Of a stretch of DNA of 46,358 bases, positions 1-46,358 are shown piece by piece (position 1 is the stretch's first letter; each line of letters begins with the position of its first letter). The translations under genes and the position numbers were made by a program. Where the stretch lies: contig JAKSKE010000009.1 of the NCBI GenBank assembly GCA_024401895.1, positions 1 to 46,358 on the forward strand. Direction: 5' to 3'. The DNA is from Bacteroidales bacterium. Its GTDB lineage: Bacteria > Bacteroidota > Bacteroidia > Bacteroidales > UBA932. Below the pieces are notes generated by a model. That model had not been told where the DNA came from. It made no database searches and was given only the letters and a program-made list of their open reading frames with translations.

Positions 1-137
1 AAAAGTATTTCGGCCAGTTCGCGTCGGCAATCAGACGATAAGGTTCGATTTCCGGGCCGTTTGGTCTACGGAAACAGCAGCAAAGGGTATTGGGCACAAC
101 TATCAGTGCATTATCTTTCCGCTGTTATTTGCAACGA
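1..137. other. left edge, no assigned gene
   Basis: No gene can be assigned with confidence. On the minus strand a frame is open from about base 122 to the window edge. Its last 20 or so residues (RPNGPEIEPYRLIADANWP) look protein-like, so a gene running off the left edge downstream of the SGNH hydrolase is possible. Only a GTG at 97-95 is available as a start, and the plus strand is open here too, so the evidence is weak. Confidence 0.2.
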
Positions 138-848
138 TTATTTCAGCAGCTGCGCTTCGACCTGGGCGGCGAAGGCTTTCATTCCGGCTATGGACGGATG
201 GCCTGACTGCTTTTCTATATTGTGCAGGTCGACGCATTCAATTTTGTAATGCCGGCAGACTTTATGGACCGATTCTGCAATGTCGTCGCGCAACTCGCTG
301 TTAAGTATAAAGATTATGCGGGCGCCAGGATACAGGGTCTTAAGCTCGCTGCACATTTTTGCCATTGCCGGACGGAAAAAATAAAGGTCTTCATTTGTCC
401 AGCGGCGCCATTTGTATTCTCCCACCTTAGCCCCGCACCAGGAATCGTTGGTTCCGCCGCATACCAGAATAATGTCGGGGTGACCCAGGTCTGCCGTTCT
501 GCCTATGAAGGAACGGTCGGAATAGTCTTTATGGCGGCCATCCTTGTCTTTGTATCCGGTATAGCATATTGTAGAACCCGAGAATGAGTTGTTCTTTTCC
601 AGGATATAACCCATATCGTGGGTAACCAGATGCCACCAAGTCTGCTCTACAAGTTTTACGTCGTTTTTCTTGTTCGTCCATTCGCTGGATTCGGGAAAAT
701 ACCACACGGCATTCCAACCGGGCTGCATCCATCCTTCAAAAGTGCTGTAGGAATCGCCCAATATGGATACGCGCAATGAGTCTGCATTTTGAGCCGAAAG
801 CGAGATGCTCGCGGCCAATAATACTAATATGAGTCTTAAACGTTTCAT
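138..848 (-). CDS. exported SGNH/GDSL-family hydrolase
   Basis: Secreted esterase or lipase-like hydrolase of the SGNH superfamily, about 236 aa. A signal peptide covers residues 1-19 (MKRLRLILVLLAASISLSA). The catalytic serine lies in GDSYS (Ser33), the block III GGTND motif is mid-protein, and the catalytic His lies in SGHPS near the C-terminus. The ATG at 848 is preferred over an upstream TTG at 869 because it begins exactly at the signal peptide. The substrate cannot be read from sequence; Bacteroidota relatives often deacetylate plant polysaccharides. It lies 17 bases downstream of the GH43 remnant and was probably co-transcribed with it, which fits a former hemicellulose-degrading pair. 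Confidence 0.85.
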   Translation of the reverse strand: MKRLRLILVLLAASISLSAQNADSLRVSILGDSYSTFEGWMQPGWNAVWYFPESSEWTNKKNDVKLVEQTWWHLVTHDMGYILEKNNSFSGSTICYTGYKDKDGRHKDYSDRSFIGRTADLGHPDIILVCGGTNDSWCGAKVGEYKWRRWTNEDLYFFRPAMAKMCSELKTLYPGARIIFILNSELRDDIAESVHKVCRHYKIECVDLHNIEKQSGHPSIAGMKAFAAQVEAQLLK

Positions 849-865
849 AGTGCGAAAATATTGTT

Positions 866-1102
866 TCAATTGCGGTTCTCAACTATGGATTCGAATTCGG
901 CCACAGCTGTTTCTTGTGCAGAGACGCAGTACAGGCCGAACAGGCAGCCGGTGAATCCGCCCTGAACCTCTTCGCTCAAATAGCGGGTTCCCATAGTGCC
1001 CATATAGACCGGTTCGCCATCGTCTCCCAGGGAATAGGAGAAGGAATAGGAGTCTGCGTCACAGTGAATGCAGAGCAAAAAGGTAAAAACGGTTTTCTTC
1101 AT
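866..1102 (-). pseudogene. GH43 beta-xylosidase remnant: start fused to C-terminal tail
   Basis: A 78-residue frame. It opens with MKKTVFTFLLC, which looks like the start of a signal peptide. From residue 14 it passes directly into a stretch resembling the end of the C-terminal beta-sandwich domain of GH43 enzymes: DADSYSFSYSLG, then TRYLSEEVQGGFTG, then FGLYCVS and AEFESIVEN. Intact GH43 enzymes are usually above 500 aa, so the catalytic five-blade propeller is missing. A -7 promoter box sits 4 bases before the ATG. I read this as an internal in-frame deletion that left promoter, start and tail. The family call rests on motif recall, not an alignment. Confidence 0.55.
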
Positions 1103-1106
1103 CTCA

Positions 1107-1114
1107 CAAATATA
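1107..1114 (-). promoter_or_regulatory. -7 box of the GH43 remnant
   Basis: TATATTTG on the minus strand, matching the Bacteroidota -7 consensus TAnnTTTG. It ends 4 bases before the ATG at 1102, so the transcript would be leaderless or nearly so. No clear TTTG -33 element at 19-base spacing. Confidence 0.4.
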
Positions 1115-1140
1115 ACCGAAAAATAATGTTTATTTGTTGC

Positions 1141-1148
1141 TATATTTG
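1141..1148 (+). promoter_or_regulatory. -7 box of the exported protein gene
   Basis: TATATTTG, 7 bases before the ATG at 1156. It decides the start: the in-frame ATG at 1126 lies upstream of this box and does not lead into a signal peptide. No good -33 element was found. Confidence 0.45.
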
Positions 1149-1155
1149 CGTTAAT

Positions 1156-2049
1156 ATGAAGAAACTGCTCACATCCTTAATGCTGTCTTTCCTTTTTTGT
1201 GCCGGTTGGGCTCAGGTCCCTTTGGACCGGGAGGAAATCAGACCTACCAAGATAGCTCCCAAATATTTCGGGCCGTACGCCTATCCGGTTCCCGATTTGG
1301 ACGAGGCCAGAACCTGCGGCAAGTTGTCGGTGTACCTTTCCGGCGACTTCAACGTGGGGAATATTGGAGGAAAGGGGAATGAGGACTATACCTGGGCACC
1401 GTCATACCGGATATCGATTCCTCTTTGGACCGACCGGGTGAATTTCGTGAGCTGGGGAAACTTTCACGAATGGTGGACAAATTCGGAACAATCGGCCGCC
1501 GCAAGGCGGATAAATCCCAAATATCCGTTGAAAGGGGAGGCTAACGCCCAGGTTTGGCTGGGGCTGGATATGCTGGTCCTGCGCGAGCAAGAAAAGCGCC
1601 CTTCGGTAGTGCTTTCGGCGAATATGCTTACCGCGATGGGGGAGTATTACGAGCGCGCCCGGTATTACGACGCCGCCGGATACCATTTTACGGCTTCGGT
1701 GGGCAAGGATTTCACGTTTAAGGATGAAAGCAGGCTGAGGGCTTCGGCTACGCTGGGCTTCGTTTGCTGGCAGACCAAGATTGCGTCTCAGAACGACGCG
1801 TTCCTGTGCGGGGTAAAACTTTCCTATACCCGTCCGTTCCTGGCAGCCGCCGTCGAGTATGGCACCTACACCGGTTGGGAAGGCGACGGCGACCAGCTGA
1901 GGGTGCTCAAAGTGAGGGCCGACATTCCGGTGGGCCGTTTTTCTCCCTTCGTTGCCTATGCCCACGGTTTTCACGACTGGCCCTTCGACCAGTTCCGCAT
2001 TGGGCTTAAGGTCGATTTCGATATCCTTAAGAACAGTAAGGAAAAATGA
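1156..2049 (+). CDS. exported beta-rich protein, probably outer membrane
   Basis: About 297 aa, family not recognised. A signal peptide is clear (MKKLLTSLMLSFLFCAGWAQ). The rest is rich in aromatic residues and alternating polar/apolar strands (for example YRISIPLWTDRVNFVSWGNF, then FRIGLKVDFDI at the end), as in small outer-membrane beta-barrels. The start is taken at ATG 1156 because it opens the signal peptide and lies just after a -7 box; an in-frame ATG at 1126 would add ten residues before the signal. It is divergent from the GH43 remnant and upstream of the acyl-CoA ligase, which has its own -7 box. No enzyme motif was seen. Confidence 0.7.
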   Translation: MKKLLTSLMLSFLFCAGWAQVPLDREEIRPTKIAPKYFGPYAYPVPDLDEARTCGKLSVYLSGDFNVGNIGGKGNEDYTWAPSYRISIPLWTDRVNFVSWGNFHEWWTNSEQSAAARRINPKYPLKGEANAQVWLGLDMLVLREQEKRPSVVLSANMLTAMGEYYERARYYDAAGYHFTASVGKDFTFKDESRLRASATLGFVCWQTKIASQNDAFLCGVKLSYTRPFLAAAVEYGTYTGWEGDGDQLRVLKVRADIPVGRFSPFVAYAHGFHDWPFDQFRIGLKVDFDILKNSKEK

Positions 2050-2050
2050 G

Positions 2051-2058
2051 TATATTTG
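2051..2058 (+). promoter_or_regulatory. -7 box of the acyl-CoA ligase operon
   Basis: TATATTTG, 19 bases before the ATG at 2078, directly after the stop of the preceding gene. No TTTG was found at the expected -33 distance. Confidence 0.35.
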
Positions 2059-2077
2059 AAGATTTAAAAGAAAATCT

Positions 2078-3730
2078 ATGGAAATTACTTCATTGAATAA
2101 ACTGCTTGAGACGAGTTTTAAGAACAACTGGACCCGTCCGGCACTTTCTAACTACAAAGGCGGAACCCTTACATACCGCGGCGTTGCAAAGAGAATAGCG
2201 CTCTTCCATTTGAATTTCGAGAAGTGCGGCCTGCAGAGGGGGGACAAAGTTGCTATTTGTTCCAGGAATCAGGCAAACTGGGGTGTGAGTTTTCTGGCGG
2301 CCCTTACTTATGGCGCCGTTCCGGTCCCGATTCTTCACGAATTCAAGGCCGAGAACATCCACTATCTGGTGAATCATTCCGACGCCAAGGTTCTCTTTGT
2401 AGATGATGTGATATGGGAAGGTCTCTCGGAGTCGGAGATGCCCTCCCTGCAGGTTATCGTGAAAATGAACGACCTCAAGTACATCTACGCCAAGGATCAG
2501 GCGATGAGGGACGTGAGAGTCAATCTGGTGCAGGATTTCGGATTAATCTATCCAAACGGATTCCATCCCTGCGACGTCAGCTATTTCAAGGATTCTCCGG
2601 ATGACCTTGCCATCATAAACTACACTTCCGGCACGTCGGGTTTCTCAAAGGGCGTGATGCTGCCTTACAGAGCGTTGATTGCGAATATAAAGTTCTCTTT
2701 TGAGGTGGAGCCCCAGATGAACAACAAATCGGAAGTGGTGGCTATGCTGCCCTCTGCCCATATGTACGGGATGATGTTCGAATTCCTCTATGAGATATGC
2801 TTAGGTGCTCACGTATATTTCCTGACCAGGGTTCCCAGCCCTAAGATTATTCTCAATGCATTCAAGGAAATAAGACCGCATCTCATAGTTGCCGTTCCGC
2901 TCATTATCGAGAAGGTTTACAAGTCCCAGATAAAGCCCATAGTGGACAGGAACAAGTTCTATATGATGATTCCCTTCCTGGATCTGCTGATTCAGAAGAA
3001 AATAAGGAGCGGAATGATAGAAGCCTTCGGCGGAAGGTTCGAGGAAGTTATTCTGGGAGGTGCGCCGTTCAATCCCGAGGTTGAGGATTTTCTGCGCCGG
3101 ATTCATTTCCCCTTCACCGTAGGCTACGGAATGACCGAATGTGCACCCATAATCACTTATGCAAAGTGGGACAGGACAAAGAAAGGTTCCTGTGGAAAGC
3201 CAGTCGCAGGGTGTAAGATAAGAATAGACAGTGCCGACCCGTACAATGCGCCCGGAGAGGTTCAGGTAAAGGGAGACAATGTCTTTATAGGATATTTCAA
3301 GAACAAGGAAGCAACCCGCAAGAGCTTTACCAAGGACGGATGGTTCAAGACAGGCGATATGGGTGTCATCGACAGCGACGGCTACCTGTATCTTCGCGGC
3401 CGCAATAAATGTATGATTCTGGGCCCGTCCGGGCAGAATATCTATCCGGAGGAGTTGGAAGCGGTAATAAACAATGTGAATTATGTCATTGAATCGCTTG
3501 TGATAGAAGACGGTGGCGGCCTTACCGCCCTTATCTATCCCGATTACCGCCAGGCGGCTCTGGATGGCTTGGGCGGAGATGAACTTGAAGCCAAGCTTTT
3601 GGAAGGCTTGCCCCAGATAAATTCGAAACTGCCTTCCTATGCTCAGATTCGCAAGCTGGAATTTATGCCCGAAGATTTTGAGCGGACGCCAAAGAGAAGT
3701 ATCAAGCGTTATCTATATCAAAGGAACTAA
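2078..3730 (+). CDS. AMP-binding long-chain fatty acid-CoA ligase
   Basis: Adenylate-forming enzyme of the ANL superfamily, 550 aa, the usual length for an acyl-CoA synthetase. It should activate a fatty acid with ATP to the acyl-AMP and transfer it to CoA (or to an acyl carrier protein). The P-loop-like motif YTSGTSGFSKG begins at Tyr182, the A5 motif is GYGMTECAP, and the A7/A8 region reads TGDMGVIDSDGYLYLRGR. The C-terminal lobe contains LPSYAQIRKLEFMPEDFERTPKRSIKR with the expected late Lys. No signal peptide; cytoplasmic or membrane-associated. It heads a rightward run with dCMP deaminase one base after its stop. Chain-length preference cannot be read. Confidence 0.88.
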   Translation: MEITSLNKLLETSFKNNWTRPALSNYKGGTLTYRGVAKRIALFHLNFEKCGLQRGDKVAICSRNQANWGVSFLAALTYGAVPVPILHEFKAENIHYLVNHSDAKVLFVDDVIWEGLSESEMPSLQVIVKMNDLKYIYAKDQAMRDVRVNLVQDFGLIYPNGFHPCDVSYFKDSPDDLAIINYTSGTSGFSKGVMLPYRALIANIKFSFEVEPQMNNKSEVVAMLPSAHMYGMMFEFLYEICLGAHVYFLTRVPSPKIILNAFKEIRPHLIVAVPLIIEKVYKSQIKPIVDRNKFYMMIPFLDLLIQKKIRSGMIEAFGGRFEEVILGGAPFNPEVEDFLRRIHFPFTVGYGMTECAPIITYAKWDRTKKGSCGKPVAGCKIRIDSADPYNAPGEVQVKGDNVFIGYFKNKEATRKSFTKDGWFKTGDMGVIDSDGYLYLRGRNKCMILGPSGQNIYPEELEAVINNVNYVIESLVIEDGGGLTALIYPDYRQAALDGLGGDELEAKLLEGLPQINSKLPSYAQIRKLEFMPEDFERTPKRSIKRYLYQRN

Positions 3731-3731
3731 T

Positions 3732-4136
3732 ATGAACAGGTTCGATGAAAAATACCTTAGAATGGCGGCAATATGGGCCGAAAATTCTTATTGCAAACGC
3801 CGTCAGGTGGGGGCACTCATAGTGAAGGACAGAATGATTATTTCAGATGGCTTCAACGGGACCCCGGCCGGATTCGAGAATGTATGTGAAGACGAAAGCG
3901 GACTTACAAAGCCGTATGTGCTGCACGCCGAGGCCAATGCCATTTCGAAGGTAGCCAAATCGGGAAACAGCAGCGAAGGCTCGACCCTTTATGTCACCGC
4001 ATCGCCCTGCATAGAGTGTGCAAAACTCATCATTCAGGCAGGAATAAAGCGGGTGGTATATAAGGACGAGTACAGGCTTACAGATGGAATTGAGCTTCTT
4101 TCAAGGGCAGGAATTGAGGTGGAAAAGGTTGACTGA
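3732..4136 (+). CDS. dCMP deaminase family zinc enzyme (ComEB-like)
   Basis: Cytidine/deoxycytidylate deaminase family, 134 aa. It probably converts dCMP to dUMP for thymidylate synthesis. Zinc and catalytic residues are complete: His65 and Glu67 in HAE, Cys93 and Cys96 in PCIEC. The early FNGTPAGF motif is typical of dCMP deaminases. The start is taken at ATG 3732, one base after the ligase stop; extending the frame upstream would run into the ligase gene without family similarity. The S41 protease starts two bases after its stop, so the three genes are probably co-transcribed. Confidence 0.88.
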   Translation: MNRFDEKYLRMAAIWAENSYCKRRQVGALIVKDRMIISDGFNGTPAGFENVCEDESGLTKPYVLHAEANAISKVAKSGNSSEGSTLYVTASPCIECAKLIIQAGIKRVVYKDEYRLTDGIELLSRAGIEVEKVD

Positions 4137-4138
4137 CA

Positions 4139-5671
4139 ATGAGAAAGGAAAACAAAACAGTAATTTTGTCGGCTCTGTTGGGCATTGTTATAGGCGTGCT
4201 TGCCACTTGCCTGGTGGTAAGAGTGCAGGAGAACAACCGGGTGTTGCGCTCGAAACTGCTGGACTGGGGGAAACTGAATCTGATTCTGCGTACAGCGCAG
4301 GAGAATTATGTCGATACCATTGATTTCGAGAAAGTTACCGAGGCGGCGGCCTCTGCTGCGCTGTTGGCGCTGGACCCTCATTCGGTATATATTCCGCCCA
4401 GCAAACTGCGCGACGTAGAAGACGAATTGTCTTCGAATTTCGAGGGCATAGGCATTCAGTTCAACGTTCCCAACGACACTGCCATAGTGCTGGAGGTGAT
4501 TCCCGGCGGGCCGTCAGAAAAAATAGGTCTGCTTCAGGGAGACCGCATAATTAAGGTCGATGACAAAGTCATTGCCGGAGTCGGATTTCCCCAGGACAGT
4601 ATGGTTCGCAGGATGAAAGGCCCTTCGGGCACCAAGGTTACGGTAACCGTTAAAAGGGACTCCGAGGTCATACCTTTCGAGATTACCCGCGGACGGATTC
4701 CCACCCACTGCGTGGATGCGGCTTTTATGATAGACGACAGAACTGCCTATCTGCGCTTGTCCAAGTTCTCGGCAACCACGGCCTCCGAGGTGGAGGAAGC
4801 TACCGGCTCATTGCGCGAGCAGGGTATGCGACACTTGTTGCTGGATGTCAGAGACAATAGCGGCGGCTATCTGGACCAGGCCATAAAACTCAGCAATATG
4901 TTCCTTTACAACGGGCAGATTATTGTGAGTACCAAGGGTTTGCATTCTCCTTCGCAGGTTATGCGCGCCGACGGCAAGGGGCCTCTCCAGGACATAGACC
5001 TCACTGTACTTGTGAACGAAAATTCAGCTTCGTCAAGCGAGATATTTGCCGGAGCTGTCCAGGACAATGACCGGGGAAGGATTGTAGGACGCAGGTCGTA
5101 TGGCAAGGGCCTGGTGCAGGAACCGTTCTATTTTACCGACGGGTCGGCAATGAGAGTGACCGTAGCGCGGTACTATACTCCAAGCGGACGTTGTATCCAG
5201 AAACCTATTTCAGACGACTACAATTACGATTTTTATAACCGTTATGAAAGCGGTGAGCTTGTGAATGCCGACAGTATGAAGGTCGAGAACGGAGGAATAA
5301 TTCCCGATGTCTTTGTGCCGATGGATACAACCAGAGCCGGGGCCTTTTACGTGGCCTGCAATAAGAAAGCCACAGCTATGCGCTTCGCTTCCTGGTTCTT
5401 CGATGCCAATAAGGCAAAGCTGTCGGGTATAGACAGTTATCCTGTGCTGCTCAAATATCTGAATTCTGCCTCGCTGGAAGAGTCTTTCCTGCGGTATGCA
5501 TTGGAGAAAGACGGGCTCAAGCCTGCGGTAGGGGAGTGGGAGAAGGAGCGCTCTTATATGATGACTCAGGTCAATGCTCTGGTAGGACGCTATTCAAAAC
5601 TGGGCGACCAGGCATTCTATCATCTGTATCTGGATATTGACGATACGGTAAGAAAAGCTACTGAGCTATGA
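4139..5671 (+). CDS. S41 carboxy-terminal processing protease
   Basis: Periplasmic serine protease of the CtpA/Prc family, 510 aa, cleaving near the C-terminus of envelope proteins. An N-terminal membrane anchor covers about residues 7-28 (VILSALLGIVIGVLATCLVV). A PDZ domain follows at about 85-180 (GIGIQFN, then GGPSEKIGLLQGDRI). The catalytic dyad is Ser298 in ENSASSSEIFAG and Lys323 in RRSYGKGLVQ, at the 25-residue spacing seen in the family. Third gene of the ligase/deaminase run. Its last 14 bases overlap the 3' end of the convergent TonB-like gene. Confidence 0.93.
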   Translation: MRKENKTVILSALLGIVIGVLATCLVVRVQENNRVLRSKLLDWGKLNLILRTAQENYVDTIDFEKVTEAAASAALLALDPHSVYIPPSKLRDVEDELSSNFEGIGIQFNVPNDTAIVLEVIPGGPSEKIGLLQGDRIIKVDDKVIAGVGFPQDSMVRRMKGPSGTKVTVTVKRDSEVIPFEITRGRIPTHCVDAAFMIDDRTAYLRLSKFSATTASEVEEATGSLREQGMRHLLLDVRDNSGGYLDQAIKLSNMFLYNGQIIVSTKGLHSPSQVMRADGKGPLQDIDLTVLVNENSASSSEIFAGAVQDNDRGRIVGRRSYGKGLVQEPFYFTDGSAMRVTVARYYTPSGRCIQKPISDDYNYDFYNRYESGELVNADSMKVENGGIIPDVFVPMDTTRAGAFYVACNKKATAMRFASWFFDANKAKLSGIDSYPVLLKYLNSASLEESFLRYALEKDGLKPAVGEWEKERSYMMTQVNALVGRYSKLGDQAFYHLYLDIDDTVRKATEL

Positions 5672-6380
5672 ACAGATAGGTGATGTCTCCGGTCTGTTTG
5701 CCGGGGCCGTCCCGCTTTGCACTGAAACGTGAATTCTTTGCGGCTGTAATGGCTGCGTTGATGAGGCATTTGTCGGCCGGTGCGCCCTGCACCGTCGCGG
5801 CAATGACTTTGCCGGCATTGTCAACAGTTATTATTACCGTAACTTCCCCTGCCCCATAGCACTTGTATGCCGGAACAGGAAGTCTTACGGCATTGCGCCC
5901 GTCCAATTGCCAGGAAAGGACAGAGGCCCCCGAGTAGGCTTTCTCCTTTCCTTCCGTTTTGTCTTCGCCGCCGCTCACCGGGGCTTCTTCCTCTACTTCG
6001 GGAGCGCTGACCTTATGATTCCGCAGTTCCTGTTCCAGACGTTTTGCATCGGCCATAAGCTTGTCTATGTCGGTATTGCGGTCGTCTTTCAGGGCTCCCT
6101 TGTTGGTGGTAACGTTCTTAACTGTCTGAAGATCGCCAAGCTGACGGTCAATCTTCTCCTGAAGCGATTCCTTTAGCATTTGCGCGCGCTGAATCTCTTC
6201 GAGCATCTTCTCGGCTTCCCGCTGCTGGCGTTCCACCTCTTCCTGCTTCGTGAAATCGAGCACAAAAGAAGTCTCTTTCTGCCAGGTAGCCCCAATCTGG
6301 GCAAGCAGAAGAATAATGATTATGGACAGGTGAACGATGAGGGTGACATAGAGCCCCACCTTATCCTCTTTATTTATCAT
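5658..6380 (-). CDS. TonB-like energy transducer protein
   Basis: 240 aa with the architecture of TonB/TolA proteins. There is a single N-terminal transmembrane helix (about 9-28, LYVTLIVHLSIIIILLLAQIG), then a long charged, Glu/Gln/Lys-rich helical segment (about 45-150). A TonB-type C-terminal domain starts near residue 170 (GRNAVRLPVPAYKCYGAGEVTVIITVDNAGKVIAA) and ends in TYLFIAQ. It should span the periplasm and pass energy from an ExbB/ExbD complex to outer-membrane partners. The likely partners are encoded at 8.5-10.8 kb on the same strand. It lies 6 bases after the uridine kinase stop and overlaps the S41 protease tail by 14 bases. Confidence 0.75.
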   Translation of the reverse strand: MINKEDKVGLYVTLIVHLSIIIILLLAQIGATWQKETSFVLDFTKQEEVERQQREAEKMLEEIQRAQMLKESLQEKIDRQLGDLQTVKNVTTNKGALKDDRNTDIDKLMADAKRLEQELRNHKVSAPEVEEEAPVSGGEDKTEGKEKAYSGASVLSWQLDGRNAVRLPVPAYKCYGAGEVTVIITVDNAGKVIAATVQGAPADKCLINAAITAAKNSRFSAKRDGPGKQTGDITYLFIAQ

Positions 6381-6386
6381 ATATCA

Positions 6387-7010
6387 TCAGGCCTCTTTCA
6401 TAGCCTTTTCAATGGTTGCGGCAATGATATCGATAGCAACTTTGTTATGGCAACCCTGTTTGATGGGTACAATAATGTCGGCGTAGCGTTTACTGGGCTC
6501 AATGAACTCAAGGAACATAGGCTTTACAGTGCGGGAATAGCGCTCGATGACCCAGCGTACGTCTTTTCCTCTTTCCTCGATGTCTCTGGAAATGACCCTC
6601 ATAAGGCGGTCGTCGTCGTCGGCCTGTACGAAAATCTTAATGTCCATCTGTTCCCTGAGTCTGGGGCAGGTGAATGTGAGAATGCCTTCGACAATAATAA
6701 CCTCGGCCGGCTCAACGTGTACTGTTTCGGTCTTTGACCGGGTGCAGGAAATATAGGAATATACGGGCTGTTCAATGGACTTGCCGTTCCTCAATGTGTC
6801 GAGATGGTCGCAAAGAAGATCCCAGTCAATGGCGTCGGGATGGTCGAAGTTCTTGTTCCTTTTTTCTTCGTCGGTAAGGTCGGCGGAATCCTTGTAATAG
6901 GAATCCTGAGGAATGACTACGATTGATTTGGTCTTAAGCTTTTCGCGGATAGACTTGACTACGGTTGTTTTTCCTGAGCCGGATCCTCCGGCGATTCCGA
7001 TGATTATCAT
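6387..7010 (-). CDS. udk: uridine kinase
   Basis: Phosphorylates uridine and cytidine to the monophosphates in pyrimidine salvage. 207 aa, normal for Udk. The Walker A motif is GGSGSGKTT (residues 8-16), preceded by the usual MIIIGIA strand. The PQDSYYKD and NFDHPDAIDWDLL blocks are those of uridine/phosphoribulokinase-family enzymes, and VEGILTF and RDIEERGKDV follow. Cytoplasmic. Between asnS (18 bases upstream) and the TonB-like gene (6 bases downstream), so transcribed with both. Confidence 0.93.
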   Translation of the reverse strand: MIIIGIAGGSGSGKTTVVKSIREKLKTKSIVVIPQDSYYKDSADLTDEEKRNKNFDHPDAIDWDLLCDHLDTLRNGKSIEQPVYSYISCTRSKTETVHVEPAEVIIVEGILTFTCPRLREQMDIKIFVQADDDDRLMRVISRDIEERGKDVRWVIERYSRTVKPMFLEFIEPSKRYADIIVPIKQGCHNKVAIDIIAATIEKAMKEA

Positions 7011-7028
7011 AATTAAACAGTTTCGATA

Positions 7029-8423
7029 TTAATATTCTGCATTCTTGGGAGTGCGGGGGAACGGAATCACGTCGCGTATATTCTGCATTCCGGTAATGAA
7101 GAGCAGAAGCCTTTCGAATCCCAGACCGAAACCGCTGTGAGGGCAGCTGCCGAAGCGTCGGGTGTCTATGTACCATTCGAGGTTCTTGCGGCTCATCTGG
7201 AGTTCTTCAACCCTCTGTTCGAGTTTCTGAAGGTCGGACTCTCTCTCGGAACCTCCTATGATTTCTCCAATCTTAGGGAAGAGCACGTCCATAGCCCTTA
7301 CCGTTTTGCCATCTTCGTTCTGCTTCATATAGAAAGCCTTGATATCCTTGGGGTAGTCGGTAAGTATTACGGGCTTGCCGAAGTGCTTCTCTACAAGGAA
7401 GCGTTCGTGCTCGCTCTGAAGGTCGGTTCCCCAATCTACGGGATATTCGAATTTCTCGCCGTTTGCGATGGCTTCCTTCAGAATCTCGATTCCCCTGGTG
7501 TAGGGGAGTCTTACGAACTGTGTATCTATTACGCCGCGAAGGCGCTCAATCAATTCATTGTCGTAGCGGTCGTTGAGGAACTGTATGTCGTCTATACAGT
7601 TGTCCAGAGCATACTTTACCAGATGCTTTATGAAATCCTCGGCCAGGTCCATATTGTCCTGAATGTCATAGAAAGCCATTTCGGGCTCTATCATCCAGAA
7701 TTCGGCGAGGTGCCTGGGGGTGTTGGAATTCTCGGCACGGAAAGTGGGACCGAAAGTGTAGATTTCTCCAAGTGCGGTGGCACCGAGTTCGCCTTCAAGC
7801 TGTCCGCTTACGGTAAGGCTGGTCTGCTTCCCGAAGAAATCTTTCGTAAAGTCGGGAAGTCCCTTTTTGTTCTTGGGAACGTTGTTGAGGTCCAGGGTTG
7901 TAACCTGGAACATCTGTCCGGCTCCCTCACAGTCCGATGCAGTGATGAGGGGAGTGTTCAGATATACGAACCCTTTTGAGTGAAAATACTCGTGAATTGC
8001 ATAGGCCATTTGTGAGCGAAGGCGCAGCACTGCCCCGAAAGTGTTTGTGCGGGGACGCATATGCGCCACCGTGCGAAGATATTCGAACGAGGTATCTTTT
8101 TTCTGAAGCGGATACCGCATAGGGTCGCATTCTCCATAGACCGTAATGTTCCCGGCCTTTATTTCCACGCTTTGTCCGCTGCCCACCGACTCTACCAGTT
8201 TGCCTTCCACGGCTATGCATGCGCCCGTGCTGATTCTGGCCAGAACCGGTTCGGTGGTTTCATTCTTGTCCACGACAATCTGTATGTTGCGAATCGTTGA
8301 ACCGTCGTTAAGGGCAATGAATGCTATTTCCTTGTTTCCTCTTTTTGTGCGTACCCAACCTTTTGCGAGTACATCTCCGCCTGCCTGCATTGAGAGCAGT
8401 TCTTTAACCTTACTTCTTTTCAT
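7029..8423 (-). CDS. asnS: asparaginyl-tRNA synthetase
   Basis: Class IIb aminoacyl-tRNA synthetase charging tRNA-Asn, 464 aa from ATG 8423, matching the family length. An N-terminal OB-fold covers about 15-115 ([25 protein letters not shown]). The catalytic core has [21 protein letters not shown] for motif 2 and [15 protein letters not shown] followed by [12 protein letters not shown] for motif 3. The further upstream ATG at 8462 would put the start inside the hairpin between this gene and exbD, so 8423 is chosen. An intrinsic terminator lies immediately upstream, so the gene should have its own promoter, though none was recognised. Confidence 0.95.
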
Positions 8424-8447
8424 TTTATAGGCCTTTGTTATTTTAAA

Positions 8448-8474
8448 AAGCAGCCCTCTCAAGGGGGGCTGCTT
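8448..8474 (-). terminator. intrinsic terminator after the exbB-exbD operon
   Basis: A nine-base-pair perfect stem (8448-8456 with 8466-8474; arms AAGCAGCCC and GGGCTGCTT) with a nine-base loop. On the minus strand the stem runs straight into TTTTTAAAAT. It lies 19 bases after the second exbD stop and 25 bases before the asnS start, separating the two transcription units. Confidence 0.8.
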
Positions 8475-8493
8475 CTATAGTGTACGGCATTTG

Positions 8494-8958
8494 TTATTCT
8501 GCCTTTCTTGCTGAATACATAATCTTAAGTGCGGAGCAGCGTCTGAGCTCCTGCTTAACATCTGTAATGATACCCATTCTTACGTCCTGGTCTGCTTTGA
8601 TGTTTACAGTCATAAGGGCGCGGTCTGCTTCGGCCTTGGAATCACGCTCTGCGGCAATGAAGTCGCGGATGTCTTCCTTGGTCTTGAAAGAATCGTTGAG
8701 CTGGATACGGGCATCGGTACCGTATTGAGCCTGAAGGCTCTTGATAGGAGTACCAATGTTGATGTATGCCGCAAGGTCCTTTCTTTCAAGCTTGACAGCC
8801 TCTGATGCCTGAGGTATCTTTACCATAACCTTGTTCTCCGTTTCGCGGAGCTGTGTGGTTACCATAAAGAAGAACAGGAGCATGAACACGATATCTGACA
8901 ATGAACTCGAGGTTATTGCCGGTACTTCTTTTTTATCGCTATTTTTAAATTTTGACAT
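8494..8958 (-). CDS. exbD: ExbD/TolR-family proton channel subunit (second copy)
   Basis: 154 aa. One N-terminal transmembrane helix (about 20-42, LSDIVFMLLFFFMVTTQL) carries the conserved membrane Asp22 that moves protons in ExbD/TolR. A periplasmic domain follows (about 45-154) ending in MGIITDVKQELRRCSALKIMYSA. It would work with ExbB (10025-10822) to energise a TonB- or TolA-like protein. Last gene of the four-gene set, 17 bases after the first exbD and followed by an intrinsic terminator. Confidence 0.88.
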   Translation of the reverse strand: MSKFKNSDKKEVPAITSSSLSDIVFMLLFFFMVTTQLRETENKVMVKIPQASEAVKLERKDLAAYINIGTPIKSLQAQYGTDARIQLNDSFKTKEDIRDFIAAERDSKAEADRALMTVNIKADQDVRMGIITDVKQELRRCSALKIMYSARKAE

Positions 8959-8975
8959 AGCTGTATCTCCTGTTT

Positions 8976-9551
8976 TTATTTCTTGCCAACGTTCTTGGGT
9001 TCTGCCTCGGAAATGTTCTGGGGAACGGCTTTCTTCACAATATCCTGCTGGTCTTCTGAAATGCTTTCGTAGCGCTTTCCGAAGTGTGCCATTGTGAACT
9101 CATTACGCAGTTCGTTGACTGCCTTCACGAGTTCGTTCTGAACTGCAATGTATGCCTGGTAACTGGTACCGCGGTCGTTCTGCAGAGAGATGACACCCTT
9201 TGACACAGCATATTTGCCGAATCCCTTGATGTCGATTTCCTCCTTCTCGGGGAGTGAGGGATCGCCTGTAGGGTTGGAAAGGAATATCTTGACTTTATCT
9301 TTAAGCTGACTTAGTTCAATAGGTTCACTACCAGCAAAAATTCTGTCTGAAGAGTTAATCCTTACAATGATGATATTGCGCTGATTAACTTTCTGGTCCT
9401 CCACTTTCTGATCTTTGTCAGGCATAGGAGGGAGACGACGGCTCAGACCCATTTGTGTTCCCATTGTGGTAGTCATAAGGAAGTAGCACAAGAGGAGGAA
9501 CGCAATGTCTGCCGTTGAGCTCGAATTGATTGCAGGTGTTTTCTTTGACAT
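8976..9551 (-). CDS. exbD: ExbD/TolR-family proton channel subunit (first copy)
   Basis: 191 aa, longer than the second copy. The transmembrane helix is at about 13-33 (TADIAFLLLCYFLMTTTMG) with the proton-carrying Asp15. The periplasmic part includes INSSDRIFAGSEPIELSQLKDKV and a long helical tail rich in Glu, Lys and Gln. Two different ExbD proteins side by side are common in Bacteroidota, where they are thought to assemble with one ExbB-type protein. Five bases separate it from the upstream membrane-protein gene. Confidence 0.88.
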   Translation of the reverse strand: MSKKTPAINSSSTADIAFLLLCYFLMTTTMGTQMGLSRRLPPMPDKDQKVEDQKVNQRNIIIVRINSSDRIFAGSEPIELSQLKDKVKIFLSNPTGDPSLPEKEEIDIKGFGKYAVSKGVISLQNDRGTSYQAYIAVQNELVKAVNELRNEFTMAHFGKRYESISEDQQDIVKKAVPQNISEAEPKNVGKK

Positions 9552-9556
9552 AACTG

Positions 9557-10003
9557 TTATTTCTTATCTTTCATTGCAACACGGATTTCTCCGGCAACGA
9601 TGGCTATAATTGCGCAAGCGCCTACAATGTAGGTGAGGTTGAGAATTGTGTCAGTGAGCTTGAGCTCAGCCTTGCTGGGATCCATTCCTGTGAGGCCCAT
9701 TGCAGGGTCGCCGGAAGCGAATACGTAAGCTATAAGGCAGAGTACTGCGCAGCCTGCGATGCCGATTCCGAACCTTACAAGGCTCTTGGCGTCATTCTTT
9801 ATGGCAATGAAAACGCCGGGAAGGATAACGGCGGCAAGTGCGAGTCCAACCATGACGTAAGTCCAGCCAAGGAGTACGTTGGTTGCAGCCTTAGGCTCAA
9901 AGCCTTCATTCCATCCTGCAGCAAATCCCCAAATGAGGATAACTACACTGACGATAATCAGGGCAATCATGCCAAGGGTGAATACTTTATTCAAATTTTT
10001 CAT
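9557..10003 (-). CDS. four-helix inner-membrane protein of the exbB-exbD operon
   Basis: 148 aa, no named function that I can defend. Four hydrophobic stretches are visible: about 9-29 (LGMIALIIVSVVILIWGFAAG), 43-66 (NVLLGWTYVMVGLALAAVILPGV), 77-97 (FGIGIAGCAVLCLIAYVFASG) and 122-142 (LNLTYIVGACAIIAIVAGEI). Charged residues are few and the tail is basic (RVAMKDKK). Its place between exbB and the first exbD suggests an accessory subunit of the proton channel; this is inference from position only. Confidence 0.75.
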   Translation of the reverse strand: MKNLNKVFTLGMIALIIVSVVILIWGFAAGWNEGFEPKAATNVLLGWTYVMVGLALAAVILPGVFIAIKNDAKSLVRFGIGIAGCAVLCLIAYVFASGDPAMGLTGMDPSKAELKLTDTILNLTYIVGACAIIAIVAGEIRVAMKDKK

Positions 10004-10024
10004 TGTGATTTGCTGTTGGAGAAA

Positions 10025-10822
10025 TTATTTGCAGTTCTTGGTGAGTACATCTACGAGGTCGATTGAAGCCTCTTCCATATCGATGGTAATGGACTCAATC
10101 TTGGCGAGGATGTAGTTGTAGAAAATCTGAAGAATCATAGCAACGATCAAACCACCTACGGTTGTAATCAAAGCGACCTTCATACCACCTGCAACAATGT
10201 TAGGAGAAATGTCACCTGCCTTCTGGATATCGTCGAATGCCTGGATCATACCGATAACGGTTCCAAGGAATCCGAGAGAAGGAGCGATTGCAATGAAGAG
10301 AGAAATCCAAGAAAGACCGTTCTCCATTTTGCTCATCTGAACTGAACCGTAAGAAACGATGTTCTTTTCAACTACGTCAACGCCCTGGTCATATTTGAGA
10401 AGGCCCTGGTAGAAAATGCTTGCAACGGGGCCGCGGGTTTCACGGCAAACGTCCTTTGCCTTCTCAATACCACCCTCTTTGATAGCTTCCTCTACCTGAG
10501 CTACAAGTTTCTTTGCGTTGATCTTGGAGAAGGTAAGATAAAGGATTCTTTCAATTGCAAGTGCGAGACCAATGATAAGGCAGATGATGATAAGAGACAT
10601 AAAGCCTGCACCACCTTCGATGAATTTGGTCTTGAGTGCCTGAGTAAGAGGAATCTCCTCGGGAGCTTCTTCGGCAACAGCTGATTCAGCTGCGGGTGCT
10701 TCTTCAGCAACCTGCTCAGTTTCAGCGGGAGCTGCTTCGGTAGTTTCTTCCTGAGCAGCGGCGATGTTTGCAGTGAAGACCATAATGGTCATAGCTGCCA
10801 AAAACATGAAAATTTTTTTCAT
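10025..10822 (-). CDS. exbB: ExbB/TolQ/MotA-family proton channel protein
   Basis: 265 aa. A hydrophobic N-terminus resembling a signal sequence (to about residue 23, IAAAQ) is followed by an Ala/Glu-rich linker (about 24-58). Then comes the ExbB core: a first helix at about 72-92 (GFMSLIIICLIIGLALAIERI) and two helices in the C-terminal half (ISLFIAIAPSLGFLGTVIGMI and VALITTVGGLIVAMILQIFYNYI). The GFLGTV and TTVGGLIVA motifs are typical of TolQ/ExbB. It forms the pentameric stator around ExbD helices. First gene of the operon, with a promoter candidate about 70 bases upstream. Confidence 0.9.
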   Translation of the reverse strand: MKKIFMFLAAMTIMVFTANIAAAQEETTEAAPAETEQVAEEAPAAESAVAEEAPEEIPLTQALKTKFIEGGAGFMSLIIICLIIGLALAIERILYLTFSKINAKKLVAQVEEAIKEGGIEKAKDVCRETRGPVASIFYQGLLKYDQGVDVVEKNIVSYGSVQMSKMENGLSWISLFIAIAPSLGFLGTVIGMIQAFDDIQKAGDISPNIVAGGMKVALITTVGGLIVAMILQIFYNYILAKIESITIDMEEASIDLVDVLTKNCK

Positions 10823-10891
10823 AACTGTTTTTGAGTGTTTTAATTAATAATTATAAAGTAGTTAATGTTTTCTGCGTTTAGAAAATCGTTG

Positions 10892-10920
10892 CAATATAGC
10901 AAAAATATTTGACTTAACAA
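10892..10920 (-). promoter_or_regulatory. promoter candidate of the exbB operon
   Basis: On the minus strand TTG (10920-10918), a 19-base spacer and TATATTG (10898-10892): the Bacteroidota -33/-7 layout with one T missing from the -7 box. It lies in the 101-base gap between the asparaginase stop and exbB, predicting a leader of about 60 bases. Confidence 0.4.
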
Positions 10921-10923
10921 CAC

Positions 10924-11958
10924 TTATTCCGAGATTTCTCCCATCATACTGCGTTCAAACCGGTCTTTGACCCAGGCGTCGTTGGGGCTTTCTCCCATAA
11001 GGTAAAACAGCTTGGACAGAGCGCTCTCGACGGTTATGTCCCTGCCCGAAATAACGCCCGCTTTCTTGAGCGACATACCTGTGGCATAGAGGTTCATATC
11101 TACGGTGCCCTTGTTGCATTGGGTAACGTTCACCAGAATTTTGCCTCTCCTGCGGGCCTGGGACACAATGTCGGTGAACCAGGGCTTGGAGATGGCGTTG
11201 CCGGAACCGTAGGATTCAATGATCACTGCCCGGGAACCGTCCCCCAGCAAGGTGTCTTTCACCACCTGCTCGGTAATTCCGGGATGAACGCGCAGAATTG
11301 CGACTCTGGTGTCCAGTTTCGTGTGTATCTCGAACGGTTTGTTGCAATTCGGACGGCGAATGTACGGGATGTTATAGACTATGTCGATTCCGGCTGTCGC
11401 CAGAGGCGGATAATTCGGAGAACTGAAGGCTTCGAAGCCGGTGGCGTCGGTCTTTATGCTGCGGTTGCCCCTGAGCAGCAGGGAATGGAAGCAGATGCAC
11501 ACCTCCGGCACCAGGGCCTTGCCGTCACTGTCCTTGGCGGAAGCAATCTCTACCGACGACACCAGGTTTTCCTTGCCGTCGGTGCGGGGTTCCCCAATGG
11601 GCAGCTGGCTTCCGGTAAACACTACCGGCTTGTCCAGATTGTGCAGCATAAAACTGAGCATAGATGCCGAATATGCCATTGTGTCGGTGCCGTGGAGTAT
11701 GACAAATCCGTCATACGAATCGTACCGGCTCTTGATTAGTTTCGCCAGGTCCTGCCACAGCGAAGGTTCTACGTCCGAAGAATCTATGAGCGGGGTGAAG
11801 GTGTAGGAATCGATTTTGAGAGCAAACTTCGCAAGCTCGGGGACTTCTTCCATTATTTGGCTGAAGTCGAATGGCTTGAGCGTTTGATCTGCGGGATCTT
11901 TCTTCATTCCTATGGTGCCGCCGGTATATATGAGCAGCAGGGAGGCTTTGGCATTCAT
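10924..11958 (-). CDS. ansA: type I L-asparaginase
   Basis: Hydrolyses L-asparagine to aspartate and ammonia. 344 aa, no signal peptide, so the cytoplasmic type. The first catalytic threonine is Thr15 in YTGGTIGM. The second signature is HGTDTMAYSASML at about residues 90-102, followed by KPVVFTGSQLPIGEPRTDG. Its start overlaps the TatD stop by four bases (ATGA), so the two are translationally coupled. Confidence 0.93.
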   Translation of the reverse strand: MNAKASLLLIYTGGTIGMKKDPADQTLKPFDFSQIMEEVPELAKFALKIDSYTFTPLIDSSDVEPSLWQDLAKLIKSRYDSYDGFVILHGTDTMAYSASMLSFMLHNLDKPVVFTGSQLPIGEPRTDGKENLVSSVEIASAKDSDGKALVPEVCICFHSLLLRGNRSIKTDATGFEAFSSPNYPPLATAGIDIVYNIPYIRRPNCNKPFEIHTKLDTRVAILRVHPGITEQVVKDTLLGDGSRAVIIESYGSGNAISKPWFTDIVSQARRRGKILVNVTQCNKGTVDMNLYATGMSLKKAGVISGRDITVESALSKLFYLMGESPNDAWVKDRFERSMMGEISE

Positions 11959-12722
11959 ATCGAAAATAGCTTTTTTGCGTTTTCTGTAGTGACTGCGGCG
12001 GCTTCTTCTATGGAAACCCCTTTTATTCCGGCCAGGCAGGCGGCTATTAGCGGAATATTGGCGCTTTCGTTCCTGGTGCCCCGCAAGGGCGTGGGGGCAA
12101 GGTAGGGAGAGTCGGTTTCGAGCACTATCCGGTTAAGCGGAATGTCCAGGATGTCGGTCGCTATGGAGGCTTTCTTGAAGGTAAGCACTCCGCCAATGCC
12201 CACATACCAGTCTCCCAGGCGGCTGACCCGGCGGAACGTTTCGGCACTTCCGCTGAAGGCGTGCAGGTTCCCCCTTATTCCAAGGTGTGCGGCGGCCTGC
12301 AGCACGTCGAAGAAATCCTGCGTGGCGTCCCGGAGGTGAATGTTCACCGGCAGATTCAGTTTGGCGGCCAGTTCGAGTTGGGTGAAGAATGCATCCTTCT
12401 GCTGCTTTTTGTAGGTGGTGTCGAAATGGTAGTCCAACCCTATTTCTCCTATGGCAACGATGTTTCGGGTGCTGTAGGAGAGCAGGTCATCCATTTCTTT
12501 TTGCCAGAAAGCGTCCACCGAGCCGGGGTACAGCCCCAGCATAGGGAAAAGGACTCCGGGGTAGCGTTCTGTGAGTTCGAACATTGCAGGACGCTCCTTT
12601 GAATCCACGTCGGCCTGGAGCATTTTGGTTACTCCGGCCTTAACAGCCCGTTCAATTGCCCGGTCCCGGTCTTGGTCAAACGCGCTGTCGCAATTGTGGG
12701 TATGTGTGTCGATAAATTCCAT
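11955..12722 (-). CDS. tatD: TatD-family metal-dependent DNase
   Basis: TIM-barrel hydrolase of the TatD/YcfH family, 255 aa, full length. Metal ligands: His7 and His9 in IDTHTHN, Glu in VAIGEIGLDYHF, His in NIHLRDA, His in LHAFSGSAE and Asp in LETDSPYLAPTPLRG. Family members are 3'-5' exonucleases or D-aminoacyl-tRNA deacylases. Sits between dprA (24 bases upstream) and ansA (4-base overlap) in the leftward run. Confidence 0.92.
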   Translation of the reverse strand: MEFIDTHTHNCDSAFDQDRDRAIERAVKAGVTKMLQADVDSKERPAMFELTERYPGVLFPMLGLYPGSVDAFWQKEMDDLLSYSTRNIVAIGEIGLDYHFDTTYKKQQKDAFFTQLELAAKLNLPVNIHLRDATQDFFDVLQAAAHLGIRGNLHAFSGSAETFRRVSRLGDWYVGIGGVLTFKKASIATDILDIPLNRIVLETDSPYLAPTPLRGTRNESANIPLIAACLAGIKGVSIEEAAAVTTENAKKLFSI

Positions 12723-12746
12723 AAGCCCGCAGTACAGCCTGCAAAT

Positions 12747-13916
12747 TTACAACAATTTACCGTTTATTGTACAGCGTCCCAGCACGTCCGAGCAAATAAA
12801 CCCGTCGCTTTCCAGCCTCTGCACCAGGGGTGAAACCTGCCTGTAGGGCAGTCCCGACTTCTGGGCTATCTGTTCGGGACTTATTCCCCGAGAATACTGG
12901 ATGAGCCCGTATATCTTACACAGCAGCGCTATTGTACCTGCCGGAAGGAGTTTCCCGTAAAATGAGCTTATCTGCTGTTCGAACGCTGTCCCGGCCGGTG
13001 CCTTCCGCTTCCACAGCCCCAGCTCTTTCCGGAGCTGGTCGAGATTCACAATTGGGTCGGCCACTTTGCTGCTTACCAGCAGATTACAACCCTCGGACCG
13101 AAGGTCGTCGATACGCCCCGGCAGGCAGTAAACGTTTCTGCCGTATTCGAAGGCGAGCCTGGCGGTAAGCATTCCGCCTCCGTTTTTCTTGGACTCTATG
13201 AGCAGGGTGTCGGCGCTGAGGCCGGCTATTATGCGGTTGCGGCGCAGGAAGGTGAAAGGCTGCGGCGGTGTGCCCGGCGGGAAATCGGTAATGAGGGCGC
13301 AGCCTTCGGTAGAGGCTATTTCGGCCGCCGCCCGGGTATGGTATTGCGGGTACACGCAGTCTATTCCGGTGGGTAGCACAGCGATTGTGGGCAGGCCCTG
13401 GGACAGGGCAGTCCTGTGGGCGGTTATGTCAACCCCGAAGGCGAGGCCGCTCACTATGCAGCATCGTTCCGATGCGGAGGCAAGCTCCCGGACTATTCGT
13501 TCGCACCATTCCTTGCCGTACAGGGAAATATCCCTGGTGCCCACAATAGAGACATTGCGGTATGCATTGAACAGCTTTTCAGGGGGAGTGACGCTTTTTA
13601 CGTAAAGGCCCAGAGGGGCATCGGTACAGTCCCGCAGCAGGTGCGGGTAACAATCCTGTCCGCAGTGAATGAAAGTGCAGCCCCGTGCCTGAAGAGACTC
13701 CAGTTCTTTTGCTGAATCTTCCAGTGCAGAAGGCGAAACGGCTGAGCCGTTGCATTTGAGAGAGGCCAGAATCTGAGTCCTGTCCTTTTCGGAAAGATGG
13801 AAAAAGTCGCGGCAGTTGCCGAGACTTTCCAGAATTTGATGTGCTGCCGCGGGCTTGTTGCCAAGCAGCCGGTTGAGCGCACAGGCGCTCACCTTTTCCA
13901 GAAGTTGTATGTCCAT
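12747..13916 (-). CDS. dprA: DNA-processing protein DprA
   Basis: Loads RecA onto incoming single-stranded DNA in natural transformation; 389 aa, full length. The N-terminal SAM/HhH-like region (about 1-75) contains the usual LLGNKPAAAHQILESLG. The Rossmann-like core (about 105-310) has VSIVGTRDISLYG, SGLAFGVDITAHRTAL, PTGIDCVYPQYH and LRRNRIIAGLSADTLLIES. A C-terminal winged helix follows (about 325-389, GISPEQIAQKSGLPYRQV). DprA is widespread in bacteria not known to be competent, so it does not by itself show competence here. Confidence 0.93.
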   Translation of the reverse strand: MDIQLLEKVSACALNRLLGNKPAAAHQILESLGNCRDFFHLSEKDRTQILASLKCNGSAVSPSALEDSAKELESLQARGCTFIHCGQDCYPHLLRDCTDAPLGLYVKSVTPPEKLFNAYRNVSIVGTRDISLYGKEWCERIVRELASASERCCIVSGLAFGVDITAHRTALSQGLPTIAVLPTGIDCVYPQYHTRAAAEIASTEGCALITDFPPGTPPQPFTFLRRNRIIAGLSADTLLIESKKNGGGMLTARLAFEYGRNVYCLPGRIDDLRSEGCNLLVSSKVADPIVNLDQLRKELGLWKRKAPAGTAFEQQISSFYGKLLPAGTIALLCKIYGLIQYSRGISPEQIAQKSGLPYRQVSPLVQRLESDGFICSDVLGRCTINGKLL

Positions 13917-13943
13917 AGTTTAGTTTAAGTTGTTGGTTGTGTG

Positions 13944-14993
13944 CTATATAACGAGCAACGCGTCGCCGTATGGCCCAAAAGTGTAGTCTCCTTCCAAGGC
14001 AATCTTATAGGCATTCATAACCTTGTCGAATCCGCCAAAGGCCGCAATGCTCATAAGCATAGTGGATTCTGGGAGATGGAAGTTTGAAACTACGGCGTCC
14101 GGTATGCTGAAGTCGTACGGAGGGAAAATGAATTTATTGGTCCAGGTGTCTATGGGGCGAACTCCGTGTTCGGTGGTGACACTGGTCTCCAGGCCGCGTA
14201 TTACGGTTGCACCTACTGCCAGAATCTTTCCGCCGCTGCGTTTGGTCCGGTTGATTTTGTCGGCGGCCTCTTCACTTATAATCATTCTTTCGCAGTCCAT
14301 ACGGTGTTTGCTGAGATCTTCCACATCCACCTTGCGGAACTGTCCTATGCCCATATGAACGGTAATGAATGCTTTATCTATGTCTTTGAGAATCATTCTG
14401 TTGAACAATTCCCTTGAGAAGTGGAGACCGGCTGCCGGAGCCGACACCGCACCTTCCTGCGAAGCAAAGATTGTCTGGAAGTTTTCGGCGTCTTCGGGCT
14501 CGGGCTGTTCCTTTACCCACTCGGGTATGGGAGTCTGTCCCAGTGCGAACAGAGCCTGTTTGAATTCTTCGTAAGGCCCGTCGTACAGAAAACGGAGGGT
14601 TCTTCCCCGTGAAGTGGTATTGTCTATTACCTCGGCAACCATTGACTCGTCGTCGCCGAAGTAGAGTTTGTTGCCTATTCTAATCTTACGGGCAGGATCT
14701 ACAATCACGTCCCACAACCGCTGTTCCTTTCCCAGTTCGCGAAGCAGGAAAACCTTTATGTCTGCTCCGGTTTTCTCTTTTTTTCCGGAAAGGCGGGCAG
14801 GAAATACCTTGGTGTCGTTGAGAACGAAGGTGTCGCCCTTTCCAAAGTAATCAATAATGTCCTTGAACAGCTTGTGCTCAATCTCTCCGCTGTCTTTGTG
14901 GAGTACCATAAGTTTGCATTCGTCTCTCCAGCGGGGAGGGTTGGAAGCTATTTTAGACTTGGGAAGATTGAAATCGAATTGTGAAAGTTTCAT
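13944..14993 (-). CDS. queA: tRNA preQ1(34) S-adenosylmethionine ribosyltransferase-isomerase
   Basis: Transfers and rearranges the ribose of SAM onto preQ1 in the tRNA wobble position to give epoxyqueuosine. 349 aa, the family length. Diagnostic blocks are LPKSKIASNPPRWRDECKLMVL near the N-terminus, FVLNDTKVFPARL at about 56-68, SAPAAGLHFS mid-protein, and FITVHMGIGQFRKVDVEDLSKHRM. A short imperfect inverted repeat lies directly before the start. Confidence 0.95.
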   Translation of the reverse strand: MKLSQFDFNLPKSKIASNPPRWRDECKLMVLHKDSGEIEHKLFKDIIDYFGKGDTFVLNDTKVFPARLSGKKEKTGADIKVFLLRELGKEQRLWDVIVDPARKIRIGNKLYFGDDESMVAEVIDNTTSRGRTLRFLYDGPYEEFKQALFALGQTPIPEWVKEQPEPEDAENFQTIFASQEGAVSAPAAGLHFSRELFNRMILKDIDKAFITVHMGIGQFRKVDVEDLSKHRMDCERMIISEEAADKINRTKRSGGKILAVGATVIRGLETSVTTEHGVRPIDTWTNKFIFPPYDFSIPDAVVSNFHLPESTMLMSIAAFGGFDKVMNAYKIALEGDYTFGPYGDALLVI

Positions 14994-14996
14994 AAT

Positions 14997-15031
14997 GTGT
15001 CCATACGTTATATCTTATATTATACGGACAC
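14997..15031. other. imperfect inverted repeat upstream of queA
   Basis: GTGTCC (14997-15002) and GGACAC (15026-15031) bracket an AT-rich centre that pairs only partly. It fills the gap between the TPR gene stop and the queA ATG at 14993. It could be a leader hairpin or an operator. No T-run follows, so it is not a convincing terminator. Confidence 0.25.
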
Positions 15032-15046
15032 TTTGGGCAAAAAGTT

Positions 15047-15925
15047 TCACTGTGCGGCAGGAAGATTCGCCAGCCTTATTTGATAGGCCCCAGCTTTCTT
15101 CCGGTCGTCCAGCTTGCGGTAAAGAAGGACGCAGTTCGTGAGGGCGGTTCTGTTGTCGGGGTTTTTCTTGAGAACTTTCTCGAAGATTTTGATGGCCTTC
15201 CTGGGATTGCTGTTCACCGATGCCCAATATGCGCCCTGATTGTTGAGGAAATCGAGATTGCCCGGGTACTGGGCGAACATTTTCTCTGAAATGACCAGGA
15301 ATACTTCATAGGATTTGGGAGTGCCCTGATTGAAAAAGATGCGGCAGTATTCCTGCATAAGCGATGCAAAGGTCTCGGCGTCAATTACATTGCCTTCGTA
15401 TGTCCATTTGCCGGGCAATCTGCCGTTGTCGGCAATGAGTTCCAGGATTTTCTCCCGTGCAATGTCCGGAGACTCCTTTTCATAACTTATGAGGGCACCT
15501 ATATAGTCGAACCTGAGGGCGAGTTCGTTGGGGTTGGCCTTGATTGCTTTCTCTATGTAGGTTGTGGCCTTCCCGAAAAGTTCATCGTCGAAGAAAAGCT
15601 CCTCGAAATAGTTAAGGTCCCGTCCGGTGGAATCTTTCAGGGTCATTATTGGCTTTTGCCCCAGGTATTTCGCCTGGTTCTTGTGCACTGCCTGGCTGTG
15701 AAATGATTTCTTCAGGTAATAGTTGAACCTGGCCTCGAGCATCTGCGGATTGTATTTGTCGTAGTCCTCCCATTTGTCCAGAAGGGTTTCGATGCCCACT
15801 CCGTCATAGCCTCCTACGGCCACAAGGCGGTTGTAACGGGTTGCAAAATCTTCATTGCGGTCGTCCTGGGCGGCGGCAAAGGTAAAAGCTAAAAGCGCGG
15901 CGGCTATGAACAGTGTCTTTTTCAT
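15047..15925 (-). CDS. exported TPR-repeat protein
   Basis: 292 aa with a signal peptide (MKKTLFIAAALLAFTFAAAQ). The remainder is helical. At least three tetratricopeptide-like units are visible: FGKATTYIEKAIKANPNELALRFDYIGAL (about 117-145), the segment ending FAQYPGNLDFLNNQGAYWA, and PRKAIKIFEKVLKKNPDNRTALTNCVLLY near the C-terminus. It should act in the periplasm as a scaffold; the partner is unknown. Start overlaps the RsmF-like gene stop by four bases, so the two are coupled. Confidence 0.8.
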   Translation of the reverse strand: MKKTLFIAAALLAFTFAAAQDDRNEDFATRYNRLVAVGGYDGVGIETLLDKWEDYDKYNPQMLEARFNYYLKKSFHSQAVHKNQAKYLGQKPIMTLKDSTGRDLNYFEELFFDDELFGKATTYIEKAIKANPNELALRFDYIGALISYEKESPDIAREKILELIADNGRLPGKWTYEGNVIDAETFASLMQEYCRIFFNQGTPKSYEVFLVISEKMFAQYPGNLDFLNNQGAYWASVNSNPRKAIKIFEKVLKKNPDNRTALTNCVLLYRKLDDRKKAGAYQIRLANLPAAQ

Positions 15926-17061
15926 TTTATATCCATTAATATTCTACGGCGCTGCGGCAACAGATTGTTGCAGCGGGTGCCAAGGTTTTTTACGAACCCC
16001 AGAGGCAGTCCCCGGTAACATACGACTATGTATCCCCTGGGAGCCTGAGGCAGCAGAATCGAATCCCGGTGCAGGTATTTCAGGGCTGTCTGCCGATCCA
16101 GTTCAACCATCGGGTACAGGTTCCGGTCAAAATCCAGATTCAAGGCCCAGTCGTTGTCGGGAACGAAATCCCGGCCTTTGTACTCACCTTTATGTACTCC
16201 CGAAATGAGCGGGTGAAACGGTTTAAGGTCGGCGTCGGTGAGCCCCCTGCCGCTCTGCCCGGGAATACCGTCTTTCACAAGGGCTCCGACCCATTGGCCT
16301 TCGCCGAGGGTTTCTCCGGCTTTCAGCAGATGTCCGGCACGGCTTTCCTTTACGCCGGAGCCGGAATAGGTGTTCGGGAGCCGCACTATGCTTCCTCCCA
16401 GTTCACGGGCAATCCACTCCAGATTGTCGTCGTTTTCCTGCTCGTTGTATGTGCAGGTGGAGTATATGAGGATTCCTCCCGGTTTCAGGGCGGGCCATAC
16501 GTCAGAGATGATTCTCTTCTGGCGGGCGGCGCAAAGCTGCACGGTGTCTTCGCTCCATTGTTCCACCGCCTTCGGGTCTTTGCGGAACATTCCCTCGCCG
16601 CTGCAAGGCACATCGGCCACAATAATGTCGAACCCGCTGCGCAGATGGGCGAAGGCTGCCGGGTCCAGGCTTGTGACAATCACGTTAGGGTCTCCCCAAG
16701 CCGCAACATTGTCCCTCAGTACGCCGGCGCGCTGTTTCATAACCTCGTTGCTCACCAGGGTGAAACCGTTTCCGAACTTTTCCCGCAGGGAGGCGGCAAG
16801 GTCTGTGGTTTTGCCTCCGGGAGCGGCGCACAGGTCCAGCACAGTGCGGGTGTCGCAGGTAAGCAGGCTTCGGAATATGTGTCCCACATACATTGCAGAA
16901 GAATCCTGCACGTAATACGCCCCGGCGTGGAAAAGCGGGTCAAGGGTGAATACCGGCCTGGAGTCGAGTATTCTTCCCCATTTGTTCCAGGGTACGGGCG
17001 TGCCCTCCCATTCGGTGAGCTTGAAGGGGTTCAGACGTATGCTTACGGGGAGTGCTTCCAT
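15922..17061 (-). CDS. RsmF/NOP2-type rRNA m5C methyltransferase
   Basis: SAM-dependent RNA cytosine-C5 methyltransferase of the NOL1/NOP2/Sun family. From ATG 17061 it is 379 aa. SAM site: LDLCAAPGGKTTDLA. Catalytic cysteines: VPCSGEGMFRKDP (motif IV) and IYSTCTYNEQEND (motif VI). A C-terminal RNA-binding region follows (about 270-379). The frame stays open upstream to an ATG at 17130, but that lies beyond a minus-strand -7 box at 17106-17113 and overlaps the divergent NUDIX start. Starting at 17061 leaves only seven residues before SIRLNP, shorter than usual, so the exact start is uncertain. Confidence 0.88.
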   Translation of the reverse strand: MEALPVSIRLNPFKLTEWEGTPVPWNKWGRILDSRPVFTLDPLFHAGAYYVQDSSAMYVGHIFRSLLTCDTRTVLDLCAAPGGKTTDLAASLREKFGNGFTLVSNEVMKQRAGVLRDNVAAWGDPNVIVTSLDPAAFAHLRSGFDIIVADVPCSGEGMFRKDPKAVEQWSEDTVQLCAARQKRIISDVWPALKPGGILIYSTCTYNEQENDDNLEWIARELGGSIVRLPNTYSGSGVKESRAGHLLKAGETLGEGQWVGALVKDGIPGQSGRGLTDADLKPFHPLISGVHKGEYKGRDFVPDNDWALNLDFDRNLYPMVELDRQTALKYLHRDSILLPQAPRGYIVVCYRGLPLGFVKNLGTRCNNLLPQRRRILMDIK

Positions 17062-17064
17062 TCG

Positions 17065-17095
17065 TTTGCGCTGCGCTAAAAATTTGCTAATTTTG
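17065..17095 (+). promoter_or_regulatory. consensus promoter of the NUDIX/permease operon
   Basis: TTTG (17065-17068), exactly 19 bases, then TAATTTTG (17088-17095): a full match to the Bacteroidota -33/-7 promoter. The predicted start near 17101 gives a leader of about 24 bases to the ATG at 17125. Confidence 0.75.
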
Positions 17096-17105
17096 CGTCC
17101 GGCCA

Positions 17106-17113
17106 CAAAGATA
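17106..17113 (-). promoter_or_regulatory. -7 box of the RsmF-like gene
   Basis: TATCTTTG on the minus strand. Its predicted start near 17100 coincides with that of the rightward NUDIX promoter, so polymerase could not occupy both at once. No clear -33 element. Confidence 0.4.
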
Positions 17114-17124
17114 ATAATTTTCCA

Positions 17125-17736
17125 ATGCATAAGATTTACCTAGAGAAACGTTGCATAATCATTTGCACCCCGGACAATCAGGCACTGTCCGACCCTAACG
17201 CGGTGGAATTCCACTTGGGAGAGAAGTTCGACCTCAGCACTCTGGCGCAAATGTTCAAGGCTTCAGAATCCCTGTCCCACATATATATTCCCACCGAGAA
17301 TACCGAAAAGACATATCAGCGCCTGTGTGCTGAATTCAAAGAGGTGAATGCCGCGGGAGGGCTGGTCTCCAACCGTCGCGGAGATTTTCTCCTAATAAAC
17401 AGAAGCGGTTTCTGGGACCTTCCCAAAGGGCATCAGGAACCTGGAGAGGACATTACCCTTACGGCTACAAGGGAAGTGAGCGAAGAGACAGGAGTGAGCC
17501 CGCTTTCGCTTGGAGATTTCATTTGCGTTACCGACCACTGCTATTTCCGTGACGGGCTCTGGCATCTCAAGCATACCTGGTGGTACAATATGATGTATGA
17601 GCAGCCTGTTGACCTCGTTCCCCAGAGGGAGGAGGACATTGCCGTTGCGGCCTGGGTTGCCAAATCCAGCCTTCCGGGCTTTTTGAAAGACAGTTTCCCT
17701 TCAATATTGGAAGTGTTCCGCGAAGCCAGAGTATAA
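17125..17736 (+). CDS. NUDIX hydrolase domain protein
   Basis: 203 aa. The complete Nudix box is at residues 102-124: Gly102, then REVSEETGV, matching GX5EX7REUXEEXGU, so a Mg-dependent pyrophosphatase acting on a nucleoside diphosphate derivative is expected. The first 75 residues (IICTPDNQALSDPNAVEFHL and following) are an unassigned N-terminal region seen in Bacteroidota members. The substrate cannot be read. Driven by a consensus promoter; the permease gene follows 19 bases later. Confidence 0.88.
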   Translation: MHKIYLEKRCIIICTPDNQALSDPNAVEFHLGEKFDLSTLAQMFKASESLSHIYIPTENTEKTYQRLCAEFKEVNAAGGLVSNRRGDFLLINRSGFWDLPKGHQEPGEDITLTATREVSEETGVSPLSLGDFICVTDHCYFRDGLWHLKHTWWYNMMYEQPVDLVPQREEDIAVAAWVAKSSLPGFLKDSFPSILEVFREARV

Positions 17737-17755
17737 CAGTAATCCCATTCCAGAA

Positions 17756-18892
17756 ATGAGTGCCGGTGCGTTCATAGCGGGCAAACTCCGATTCAAAGGG
17801 AAAATGGCGGTATGGGCTATTGCCATCTCTTTCTTCATTATAATAATAGCGGTGTCGGTGGCCGAAGGTTTCCGCAGGGAAATTCTGGGCTCTCTGTCCC
17901 AGCTGGCCGGGGACGTGCAGATTTCGGCCACATCCCTGAATCTGCTTCACGAGCAGGACCCCATCTTCAGCGACGAACCGTACGTGCAGGCAATAGATTC
18001 CTTGTACGGAGTTGAAGAGGTTGTGCCGGTAATATACCGCTATGGCATTCTAAAGGGAGAACAGAGCATTCAGGGGGTGCTTTTCAAGGGAGTGGAGAGC
18101 AGCGACACCACCCGCTGGGGAATAACCGTCCCCAGGAGGCTCGCCAGCCTTATGAATCTGAATGTGGGCGACGAACTGCCCGCATATTTCATAGGAGAGA
18201 AACTCAAGGCCAGAAAGTTCAGAGTAACCGGCATTTGCGACGTCCTGGTAGATTCCCCCGACCGTCTGGTGGTCACTGCCGGGCTGCGCGATATGCAGAA
18301 CCTTGCGCGCTGGAAGGAAAATGAGGTGAGCGCGCTGGAGGTGAGGCTGTCGGCCGATGGCCGGAAAAATGTGGATTCCCAGATTCTGGCGTGGGAAATA
18401 GCAAACATATCGGGAATGATGTCCCTCTCCTTGCGAGAAAGATATTCGGCGCTGTTCGACTGGCTGGGGATAGTGGACGGGAACGTTCTGGCGATACTGG
18501 TGCTTATGATTATTGTTGCGGCGTTCAATATGATGTCGGGGCTGCTTATTCTGCTGTTCCGCAGCATCTCTACCATAGGTGTGCTCAAGTCGCTGGGAAT
18601 GAGTGGAAAACAGCTGAACGCGCTGTTCCTCAGGTTGGGCGCAAGAGCCGTTGCAACCGGAATGCTGGCGGGCAATGCGGCCGCCCTGCTATTGTGTTTT
18701 GTGCAGGACAGGACCCATCTGCTCAAGCTTGACCCTGCCAACTATTTTGTGTCGTTTGTGCCTATGGGGGTGGATTTGCCTTCAATTCTGGTGGCCGACG
18801 TGCTGGCATTCGCCGCCATTTTGCTGTTCCTGCTCATCCCTCTTAAGTTCATTTCAAGGGTAGATCCCGCGCAAACGGTCAGAAGCCTTTAG
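17756..18892 (+). CDS. LolC/LolE/FtsX-type ABC transporter permease
   Basis: 378 aa inner-membrane protein with the MacB/LolE layout: one N-terminal helix (about 17-39, MAVWAIAISFFIIIIAVSVAEGF), a large periplasmic domain (about 40-235), then three helices (NVLAILVLMIIVAAFNMMSG, AVATGMLAGNAAALLLCFV and ILVADVLAFAAILLFLLIPL). The coupling segment FRSISTIGVLKSLGMSGKQL is conserved in FtsX-like permeases. A role in lipoprotein release to the outer membrane is likely but not proven; the ATPase is not next door. Confidence 0.83.
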   Translation: MSAGAFIAGKLRFKGKMAVWAIAISFFIIIIAVSVAEGFRREILGSLSQLAGDVQISATSLNLLHEQDPIFSDEPYVQAIDSLYGVEEVVPVIYRYGILKGEQSIQGVLFKGVESSDTTRWGITVPRRLASLMNLNVGDELPAYFIGEKLKARKFRVTGICDVLVDSPDRLVVTAGLRDMQNLARWKENEVSALEVRLSADGRKNVDSQILAWEIANISGMMSLSLRERYSALFDWLGIVDGNVLAILVLMIIVAAFNMMSGLLILLFRSISTIGVLKSLGMSGKQLNALFLRLGARAVATGMLAGNAAALLLCFVQDRTHLLKLDPANYFVSFVPMGVDLPSILVADVLAFAAILLFLLIPLKFISRVDPAQTVRSL

Positions 18893-18898
18893 ATTTTT

Positions 18899-19879
18899 CT
18901 ATTCGGGAATCGTCTTGTATGCACTGTAGGTCGAGAGAACGGCATCTACATAGCTTGCGGTTTGCGAGTATTCGTTGCTCTTCCTTACATTGTCCCATAC
19001 ATTGGGGTCGAGACCTGCAGAGATGGCGCCCTCACGGGCCCTGGTCAGATTCCCCAGGCCCGAATTGTATGCTGCGAGTGTGAATTTCAACAGGTTGTCA
19101 CACTTGTCGTCGCAGAGTTTACCATAGACTTCCCGCAAGTACATTGCTCCTCCCATAATATTGCTCTCGGGGTCCAGAAAGTCGGTAACGCCCATAGCCG
19201 CAGCCGTGGCCGGAGTCATTTGGGAGAGACCCGCCGCCCCGTAGGGGGAGACCGCTTCAATGTGAAAGCGGGATTCGTGGAAAAGCAATGCGGCAAGCAG
19301 CCTCCAGTCGAAACCGCTCTGCCTGCCCGCCTTCTTCAAGAGGGTGTCGTAGGGGCAAATGAAGTCTCTGTTTGCGAAAGATTTTCCTGCGGTTGCGGGA
19401 TTGAACGGGTTCAGGTACATATTTCTCTTTTGTTCCCGGCCCGGGAACAGATTATAGCTGAGTATCCAACTTTCCAGAAGAATGGATTCGGCCGTGTCGT
19501 TCATTCCGGTGAAGCACAGGAACAGGCTGTCAACAGGGGAGGAACAGTGCAGGCTGTCGGCCTTTAATGAGGTTTCGAGAGGGGTGCAAACTATGTCTGC
19601 CTTGCCTCTGAGCAGGCAGTTCCGCAGGTCGTCGCTCTTTTTGGCAAGCCGTATTTCCACCGTTTTGCTCCGGCTTGCCGCATAGTCCTTCATAAGGTCA
19701 TAGCAGTAACCGGTATAGAGCCGGTCGCTCGTATTTTGTATTTCTGAAATGTCCAGAATGCATACCAAGTGGTCGCCGCTCGTGTGAGAGGGCTGCCGGC
19801 CGCTGCAGGAAACACCGGTCGAAAGAGCCAGCGCCAGCACAGCAGCGGCCGCAAGTGGTTTCATAGCTTCCTTTATCAT
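18899..19879 (-). CDS. MltF-like membrane-bound lytic transglycosylase
   Basis: Peptidoglycan-cleaving enzyme, 326 aa (321 aa if the ATG at 19864 is used; that ATG has AAAGGAAG four bases ahead, an unusually good ribosome site for this group). A lipoprotein-like signal ends in STGVSC. A reduced binding-protein-like domain covers about 35-150 (GYCYDLMKDYAAS, then LLRGKADIVCTPLETSL). A C-terminal SLT domain follows with catalytic Glu202 in LLFHESRFH, SPYGAAGLSQMTPATAAAMGV and AAYNSGLGNLTRA. It starts directly after the porin stop, so it is in the same operon. Confidence 0.88.
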   Translation of the reverse strand: MIKEAMKPLAAAAVLALALSTGVSCSGRQPSHTSGDHLVCILDISEIQNTSDRLYTGYCYDLMKDYAASRSKTVEIRLAKKSDDLRNCLLRGKADIVCTPLETSLKADSLHCSSPVDSLFLCFTGMNDTAESILLESWILSYNLFPGREQKRNMYLNPFNPATAGKSFANRDFICPYDTLLKKAGRQSGFDWRLLAALLFHESRFHIEAVSPYGAAGLSQMTPATAAAMGVTDFLDPESNIMGGAMYLREVYGKLCDDKCDNLLKFTLAAYNSGLGNLTRAREGAISAGLDPNVWDNVRKSNEYSQTASYVDAVLSTYSAYKTIPE

Positions 19880-22192
19880 TTATTTGCTGCTGCTTATGGC
19901 CTCAACCTTCTTGTTGGGGGTAGGCTGCATATAGAACGGCCAGTAGATACCAATCTTAAAGGACCTTGGAGTATGGATGTAACGGTGGGCACTGAAATAA
20001 TCCTTGCCGTATTTGAGGGGCCATCCCTGACCCAGATTCTCTATCTTCACAAACAGACAGGCCCGTTTCCACTGTGCATTTATGAATACGTCGAAGAACG
20101 GCCCGTTGGTGTAAAGCTCCTCTCTCTGGTTGTAGAAGACACCGGCTACGGGATTCCAGCCGGGGGAATTCCATTTAGTGTTGTAGAATGCATTGACCCC
20201 GAACTGCATCGTGAGTACCGGATGGGTCTTTGTGGCCATATCGCGGGCGACTACGAACTGCACGAAGTATTTGAGATTGAGCGACAGTAGCGGCAGCGGC
20301 AGCACCTCCTGGTTCGAGGAGGTCTGGAACAGTACCCTGTTGTCCAGATGCAGGGGCCCCAGAATGAATTCTTTCTTAAGGCTGGCGCTGAGCACGTTCA
20401 CGGCAGGTGCAAACTGCTGCGGAGTGCAGGATGCGTCGTAATAGACCGAGTTTGCAAGCAGGCCATAGTTCACCTCTGCCAACAGATGCCAGTGAGGAAT
20501 GTCCAGCACTCCCGAGAACTTTGTGAAAGAAGTTTTGCCGAACGTATTCTCCCATTTCAGACTGTTGGAATAGAAGTGCTGTTGGAAGAAGTCGGGAGAC
20601 TTGAGATTGGTGCTTACGCCTACCTTCAACGAAAGCGGGCTCTCCTTGGCTCTGCGGAAAGGATACATATTGAAATCCAATGTTCCGTTCAGGTCGAAAT
20701 CGCCTATCCTGGCCCCGGCTATGTTATAGTGCGCCTTGGCGTTCCATTTGAAATACTTTTTCACCTGTCCCTGCACTCCGGCATAAAGGAATACGGTATT
20801 TTCGGTGCTTCTGCGAATAGAGTCGGGGATAGCCTTTCCGTAGGAATAGTTCATCAGGCGGTCACCCAGACCTACGTCCAGTTTGGAAACGATTCCGTCG
20901 CTCGACCAGGGCTGTAACCTCAGAAAGACTTTATTGTCCAGCTTCTGTGCGCGCAGGGAATCGCTTGCTCCGTCGGTGTATTTGCGGGTATAGGTGCTGT
21001 ACTCCAGACTGTGGCCTATGAATGCCGAAGTTATGTCCTTGTCCATTTCGGGAATGACATAAGTGGAGTCTTTCTTGTGACGTATCTTGTGAATGAAGTC
21101 GAACGGGATGCGCAGCTGCTGGTTCAGGAAGAAGGTGTGCTTCCTAAGGGAGGATTTGGCCGACGAATTGTTTATTAGAATCTCCTTCACCTCCATAGTT
21201 GTGTCTCTCACCTGATACAGTTCCTTTATACCCCAGTTTTCGCCTTCATCGACGGTATTGAGGATGTATCCCGTATGCATCATATACTTCTTGCCCAGGT
21301 AATTGAGGGTAACATACAGATTCCTGTTCACGTTGTTCTGGTTCAAGAGCATACCCTTGGCTCCGTATTTGTCGAAATTGATTGTGAAATTAAGTTCGGG
21401 AAGGAAGTTCTGGGTGGTGAGAATATGGAAATTGTTGGACTCCTTCTCGGCTCCGGCGAACAGGGTGCCGTAATATGCCAGTTCGGTGTACGGGGTCTTT
21501 GTGTTGTACTGCTTGAGGGTGGACGGACACACTGCCCAGCTCTCGTATGCCCGGTAGAATTCCACGCCCTCGTCGGCTATGTCCCGCTTGAAATAATTGT
21601 ATGTCTGAACCGGAGACCCCGCCGTTCCAAGCCAGGTGGCGTTGACGTCGCGCTTTAGATAAGGGTAATCGTTGAAGGAATTGTTGTATGAAGTGTCGGG
21701 GAATGAGACGTTCAGATTATGGAAATCCTGGTCCACGGTCCAATGTATAATACGCTTGAACTGCATTGAATCGGTCAGGGCGAAGGTAGAAAGAACGCGG
21801 GGAGTGGCTTTTATGATAGAGTCCCGCAGGGCCTTCCGGTCTTCTTTCGCGGCAAGGATACTGTCCCGGTAGGCTTTGTCGGCACGGTCGATGGAGTCCT
21901 TTCGCATCTTTTCAAGCTGCTCCGGGGTGAGCAGGCTGTCCACGACAGAGGTGTCGGTAAAACTGAAATCCCTCAGCGCCCCGGCTTTCTGCAGGATGCT
22001 GTCGGAAAGTTCCTCCCGTTCGAAATTTCCCCTTCGGTTGAGTTTATAGGCGTCGGCCGGATAGATTACAGTGTCGGCCGATGCGCTTGGAAAGCCGCTG
22101 GAGACCGGACTTCCCTGCATAGGATAGAACGACAACACCGCGGTTGCCACCACTACGCAAAGGGGGAAAAGTATCCGTGAAGCAGACTTCAT
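19880..22192 (-). CDS. Porin_10-family putative outer-membrane porin
   Basis: 770 aa. A signal-like N-terminus (SRILFPLCVVVATAVLSF) is followed by a charged periplasmic helical stretch (about 75-130, with repeated KxxxDSI units such as KMRKDSIDRADKAYRDSI). A long beta-barrel-like region follows with many alternating aromatic/polar strands and closes with FKIGIYWPFYMQPTPNKK. The length and the AYYGTLFAGAEKESNNFHILTTQ block fit the Bacteroidota putative porin family (Porin_10). Transcribed from the palindromic promoter at 22200-22245; the -7 box ends 7 bases before the ATG. Confidence 0.8.
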   Translation of the reverse strand: MKSASRILFPLCVVVATAVLSFYPMQGSPVSSGFPSASADTVIYPADAYKLNRRGNFEREELSDSILQKAGALRDFSFTDTSVVDSLLTPEQLEKMRKDSIDRADKAYRDSILAAKEDRKALRDSIIKATPRVLSTFALTDSMQFKRIIHWTVDQDFHNLNVSFPDTSYNNSFNDYPYLKRDVNATWLGTAGSPVQTYNYFKRDIADEGVEFYRAYESWAVCPSTLKQYNTKTPYTELAYYGTLFAGAEKESNNFHILTTQNFLPELNFTINFDKYGAKGMLLNQNNVNRNLYVTLNYLGKKYMMHTGYILNTVDEGENWGIKELYQVRDTTMEVKEILINNSSAKSSLRKHTFFLNQQLRIPFDFIHKIRHKKDSTYVIPEMDKDITSAFIGHSLEYSTYTRKYTDGASDSLRAQKLDNKVFLRLQPWSSDGIVSKLDVGLGDRLMNYSYGKAIPDSIRRSTENTVFLYAGVQGQVKKYFKWNAKAHYNIAGARIGDFDLNGTLDFNMYPFRRAKESPLSLKVGVSTNLKSPDFFQQHFYSNSLKWENTFGKTSFTKFSGVLDIPHWHLLAEVNYGLLANSVYYDASCTPQQFAPAVNVLSASLKKEFILGPLHLDNRVLFQTSSNQEVLPLPLLSLNLKYFVQFVVARDMATKTHPVLTMQFGVNAFYNTKWNSPGWNPVAGVFYNQREELYTNGPFFDVFINAQWKRACLFVKIENLGQGWPLKYGKDYFSAHRYIHTPRSFKIGIYWPFYMQPTPNKKVEAISSSK

Positions 22193-22199
22193 AGGGAGG

Positions 22200-22245
22200 C
22201 AAATTTACTCACTTTTTGGCAATCCCCAAAAAGTGAGTAAATTTG
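22200..22245. promoter_or_regulatory. perfectly palindromic divergent promoter
   Basis: A perfect 20-bp inverted repeat (22200-22219 with 22226-22245) around a six-base centre. Rightward: TTTG at 22215-22218, 19 bases, TAAATTTG at 22238-22245. Leftward by symmetry: TTTG at 22230-22227, 19 bases, TAAATTTG at 22207-22200. Both promoters match the Bacteroidota consensus fully and overlap, so polymerase can sit on only one at a time. They serve the porin operon (left) and the AmgK/RapZ-MurU operon (right). Confidence 0.8.
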
Positions 22246-22267
22246 CTTGATAAACGAAGTCAAAAGT

Positions 22268-23683
22268 ATGGAAGAACTTATTGCTCTATTTGAAAATTTC
22301 ACCGGAAAGAAAGTTGAATTGACACAGGAACTTACATCGTCTGGCAGCAACCGGAGGTACTATCGTCTGAAATCGGGAAGTACTTCCATAATAGGCGTAA
22401 AGGGAACCAGCAGGGAAGAGAACCACGCGTTCATTACCATTGCACGGCATTTCCACTCGCAGGGGCTCAACGTGCCCGAGCTTTATGCCGTGAGCGAAGA
22501 CGAAATGACCTATATACAGGAAGACTTGGGTGAAAGCCAGCTCTATCAGATGGTAAGCAAAGGCCGTGAAACGGGCGACTACAACGAAAGTGAGATTGAG
22601 TTGCTGTGCAAGGCTGTGTCGAAGCTTCCGGAAATCCAGTTCAAGGGAGCTGAAGGCCTGGACTTCGGCGTTTGCTATCCCGACTCCGAGTTCAACGAGC
22701 GTATGGTTAACTTCGACCTCAATTACTTCAAATACTGTTTCCTCAAGGCCACCGGCCTGGAATTCAACGAGGTAAGGCTTCAGGACGATTTCGACCGGCT
22801 GAAGGAAGACCTTCTGAAGGAGCAGAACAATACCTTTATGTACAGGGACTTCCAGGCACGCAACGTAATGGTGCGGGACAGGGAACCATACTACATTGAC
22901 TTTCAGGGAGGACGCCGCGGTCCCATCTATTACGACGTGGCCTCTTTCATATGGCAGGCACGCTCCCGTTTTTCTGAGGATCTGAAGGAAACACTCATAC
23001 AGGCATATCTGGATTCCCTGCGCGAATTCACCGAAGTCAATGAAGTCGAATTCCGGGAGAAACTGCGCATATTTGTCCTGTTCCGTACTCTCCAGGTGCT
23101 GGGAGCCTACGGTTTCCGCGGTTATTTCGAGAAAAAGCCTCATTTCCTGGGAAGCGTTCCTTTTGCGCTTACCAGCCTGCGCAAGCTCATATCCAAGCCC
23201 TTCGAAAAGTATCCCTATCTTAACGAGGTGCTGAGTTCCCTTACAAAACTGCATCACCTTTACGACGTTGCCGACGACAAACGGCTCGAGGTGCGCATAT
23301 ACAGCTTTGCCTACAAGAGAGGCGTTCCTCTGGACAATACAGGCAACGGAGGCGGATATGTCTTCGACTGCCGTGCAATCAACAACCCCGGAAAATACGA
23401 ACATTTCCGCCAGTTTACTGGTCTGGACAAGGAAGTGAAAGACTTTCTTGAAGACGACGGAGGAGTTCTCAAGTTCCTCGAAAATGTATATTCGCTGGTA
23501 GATTCCCACGTACAGCGGTTCCAGGAGCGGAAGTTCACTCATCTGCAGGTATGCTTCGGCTGTACCGGAGGTCAGCACCGCTCGGTTTACTGCGCCGAAC
23601 ATCTGGCCGAACACCTGTCCCATAAATTTGACGTAAAGGTTGCCCTTACCCACAGGGAACTGCACATAGAAAAACAGTTGTAA
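22268..23683 (+). CDS. AmgK-like sugar kinase fused to a RapZ C-terminal domain
   Basis: 471 aa from ATG 22268 (an upstream in-frame TTG at 22247 is less likely). N-terminal aminoglycoside-phosphotransferase fold, about 1-315: SSGSNRRYYRL nucleotide loop, YIQEDLGE hinge, catalytic YRDFQARNVMV, then PYYIDFQGGRRGPIYYDVASF. These match AmgK, which phosphorylates MurNAc and GlcNAc at C1. About 340-471 matches the RapZ C-terminal domain: YSFAYKRGVPLD, GYVFDCRAINNPG, CFGCTGGQHRSVY. In E. coli that domain binds glucosamine-6-phosphate and a small RNA. The next gene starts at the base after the stop and is MurU-like, which supports a cell-wall sugar role. The fusion's exact function is inferred. Confidence 0.82.
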   Translation: MEELIALFENFTGKKVELTQELTSSGSNRRYYRLKSGSTSIIGVKGTSREENHAFITIARHFHSQGLNVPELYAVSEDEMTYIQEDLGESQLYQMVSKGRETGDYNESEIELLCKAVSKLPEIQFKGAEGLDFGVCYPDSEFNERMVNFDLNYFKYCFLKATGLEFNEVRLQDDFDRLKEDLLKEQNNTFMYRDFQARNVMVRDREPYYIDFQGGRRGPIYYDVASFIWQARSRFSEDLKETLIQAYLDSLREFTEVNEVEFREKLRIFVLFRTLQVLGAYGFRGYFEKKPHFLGSVPFALTSLRKLISKPFEKYPYLNEVLSSLTKLHHLYDVADDKRLEVRIYSFAYKRGVPLDNTGNGGGYVFDCRAINNPGKYEHFRQFTGLDKEVKDFLEDDGGVLKFLENVYSLVDSHVQRFQERKFTHLQVCFGCTGGQHRSVYCAEHLAEHLSHKFDVKVALTHRELHIEKQL

Positions 23684-24418
23684 ATGAAAGCAATGATCTT
23701 TGCCGCAGGTTTGGGTACCCGCCTGCGACCGCTCACCGACGACCGTCCGAAAGCTTTGGTCGAGGTTGAGGGTAAAACCCTTCTGCAGCATACCATAAAC
23801 AACCTGCAGGGATTCGGGTTCAACGACTTTGTCATAAATGTCCACCATTTCGCCGGCAAAATAGAGGAATTCCTGGAAGCCAGCGGCAATCTGGGGGCAA
23901 ACATAGCGCTTTCAAAAGAGGAAGGTGAACTGCTGGACACCGGCGGAGGAATCAAATTCGCCCGTCCTCTGCTGGAGGGAGGCGGCCGTTTCCTCATTCA
24001 TAACGTAGATATTCTCTCCAATCTGGACATTCCCGCAATGTGCGAATCCTGCCCTGCAGACGCACTGTCCTTCCTTCTGGTAAGCGAACGCAATACCACC
24101 AGGTATTTTCTGTTCGACGACGATGCCCGCCTGTGCGGATGGACAAACCTTACCACCGGTGAGGTGAAGAGCCCTTTCGGGAAAATCAATCCCAATAAAT
24201 TCAACCGCTTCGCCTTTGCCGGAGTGCATTGCGTTTCTGACCGCATATTCGCGCAGATGGAAACCTGGCCGGCAAAATTCTCAATTGTAGATTTCTATCT
24301 TCAGGCGGCAAAAGAAAATCCCATCTACGCTTACGTGCAGACGGGACTTGAACTTATCGATGTGGGCAAGATCGAAACTCTGGGGCTTGCCGCCGATTTT
24401 GTGAGAAGAAGACGTTAG
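23684..24418 (+). CDS. MurU-like sugar-1-phosphate nucleotidyltransferase
   Basis: 244 aa. Nucleotide-binding signature at the N-terminus (MIFAAGLGTRLRPLTDDRPKAL), then LLDTGGGIKFARPLL and HNVDILSNLDI (metal Asp), and a late ELIDVGKIETL. Closest in my reading to MurU, the uridylyltransferase that makes UDP-MurNAc from MurNAc-1-phosphate, although a related substrate such as GlcNAc-1-phosphate is possible. It starts at the base after the AmgK/RapZ stop, so the two act as a pair. Its last four bases overlap the convergent CPBP gene. Confidence 0.82.
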   Translation: MKAMIFAAGLGTRLRPLTDDRPKALVEVEGKTLLQHTINNLQGFGFNDFVINVHHFAGKIEEFLEASGNLGANIALSKEEGELLDTGGGIKFARPLLEGGGRFLIHNVDILSNLDIPAMCESCPADALSFLLVSERNTTRYFLFDDDARLCGWTNLTTGEVKSPFGKINPNKFNRFAFAGVHCVSDRIFAQMETWPAKFSIVDFYLQAAKENPIYAYVQTGLELIDVGKIETLGLAADFVRRRR

Positions 24419-25329
24419 TCGAACAGGGCCGGAACCTCTTCGAAACTGCCGGCCTTTTCTTTAGGCTGTATTCTGCGGAATTGCAGTGCGCACAGTGTCA
24501 CAAGCAATGCGCAGGCGACGAACACAATGGCGAATGTCTGCTTGTCCAGCACTTCAGACCAGCTTTCCATATTCTTAAGAGCCGGAACGTTGGACAGCAC
24601 GAGAGCCGTAAAGTTGTTTACTGCGTGCAACAGCATTGTAAGGTAGAGCGACCCTGTCTTCCAGTAAAGATAACCGAAAAGGCAACCCAGCATAAATGCG
24701 GCTATGGCCTGCCAGGGGTTGGCGTGAATGACTGCAAAGAAGACGGCCGAAATTATTATGGCCCATACCGGGCGAATGCTCTTGCCTGTCTTGCTCTTAT
24801 ATTTGAGGAGCCCGCGAAGTACCATTCCGCGACAGAGCCATTCTTCGAAGAAAGGGGCGAATATGGCCACGCAAATAAGGTTCATTACGAAATTGCCCTG
24901 TGTAAGGCTCTCCATAGCGGCCTTGAGACTCTCCGGCATTGGAGGCAGAAGGGTAATGAAGAAGTCGGACAGGAAATTGAGCGCAAGGGTAGCGACAATT
25001 GCCAGAACTGCACAGAGCGCGCCTCCTATGGGAGCGAAATTACTGTTGTTGAGCCTGTATCCCTTTTCGAAGGACTCTCTGTTTCTGGACCGGAGCGATG
25101 CGTAAATCATTGCCGGAATAAACATAAGAGGGTATGACACAAGCATAACTGCATCCATTCCCGAAAAGCCGGTGCCTTTGAGCAGGAGTGCCGGAATCAG
25201 CGCTACGACATTGCCGGCCAGCACACCTACCAGAAGCCAGATGCACAATACGACAATGTCTGAAATTCCCGGTACGAAATGATTGAAATTGGCTAAAATG
25301 CCAAAATTTCCTTTGCGGGTCTTTCTCAT
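24415..25329 (-). CDS. CPBP-family intramembrane glutamic protease
   Basis: 304 aa with about seven hydrophobic segments. Catalytic motifs of the CAAX/Abi family are present: EEWLCR (Glu162, Glu163, Arg167), FFAVIHANPWQ (His202) and TMLLHAVNN (His235). Family members cleave prenylated or other membrane substrates, or protect against self-made bacteriocins; the role here is not readable. It starts one base after the nucleotidyltransferase stop, so it is in that operon, and ends convergent to murU with a 4-base overlap. Confidence 0.88.
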   Translation of the reverse strand: MRKTRKGNFGILANFNHFVPGISDIVVLCIWLLVGVLAGNVVALIPALLLKGTGFSGMDAVMLVSYPLMFIPAMIYASLRSRNRESFEKGYRLNNSNFAPIGGALCAVLAIVATLALNFLSDFFITLLPPMPESLKAAMESLTQGNFVMNLICVAIFAPFFEEWLCRGMVLRGLLKYKSKTGKSIRPVWAIIISAVFFAVIHANPWQAIAAFMLGCLFGYLYWKTGSLYLTMLLHAVNNFTALVLSNVPALKNMESWSEVLDKQTFAIVFVACALLVTLCALQFRRIQPKEKAGSFEEVPALFD

Positions 25330-25330
25330 A

Positions 25331-26260
25331 TCAATAGAGGGGAGAGGGATATATTCCCTTTTCTACAAGTTCGGCGAATTTTGCTACAACCCCGGGACGG
25401 TCTTCGGGGAAGGTTACACCAAACCACTTTGAGCTCGTGCCCAGCACGGTGGTTCCTGCGGTTCCGGCTTTAATCAGACAGTCGATTACGTACGGAATGT
25501 AAAATTCTTTCTTGAGTTCGGTGCCGTAAGCGGCAAGGAAATCGGCGAATGCCTTTTCGCTGTGCGCGAAGTAATCGGGGGTGAATCCCCACATATTCAT
25601 AGAGCAGAGGTCGGTGCCGTTTACTTCAACCTTTTCTTTTGTATTGCTGTTTATACCGAAGATTCGGCCGTCGCCCTCTTTAATTACCTCCAAATGCTCT
25701 ACAACGCTGGTGAGTTTGCGGTCTTTGTCGTAAGAGCAGATGCCGCGGGAAACGCTTCCGTTTTCAGAAAGGGTATTCTGGAGTTCAAAACCCACAATGC
25801 AGTACTCGCCGCTGGAGTTGGAATGATTCCGCAGCCATTCTCCCAGAACCATAAAGGAGTCGCGTCCGTAGTAGTCGTCACCGTTGATTACGGCGAAGGG
25901 CTCCTTTATTACGTCTTTTGCCATCAGCACTGCGTGAGCGGTTCCCCAGGGTTTGACGCGTTCGGGATTTACTTCATATCCGGCCGGAATCTTGTCGAGT
26001 TCCTGACTCACGAATGCAAACTGGAGCTTTTCTCCATCGGGGCAGCGGTAGCTGCCGTATTTTCTCTCAACCAATTGTTCGAATTGTGTGCGGAACGAGT
26101 CCCTTACAATGAAGACAACTTTGCCGAAGCCGGCCTGGACTGCATCGTAAATGGAATAATCCAGAATGGTTTCCCCGTTGGGGCCAAGGGTGTCGAGTTG
26201 TTTAAGTCCACCGTAACGGCTTCCCATTCCGGCGGCCAAAGCAAGAAGTGTAGGTTTCAT
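25331..26260 (-). CDS. sugar nucleotidyltransferase family protein
   Basis: 309 aa. N-terminal nucleotide loop LALAAGMGSRYGGLKQLDTLGPNG, then VVFIVRDSF, PWGTAHAVL and metal-binding VINGDDYYG. The fold is that of sugar-1-phosphate uridylyl/thymidylyltransferases, but the GSRYGGLKQ loop differs from RmlA/GalU and marks a separate family common in Bacteroidota. A UTP:hexosamine- or hexose-1-phosphate role is plausible given the NahK-like and galE genes 8-10 kb away. First gene of a two-gene leftward operon with CPBP. Confidence 0.8.
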   Translation of the reverse strand: MKPTLLALAAGMGSRYGGLKQLDTLGPNGETILDYSIYDAVQAGFGKVVFIVRDSFRTQFEQLVERKYGSYRCPDGEKLQFAFVSQELDKIPAGYEVNPERVKPWGTAHAVLMAKDVIKEPFAVINGDDYYGRDSFMVLGEWLRNHSNSSGEYCIVGFELQNTLSENGSVSRGICSYDKDRKLTSVVEHLEVIKEGDGRIFGINSNTKEKVEVNGTDLCSMNMWGFTPDYFAHSEKAFADFLAAYGTELKKEFYIPYVIDCLIKAGTAGTTVLGTSSKWFGVTFPEDRPGVVAKFAELVEKGIYPSPLY

Positions 26261-26289
26261 ATTTCAATATATGTGTTTTTAATTTTTTA

Positions 26290-26307
26290 CAAAATTACTT
26301 ATTTTTG
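26290..26307. promoter_or_regulatory. paired divergent -7 boxes
   Basis: Minus-strand TAATTTTG (26297-26290) serves the nucleotidyltransferase (ATG 26260); plus-strand TATTTTTG (26300-26307) serves the DivIC-like gene (ATG 26325). Only two bases separate them. No clear -33 elements. Confidence 0.4.
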
Positions 26308-26324
26308 CGAGAATACTCATTCGT

Positions 26325-26603
26325 ATGAATAAAAAATCAAATACAGGCTGGAGATTCTATCTTATTGCGGCGCTCATCTTCATAGCGTTTCTGTTCATTA
26401 AAAAGAACAATGTGGTACATTGGATACAGTCTGCACGCAACATAGACCGGCAGGAAGAAACCATCCGCCGTTACAATGAATCCATAGAACAGATGGATTC
26501 CCGTCTTCACGGGTTGGAAAACAGTCTGGACACCCTTGAAACCTATGCCCGTGAAAACTTCAATTTCGTCAAGCCCGGCGAGGACGTTTACCTTTTATAT
26601 TAA
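26325..26603 (+). CDS. DivIC/FtsB-like septum formation initiator
   Basis: 92 aa, typical of the family: short basic cytoplasmic start, one transmembrane helix (about 11-25, YLIAALIFIAFLFIK), then a coiled coil (about 35-80, QEETIRRYNESIEQMDSRLHGLENSL) and the closing YARENFNFVKPGEDVYLL. The last motif corresponds to the YxRExFxMxKPGE signature of Bacteroidota DivIC proteins. It links FtsQ/FtsL-type partners in the divisome. It lies 84 bases upstream of the membrane kinase, which has its own -7 box. Confidence 0.85.
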   Translation: MNKKSNTGWRFYLIAALIFIAFLFIKKNNVVHWIQSARNIDRQEETIRRYNESIEQMDSRLHGLENSLDTLETYARENFNFVKPGEDVYLLY

Positions 26604-26631
26604 ACCTATTTTATTTTTTTGAAAATAAATT

Positions 26632-26639
26632 TAAATTTG
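26632..26639 (+). promoter_or_regulatory. -7 box of the kinase locus
   Basis: TAAATTTG, 48 bases before the ATG at 26688. A TTTG at 26618-26621 is too close to be its -33 element. Suggests that the phosphorylation locus is transcribed separately from the DivIC-like gene. Confidence 0.4.
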
Positions 26640-26687
26640 CGAGGTCTAGCTAATTCGCCACTGGAATAACTATTAAAAAAATAAGAT

Positions 26688-28283
26688 ATGGTATTGGAAA
26701 ATGGTGCTGTTTTTGCCGACAGATACATCCTTGTCAAATTATTGGGTAAAGGAGGCTTCTCTGAGGTTTGGCTGGCACAAGACAATAAATCGGGACTGGA
26801 CATTGCCCTCAAGGTATATGCCCCCAACGGAGGGCTCGACGACAGGGGAACTGAAATGTTCTCCAAGGAGTTCTCTCTGGTGTTCAACTCAAACCATACC
26901 AATATCCTTACTCCCACCTATTTTGACGTATTCGAAAGGTCTCCCTATCTGATTATGCCTTATTGCGGATCGGGAGGGGGTACATCTCTCATAGGCAAAG
27001 CCACGGCAGATGAAGTTCTTCATCTGATTCACGATGTGGCCGCAGGATTGGCCTACCTGCACAGTCAGAATCCACCTATTATACATCAGGACATTAAGCC
27101 TGACAACATTCTCCTCAACGACCACGGAGATTATGTAATTACCGATTTCGGAATCAGCACCAAGGCCAGAAGCACTTTGCGCAAAAGCGCTATGGCAACT
27201 GAAAATTCCGGGGGAACCTGTGGATATATGGGTCCTGAAAGATTCTCTAAAAATCCCGCTCCGGTCAAAGCCAGTGACATATGGTCTTTGGGTGCAATGG
27301 CCTATGAACTTCTGGAAGGCAATACCCCTTATGGCAACATAGGCGGGGTAATGCAGAAAAACGGCGCAGAAATTCCGGATATCAATGCCGATGTGCCGGA
27401 ATCCCTCAAAGAACTGATCTATTCGTGTCTGGCCCAGGAGACCTGGGACCGGCCTTCGGCTGAAGACATTGTAAAGACTACCGAATCCCTGTTGGCCCAG
27501 AAAGCCGATTTCCCGGGGACCGTGCTGGACAACGGCCAAACGGTGAGGCAGGAAAAACCGGAGAAAAAAGTTAATTGGAAACTGATAATCGGCTGTGGCG
27601 CAGCGGCTGTGGTGGCGATTGTCCTATTCCTTTTGCTAAGCAAGCCGTTTACTCCCAAGGTTGACGAAGAGGCGCAGGCTGCCGCCCTGGCCCGCCTGGA
27701 ATTTGTCAAGGACAGTCTGAGAAATGTGATTCTCGATAACCCCGATGCCAACGGTGGAATAACCGACACAAGTACCGGAGAGAGCATAGAAATATTCACG
27801 TCGGGGTATTATACTGCTTACGGAAAAAAACTGATAAAAGACTCAACCTCTTTCGATACCGGCATTGAGGTCCTGAAAAGGGTTATAGACAAAAAATACA
27901 AGTCATCTGCCGAGGCTGCGGCCGTTATGGCGTATGTGTACGCTATAAGAAATGCAGGTTCCCAGACAGACCATATTTATCTTGGTCTGTTCAATCAGGC
28001 TGTTCTGGAAATGGTAGAGCCGAATCCGTCCTTGTCGGAACAGTACAGCACTCTTGCCCTGGAGCTTGATCCGGGCTGCTACCAGGCAATGTTTGAGAAA
28101 TGTATGGATTTCATCGGGGGTCCCCAAAGAGGTTTTGAACAGCGTCGGCTGGCAGACCTCAGAGATATGTTCGAAGCGGGCAAACAGGCTTCTTTCGATG
28201 CCAACGACCTCGTTTACAATCAGCTGTTTGCCAATTTCGAGGACAAATTCCGCGATGCTATATACAAGAACGTTAAAAAGTAA
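26688..28283 (+). CDS. transmembrane Ser/Thr protein kinase with HQD catalytic loop
   Basis: 531 aa. Cytoplasmic Hanks-type kinase domain (about 10-270): Gly loop GKGGFSEV (20-27), Lys42, catalytic loop HQDIKPDN (133-140), DFG at 153-155, then GGTCGYMGPERF and the DIWSLGAMAYELL helix. The usual HRD Arg is Gln134, making it a non-RD kinase, and APE is GPE. One transmembrane helix at about 299-317 (IIGCGAAAVVAIVLFLLLS). The last 210 residues lie outside the membrane and look helical with TPR-like spacing (SEQYSTLALELDPGCYQAMFEKCM); no PASTA repeats. First gene of the phosphorylation locus; the exported WG-like gene follows 9 bases later. Catalytic Asp, Lys and Asn are kept, so it is probably active. 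Confidence 0.9.
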   Translation: MVLENGAVFADRYILVKLLGKGGFSEVWLAQDNKSGLDIALKVYAPNGGLDDRGTEMFSKEFSLVFNSNHTNILTPTYFDVFERSPYLIMPYCGSGGGTSLIGKATADEVLHLIHDVAAGLAYLHSQNPPIIHQDIKPDNILLNDHGDYVITDFGISTKARSTLRKSAMATENSGGTCGYMGPERFSKNPAPVKASDIWSLGAMAYELLEGNTPYGNIGGVMQKNGAEIPDINADVPESLKELIYSCLAQETWDRPSAEDIVKTTESLLAQKADFPGTVLDNGQTVRQEKPEKKVNWKLIIGCGAAAVVAIVLFLLLSKPFTPKVDEEAQAAALARLEFVKDSLRNVILDNPDANGGITDTSTGESIEIFTSGYYTAYGKKLIKDSTSFDTGIEVLKRVIDKKYKSSAEAAAVMAYVYAIRNAGSQTDHIYLGLFNQAVLEMVEPNPSLSEQYSTLALELDPGCYQAMFEKCMDFIGGPQRGFEQRRLADLRDMFEAGKQASFDANDLVYNQLFANFEDKFRDAIYKNVKK

Positions 28284-28292
28284 GTGGCATAT

Positions 28293-29708
28293 ATGTATAA
28301 ACATCTTATAATTTCCCTTTCAATGTGCTGTATGGCACTGGCCGCATATTCTCAGAATCTGAACTTCATATCTGACGAGTATGATATGATTGAGCCAATG
28401 TCGGACGATTGCTTCAGATACAGACAGAACAACAAAGTCGGAATACTCAAGAGTGACGGAACTCTTGTGCAGGAGTGGACTGCCGATTATATCACGGCTT
28501 TTCACGACGGAATGGCCCTGGTTCTGGTAAAGAGGGACGGCCGTTATCGCCTGCACAGGCTGGTTGACATTGACCTGGAGGTAAGAGACCTTGAAAAGGA
28601 TATGTTCGTAGATGCCTACCCGTTTTATTCGGGCGGATATCTTCCCGTTTATACGAAAACCAATAGAACCGCTTACGGCTTTATTGACAGGTATGGCTCA
28701 ATGGTGCTCAAGGATGAATATCCCGAAATCAAACCCTGCATAAGTGGCAAGGCCCTGGTTGTAAGGGTAAACAGTGGCAGAACCGACAAATGGACAGAGG
28801 TGGATTTGTCAGAACGGACCAAGTCGGTTGTTAAAGGTGTCTTTGGTTCTATTGGTATAAATACCATCAGTATCCCCAAGGAGAATGCGGAATATTATTC
28901 TTCTTGCGAAGACAGGAAAGACATTCTGACATATCTGGACAATTATCATTACAAGACAGAAGCAAACGGGCTCAAGGCTTTCAAGGACGACGACACAGGG
29001 CTTTACGGGTATAAGGACGCTTACGGCTATGTAGCAGTTCCGTCCCAGTTCAAATTTGCTTCAGATTTCATTAACGAAACGGCTGCGGTTACCCTGCCTA
29101 ACGGAAAGGCCAGGCTTATGAGGCTGCAAGGAAAGCCGGCAAGGCTCATTTCCAGCTATGTCCTGGATGCTACAGGGAACTATACTTTCCGTTTCCATCT
29201 GATTCTGCCCTCGGAAGTGCAGAAAAAAGTGGACGCAAATCCGTCGTTGCTTACGGTACGTTGCCTTTCCGAATACGGTATAGTTGAAATGCCGGAGCAC
29301 AAGGGCATCAACTACTACGAATTCCGCTCTGGCTCGAAGAAAAAAACCGTGGAGGTAATTTACGACGGCCTTGTAGTGGCAAGGCAGAACCTCGAAAAGG
29401 AATCTGTGGAAATCGTTGACCTTAAACTGTCCGCTTCCAGGACTTCGGTAAGGGCGAATGTAAATGACAGGGCCAGCGTTCAGTTCACAGTATTCAACCC
29501 CGGTTCCACCGAAGTGACTTTCGAAATCAGCAGTTCGGGAAAATCTGCCAACCTGTCCGAGACCACAATGACGGTGGCCCCCAACAGCTCGGTGAACTTT
29601 ACGGCATCCTACTACAACATAAACACAGATACTTCCAGCACTATTACTATTTCGGGGAACAATATCCTCCAAACGAGTGTCAGAGTTCAACTGAGTACGT
29701 ATTTTTAA
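28293..29708 (+). CDS. exported protein with WG-like repeats and an Ig-like C-terminal domain
   Basis: 471 aa from ATG 28293 (a GTG nine bases earlier is in frame). Signal peptide MYKHLIISLSMCCMALAAYSQ. Residues about 25-300 hold units resembling WG repeats: KVGILKSDGTLVQEW, AYGFIDRYGSMVLKDEYPEI, GLYGYKDAYGYVAVPSQFKF. The last 90 residues (from about LKLSASRTSVRANVN) look like an Ig-fold: NDRASVQFTVFNPGSTEVTF, then VAPNSSVNFTASYYN. It should be periplasmic or surface-exposed and could present a signal to the kinase's outer domain; that is inferred from position alone. Confidence 0.75.
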   Translation: MYKHLIISLSMCCMALAAYSQNLNFISDEYDMIEPMSDDCFRYRQNNKVGILKSDGTLVQEWTADYITAFHDGMALVLVKRDGRYRLHRLVDIDLEVRDLEKDMFVDAYPFYSGGYLPVYTKTNRTAYGFIDRYGSMVLKDEYPEIKPCISGKALVVRVNSGRTDKWTEVDLSERTKSVVKGVFGSIGINTISIPKENAEYYSSCEDRKDILTYLDNYHYKTEANGLKAFKDDDTGLYGYKDAYGYVAVPSQFKFASDFINETAAVTLPNGKARLMRLQGKPARLISSYVLDATGNYTFRFHLILPSEVQKKVDANPSLLTVRCLSEYGIVEMPEHKGINYYEFRSGSKKKTVEVIYDGLVVARQNLEKESVEIVDLKLSASRTSVRANVNDRASVQFTVFNPGSTEVTFEISSSGKSANLSETTMTVAPNSSVNFTASYYNINTDTSSTITISGNNILQTSVRVQLSTYF

Positions 29709-29711
29709 TAT

Positions 29712-30092
29712 ATGAGATGCAATAATTGCGGCTGGGAAAACCCGGACGGCAACATAGTGTGCAGCAAATGCGGCAACCTTCTCGAGAAAAGAAGTTCTCA
29801 CGGCGGCGGAAACGGAGTAATCCATTTTTCCTATTCACCTGTGAGACCGGATTCATATTCGAACCGGGAATCCTCTTCATACGGGAAGTCCGACAAGAAT
29901 CTGAGGACTTGTGCCAAATGCGGATACCCGGCTACAAATTATTCCGACGTATGTCCCTGGTGCGGGACTGCATTTGACTCTGCAAAAGATGTGTTCCGGC
30001 TTGTCTCATTGGAAGGAGACGGAATATCCCTTGAACTCAGGGAGGGGGAGACGGTAGAAATTGGTGGAAAAAAATACAGATTTGAAAAATGA
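29712..30092 (+). CDS. double zinc-ribbon protein
   Basis: 126 aa. Two four-cysteine zinc ribbons: CNNCGWENPDGNIVCSKCGN (residues 3-22) and CAKCGYPATNYSDVCPWCGT (about 68-87). They are joined by a Ser/Gly/Tyr-rich, probably flexible linker with many phosphorylatable residues. A C-terminal segment of about 30 residues is beta-like (DGISLELREGETVEIGGKKYRF) and recalls the start of an FHA or SHOCT-like fold, but I cannot assign it. Cytoplasmic. Its stop overlaps the next kinase start by four bases, so the two are translationally coupled; it may be an adaptor or substrate. Confidence 0.8.
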   Translation: MRCNNCGWENPDGNIVCSKCGNLLEKRSSHGGGNGVIHFSYSPVRPDSYSNRESSSYGKSDKNLRTCAKCGYPATNYSDVCPWCGTAFDSAKDVFRLVSLEGDGISLELREGETVEIGGKKYRFEK

Positions 30093-31396
30093 GCGGCCAC
30101 AGTTCATCACATATTGTCCCATCGAGATGCGACTGCCGCACCGGTGACCGAATAGACGGCAAATATACTGTCGTCGCTGAACTTGGCAGCGGCTCTTTCG
30201 GCCAGGTGTTCAAGGTCAAGGATTACACGGGGGAAGTTCGGGCTCTCAAACTGCTGCGGCTGTGGGATGTGCCTTCAGACATCCGCGATGCGCTAATAGA
30301 GCGCTTTGATATGGAATTCAAGACCGGACGAATTCCCGACAGGAATCTTGTGCATTCCTCCGACTCCGGCTACCTGAACGGGAACCCTTACTTCGTAATG
30401 GAATTCTGTCCAGGCGGGGATATCTGCAAATACATTGGCAGACGCGATGTGAATATGTCGAGGATTGCCATTGACATATTGAACGGACTTAAGGCATTGC
30501 ACTCCAATGGAAAGGTTCACAGAGACCTGAAACCCGAGAATGTGCTTATCAGGGAAGACGGGTCGGTAGCCCTTACCGACTTCGGTATCAGCGGAGACAA
30601 GAACAAGCGCCTCACCGAAAGAAATATTTTCGGCAAGCCGGCCCAGATGTTCGGTACCTACGCATATATGCCGCCGGAGCAGTCGAACAGAGAAAGGGGA
30701 ATGGCCACGGTTCTTCCCACAACCGATATATTTTCATTCGGTGTGCTGATGTATCAGCTCCTCACCGGAGTCCTTCCGTTCGGGAAATTGGAAGACCACA
30801 ACGATTTGGCTAAATACCTCATAAACAGCAAGGCCGAAAATTGGAACAAAAATGCGTTGGCGGCTGTCCCGAACTCGTCCCAATGGACAAAGCTCATTTC
30901 CGGTTGCCTGAAGGCATCGTGGAAAACCAGGATTCAGAGCGCAGAAGAGGCAATAAAACTGGTTCCCGGAGACAGGTACAGTCCTCGGGTATCTCCCGCA
31001 TCCGCGGCGCAGGCTGAACCGAAGAAGCAACACGCGAAAGGCGTCTATCTGACCATAGCTCAAGGAAAGGATTACGGTGCAGAGTTCAATCTGGCCGAAT
31101 GTCTGGATCCGGTTCATAAAAATCTCATAACGGTGGGGCTGGCTGATTCCAACAACATAACCTTGACCGATTTCAGTGAATCCTATACGTCCAGAAAACA
31201 TTTTTCTATAGAAAAGGGCAGTAAAGACCGGTGGGTGATAAGAGATGGACAGTGGAATGAGCACACACGGGAATGGAAACGCTCCACGAACGGAACCTGG
31301 GTGAATTCCGGCGATGTCGATGACTCCGGTACCGTGCTGTCGGACGGAGATATAATATCGGCAGGAAACATAAAGATAAAATTCAACATTTTCTAA
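30089..31396 (+). CDS. soluble Ser/Thr protein kinase with C-terminal FHA domain
   Basis: 435 aa, no transmembrane helix. Kinase domain about 20-290: Gly loop GSGSFGQV (33-40), Lys54, catalytic HRDLKPEN (144-151), DFG at 164-166, GTYAYMPPEQ and DIFSFGVLMYQLL, all canonical. Linker about 295-320. FHA domain about 322-435: ITVGLADSNNITL, then the phosphothreonine-binding SRKH, then STNGTWVN and SDGDIISAGNIKIKF. The kinase can thus both write and read Thr phosphorylation. Coupled to the zinc-ribbon gene; the FHA/membrane gene follows 15 bases later. Confidence 0.9.
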   Translation: MSGHSSSHIVPSRCDCRTGDRIDGKYTVVAELGSGSFGQVFKVKDYTGEVRALKLLRLWDVPSDIRDALIERFDMEFKTGRIPDRNLVHSSDSGYLNGNPYFVMEFCPGGDICKYIGRRDVNMSRIAIDILNGLKALHSNGKVHRDLKPENVLIREDGSVALTDFGISGDKNKRLTERNIFGKPAQMFGTYAYMPPEQSNRERGMATVLPTTDIFSFGVLMYQLLTGVLPFGKLEDHNDLAKYLINSKAENWNKNALAAVPNSSQWTKLISGCLKASWKTRIQSAEEAIKLVPGDRYSPRVSPASAAQAEPKKQHAKGVYLTIAQGKDYGAEFNLAECLDPVHKNLITVGLADSNNITLTDFSESYTSRKHFSIEKGSKDRWVIRDGQWNEHTREWKRSTNGTWVNSGDVDDSGTVLSDGDIISAGNIKIKFNIF

Positions 31397-31411
31397 CTAA
31401 TACAAATCTAT

Positions 31412-32395
31412 ATGGAAACAAACTACAAAAGGACAGTAGCCGGCTCAATAGGCGCCGGTATCTCCTCTGTTTTCAGTGCTTCGGGAAAGTCATACTATAT
31501 TCTCGAGCACAAGACAGAATCTCAGTTCCACCACGCTGGTGAGTCACAGAAGATTATTATCGACCAGATCGAGATTGGTAGGGCCGCTTCCTGCCAGGTA
31601 AGGTTCGATGAGAGCCAGGACACGGTGAGCAGACGCCACGCCGCAATTGTCAGAGAAGGCAACGGATGGAAAATCATCAATCTCTCACAGACAAATGCAA
31701 CTTTCGTGAACGGACAGCCCATTCAGGGAGAATGGAACCTTTCATCGGGAGATGAAATCCGCCTCTCTTCCAGAGGCCCCGTTATGGGATTCATAGTTCC
31801 TCAGGGCAGCAGCAGTATGGTAAGCAGCATCGGCCTTACCGAGAGAATGAACCTTTTCCGCAAACAGGCACTCCGCCCTTACAAAACTGCCATCATTGTT
31901 ATTTGCGTTGTATTCATTCTTGCTATAGCAGCGCTCGTTGCCTGGAACGTTCACAGCAACAAGCAGTACCAGCAGGCTATCCAGCAGAAGGAGACTGAAA
32001 TTTCAGACATCCATAAGCAGATTGACATTAAGAATATGGAATACGATATTATGAAGCAGCAGCTGGAAAATGCCAAGGACCAGTCTGAAGATGCTATCAA
32101 TGAGATTCGTCAGAAAATGTCAAAGAGCGAAGCCGAGAAACAGGAACTTCTGGACAAGAGCGAAGCCCTCAGAAGCGAAATCGAGTCACTTAAGAAAACG
32201 TCATCGGAGCCAAAAGAAGTTGCACCTGCACCCGCTGCCCCTGCTGTAAATGAGAATGCCGCTCCTAAGGAAAATGCTGCTCCGGCAGAAACTGCAACTA
32301 AGAAAGAAGAAGCCGTAGAGAAAGAACAGCCCAAGAAAAAGACAATTCAGGAATTGATTAATGAAACCAAGCGAGAGGATCCCGTAATTAAGTAA
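31412..32395 (+). CDS. FHA-domain membrane protein with periplasmic coiled coil
   Basis: 327 aa. An N-terminal cytoplasmic FHA domain (about 45-130) has IGRAASCQVRF, SRRHAAIV and NATFVNG. The Gly-Arg and Ser/Arg/His residues that bind phosphothreonine are kept; NGT is NAT. A single transmembrane helix lies at about 158-180 (TAIIVICVVFILAIAALVAWNV). A coiled coil follows (about 185-255, QQKETEISDIHKQIDIKNME and onward), then a Pro/Ala/Glu-rich tail (about 265-305) and a short basic/acidic end. It could carry a phosphorylation signal across the membrane or tether the envelope. Probable substrate or reader of the two kinases. Confidence 0.87.
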   Translation: METNYKRTVAGSIGAGISSVFSASGKSYYILEHKTESQFHHAGESQKIIIDQIEIGRAASCQVRFDESQDTVSRRHAAIVREGNGWKIINLSQTNATFVNGQPIQGEWNLSSGDEIRLSSRGPVMGFIVPQGSSSMVSSIGLTERMNLFRKQALRPYKTAIIVICVVFILAIAALVAWNVHSNKQYQQAIQQKETEISDIHKQIDIKNMEYDIMKQQLENAKDQSEDAINEIRQKMSKSEAEKQELLDKSEALRSEIESLKKTSSEPKEVAPAPAAPAVNENAAPKENAAPAETATKKEEAVEKEQPKKKTIQELINETKREDPVIK

Positions 32396-32423
32396 ACCAA
32401 CTAATTTTTAATATTAACCAGTT

Positions 32424-32861
32424 ATGAAAAAAGTACTTTACATTGTTTTGGCTGCATTGACCTTCACTATGTTCGAAGGCAGCAGCTCTGCACAGACATC
32501 AAGGAACGATGTTGTTATCAGCTGGGATCAGCTCAGCGCAGATGCTTCACTGAGGCAGTTCAAGAAAGCCAGCAAGCAGAACCAGATTGAGATTCTTCAC
32601 AACCTTGTGGCAAAGGCTAATGAAGAGTTCTACAAGTGCAAAGAGATTGGCGACCTCGACGTTCTCAATGATCAGATGGACCTGATTCGTTTTTACTACA
32701 CACAGGCTAAGATGCAGTCAACTTCCATCAACGGCCAAATCAACTCTCTCCAGAGAAAGATAGACAGAGTTGTTCAGAGGTACACCGGCCAGGGCGTTAT
32801 CAAGATTGAAGGCGGCGTTCGCAATCCTTATGTAAACAACGGTCAGGACATTACCGAATAA
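32424..32861 (+). CDS. small exported helical protein of the kinase locus
   Basis: 145 aa, family not recognised. Signal peptide about 1-24 (MKKVLYIVLAALTFTMFEGSSSAQ). The mature part is mostly helical and polar (QFKKASKQNQIEILHNLVAK, then NGQINSLQRKIDRVVQRY) and ends in a short extended tail (IKIEGGVRNPYVNNGQDITE). Coiled-coil pairing with the periplasmic part of the preceding FHA protein is possible. It is the last gene before a strong hairpin. Confidence 0.75.
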   Translation: MKKVLYIVLAALTFTMFEGSSSAQTSRNDVVISWDQLSADASLRQFKKASKQNQIEILHNLVAKANEEFYKCKEIGDLDVLNDQMDLIRFYYTQAKMQSTSINGQINSLQRKIDRVVQRYTGQGVIKIEGGVRNPYVNNGQDITE

Positions 32862-32881
32862 CCTTCTTTTATGCAATTGCA

Positions 32882-32914
32882 ATGGACCGGTACGGCTCAC
32901 AAGTGCCGGTCCAT
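32882..32914 (+). terminator. 12-bp hairpin before the PP2C gene
   Basis: Stem 32882-32893 with 32903-32914 (arms ATGGACCGGTAC and GTGCCGGTCCAT, one G-T pair), loop of nine bases. It is followed by TT, then A-rich sequence, and a T6 run only at 32925-32930. A partial terminator or an RNA-stabilising hairpin would both fit. It lies 20 bases after the small exported gene's stop. Confidence 0.5.
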
Positions 32915-32934
32915 TTAAAAAACTTTTTTATACT

Positions 32935-33840
32935 ATGTCACCTATCACATTCAAGCTTACCGCTGCAACGAACGTTGGAATGGTTCGAAAGAATAACGAG
33001 GATAATTTTATTGTTTGTCCCGATTTGTCTGCCAGCCTGTGGAGTGTGCCCGAAGATGCCGACTCCGTAAGCAATTTGAGCGAAGAAGGCTGCATTCTAT
33101 GCGTTGCCGACGGAATGGGGGGAATGAATGCGGGAGAGGTGGCATCCGATATTGCGGTAAACAGTATCAAAGACAGTTTTTCTTCCAGGAAATCGAAACT
33201 GTCTTTAGACAAGTCCAATTTCCCCGCTATCGAATCTTTTATGAAAAAGGCCATTGTGACGGCCGACAAAAAAATAAAAGAGAAAGCCAAGTCGGACAGT
33301 TCTACCAATGGGATGGGTACGACAATAGTCCTGGCTTGGATAAAATCGTCTTACGTAAACGTAGCCTGGTGCGGAGACTCCCGGGCATATCTTTTCAATC
33401 CCGTGTCGGGGCTGATTCGTCTTTCCAAGGATCATTCCTATGTTCAGCAGCTCATCGACAACGGAAGCCTCGACCCGGAGATGGCATTTTATCATCCGGA
33501 CAGCAATATTATCACAAGAAGCCTCGGAGACAGCTGCAATAAGGCTCAGCCAGATTATATGCACCGTGTGATATCGGCCGGAGACATTATTCTCCTGTGC
33601 ACCGACGGCCTCTGCGGCCTCATTCAGGACGATGAGATACAAAAAATCCTGATGGCGGAAAAAGACTGTCTTGAGCGGTGCAAGTCGGTTCTCATTGACG
33701 CCGCGTTGGCGGCAGGCGGGCACGACAACGTTACAGTTGCCCTGTACCAGTGCGTAGGCGATGAATTGGAAGAAGACTTCCAAAAGACAAATCCCAACAT
33801 AGTTCCCCGCAGACGCGGCCTCTTTTGGTGGAAGAAGTAA
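32935..33840 (+). CDS. PP2C-family Ser/Thr protein phosphatase
   Basis: 301 aa, cytoplasmic. Metal-binding motifs of PPM/PP2C enzymes are present: RKNNEDNF (Glu22/Asp23), VADGMGGMNAGE (Asp59), WCGDSRAYLF, SLGD, LLCTDGLCG (Asp224) and GGHDNVTVAL (Asp264). It should remove phosphate from Thr/Ser residues set by the two kinases. Last gene of the locus; separated from the others by 73 bases containing a strong hairpin, so its expression may be set at a different level. The C-terminus is basic and aromatic (RRRGLFWWKK). Confidence 0.92.
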   Translation: MSPITFKLTAATNVGMVRKNNEDNFIVCPDLSASLWSVPEDADSVSNLSEEGCILCVADGMGGMNAGEVASDIAVNSIKDSFSSRKSKLSLDKSNFPAIESFMKKAIVTADKKIKEKAKSDSSTNGMGTTIVLAWIKSSYVNVAWCGDSRAYLFNPVSGLIRLSKDHSYVQQLIDNGSLDPEMAFYHPDSNIITRSLGDSCNKAQPDYMHRVISAGDIILLCTDGLCGLIQDDEIQKILMAEKDCLERCKSVLIDAALAAGGHDNVTVALYQCVGDELEEDFQKTNPNIVPRRRGLFWWKK

Positions 33841-33860
33841 CCGCGAATTGAAATATTCAT

Positions 33861-33868
33861 TATTTTTG
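33861..33868 (+). promoter_or_regulatory. -7 box of galE
   Basis: TATTTTTG, 21 bases before the galE ATG at 33890. No TTTG at the expected -33 position. Confidence 0.4.
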
Positions 33869-33889
33869 TGAAATTATTTTCATAAGGAT

Positions 33890-34900
33890 ATGAATGTTCT
33901 TCTTACAGGTGGCGCCGGTTTCATAGCCACACACACGATTGTGGAACTCCGCGCGGCGGGCCACGATGTTTTCGTTGTAGATAATTTTGCAAATTCAAAG
34001 CCCGAGGCTCTTGCCAGAGTGGAGCGTATCACAGGCAGGGGTGTTCCTTTTTTGGAGGCCGACGTATGCGACGCGGCTGCAATGGACAAACTCTTTGCCG
34101 AACATAATTTCGACGCGGTGATTCACTTTGCGGGGCTTAAGGCTGTGGGAGAATCGGTATCAAAGCCGCTCGAATATTACCGGAACAACCTGTGCAGCAC
34201 GTTCACCCTGCTGGAAGCAATGCGCAGTCACGGCTGCAACAAACTCATATTCTCGTCTTCTGCAACGGTTTACGGGAGCCCTGCAGAGATTCCTATTACC
34301 GAGAACTGCCCCAAAGGAATCTGTACCAACCCGTACGGAGAGACGAAATCGATGATAGAGCGCATTCTTACCGACTTCCAGGCCGCCAACAGTGAGTGGA
34401 GTATAGTGCTGCTGCGCTATTTTAACCCAATAGGCGCGCACAGCAGCGGACTCATTGGCGAAAGTCCCAACGGAATACCCAATAACCTTATGCCTTACAT
34501 TACCCAGACGGCCATTGGAAAGCGCACCGAGCTGTCGGTTTTCGGCAACGATTACCCCACCCCCGACGGCACTGGCGTGCGCGACTATATTCACGTGGTT
34601 GACCTTGCCCGCGGGCACGTCGCAGCCCTGCGCGCACTTCAGAAAGGCGCGGGCGTAAACATTTACAATTTGGGAACCGGGCACGGTTACTCGGTGCTGG
34701 ACGTAGTCAAGGCCTTCGAAAAAGCAAACGGAATAAAAATCCCGTACAGCATAAAAGAACGCCGTCCGGGAGATATCGCCACCTGCTATTGCAAGCCCGA
34801 CAAGGCGCTGCGCGAACTTGGCTGGAAGGCCGAATACGACCTGGAACAGATGTGCCGCGACAGCTGGAACTTCCAGAAAAACAATCCCGAAGGAATCTGA
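33890..34900 (+). CDS. galE: UDP-glucose/UDP-hexosamine 4-epimerase
   Basis: Interconverts UDP-glucose and UDP-galactose, and possibly the N-acetyl forms. 336 aa, family length. NAD-binding TGGAGFIATHT at the N-terminus; catalytic Ser in FSSSATVYG; Tyr149 and Lys153 in NPYGETK; GVRDYIHVVDLARGHVAAL further on. Cytoplasmic. Convergent, ten bases apart, with an N-acetylhexosamine kinase-like gene, which supports a role in amino-sugar salvage. Confidence 0.94.
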   Translation: MNVLLTGGAGFIATHTIVELRAAGHDVFVVDNFANSKPEALARVERITGRGVPFLEADVCDAAAMDKLFAEHNFDAVIHFAGLKAVGESVSKPLEYYRNNLCSTFTLLEAMRSHGCNKLIFSSSATVYGSPAEIPITENCPKGICTNPYGETKSMIERILTDFQAANSEWSIVLLRYFNPIGAHSSGLIGESPNGIPNNLMPYITQTAIGKRTELSVFGNDYPTPDGTGVRDYIHVVDLARGHVAALRALQKGAGVNIYNLGTGHGYSVLDVVKAFEKANGIKIPYSIKERRPGDIATCYCKPDKALRELGWKAEYDLEQMCRDSWNFQKNNPEGI

Positions 34901-34910
34901 AAATACCCTG

Positions 34911-35996
34911 CTAAAGGCCGGCAACGTAAGCCGTCATCTCGTCCAAGTGACTCAGTGCACTATGGAAGAGAGCCATTTGATTACGGGTGCGCACCAGGTT
35001 GTGCTGGGGGTATTTGATCTTATAATAAGTGTCGCCGTTAATGTAGTCGGCAAAAAAGCGCACGGCCTGCATATAAGGGAAAAGCAGTGCGGCATAGGGA
35101 ATGTTCTCTTTCTCTATGGGGGTGATGAACACCGATGCCGATTCAAGGTATCCTTTCACAAAGGCCTTGAACGTTTCCATCTTGAAAGCAACCTTATCTG
35201 TTTCGGGACTGTCCTCGGCAACAGTATTGGCTGCGGTGCGCAGGAAATCTCCAATGTCTGAAAATACGAAGCTGGGCATTACGGTATCAAGGTCTATGAC
35301 GCATAGCACGCTGCCGCTGTGGTCGAACAGCATATTGTTCACCTTTGTGTCGCAGTGGCAGATTCGCTTGGGCAGCACTCCTTCGCGGTACAGGTGCTCG
35401 GCCTTGCACATTTCGGAATCATACTTGGCAATGTCGGCGAGAATTTCCTGCACTTCGGGGTCGGAAACCCTTCCTGCGGCATCTTTCTCGACAGCCTCTG
35501 CGAGCTGACGCGAACGGAGCTCCATATTGTGAAAGTCGGGAATGGTCTCTCCCAATTTTTCGGGAAGGTCGGTAAGCATTGCCTCAAAGTTGCCGAAGGC
35601 TTTGCCGGCATAGTATGAGTTCTCTTCGTCGGCGCTTTCGCGGGTAACGGTGTCGGAAATGAATACCGACACTCTCCAATACTTACCCTCGTGCAGAAGG
35701 TAGGTCTTGTCGCTGCCTTTGGGGTGAACGTAGGTGAGCACCTTGCGGTCTATGTCGTCGGCACCACTGGCTTCGAGTTTGCCGCGGATGTGCCGCGTCA
35801 CCGCATCTATGTTGTGCTGCAACAGTTCGACATCGGTGAAAATGGCATTATTGATGCGCTGAAGAACATAGTCGGGGCATCCGTCAGACGTAATGACTTT
35901 GAACGTATCGTTGATAAGACCGTTTCCCAGAGGTTTTACCTCGAGTACTTCCCCGGATATCTCAAATTTCCGGGCAATTTCAATGAATTCTTTCAT
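34911..35996 (-). CDS. N-acetylhexosamine 1-kinase-like phosphotransferase
   Basis: 361 aa aminoglycoside-phosphotransferase fold. It closely resembles the bifidobacterial NahK/LnpB kinase that phosphorylates GlcNAc and GalNAc at C1. Shared blocks: PLGNGLINDTFKV, VLQRINNAIF, YWRVSVFISDTV, AFGNFEAMLTDLP, catalytic CHCDTKVNNMLFD, CVIDLDTVMPSFVFSDIGDFLR and IKYPQHNLVRTRNQM. Together with galE and the nucleotidyltransferase at 25331-26260 it would convert free N-acetylhexosamines to UDP-sugars. Substrate preference is inferred from recalled family similarity. Confidence 0.83.
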   Translation of the reverse strand: MKEFIEIARKFEISGEVLEVKPLGNGLINDTFKVITSDGCPDYVLQRINNAIFTDVELLQHNIDAVTRHIRGKLEASGADDIDRKVLTYVHPKGSDKTYLLHEGKYWRVSVFISDTVTRESADEENSYYAGKAFGNFEAMLTDLPEKLGETIPDFHNMELRSRQLAEAVEKDAAGRVSDPEVQEILADIAKYDSEMCKAEHLYREGVLPKRICHCDTKVNNMLFDHSGSVLCVIDLDTVMPSFVFSDIGDFLRTAANTVAEDSPETDKVAFKMETFKAFVKGYLESASVFITPIEKENIPYAALLFPYMQAVRFFADYINGDTYYKIKYPQHNLVRTRNQMALFHSALSHLDEMTAYVAGL

Positions 35997-36034
35997 AATG
36001 GTCAGTATTTAAAATTCCGGCAATTGCTTATGCA

Positions 36035-36062
36035 CAAAAATACGAAAAAAGAATTAACTTTG
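36035..36062. promoter_or_regulatory. paired divergent -7 boxes
   Basis: Minus-strand TATTTTTG (36042-36035) for the NahK-like gene (ATG 35996); plus-strand TAACTTTG (36055-36062) for the transporter, ending only 4 bases before its ATG at 36067, so that mRNA may be leaderless. Confidence 0.4.
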
Positions 36063-36066
36063 GCGT

Positions 36067-37536
36067 ATGAGAAAAATAACGATTCTGCTAATTTCCATTC
36101 TGGTTATGGTATCCTGCTCGGCGAATACCGGCAGAAACGGCTCCCACGAAGTAACAAAGCCGGAAGATTTGGAAGGATGCACTGCCGGCTGTATTGCGGG
36201 GTCACTGGTTGATCTCAATTTTGAGGAATTGTGTCCCGGTGCAATCAAACAGGTTTACAACAATTCGGTAGACCTTCTTACGGCATTGGACAATGGAAGG
36301 GTACAGTTCACTGTTGAAGACACTATTCTGGTCTTGGGGATCGACCCTAACCTTCATCCCATTGAACCGCTTTGCCGGGTACCTGACATAGATGGAGACA
36401 TTGCCGCGGCGTTCCGCAAAAGCGATGCCGCGCTGTGCGCCCGGTTCAATGAGTTCCTCGCGGGAATCAAAGCCGACGGCACTTATGGTGCAATGCGGGA
36501 CAGATGGATTTCAGACAAGTATACTGTTTCTGAAATGCCGGAAATAGAAACTTTTACCGAAGGCCAGCCCCTTGTAGTGGGCACGATGGTGCAAATCCCG
36601 TGCTTCTTTATAAAGAACGGAGAATGGGTCGGATTCGAAGCCGAATTAATGAAGCGTTTCGCTGCTTATCTGCACAGACCTCTAGAGGTTGAGGCCTATG
36701 ATTTTTCGGCCTTGATGGCGAGCCTGAAGACAGGGGTGATAAATGTTTGGTGCTCATTCATTACTGTCAATGAAGAACGCTCCAAGGAAGTCCTTTTTTC
36801 GGACCCGTATTATTTTTCTCCGGTTATGGTTTTCAGGAAAGCAACGGCCAGTCAGGCAGCGGACATCCCTTTCTACAAGAAAGTTTCTAACAGCTTCAAT
36901 AACAATATTCTGGTTGAAGACAGGTGGAAAATGCTTTTGGACGGGTTGTGGGAGACCATTGTCATTTCTTTCTTCTCTCTGCTTTTCGGGTCTCTGCTGG
37001 GCGCGTTGATATGCCTGCTCAGAATGTCGGGGAACAGATTCCTTTCCAATTTTGCAAAGGTGTACGTGGAGATTCTGCGGGGCGTGCCTATGCTTGTGCT
37101 GCTTATGGTCATGTTCTACCTGGTGCTATCGTCCACGGGCCTTTCCGGCCGTTGGGTGGCGGTAATATCCTTCGCCATCAATTTTTCTGCCTATGCCTGT
37201 GAAATTTTCAGGACCGGAATAGGCGCCATAGACAAGGGACAGACCGAGGCCGGCCTGGCAATGGGTTTCACCAGGGTTGGGACATTCTTCAACTTTATTG
37301 TTCCGCAGGCTTTGAAAAATATCCTTCCCGTATTCAAGAACGAGGCGGTTTCCCTTATCAAGGGCACGTCTATCGTAGGCTACGTGGCTATACAGGATTT
37401 GACAAAGACCAGCGATATGATTCGCGCCAGAACATTCGATCCCTTCTTTCCGCTCATCATAATCTCTATCATTTATTTCTTCCTTGCCTGGCTGTTCGGC
37501 AAAGCTCTGGACCGTATCAGTAAAAAAATCGCTTAA
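36067..37536 (+). CDS. amino-acid ABC transporter: binding domain fused to permease
   Basis: 489 aa. Lipoprotein-type signal ending at Cys17. About 33-150 resembles the second half of a family 3 solute-binding protein ([14 protein letters not shown] to [15 protein letters not shown]). About 168-260 resembles the first half ([30 protein letters not shown] to [18 protein letters not shown]). The two halves are thus in swapped order. About 287-489 is a HisM/GlnP-type permease: [14 protein letters not shown], then the coupling EAA segment [25 protein letters not shown]. Imports a polar amino acid such as glutamine. The ATPase gene follows two bases later. Confidence 0.85.
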
Positions 37537-37538
37537 AT

Positions 37539-38630
37539 ATGATTACAGTAAAGCATCTTTCAAAAGTCTTTGATGACAAAGAAAAACCTTTTATGGTCCT
37601 TCGCGATGTTAACTGTGAAATCAAGAGGGGTGAAGTTATTTCCATAATAGGTCCTTCCGGTACGGGGAAAAGCACATTTTTGCGCTGTCTCAACCGTTTG
37701 GAAACGCCCTCCGGCGGCGAAATCATTGTAGATGGAGTAAATATCCTGGACAAGAATACCGACATTTCGGCTGTCCGTCGCAAAATGGGTATGGTATTCC
37801 AGAACTTCAACCTGTTCAATCATCTTTCGGTACTGGAAAACGTTACCACAGGGCCGGTCAAACTTCTGGGGATGAGCCGCGCGGAAGCGGAAAAACAGGC
37901 GTTGGAACTCCTGAAGATGGTGGGACTTGCAGAAAAGGCCGGAGCTATGCCATCGGAGCTTTCGGGCGGGCAGAAACAAAGGGTCGCGATTGCCCGCTGT
38001 CTTTCAATGAAGCCCGAAATAATCCTCTTCGACGAGCCCACGTCGGCCCTTGATCCCACAATGGTAGGGGAGGTGCTCTCGGTTATCCGCCAACTCGCCC
38101 GTCAGGGAATGACAATGGCAATCGTCACCCACGAGATGAAATTCGCAAAGGATGTAAGCACCCGAATCTTCTTTATGACCGATGGAGTCATTTATGAGGA
38201 AGGCACTCCGGAGGTTATATTCAACAAGCCGTCCAAGGTTGCCACCACGGCGTTTATCAATAAAATACGCGGAATTGACTTTACTTTGACCAGTCGCGAC
38301 TGTGACTTCCCCGGAATGGATTCGGCCATAGAAGCCTTCTGCTCTAAATACGCCATTGCAGAAGACGTGTCAGAGAAGATTAAAAACATTGTAAGACAGA
38401 TGATAGCCGAAATAATTCCAATGAACGGCAGGGTTGTCATCAATGTAGACTACAGTGAGAAGAAAGACAGGATATACATCTCGTTCTTCTGCGAAAACTG
38501 CAGGGAAGCGATTCTTTCAGACGATAGGGTTGCCACAATTTTCGACGCGCGCATCAGGCCTCTCTGTATGACCGTCCACGACGACCCCGACGGCTCCAAC
38601 CGATTGGTCAGACTGAAGATTGGCTGTTAG
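37539..38630 (+). CDS. amino-acid ABC transporter ATPase with C-terminal extension
   Basis: 363 aa. Residues 1-245 are a GlnQ/HisP-type ATPase: Walker [11 protein letters not shown]-loop [18 protein letters not shown], signature LSGGQKQR, Walker [13 protein letters not shown], then H-loop IVTHEM. Such ATPases usually end near 240-250 aa. Here about 116 further residues follow ([22 protein letters not shown], then [23 protein letters not shown] and [10 protein letters not shown]). The extension recalls an anti-sigma-type HATPase fold without obvious nucleotide motifs; it may regulate the pump. It forms one unit with the upstream fusion gene. Confidence 0.9.
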
Positions 38631-38643
38631 TGCGGCGAGCAAG

Positions 38644-38658
38644 GTAAAGTTGCTTTAC
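38644..38658. terminator. small hairpin at a convergent gene junction
   Basis: GTAAAG (38644-38649), TTG, CTTTAC (38653-38658): a perfect six-pair stem overlapping the DoxX stop codon, between the ends of two convergent genes. It could act weakly in both directions; no T-run follows. Confidence 0.3.
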
Positions 38659-39665
38659 AGAAGCAGCATTACGGCAAAAACATACAGGAGAAAACCTTGA
38701 ACCTTAAGCCGGTTCTTGACCGAATGCTCCAACATCTCTTCGGTGGCATTCCTGGCCAGCAACTGCTCCATCTGGTCTTTGTGTGGAAGCCGGTGCGAAG
38801 ACCATTTCCTTATTACCTGCTGGTTGTATATATAGGTAGCCCCGGCATTGGAGCGGTTCAGACTCATAATGGTGCGCCGGTCGGCACTGAATCCAAAGGG
38901 AGAATCCAGTTCGTCGGGAGCGCAGCTCATAAGAACCATAGGTTGGAAACCGGCCAATTGCGCCTGCTCCAGGAACGAGGTAACTTCCACTAAATCATAA
39001 TTATCTGTATCGTAGATACTTACTGCCATAATTGGGCCTTTGAAGCTGCAACTGTCGCAATATTCCCGCTGCCGGTTGCAGAGTGTCAGGGGTGCGTCTT
39101 CGGCTTGGAGCTCGGCGCCGGGATTGTAGGCGGTGAAGTCCATAAGAGGCACGGCCAGAAGCGAGTAAACAGCAAAGGCAACAGAGGAAATGGCGGCAAT
39201 GGGGAAGGTTACAAACTTGATTTTCTTGCTCTGTCCCAATTCCTTGAACGGAAGGAAGGCATAGCACCACAGCACCAGCAGAATGCCGTTCTTTATGAGG
39301 CTCTGAATGTGGGTGAGGTGTATCGCCTGCCCAAAACAACCGCAGTCCATATTGGGATTCTTTATGGCCAGAATTGCGGTAATGACAGTGAATACCGCCA
39401 GAGTGACGCCGCTCACAAAAGCGGTTATCCGGCGCCATACCCCGGTAATGAGGGCAGCCCCAAGCAAAGTCTCGAACAACGACAGAGTCACTGCGACGGG
39501 TTTTGCAATCCAGGCAACGAAATCCACTCCGAAGAACTTGGAATAGTCTTCCACAATGAGCGAAGTGCCTACAGGATCCATCAGCTTGAAGAATCCTGCC
39601 ATATAAATTATTATTCCTATCAGGGTAGCCGAGGCTCTGCGGCTTGCATTGTAGATATTGCTCAT
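38655..39665 (-). CDS. DoxX/MauE-like membrane protein
   Basis: 336 aa. Four N-terminal helices (about 13-150: LIGIIIYMAGFFKL, PVAVTLSLFETLLGAALITGVW, FVSGVTLAVFTVITAILAI and SLIKNGILLVLWCYAFLPF) with the CGCFG motif after the third, as in MauE/DoxX proteins linked to disulfide chemistry. Another helix lies at about 160-180. A periplasmic domain follows with a Cys pair (NRQREYCDSCSF) and thioredoxin-like context, and a final helix ends the protein (GFLLYVFAVMLLL). A thiol-redox role is plausible but not proven. Its start overlaps the tmk stop by four bases. Confidence 0.78.
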   Translation of the reverse strand: MSNIYNASRRASATLIGIIIYMAGFFKLMDPVGTSLIVEDYSKFFGVDFVAWIAKPVAVTLSLFETLLGAALITGVWRRITAFVSGVTLAVFTVITAILAIKNPNMDCGCFGQAIHLTHIQSLIKNGILLVLWCYAFLPFKELGQSKKIKFVTFPIAAISSVAFAVYSLLAVPLMDFTAYNPGAELQAEDAPLTLCNRQREYCDSCSFKGPIMAVSIYDTDNYDLVEVTSFLEQAQLAGFQPMVLMSCAPDELDSPFGFSADRRTIMSLNRSNAGATYIYNQQVIRKWSSHRLPHKDQMEQLLARNATEEMLEHSVKNRLKVQGFLLYVFAVMLLL

Positions 39666-40342
39666 AGGATTGCGTCGTCAACCAGAGTTTTTATTCTTGC
39701 GAAAATGCTGTCGGCGTCGAGCATCCGCCCCCGGGGGTCGGAACAATCCACTACCTTGAGTCCGGGATCTGTGCCGGCAAGTTCCAGATATGTCTCTCTG
39801 ACTTTTTTCTGAAATTCTATGCTGGCTTCGTGAATGTCTTTCTGGCCTTGCAGATAATCGCGGTCCTGCCCGGCACGGTTGGCGTTGAGGCTTTCCTTTA
39901 CAAATTCAATGGGAACGTCCAGAAAAAGATTCAGGTCGGGTTTCGGAAGGCCGAAGGTTCCGAATTCGGTGTCCAGAATCCAGTTGCGCACTTCCTCCCG
40001 CTCGGCCCTGTCGGAAATTTTCGCGCACTGGTAAGCTATGTTGGAATAGACGAATCTGTCCAGAAGTACCGTCCCGCCACGCTCCAGAGTGCTTTTAATC
40101 GACGGAAGCGCAGAATGCCTGTCCTCGGCGAAAAGCAGTGCGACCAGTTGCGGATGAACTGCCTCTATGGGCCCGAAGCCCCCACGAAGGAATTTGGAAA
40201 TCAAGTTCCCGTAAACGGGAGCGTCGTAGCGGGGAAAATGGATGTATTCCAGATTTGAAGACAATCCTTCCAGATATTTTTTCAGCTTGTGGACCTGAGT
40301 CGATTTTCCGGCTCCGTCCAATCCTTCCAGTACAATGAGCAT
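39662..40342 (-). CDS. tmk: thymidylate kinase
   Basis: Phosphorylates dTMP to dTDP. 226 aa. Walker A GLDGAGKST (residues 7-15) in MLIVLEGLDGAGKSTQVHKL. The DR motif is LDRFVYSNIAYQ, then LPKPDLNLFLDVPIEF. The lid region (NANRAGQDRDYLQGQKDIHEAS) is intact. A -7 box ends 7 bases before the ATG. First gene of a two-gene leftward operon with the DoxX-like gene. Confidence 0.94.
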   Translation of the reverse strand: MLIVLEGLDGAGKSTQVHKLKKYLEGLSSNLEYIHFPRYDAPVYGNLISKFLRGGFGPIEAVHPQLVALLFAEDRHSALPSIKSTLERGGTVLLDRFVYSNIAYQCAKISDRAEREEVRNWILDTEFGTFGLPKPDLNLFLDVPIEFVKESLNANRAGQDRDYLQGQKDIHEASIEFQKKVRETYLELAGTDPGLKVVDCSDPRGRMLDADSIFARIKTLVDDAIL

Positions 40343-40349
40343 AACCTTA

Positions 40350-40423
40350 CAAATATATTGAATTTTCCTGAAAGTTGTACGTTACGCGAATCATTCGCGT
40401 TTTGTTCAACTTTTGTATCTTTG
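40350..40423. promoter_or_regulatory. tmk/folP divergent promoter region with a central dyad
   Basis: Minus-strand TATATTTG (40357-40350) for tmk and plus-strand TATCTTTG (40416-40423) for folP, each ending 6-7 bases before the start codon. Between them lies a dyad centred on 40392: ACGCGAAT (40384-40391) with ATTCGCGT (40393-40400), plus an outer pair AAAGTTG (40371-40377) with CAACTTT (40407-40413) on the same centre. An operator for a dimeric regulator is a reasonable reading. Confidence 0.5.
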
Positions 40424-40429
40424 TAGAGT

Positions 40430-41134
40430 ATGGCGCAGATAATGGGAATACTGAACCTTACCCCCGACTCCTTCTGGGAGTCCAGCCGCTATGATTTGGA
40501 GATTCTTGCGAATCCCCGGGTGGACATAGTGGACATAGGAGCGGTATCTTCCCGGCCCGGGGCTGCACCGGTGAGCGAGGAGCAGGAATGGGCGAGACTC
40601 GAACCTGTCCTGAACCGTCTGCCCCACGGGAAAAGAATTTCCATAGACACTACCCGCAGTTCCATAGTGTGCAGGGCCTTCAATCTCATAGGAGATTTTA
40701 TTGTGAACGACATTTCGGCGGGGGAGGACGACCCCGATATGCTGCGCACGGCTGCCGGACTCGGGTTGCAGTTCGTTGCAATGCACAAGCGCGGCACTCC
40801 GTCCACAATGGACAGCCTCTGCAATTACGGGCAGGGGGTGATGAAAGAACTGAAGGCTTATTTTACGGAGTTTGGGCGCAGGGCCTGTGAGGCCGGTCTG
40901 CACGACTGGATTCTGGACCCGGGGCTGGGTTTTGCAAAGACTCCGCAGCAGAATATGGAAATCCTGCACAATCTGCAGGAACTGCGCGTATTCGGCAGGC
41001 CCGTTCTGCTCGGCCCTTCGAACAAGCGTTTCACCCGGGGCCGCGAGCGGGAAGTGCTGCATCTGTGCCGACAGGCCGACATTGTGCGCCTGCACGGCAG
41101 CCTTATTGAAACTTTTATGTCGGACAATCAATAA
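40430..41134 (+). CDS. folP: dihydropteroate synthase
   Basis: Joins p-aminobenzoate to dihydropterin pyrophosphate in folate synthesis. 234 aa, somewhat short because it begins directly at the first conserved block, MGILNLTPDSF. Other blocks: DIGAVSSRPGAAPV (usual form DIGGESTRPG), ISIDTTRSSIV, VNDISAG, MHKRGTPSTM, DPGLGFAKTPQQN and LGPSNKRF. All core pterin and pABA-loop motifs are present with some substitutions. The DUF5107 gene follows 10 bases later. Confidence 0.92.
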   Translation: MAQIMGILNLTPDSFWESSRYDLEILANPRVDIVDIGAVSSRPGAAPVSEEQEWARLEPVLNRLPHGKRISIDTTRSSIVCRAFNLIGDFIVNDISAGEDDPDMLRTAAGLGLQFVAMHKRGTPSTMDSLCNYGQGVMKELKAYFTEFGRRACEAGLHDWILDPGLGFAKTPQQNMEILHNLQELRVFGRPVLLGPSNKRFTRGREREVLHLCRQADIVRLHGSLIETFMSDNQ

Positions 41135-41144
41135 TCAACCATAT

Positions 41145-43973
41145 ATGAATGACTCGCTAGTCTGTAAACTGATCCTGGGCCTGGCCTTTGCAGTGCCAGT
41201 TTTCCTGTCTGCTCCGCTCGATTCTGCGGCCCAGACGGTCGTAGTCAAGGATACCCTTATGAAAACCTATCCTTTCGCCGACCCCGATCCCGTGCCCAAC
41301 GGCGGAATGCTCTATCCGTACTGGAGATTCGACGGCTTTACAACCGGCTCGGAGGTTCGCGAATGGAAGATGGTGGTGCTGGAGAACGACTACCTTCGGG
41401 TAAAGGTTTTCCCTCAGATTGGAGGAAAGATATGGTCGATATTCGACAAGACTTCGGGTAAGGAGATGTTCTATGACAACGATGCCGTGAAGTTCCGCGA
41501 CATTTCTATGCGCGGCCCCTGGACCAGCGGCGGAATCGAGTTCAACTATGGCGTCATAGGGCACGCGCCGTCCTGCTCGTCCGACGTTGACTTTAAGGTT
41601 GAGACCAAGAGCGACGGCAGTGTGAGCTGTTACATTGGGGTGATAGAGATGCTCAGCCGCAGCCACTGGACGGTGGAGATAAATCTGCCCAAGGATGCGG
41701 TATGGGTGAGGACTTCCAGTATCTGGCACAACGACAGCGCCGAATACCAGCCTTTCTATTCCTGGGCCAATTCGGGAGTGCGCACCGGCGACGACCTTGT
41801 GCTGGTTTATCCCAGTCACAATGCCGTAGGGCACGGAGGAGAAAACCTCGAATATCCCAAAACGAAAGACGGGAAGGATTTGTCTCTATATACTTCCCAG
41901 GCCTACGGAGACGACAAGTCCTACCATATGGTGGGTTCGCACAAGCCGTTCTTCGGCGCATATTACACCAGCGAAGACCGGGGCGTGATGCACTGGTCGC
42001 TGCGCGACGAGAAACTCGGCCGCAAGTACTTCAGTTGGGCACAGAGCCGCCGGGGCCTTATTTGGGTGGATCTGCTTACCGACGGCAGGCCGCAGTATAT
42101 AGAAATGCAGAGCGGAAAGCTCTATAACCAGAATCAGGTGAAAAGCTCCAGGACATCGGCCTACCGGCAGCCACTGTTCACTCCCTTCGGAACCGAGCAG
42201 TGGTCCGACTACTGGCTGCCCTACAGCGGAATAGGCCCTGCCGACAACGTTACCCTGGATGCGGTGACTTCCGTGAGAGGTGAAGGGGAACGGTATTGCA
42301 TAGGCATTTTCCCTCTGCGACGGGCTTCCGGAGACCTGACCGTTTACAATAAAGAGGGAAAGATTGTCCATACCTCCGGCGCCGGAATGCTCCCGGCCAG
42401 AGTGGTGAACATTGAATTGAATGAAGAACCGTCCCGTATCTGCATAGGCGGCCGGAGCATTTGGGAGGCCGATGAGCAGATTCTGGACAGGCCGCAGGAC
42501 AGAAACTCCGAATTCCGCCCCTACAGCCCTGAAGGCCAGCTTATTATGGCAAGGGACTACTGCGGAATGCGAATGTATGACAAAGCCGAGGTAAAGGTGG
42601 ACAGTGCCCTTTGCGGCAATCCGGCATTGCTTGGAGCCCTTACTTTGAAGGCTCAGCTGCTGTATCGCAGGATGCAGTACGCTCAAGCCTATGAATACTC
42701 TTCTAAGGCGCTTGCCATAGACCAGTATGACCCCGACGCAGGTTACATCGGCGGTCTGGCCGCCCTTCATCTGGGCAAGAAGGCCGACGCGATGGACCGT
42801 CTGGAAGTGGCCGCCATAGCGAACAGCTCTCTTCGCGGCGCGGCATTCACCCAGCTGGCAAAAATCTATTTCCGCGATTCCGATGCTGAACTTGCGGCTC
42901 ACTATGCGCGAAAGGCGCTGGATTGCAACGGAGCCAATCTTACTGCGCTGCAAATTCTATATAAGGCCGTTGGAAAGGGAATGGACAAGATTTTGGAACT
43001 CAACCCTCTGAGTCATTTTGCGGCCGCCGAGGAGTTCCTTGCGGGCGAATTGACGGCGGCACAGCTGGCGGCCACCTTCCAGGAGGAAATTGCCTGGCAG
43101 GATTATCTTGAACTGGCTCTGTTCTACACGGAATTGGGCCTGGACAAACAGGCTCTGGCCATTTTGGAAGCCCTTCCCCGGCAGAATATGCTTACCGCAC
43201 TCTGGGCTGCCTGCCTGCACGCCGACAAAAGTCTGATAGCCGATGCACAGAAGCAGGAAATCGATTTTGTTTTTCCCTTCCGTCAGGAATCCTTTGCTCC
43301 GCTTTCCTGGGCAGTGGAGAATGGGGGCGGATGGCAGAGCCGATATCTGCTCGCTATGCTGCAGAACCATCTTGGCAATACAAAGGGGGCAGAGGCGCTT
43401 GTAGAAGGGGTCGAGTGCGACTATGCCCCTTTCTATGCATTCAGGTTCGAACTCCTGCATAATGAGTCAGACCTTGTAAAGGCCGTTGAACTGGATTCCG
43501 ACAGCTGGAGATACATTACCGCGCTTGCCGCGCAGATGAGAAAAGCCGGCCGGGCCCGGGAGGCGGTTTCGCTGCTTGAGCCGTATTATGCGGCCCATCC
43601 CAATCAGGTTAGGGTTGGGGATGCCCTGGTTGAGGCGTATATGCAGACAAAACAGTACAAGAAGGCAGAAAAGATTATAGACAGGATAGAGATTCTGCCT
43701 TTCGAGGGGCTCAGCAGCAGTCACGAGAAATACCGTAGAATCAAACTCAACCTTGCAGCGTCGGCCATTGATCGCGGACAGTTTGGCAAAGCCCGCAAAC
43801 TCCTTGCCCAGGCCCTTGAGTGGCCGGAACGGTTGGGAGTTGGAAAACCGTATGACTATCAGATAGATACAACGGTGGAAACCTGGCTTCTCTCGCTCAT
43901 CTCGGAAAGGGAGCGCGGAAATGCCGGCACTGCCGGAAGCGTCGCCTCCCTGTTAGAGGAGAAACTCCGCTAA
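41145..43973 (+). CDS. exported DUF5107 / TPR-repeat protein
   Basis: 942 aa from ATG 41145, which opens a signal peptide (VCKLILGLAFAVPVFLSAP); the frame stays open upstream through folP but that part is a shadow. The N-terminal half (about 40-400) matches DUF5107 proteins: YWRFDGFTTGSEVREWKMVV, VFPQIGGKIWSIFDKTSGKE and GGIEFNYGVIGHAPS, a carbohydrate-binding-like beta fold related to galactose mutarotases. The second half (about 500-930) is a chain of TPR-like helices (AQAYEYSSKALAIDQYDPDA, REAVSLLEPYYAAHPNQVRV). Periplasmic or surface; function unknown. Probably co-transcribed with folP. A REP-like palindrome follows its stop. Confidence 0.85.
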   Translation: MNDSLVCKLILGLAFAVPVFLSAPLDSAAQTVVVKDTLMKTYPFADPDPVPNGGMLYPYWRFDGFTTGSEVREWKMVVLENDYLRVKVFPQIGGKIWSIFDKTSGKEMFYDNDAVKFRDISMRGPWTSGGIEFNYGVIGHAPSCSSDVDFKVETKSDGSVSCYIGVIEMLSRSHWTVEINLPKDAVWVRTSSIWHNDSAEYQPFYSWANSGVRTGDDLVLVYPSHNAVGHGGENLEYPKTKDGKDLSLYTSQAYGDDKSYHMVGSHKPFFGAYYTSEDRGVMHWSLRDEKLGRKYFSWAQSRRGLIWVDLLTDGRPQYIEMQSGKLYNQNQVKSSRTSAYRQPLFTPFGTEQWSDYWLPYSGIGPADNVTLDAVTSVRGEGERYCIGIFPLRRASGDLTVYNKEGKIVHTSGAGMLPARVVNIELNEEPSRICIGGRSIWEADEQILDRPQDRNSEFRPYSPEGQLIMARDYCGMRMYDKAEVKVDSALCGNPALLGALTLKAQLLYRRMQYAQAYEYSSKALAIDQYDPDAGYIGGLAALHLGKKADAMDRLEVAAIANSSLRGAAFTQLAKIYFRDSDAELAAHYARKALDCNGANLTALQILYKAVGKGMDKILELNPLSHFAAAEEFLAGELTAAQLAATFQEEIAWQDYLELALFYTELGLDKQALAILEALPRQNMLTALWAACLHADKSLIADAQKQEIDFVFPFRQESFAPLSWAVENGGGWQSRYLLAMLQNHLGNTKGAEALVEGVECDYAPFYAFRFELLHNESDLVKAVELDSDSWRYITALAAQMRKAGRAREAVSLLEPYYAAHPNQVRVGDALVEAYMQTKQYKKAEKIIDRIEILPFEGLSSSHEKYRRIKLNLAASAIDRGQFGKARKLLAQALEWPERLGVGKPYDYQIDTTVETWLLSLISERERGNAGTAGSVASLLEEKLR

Positions 43974-43978
43974 GGTCC

Positions 43979-44006
43979 CGTCATTGCGGGCTTGACCCGC
44001 AATCTC
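43979..44006. repeat. REP-like palindromic element
   Basis: CGTCATTGCGGG, TTGA loop context, CCCGCAATCTC: an eight-pair perfect stem (43983-43990 with 43996-44003) preceded by the GTC-type head seen in REP sequences. It lies between convergent genes and its right end overlaps the arginase-family stop codon (44005-44007). Elements of this form are dispersed in many genomes and linked to RAYT transposases; no second copy or RAYT gene is in this window. Confidence 0.6.
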
Positions 44007-44643
44007 ATCCGAGCAGACGGCCGAGGAAGGCTCCCAGAGCCCTGCGAGTCTGAAGATTTACCCGGATGTCGGCGGCACTCGCGCCTTTGGCGACGGTGAG
44101 CCCTCCGCATACGTCGATTCCCAGAACCCTGCGTCCCTCCGCAATGCGGCTCACCATCTCTTCCATCTGCTCTGGACTCATAGTACCCTGATTCCAGTTG
44201 GTCCTTGCAAATTCCGGGGAAAGCACGTCCAAATCTATGGAAATGTACACCGGAATTTGCGGGGAAGAGGTAAGAGTGGGGGTATTCCAGATGCTTTCGA
44301 CCAGCATAGGGTTGTTTTCGCGGGCTACCTTTACCCAATTCCCGCAGCTCAGCATTCCGCCTTCGAAGGCGCCGTCCTGCGCGTCGCTGTGGTTGTCGAC
44401 CAGCGCAAGGCAGAATGGCTCCTGCATTCTGCCGATGAAAATTTCGCTGGCGTAGTGGTAGTCTCCGCTGTCGATCCAATGGATTCCGGCCAGAGGGTAG
44501 GGGAGAATCCTGTCCAGAATTTCACGCCGGGCCTGCGCACTGCAGTAGGAGTTGGTTTCGGGGATATCTCGCAGGTCTATGCAGGTGCCGTCGGAAAACC
44601 CTTCGTCGTTGTACAGTTCGCTGAACTTGAGAGTAAGATTCAT
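44005..44643 (-). CDS. small arginase/agmatinase-family protein
   Basis: 212 aa, against about 300 in typical ureohydrolases. All six expected manganese ligands can be placed: His63 (SGDYHYA), Asp83, His85 and Asp87 (VDNHSDAQD), and Asp137 and Asp139 (ISIDLDVLSP). A late GIDVCGGLTVAKG replaces the usual DVVE-type segment. It probably hydrolyses a guanidino compound, but the shortened binding loops leave the substrate open. Its start overlaps the nadE stop by four bases. Confidence 0.8.
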   Translation of the reverse strand: MNLTLKFSELYNDEGFSDGTCIDLRDIPETNSYCSAQARREILDRILPYPLAGIHWIDSGDYHYASEIFIGRMQEPFCLALVDNHSDAQDGAFEGGMLSCGNWVKVARENNPMLVESIWNTPTLTSSPQIPVYISIDLDVLSPEFARTNWNQGTMSPEQMEEMVSRIAEGRRVLGIDVCGGLTVAKGASAADIRVNLQTRRALGAFLGRLLG

Positions 44644-45371
44644 AGGCCGGGCTCGAATTTATCCGGCATACTCAACTTGAAGAGATTATTGCGGTGCATT
44701 CGGTCAATCTTCTCTTTTACAGCGGGATTATCGCACACTCCGGTTCTAATGTAGCGGTCCAGCACCTCGTAGGTGAAACCGAACTTCTGCTCGTCCGAGC
44801 AACTGTGCGGAAGCCCGTCGTCCGGGGTCTTGTCCACCCATTTCGAAGGCAGCCCCATCGCGTGCCCTATCCCTCTGATTTCCTGCACGGTGAGTCCTCC
44901 CAGCGGGCAGAAATCGCCGGCTCCGTCGCCCCAGCGGGTAGCGTATCCTATATAGTCTTCCGACAGGTTGCAGGTGTTTACAACGCGTCCCCCTTCGCTC
45001 TGCGAGATTGCGTACAGCACCGTCATCCTTATCCTGGGAGGAATGTTCTGCTCGGCCTGCACCGACAGTTCTTCCCCCGAGGCCTGCGAAATTTTTCCGA
45101 ATTCGGTGGCGATTCCGCCGATGGGAACGCACAGATATTTGATTCCAAGGTGGTTGCATATTTCGTCGGCCTCGTTGAGGCTCTGTCCGTTGGAGGGCAT
45201 TGCAACGCCGGTAACCCTGTCGGGCCCGAGCGCCTGCGCGCAGAGTGCCGCCGCAACGGTGCTGTCCTTTCCTCCGCTCATTCCCAAAACGGCGCGGCAG
45301 CCCTTTCCGTTATGCTCGAACCAGTTTTTGATCCACTCTATGCAGCTGTCCTTAAGAATATTGTAGTCCAT
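44640..45371 (-). CDS. nadE: NAD(+) synthetase
   Basis: Amidates nicotinate adenine dinucleotide to NAD. 243 aa, single synthetase domain with no glutaminase part, so ammonia-dependent or helped by an ammonia-producing partner. P-loop SGGKDS at residues 32-37. Others: NTCNLSEDYIGYATRWGDGAGDFCPLGGLT, and KTPDDGLPHSCSDEQKFGFTYEVLDRYI. Cytoplasmic. Its start overlaps the PCMD-like gene stop by one base and its stop overlaps the arginase-like start. Confidence 0.92.
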   Translation of the reverse strand: MDYNILKDSCIEWIKNWFEHNGKGCRAVLGMSGGKDSTVAAALCAQALGPDRVTGVAMPSNGQSLNEADEICNHLGIKYLCVPIGGIATEFGKISQASGEELSVQAEQNIPPRIRMTVLYAISQSEGGRVVNTCNLSEDYIGYATRWGDGAGDFCPLGGLTVQEIRGIGHAMGLPSKWVDKTPDDGLPHSCSDEQKFGFTYEVLDRYIRTGVCDNPAVKEKIDRMHRNNLFKLSMPDKFEPGL

Positions 45372-46312
45372 CAGTATTCAAGTTTAACGTTGTCTATCCA
45401 TAGAATATTGCCCAGCGCACCGCAGAAGGCTCCCTGCGTGCCGGAAGTGAAGTTCATAAGAGCGTGGGTGGGGGTTTCATCGGGCGAAGCCCATCCTTCC
45501 TCTATGACCTGCTTGCTCTCGCCTTTGCTGTTCTTGGCGTAGATTCTGATTTTGTTGGAAGAGTCCATAAGCGCCATCGCCTTGTTGTAGGACGGGTCCT
45601 TGGAAGCGTCGCCGTAGATTACGGGAACCCTCTTGCCTTTTACCCAGGACCCGGTGCTCTTGTTGATGAGATATACCGCAGTGCCCACTCTTTTTGCGTG
45701 CAGATTGCCCTCTTTGTCTTCCCATCGTTGCTGTAGGATAAACATAGCTTCCTCGGGGTCGTAACCGTCAATTTCCTTGTTGTCTTTAAGGAGTCTGCCT
45801 GTATTTGGCAGTGTGGCCTTATAGTCGAAAATCATTGCTGAAGGCTTTTTTGTGAACGGAATTCCCCACTCCATTGCGGCCTCGGCTGTCTTGGTGCTGG
45901 TAATGGGTTCCCACACCTTGCCCCAGAAGAGCGCACCCTGGGCCAGAACGCTAATGTCTATTATGCCAATCGCCTTGCACTTGACCATATTGGTCTCCAG
46001 CCTTGCACAGGTGCCCGAAGGTCCTTTGTCCGGCATAACCGAGGTGCTTATCTTGGTGATTCCCATAACCTGGGCGAAGGAGTTGGAACTCGCCCATATT
46101 GTCTTGGAATAGTCGTATTTCTTATTCCCTACAATGGTGTCGCGGGGCCCCACCACGTATAGAGGAACAGTCTTGCCTCCCAGCACCCCCGATTCCTTGA
46201 ACATTCTCACAGTCCACTGTTCGAAGTTGCCGAATTTTACATTTTCTGTTTTCTGCGCACTTGCCGCGCTTGCGAGCATCAGTGCGATTGTAAGTATGAC
46301 GGCTTTTTTCAT
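45371..46312 (-). CDS. exported PCMD-like protein
   Basis: 313 aa with a signal peptide (MKKAVILTIALMLASAASAQ). The mature protein resembles the putative carbohydrate metabolism domain (PCMD) of Bacteroidota: an early NFEQW, a central KPSAMIFDYKATL strand, and a closing LWIDNVKLEY. That domain is a jelly-roll-like fold thought to bind glycans at the cell surface. First gene of the leftward set with nadE and the arginase-like gene, although no functional link to NAD synthesis is evident. Confidence 0.72.
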   Translation of the reverse strand: MKKAVILTIALMLASAASAQKTENVKFGNFEQWTVRMFKESGVLGGKTVPLYVVGPRDTIVGNKKYDYSKTIWASSNSFAQVMGITKISTSVMPDKGPSGTCARLETNMVKCKAIGIIDISVLAQGALFWGKVWEPITSTKTAEAAMEWGIPFTKKPSAMIFDYKATLPNTGRLLKDNKEIDGYDPEEAMFILQQRWEDKEGNLHAKRVGTAVYLINKSTGSWVKGKRVPVIYGDASKDPSYNKAMALMDSSNKIRIYAKNSKGESKQVIEEGWASPDETPTHALMNFTSGTQGAFCGALGNILWIDNVKLEY

Positions 46313-46331
46313 ATTTTATTCCGCAAGGAAA

Positions 46332-46354
46332 CCCAGAAATCTTCAGTTTCTGGG
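46332..46354 (-). terminator. hairpin at the right edge
   Basis: CCCAGAAA (46332-46339) pairs perfectly with TTTCTGGG (46347-46354), loop of seven bases. On the minus strand it is followed by TTTCCTT, a weak U-tract, 20 bases before the PCMD-like ATG. It could end a leftward gene outside the window. Confidence 0.35.
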
Positions 46355-46358
46355 AGGA

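Follow-up and report, generated by a model that had tools for sequence, protein, structure and literature searches.

Seven genes at positions 26688..33840 (+ strand) of the 46,358-nucleotide stretch of Bacteroidales DNA analysed here (the window, from a 76%-complete genome, G000, of a gut-type bacterium) encode two Ser/Thr kinases, FHA proteins and a PP2C phosphatase, and raise the question of whether they form a unit and what such a unit might control. All seven open reading frames are present, complete and read rightward, with Pfam families matching the domains named in a preliminary description of the locus, and the close spacing given there agrees with the gene coordinates: gaps of 9 (counted to the ATG at 28293) and 3 bases, a 4-base overlap, and gaps of 15, 28 and 73 bases, in gene order. 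Throughout, signal peptides, lipoprotein cysteines and ABC-ATPase-like genes were assigned by eye.

The first gene (k1, 26688..28283) encodes a membrane Ser/Thr kinase with a Pkinase match (Pfam, 5.6e-42; kinase domain at residues 14-264), an HQD (non-RD) catalytic loop, a single transmembrane segment at 299-317 in a hydropathy scan and an outer region of about 214 residues. The second kinase (k2, 30089..31396) is soluble and combines a Pkinase domain (Pfam, 2.5e-39), with the catalytic motif HRD, and a C-terminal FHA domain (1.5e-9); the kinase motifs are intact in both proteins. When the window k2 was aligned with 71 relatives of more than 380 residues, the FHA phosphate-binding position was occupied by Arg in 68 of the 72 sequences and by Leu (Leu351) in the window sequence alone; the window k2 FHA domain has thus lost its phosphate-binding Arg.

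The double zinc-ribbon protein (29712..30092; DZR, Pfam, 3.9e-9; eight Cys) is a shortened relative of zinc-ribbon/FHA-like scaffold proteins. In an alignment of 32 of 72 relatives (FHA classes based on short patterns), two linker columns hold Thr in 31/31 and 32/32 ungapped rows, an agreement in low-complexity sequence that MAFFT itself possibly helped to produce; the window protein is without both columns and, together with 9 of the 32 aligned relatives, has a reduced C-terminus. The exported WG-repeat protein (28293..29708; signal peptide recognised by eye) matches WG repeats (1.1e-9, 38.6 bits, cut-off 25.6), and its Ig-like part gives a sub-threshold match to BACON_2 (0.0018, 18.6 bits, cut-off 25); the ATG at 28293 is the preferred start, an alternative GTG at 28284 abutting the k1 stop. 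The small exported protein (32424..32861) matches no Pfam family above its cut-off; a lipoprotein-like Cys was seen by eye in some of its relatives. The PP2C phosphatase (32935..33840; Pfam, 4e-15) scores 219.6 bits against an Stp1/IreP-like NCBIfam model, just below the cut-off of 230. A weak hydropathy mark lies at its residues 212-230.

Relatives were selected via the remaining protein, the FHA-membrane protein (hub, 31412..32395): a scan found 141, of which 80 were kept as loci, and 23 of the 80, with too little flanking DNA, were excluded from the linkage counts. In 57/57 of the loci with sufficient flank, k1, k2, hub and PP2C occur together, a figure that expresses co-localisation given the hub, because the hub was used to pick the relatives. 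All five core genes, the zinc-ribbon gene included, were matched by tblastn on a single strand in 52/57; the zinc-ribbon gene that tblastn missed in L020, L021, L026, L027 and L092 was called in each by an ORF search, which found one in 71/80 loci. The homologues are not scattered: core gene order is near-fixed, with the k1-first arrangement of the window common to 19/52 loci, and the recurrence of the core on one strand is more than chance. The WG protein was matched by tblastn in 1/57 relatives (weaker WG matches occur in 8/80 loci, and a separate WG-type protein cluster, one member of which was domain-scanned, in 13 loci), and the small exported protein in 7/57. Both are lineage-variable and lie outside the core. 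Thus, of the self-contained seven-gene set that had been proposed, the cohesion stands and the number does not: five genes are co-conserved, with lineage-variable outer or neighbouring parts, and this writer/reader/eraser set with membrane-spanning members is kept together elsewhere, outside type VI clusters.

The cassette was found in 3/37 genomes of the genus and 8/247 genomes of the order (one of the latter, G254, matching the protease part alone), and is therefore rare, patchy and accessory in Bacteroidales. One copy (L089) lies in Bacteroides sp. 519, a cultured strain. Phage carriage was rejected, the hub having no match among 50,697 phage records, as was plasmid carriage, for which the one match, to a Streptomyces plasmid, covers the FHA domain only. 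We found no description of the cassette in the literature.

The gene upstream of k1 does encode DivIC (Pfam, 9.4e-11), which had been read as a hint at division or envelope control. The hint at division was not borne out: DivIC is matched in 0/80 relatives, as is galE, so that the core stays together without either, and the neighbour on the other side of DivIC, the gene at 25331-26260, remains with it when the module is absent, lying within 1.5 kb in 17/23 same-genus DivIC loci. Linkage to division was rejected, with module genes within 1.5 kb of DivIC in 0/29 loci viewed (30 same-genus loci were returned, one being the window). The product of the 25331-26260 gene looks by eye like a nucleotidyltransferase and has no Pfam match at 1e-5.

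The Bacteroides -7-like promoter consensus is TAnnTTTG. The + strand of 26000-34200 holds four copies of this motif, one each ahead of divIC (26300), k1 (26632) and galE (33861) and one within galE (33982), and there is none inside the seven genes. The possible box of k1, TAAATTTG (26632..26639, +), lies 48 bases 5' of the gene. No -33 partner was found for these sites in 26000-34200, and the pattern is therefore at most suggestive; sigma-70 promoter and terminator scans gave results at chance level.

The hub is the central protein of the cassette. It comprises an N-terminal KR[T/S] tail, an FHA domain at 54-118 (Pfam, 2e-17), a juxtamembrane motif at about 139-158, one transmembrane helix at 159-177 (hydropathy scan) and an outer coiled-coil-like region. 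Across 78 hubs (77 of the 80 loci plus the window; the gene caller had overlooked the hub in L015, L016 and L086), the FHA domain is present in 78/78, and Arg57, Ser73, His76, Asn95 and Asn100, which include the phosphate-binding positions, are invariant (78/78). Also invariant in the juxtamembrane segment are Arg145, Leu148, Phe149, Gln152, Ala153, Leu154, Pro156 and Tyr157. In the tail, position 8 is Thr in 53 and Ser in 25 hubs, preceded by Lys or Arg at position 7 in 76/78, and position 12 is likewise Ser/Thr in 78/78. Because the whole tail is conserved, exchange between Thr and Ser only is no proof of phosphorylation; hub positions 37 and 143, too, hold Ser/Thr in 78/78. A hub profile search of solved structures returned GarA first, with OdhI also among the FHA proteins found. 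Both GarA and OdhI regulate metabolism as soluble proteins, and in each a phosphorylated tail Thr is bound by the protein's own FHA domain. They share with the hub an FHA domain behind an N-terminal tail bearing a conserved Thr/Ser, whereas the hub, unlike them, sits in the membrane and has an outer part.

That outer part varies. Trypsin_2 is matched, outside the membrane, in 44/78 hubs; with the triad columns located by pattern in a single alignment, His and Ser are both kept in 39/78, neither is in place in 25/78, 5/78 rows are mixed, and the region is missing in 9/78, the window and eight near relatives. Proteolysis is therefore not a universal output, given the 25 hubs without His and Ser and the nine without the region.

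These features lead us to favour, tentatively and at somewhat less than even confidence, a reading of the cassette as a GarA-like inner-membrane phospho-switch, accessory in Bacteroidales, that relays a cytoplasmic signal outward, probably with an outer protease-like or other part under its control. We infer the mechanism as a whole as follows. The Thr/Ser in the Lys-Arg-Thr tail at the hub N-terminus would be a target of both the soluble and the membrane kinase, which in most relatives would also phosphorylate Thr-Val motifs of the zinc-ribbon scaffold; the phosphorylated tail would bind its own FHA domain or a partner's, in the manner of GarA/OdhI, the tail-FHA state would reach the outer part of the hub by way of the invariant juxtamembrane segment, and PP2C would reset the switch. 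The output would be the trypsin-like domain in the 44 hubs that have it and, in the window, the coiled coil, probably with the small exported and WG proteins. The k1 outer region may sense the envelope; this sensor role finds no support from kin, since at E up to 1 the region matched none of 1246 called neighbour proteins of relatives. From the proposed roles of k1 and the hub, sensing would run inward through the former and action outward through the latter. The window circuit would be an atypical one, because the k2 FHA Arg is lost and the zinc-ribbon linker Thr columns are missing.

Type VI secretion provides the nearest alternative. Its threonine phosphorylation pathway consists of PpkA, PppA and Fha and gates some type VI systems. 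The cassette likewise encodes a kinase, an FHA protein and a PP2C phosphatase together; however, its hub has its own transmembrane segment and outer region, and a second kinase and a zinc-ribbon protein are added. Nor does the set occur only within known secretion clusters: TssC (PF17541), used in place of VipB (PF05943), which was dropped because it missed the T6SSiii carrier G054, was found in 5/50 module genomes tested (50 of the 80, completeness not stated), and was absent from G000 (76% complete), G002, G027 and G051, several of which are incomplete, and was detected in the positive control G054. It is nevertheless conceivable, if rather unlikely, that the cassette gates an envelope complex of TssR-like and outer-membrane proteins, which the window has swapped for its WG protein. 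In 10/80 relatives, though not in the window, the module has a TssR homologue next to it; all ten aligned match both the TssR N-barrel and TssR VWA domains, TssR_C being matched in 6/10, and comparison with TssR of the TssC-bearing G054 locus gives a probability of 97.9% (hhalign, E 5.5e-13). Nine of these loci (L014, L015, L017-L022, L027; not L058) are among the window's closest hub relatives, the hub tree being a quick build with 7/75 inner branches starred. A gene with an ABC-ATPase-like start follows the TssR homologue in several loci (by eye), and the hub weakly matches the T6SS TagH model TIGR03354 (2.5e-6, 27.6 bits, cut-off 120.25). Against this reading, TssC is missing from 45/50 module genomes, TssR is unmatched in the available flanking DNA of 70/80 loci, the window's 76%-complete genome matches neither, and the two proteins of 250 and 200 residues encoded next to the TssR-like gene do not match the one TssP tried. 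The words "kinase" and "FHA" are absent from the main text of the paper on the T6SSiii membrane complex of Bacteroidota (TssNQOPR; PMC10781749).

That the cassette is an anti-phage defence of the kinase-kinase-phosphatase (KKP) type, in which loss of phosphatase activity on infection lets the kinases stop growth, we regard as improbable. Two kinases, one with FHA, a PP2C, a patchy accessory distribution and kinase matches to the PADLOC mad6 (3.3e-57, 6e-50) and PD-T4-6 models speak for it; however, the PADLOC matches cover the kinase domain, which unrelated kinases also have, and the KKP triplet comprises a PP2C, a kinase-FHA and a kinase-cold-shock-domain protein, whereas both kinases here are without a cold-shock domain (Pfam, E up to 0.5). 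Furthermore, KKP sets lie chiefly in prophages according to passages of PMC11341870, which name no counterpart of the membrane and exported parts, whereas the hub has no phage match and the window locus is flanked by transport, sugar-nucleotide and nucleotide-kinase genes (Pfam). The cassette also shares a kinase, a PP2C and a zinc ribbon with TerY-P modules. The TerY-P triad is a vWA protein, a kinase and a PP2C; no VWA family was matched in the seven window proteins (Pfam), and the vWA protein of sister loci is TssR-like and exported-looking (by eye). Decay of the window set toward loss of function, to which the shortened zinc-ribbon protein, the k2 Arg-to-Leu change and the missing trypsin domain might point, is hardly to be expected, given seven open frames, intact catalytic motifs and hub FHA residues, a protease loss and a zinc-ribbon reduction common to relatives, and a gene order that is not peculiar to the window.

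Beyond the phospho-switch that we favour, a broader and more doubtful reading is that such cassettes form a class of envelope devices with exchangeable periplasmic outputs, all driven through cytoplasmic Ser/Thr phosphorylation by the same five-gene core. Among these outputs might be the hub-fused trypsin-like protease, whose periplasmic proteolysis would be gated by the kinases; MotA/ExbB-like channels; a complex based on TssR and either acquired from T6SSiii or common to both; and, in the window, the WG/BACON and helical exported proteins. If the proposal is true, Ser/Thr phosphorylation across the inner membrane would control a periplasmic protease or envelope complex, an arrangement that we did not find in the literature for Bacteroidota. 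The question of a role for TssR outside type VI secretion also arises, and the near-fixed core with its changing outer parts provides many natural variants for testing.

In the window, positions 26688–33840 contain seven rightward genes, all complete as read from their open reading frames, and a domain-family scan bore out the domains that the preliminary description had named. These genes encode k1, a Ser/Thr kinase with a single membrane helix; an exported protein of WG repeats whose C-terminal end is weakly BACON/Ig-like; a protein with a double zinc ribbon; k2, a soluble kinase-FHA protein; the hub, which has an FHA domain, one membrane helix and a coiled-coil-like outer region; a small exported protein for which no family scored above the cut-off; and a PP2C phosphatase. 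When the + strand between 26000 and 34200 was scanned with the −7 consensus, −7-like motifs were found ahead of divIC, k1 and galE, with one more within galE and none internal to the seven genes; no −33 box was found in this interval. This placement is compatible with a single transcription unit that would exclude divIC and galE. The flanks of the module (23684–26260 and 33890–35996) carry an NTP_transferase gene, a CAAX-type protease gene, a gene that looks nucleotidyltransferase-like by eye, galE and an APH-type kinase gene; at 36067–37536, a solute-binding domain and an ABC permease domain are fused in one protein, adjoined by an ABC ATPase gene (37539–38630).

Searching the species-genome collection with a profile built from four hub proteins gave 141 relatives. 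We retained 80 of them and counted co-occurrence in the 57 loci that extend at least 3 kb ahead of the hub gene and at least 6 kb past it. A k1-type kinase, a kinase-FHA protein, the hub and PP2C were present in all 57 loci, and the zinc-ribbon gene in 52. The genes of these 52 full five-gene sets always lie on one strand, and their order, assigned from the best-scoring separate k1-type match per locus (many loci encode at least two of these kinases), is zinc ribbon-k2-hub-PP2C-k1 in 30 sets, k1-zinc ribbon-k2-hub-PP2C, as in the window, in 19, and zinc ribbon-k2-k1-hub-PP2C in 3. Counted in this way, the small exported protein occurs in 7/57 loci and the window-type WG protein in 1/57 (10/80 and 8/80, respectively, in looser ORF searches); a separate WG-type cluster, with domains scanned in one member, covers 13 loci. 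Neither divIC nor galE had a single match at 1e-4 across the 80 loci. Of the seven genes, the five core genes stay together without these two neighbours, and the WG and small exported proteins differ between lineages.

The genes neighbouring the core differ between loci. They include exported BACON/TPR proteins (54 proteins in 50 loci, with BACON in 44), a family of ~300 residues (29 loci), WG proteins, and a MotA/ExbB-like gene (Pfam match in L013 and L061; the cluster covers 7 loci). The MotA/TolQ/ExbB-like channel gene is placed between the kinase-FHA and hub genes (L013:10154–10891; L061:9210–9962).

Kinase/FHA/PP2C sets of this kind are already known from type VI secretion (T6SS) control, kinase-kinase-phosphatase (KKP) systems and GarA/OdhI. 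The module lacks a tested defining feature of each of the T6SS pathway, the T6SSiii membrane complex of Bacteroidota, KKP and the TerY-P triad; GarA/OdhI differ from the hub in topology, and for the hub the tail–FHA binding that marks them is a prediction. A TssR homologue adjoins the module in 10/80 loci (L014, L015, L017–L022, L027, L058), most of which add exported proteins of ~510 and 200 residues and a 250-residue membrane protein. The homologue has N-barrel and VWA domains, as does the one at L011:669–3074. TssR belongs to the T6SSiii membrane complex (PMC10781749). TssC had no match in 45 of the 50 module genomes tested, among them nine from TssR-bearing loci (the ten minus L058), or in the window's genome, which is only 76% complete. 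No description of this gene set was apparent in open-access literature searched by title and abstract start.

The record titles of the 80 relatives name Bacteroidales or groups within that order, except for two vaguer titles (L031, L042) and one Clostridia title (L053). Strong hub matches occur in 3/37 genomes of the window's genus (G002, G027 and the window's own, G000) and in 1/24 other genomes beside it, with six more weak matches to the FHA domain or little more. The order-level and phylum-level counts, each including the window's genome, were 8/247 (one being the protease part only) and 2/247; among phage and plasmid records, the sole match was to a plasmid and confined to FHA. In a quick hub tree of moderate support, the window copy groups with L014, L017–L023 and L027, and the same-genus G002 copy is placed separately, amid protease-domain-bearing relatives, which suggests gain and loss, or transfer; the lack of phage and plasmid matches to more than the FHA domain tempers this.

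All 78 hubs have an FHA domain and Thr or Ser in the N-terminal tail (Tyr-Lys-Arg-[Thr/Ser]), and the hub alignment has eight invariant juxtamembrane positions. Trypsin_2 was detected in 44/78, as FHA-TM-trypsin fusions (e.g. L041, L055, L063). The protease His and Ser are both retained in 39 hubs, both out of place in 25 and mixed in 5; the region is missing altogether in 9, the window's included. A mostly Prevotella-type hub group has both residues replaced. Most of the k1-type kinases are non-RD, with HQD in 102/117, and the k2 kinases are RD (HRD in 71/76, the remaining 5 unmatched by the pattern). The phosphate-binding position of the k2 FHA domain is Arg in 68/72, and Leu in the window copy only. 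An alignment of 33 zinc-ribbon proteins shows a degenerate FHA-like end in 19, an end with an FHA-type Ser-x-x-His in 4 and neither pattern in 10, including the window's.

From the parts list, gene order, conservation and hydropathy, we infer a switch whose direction, sites and output would probably be as follows. The outer part of k1, possibly with the exported proteins, would read the state of the envelope and set kinase activity, and k1 and k2 would phosphorylate the hub tail. The FHA domain of the hub would then bind either this tail in its phosphorylated form or a partner that carries a phosphate, and the invariant juxtamembrane segment may relay the change to the outer part of the hub, with PP2C returning the switch to its start state.
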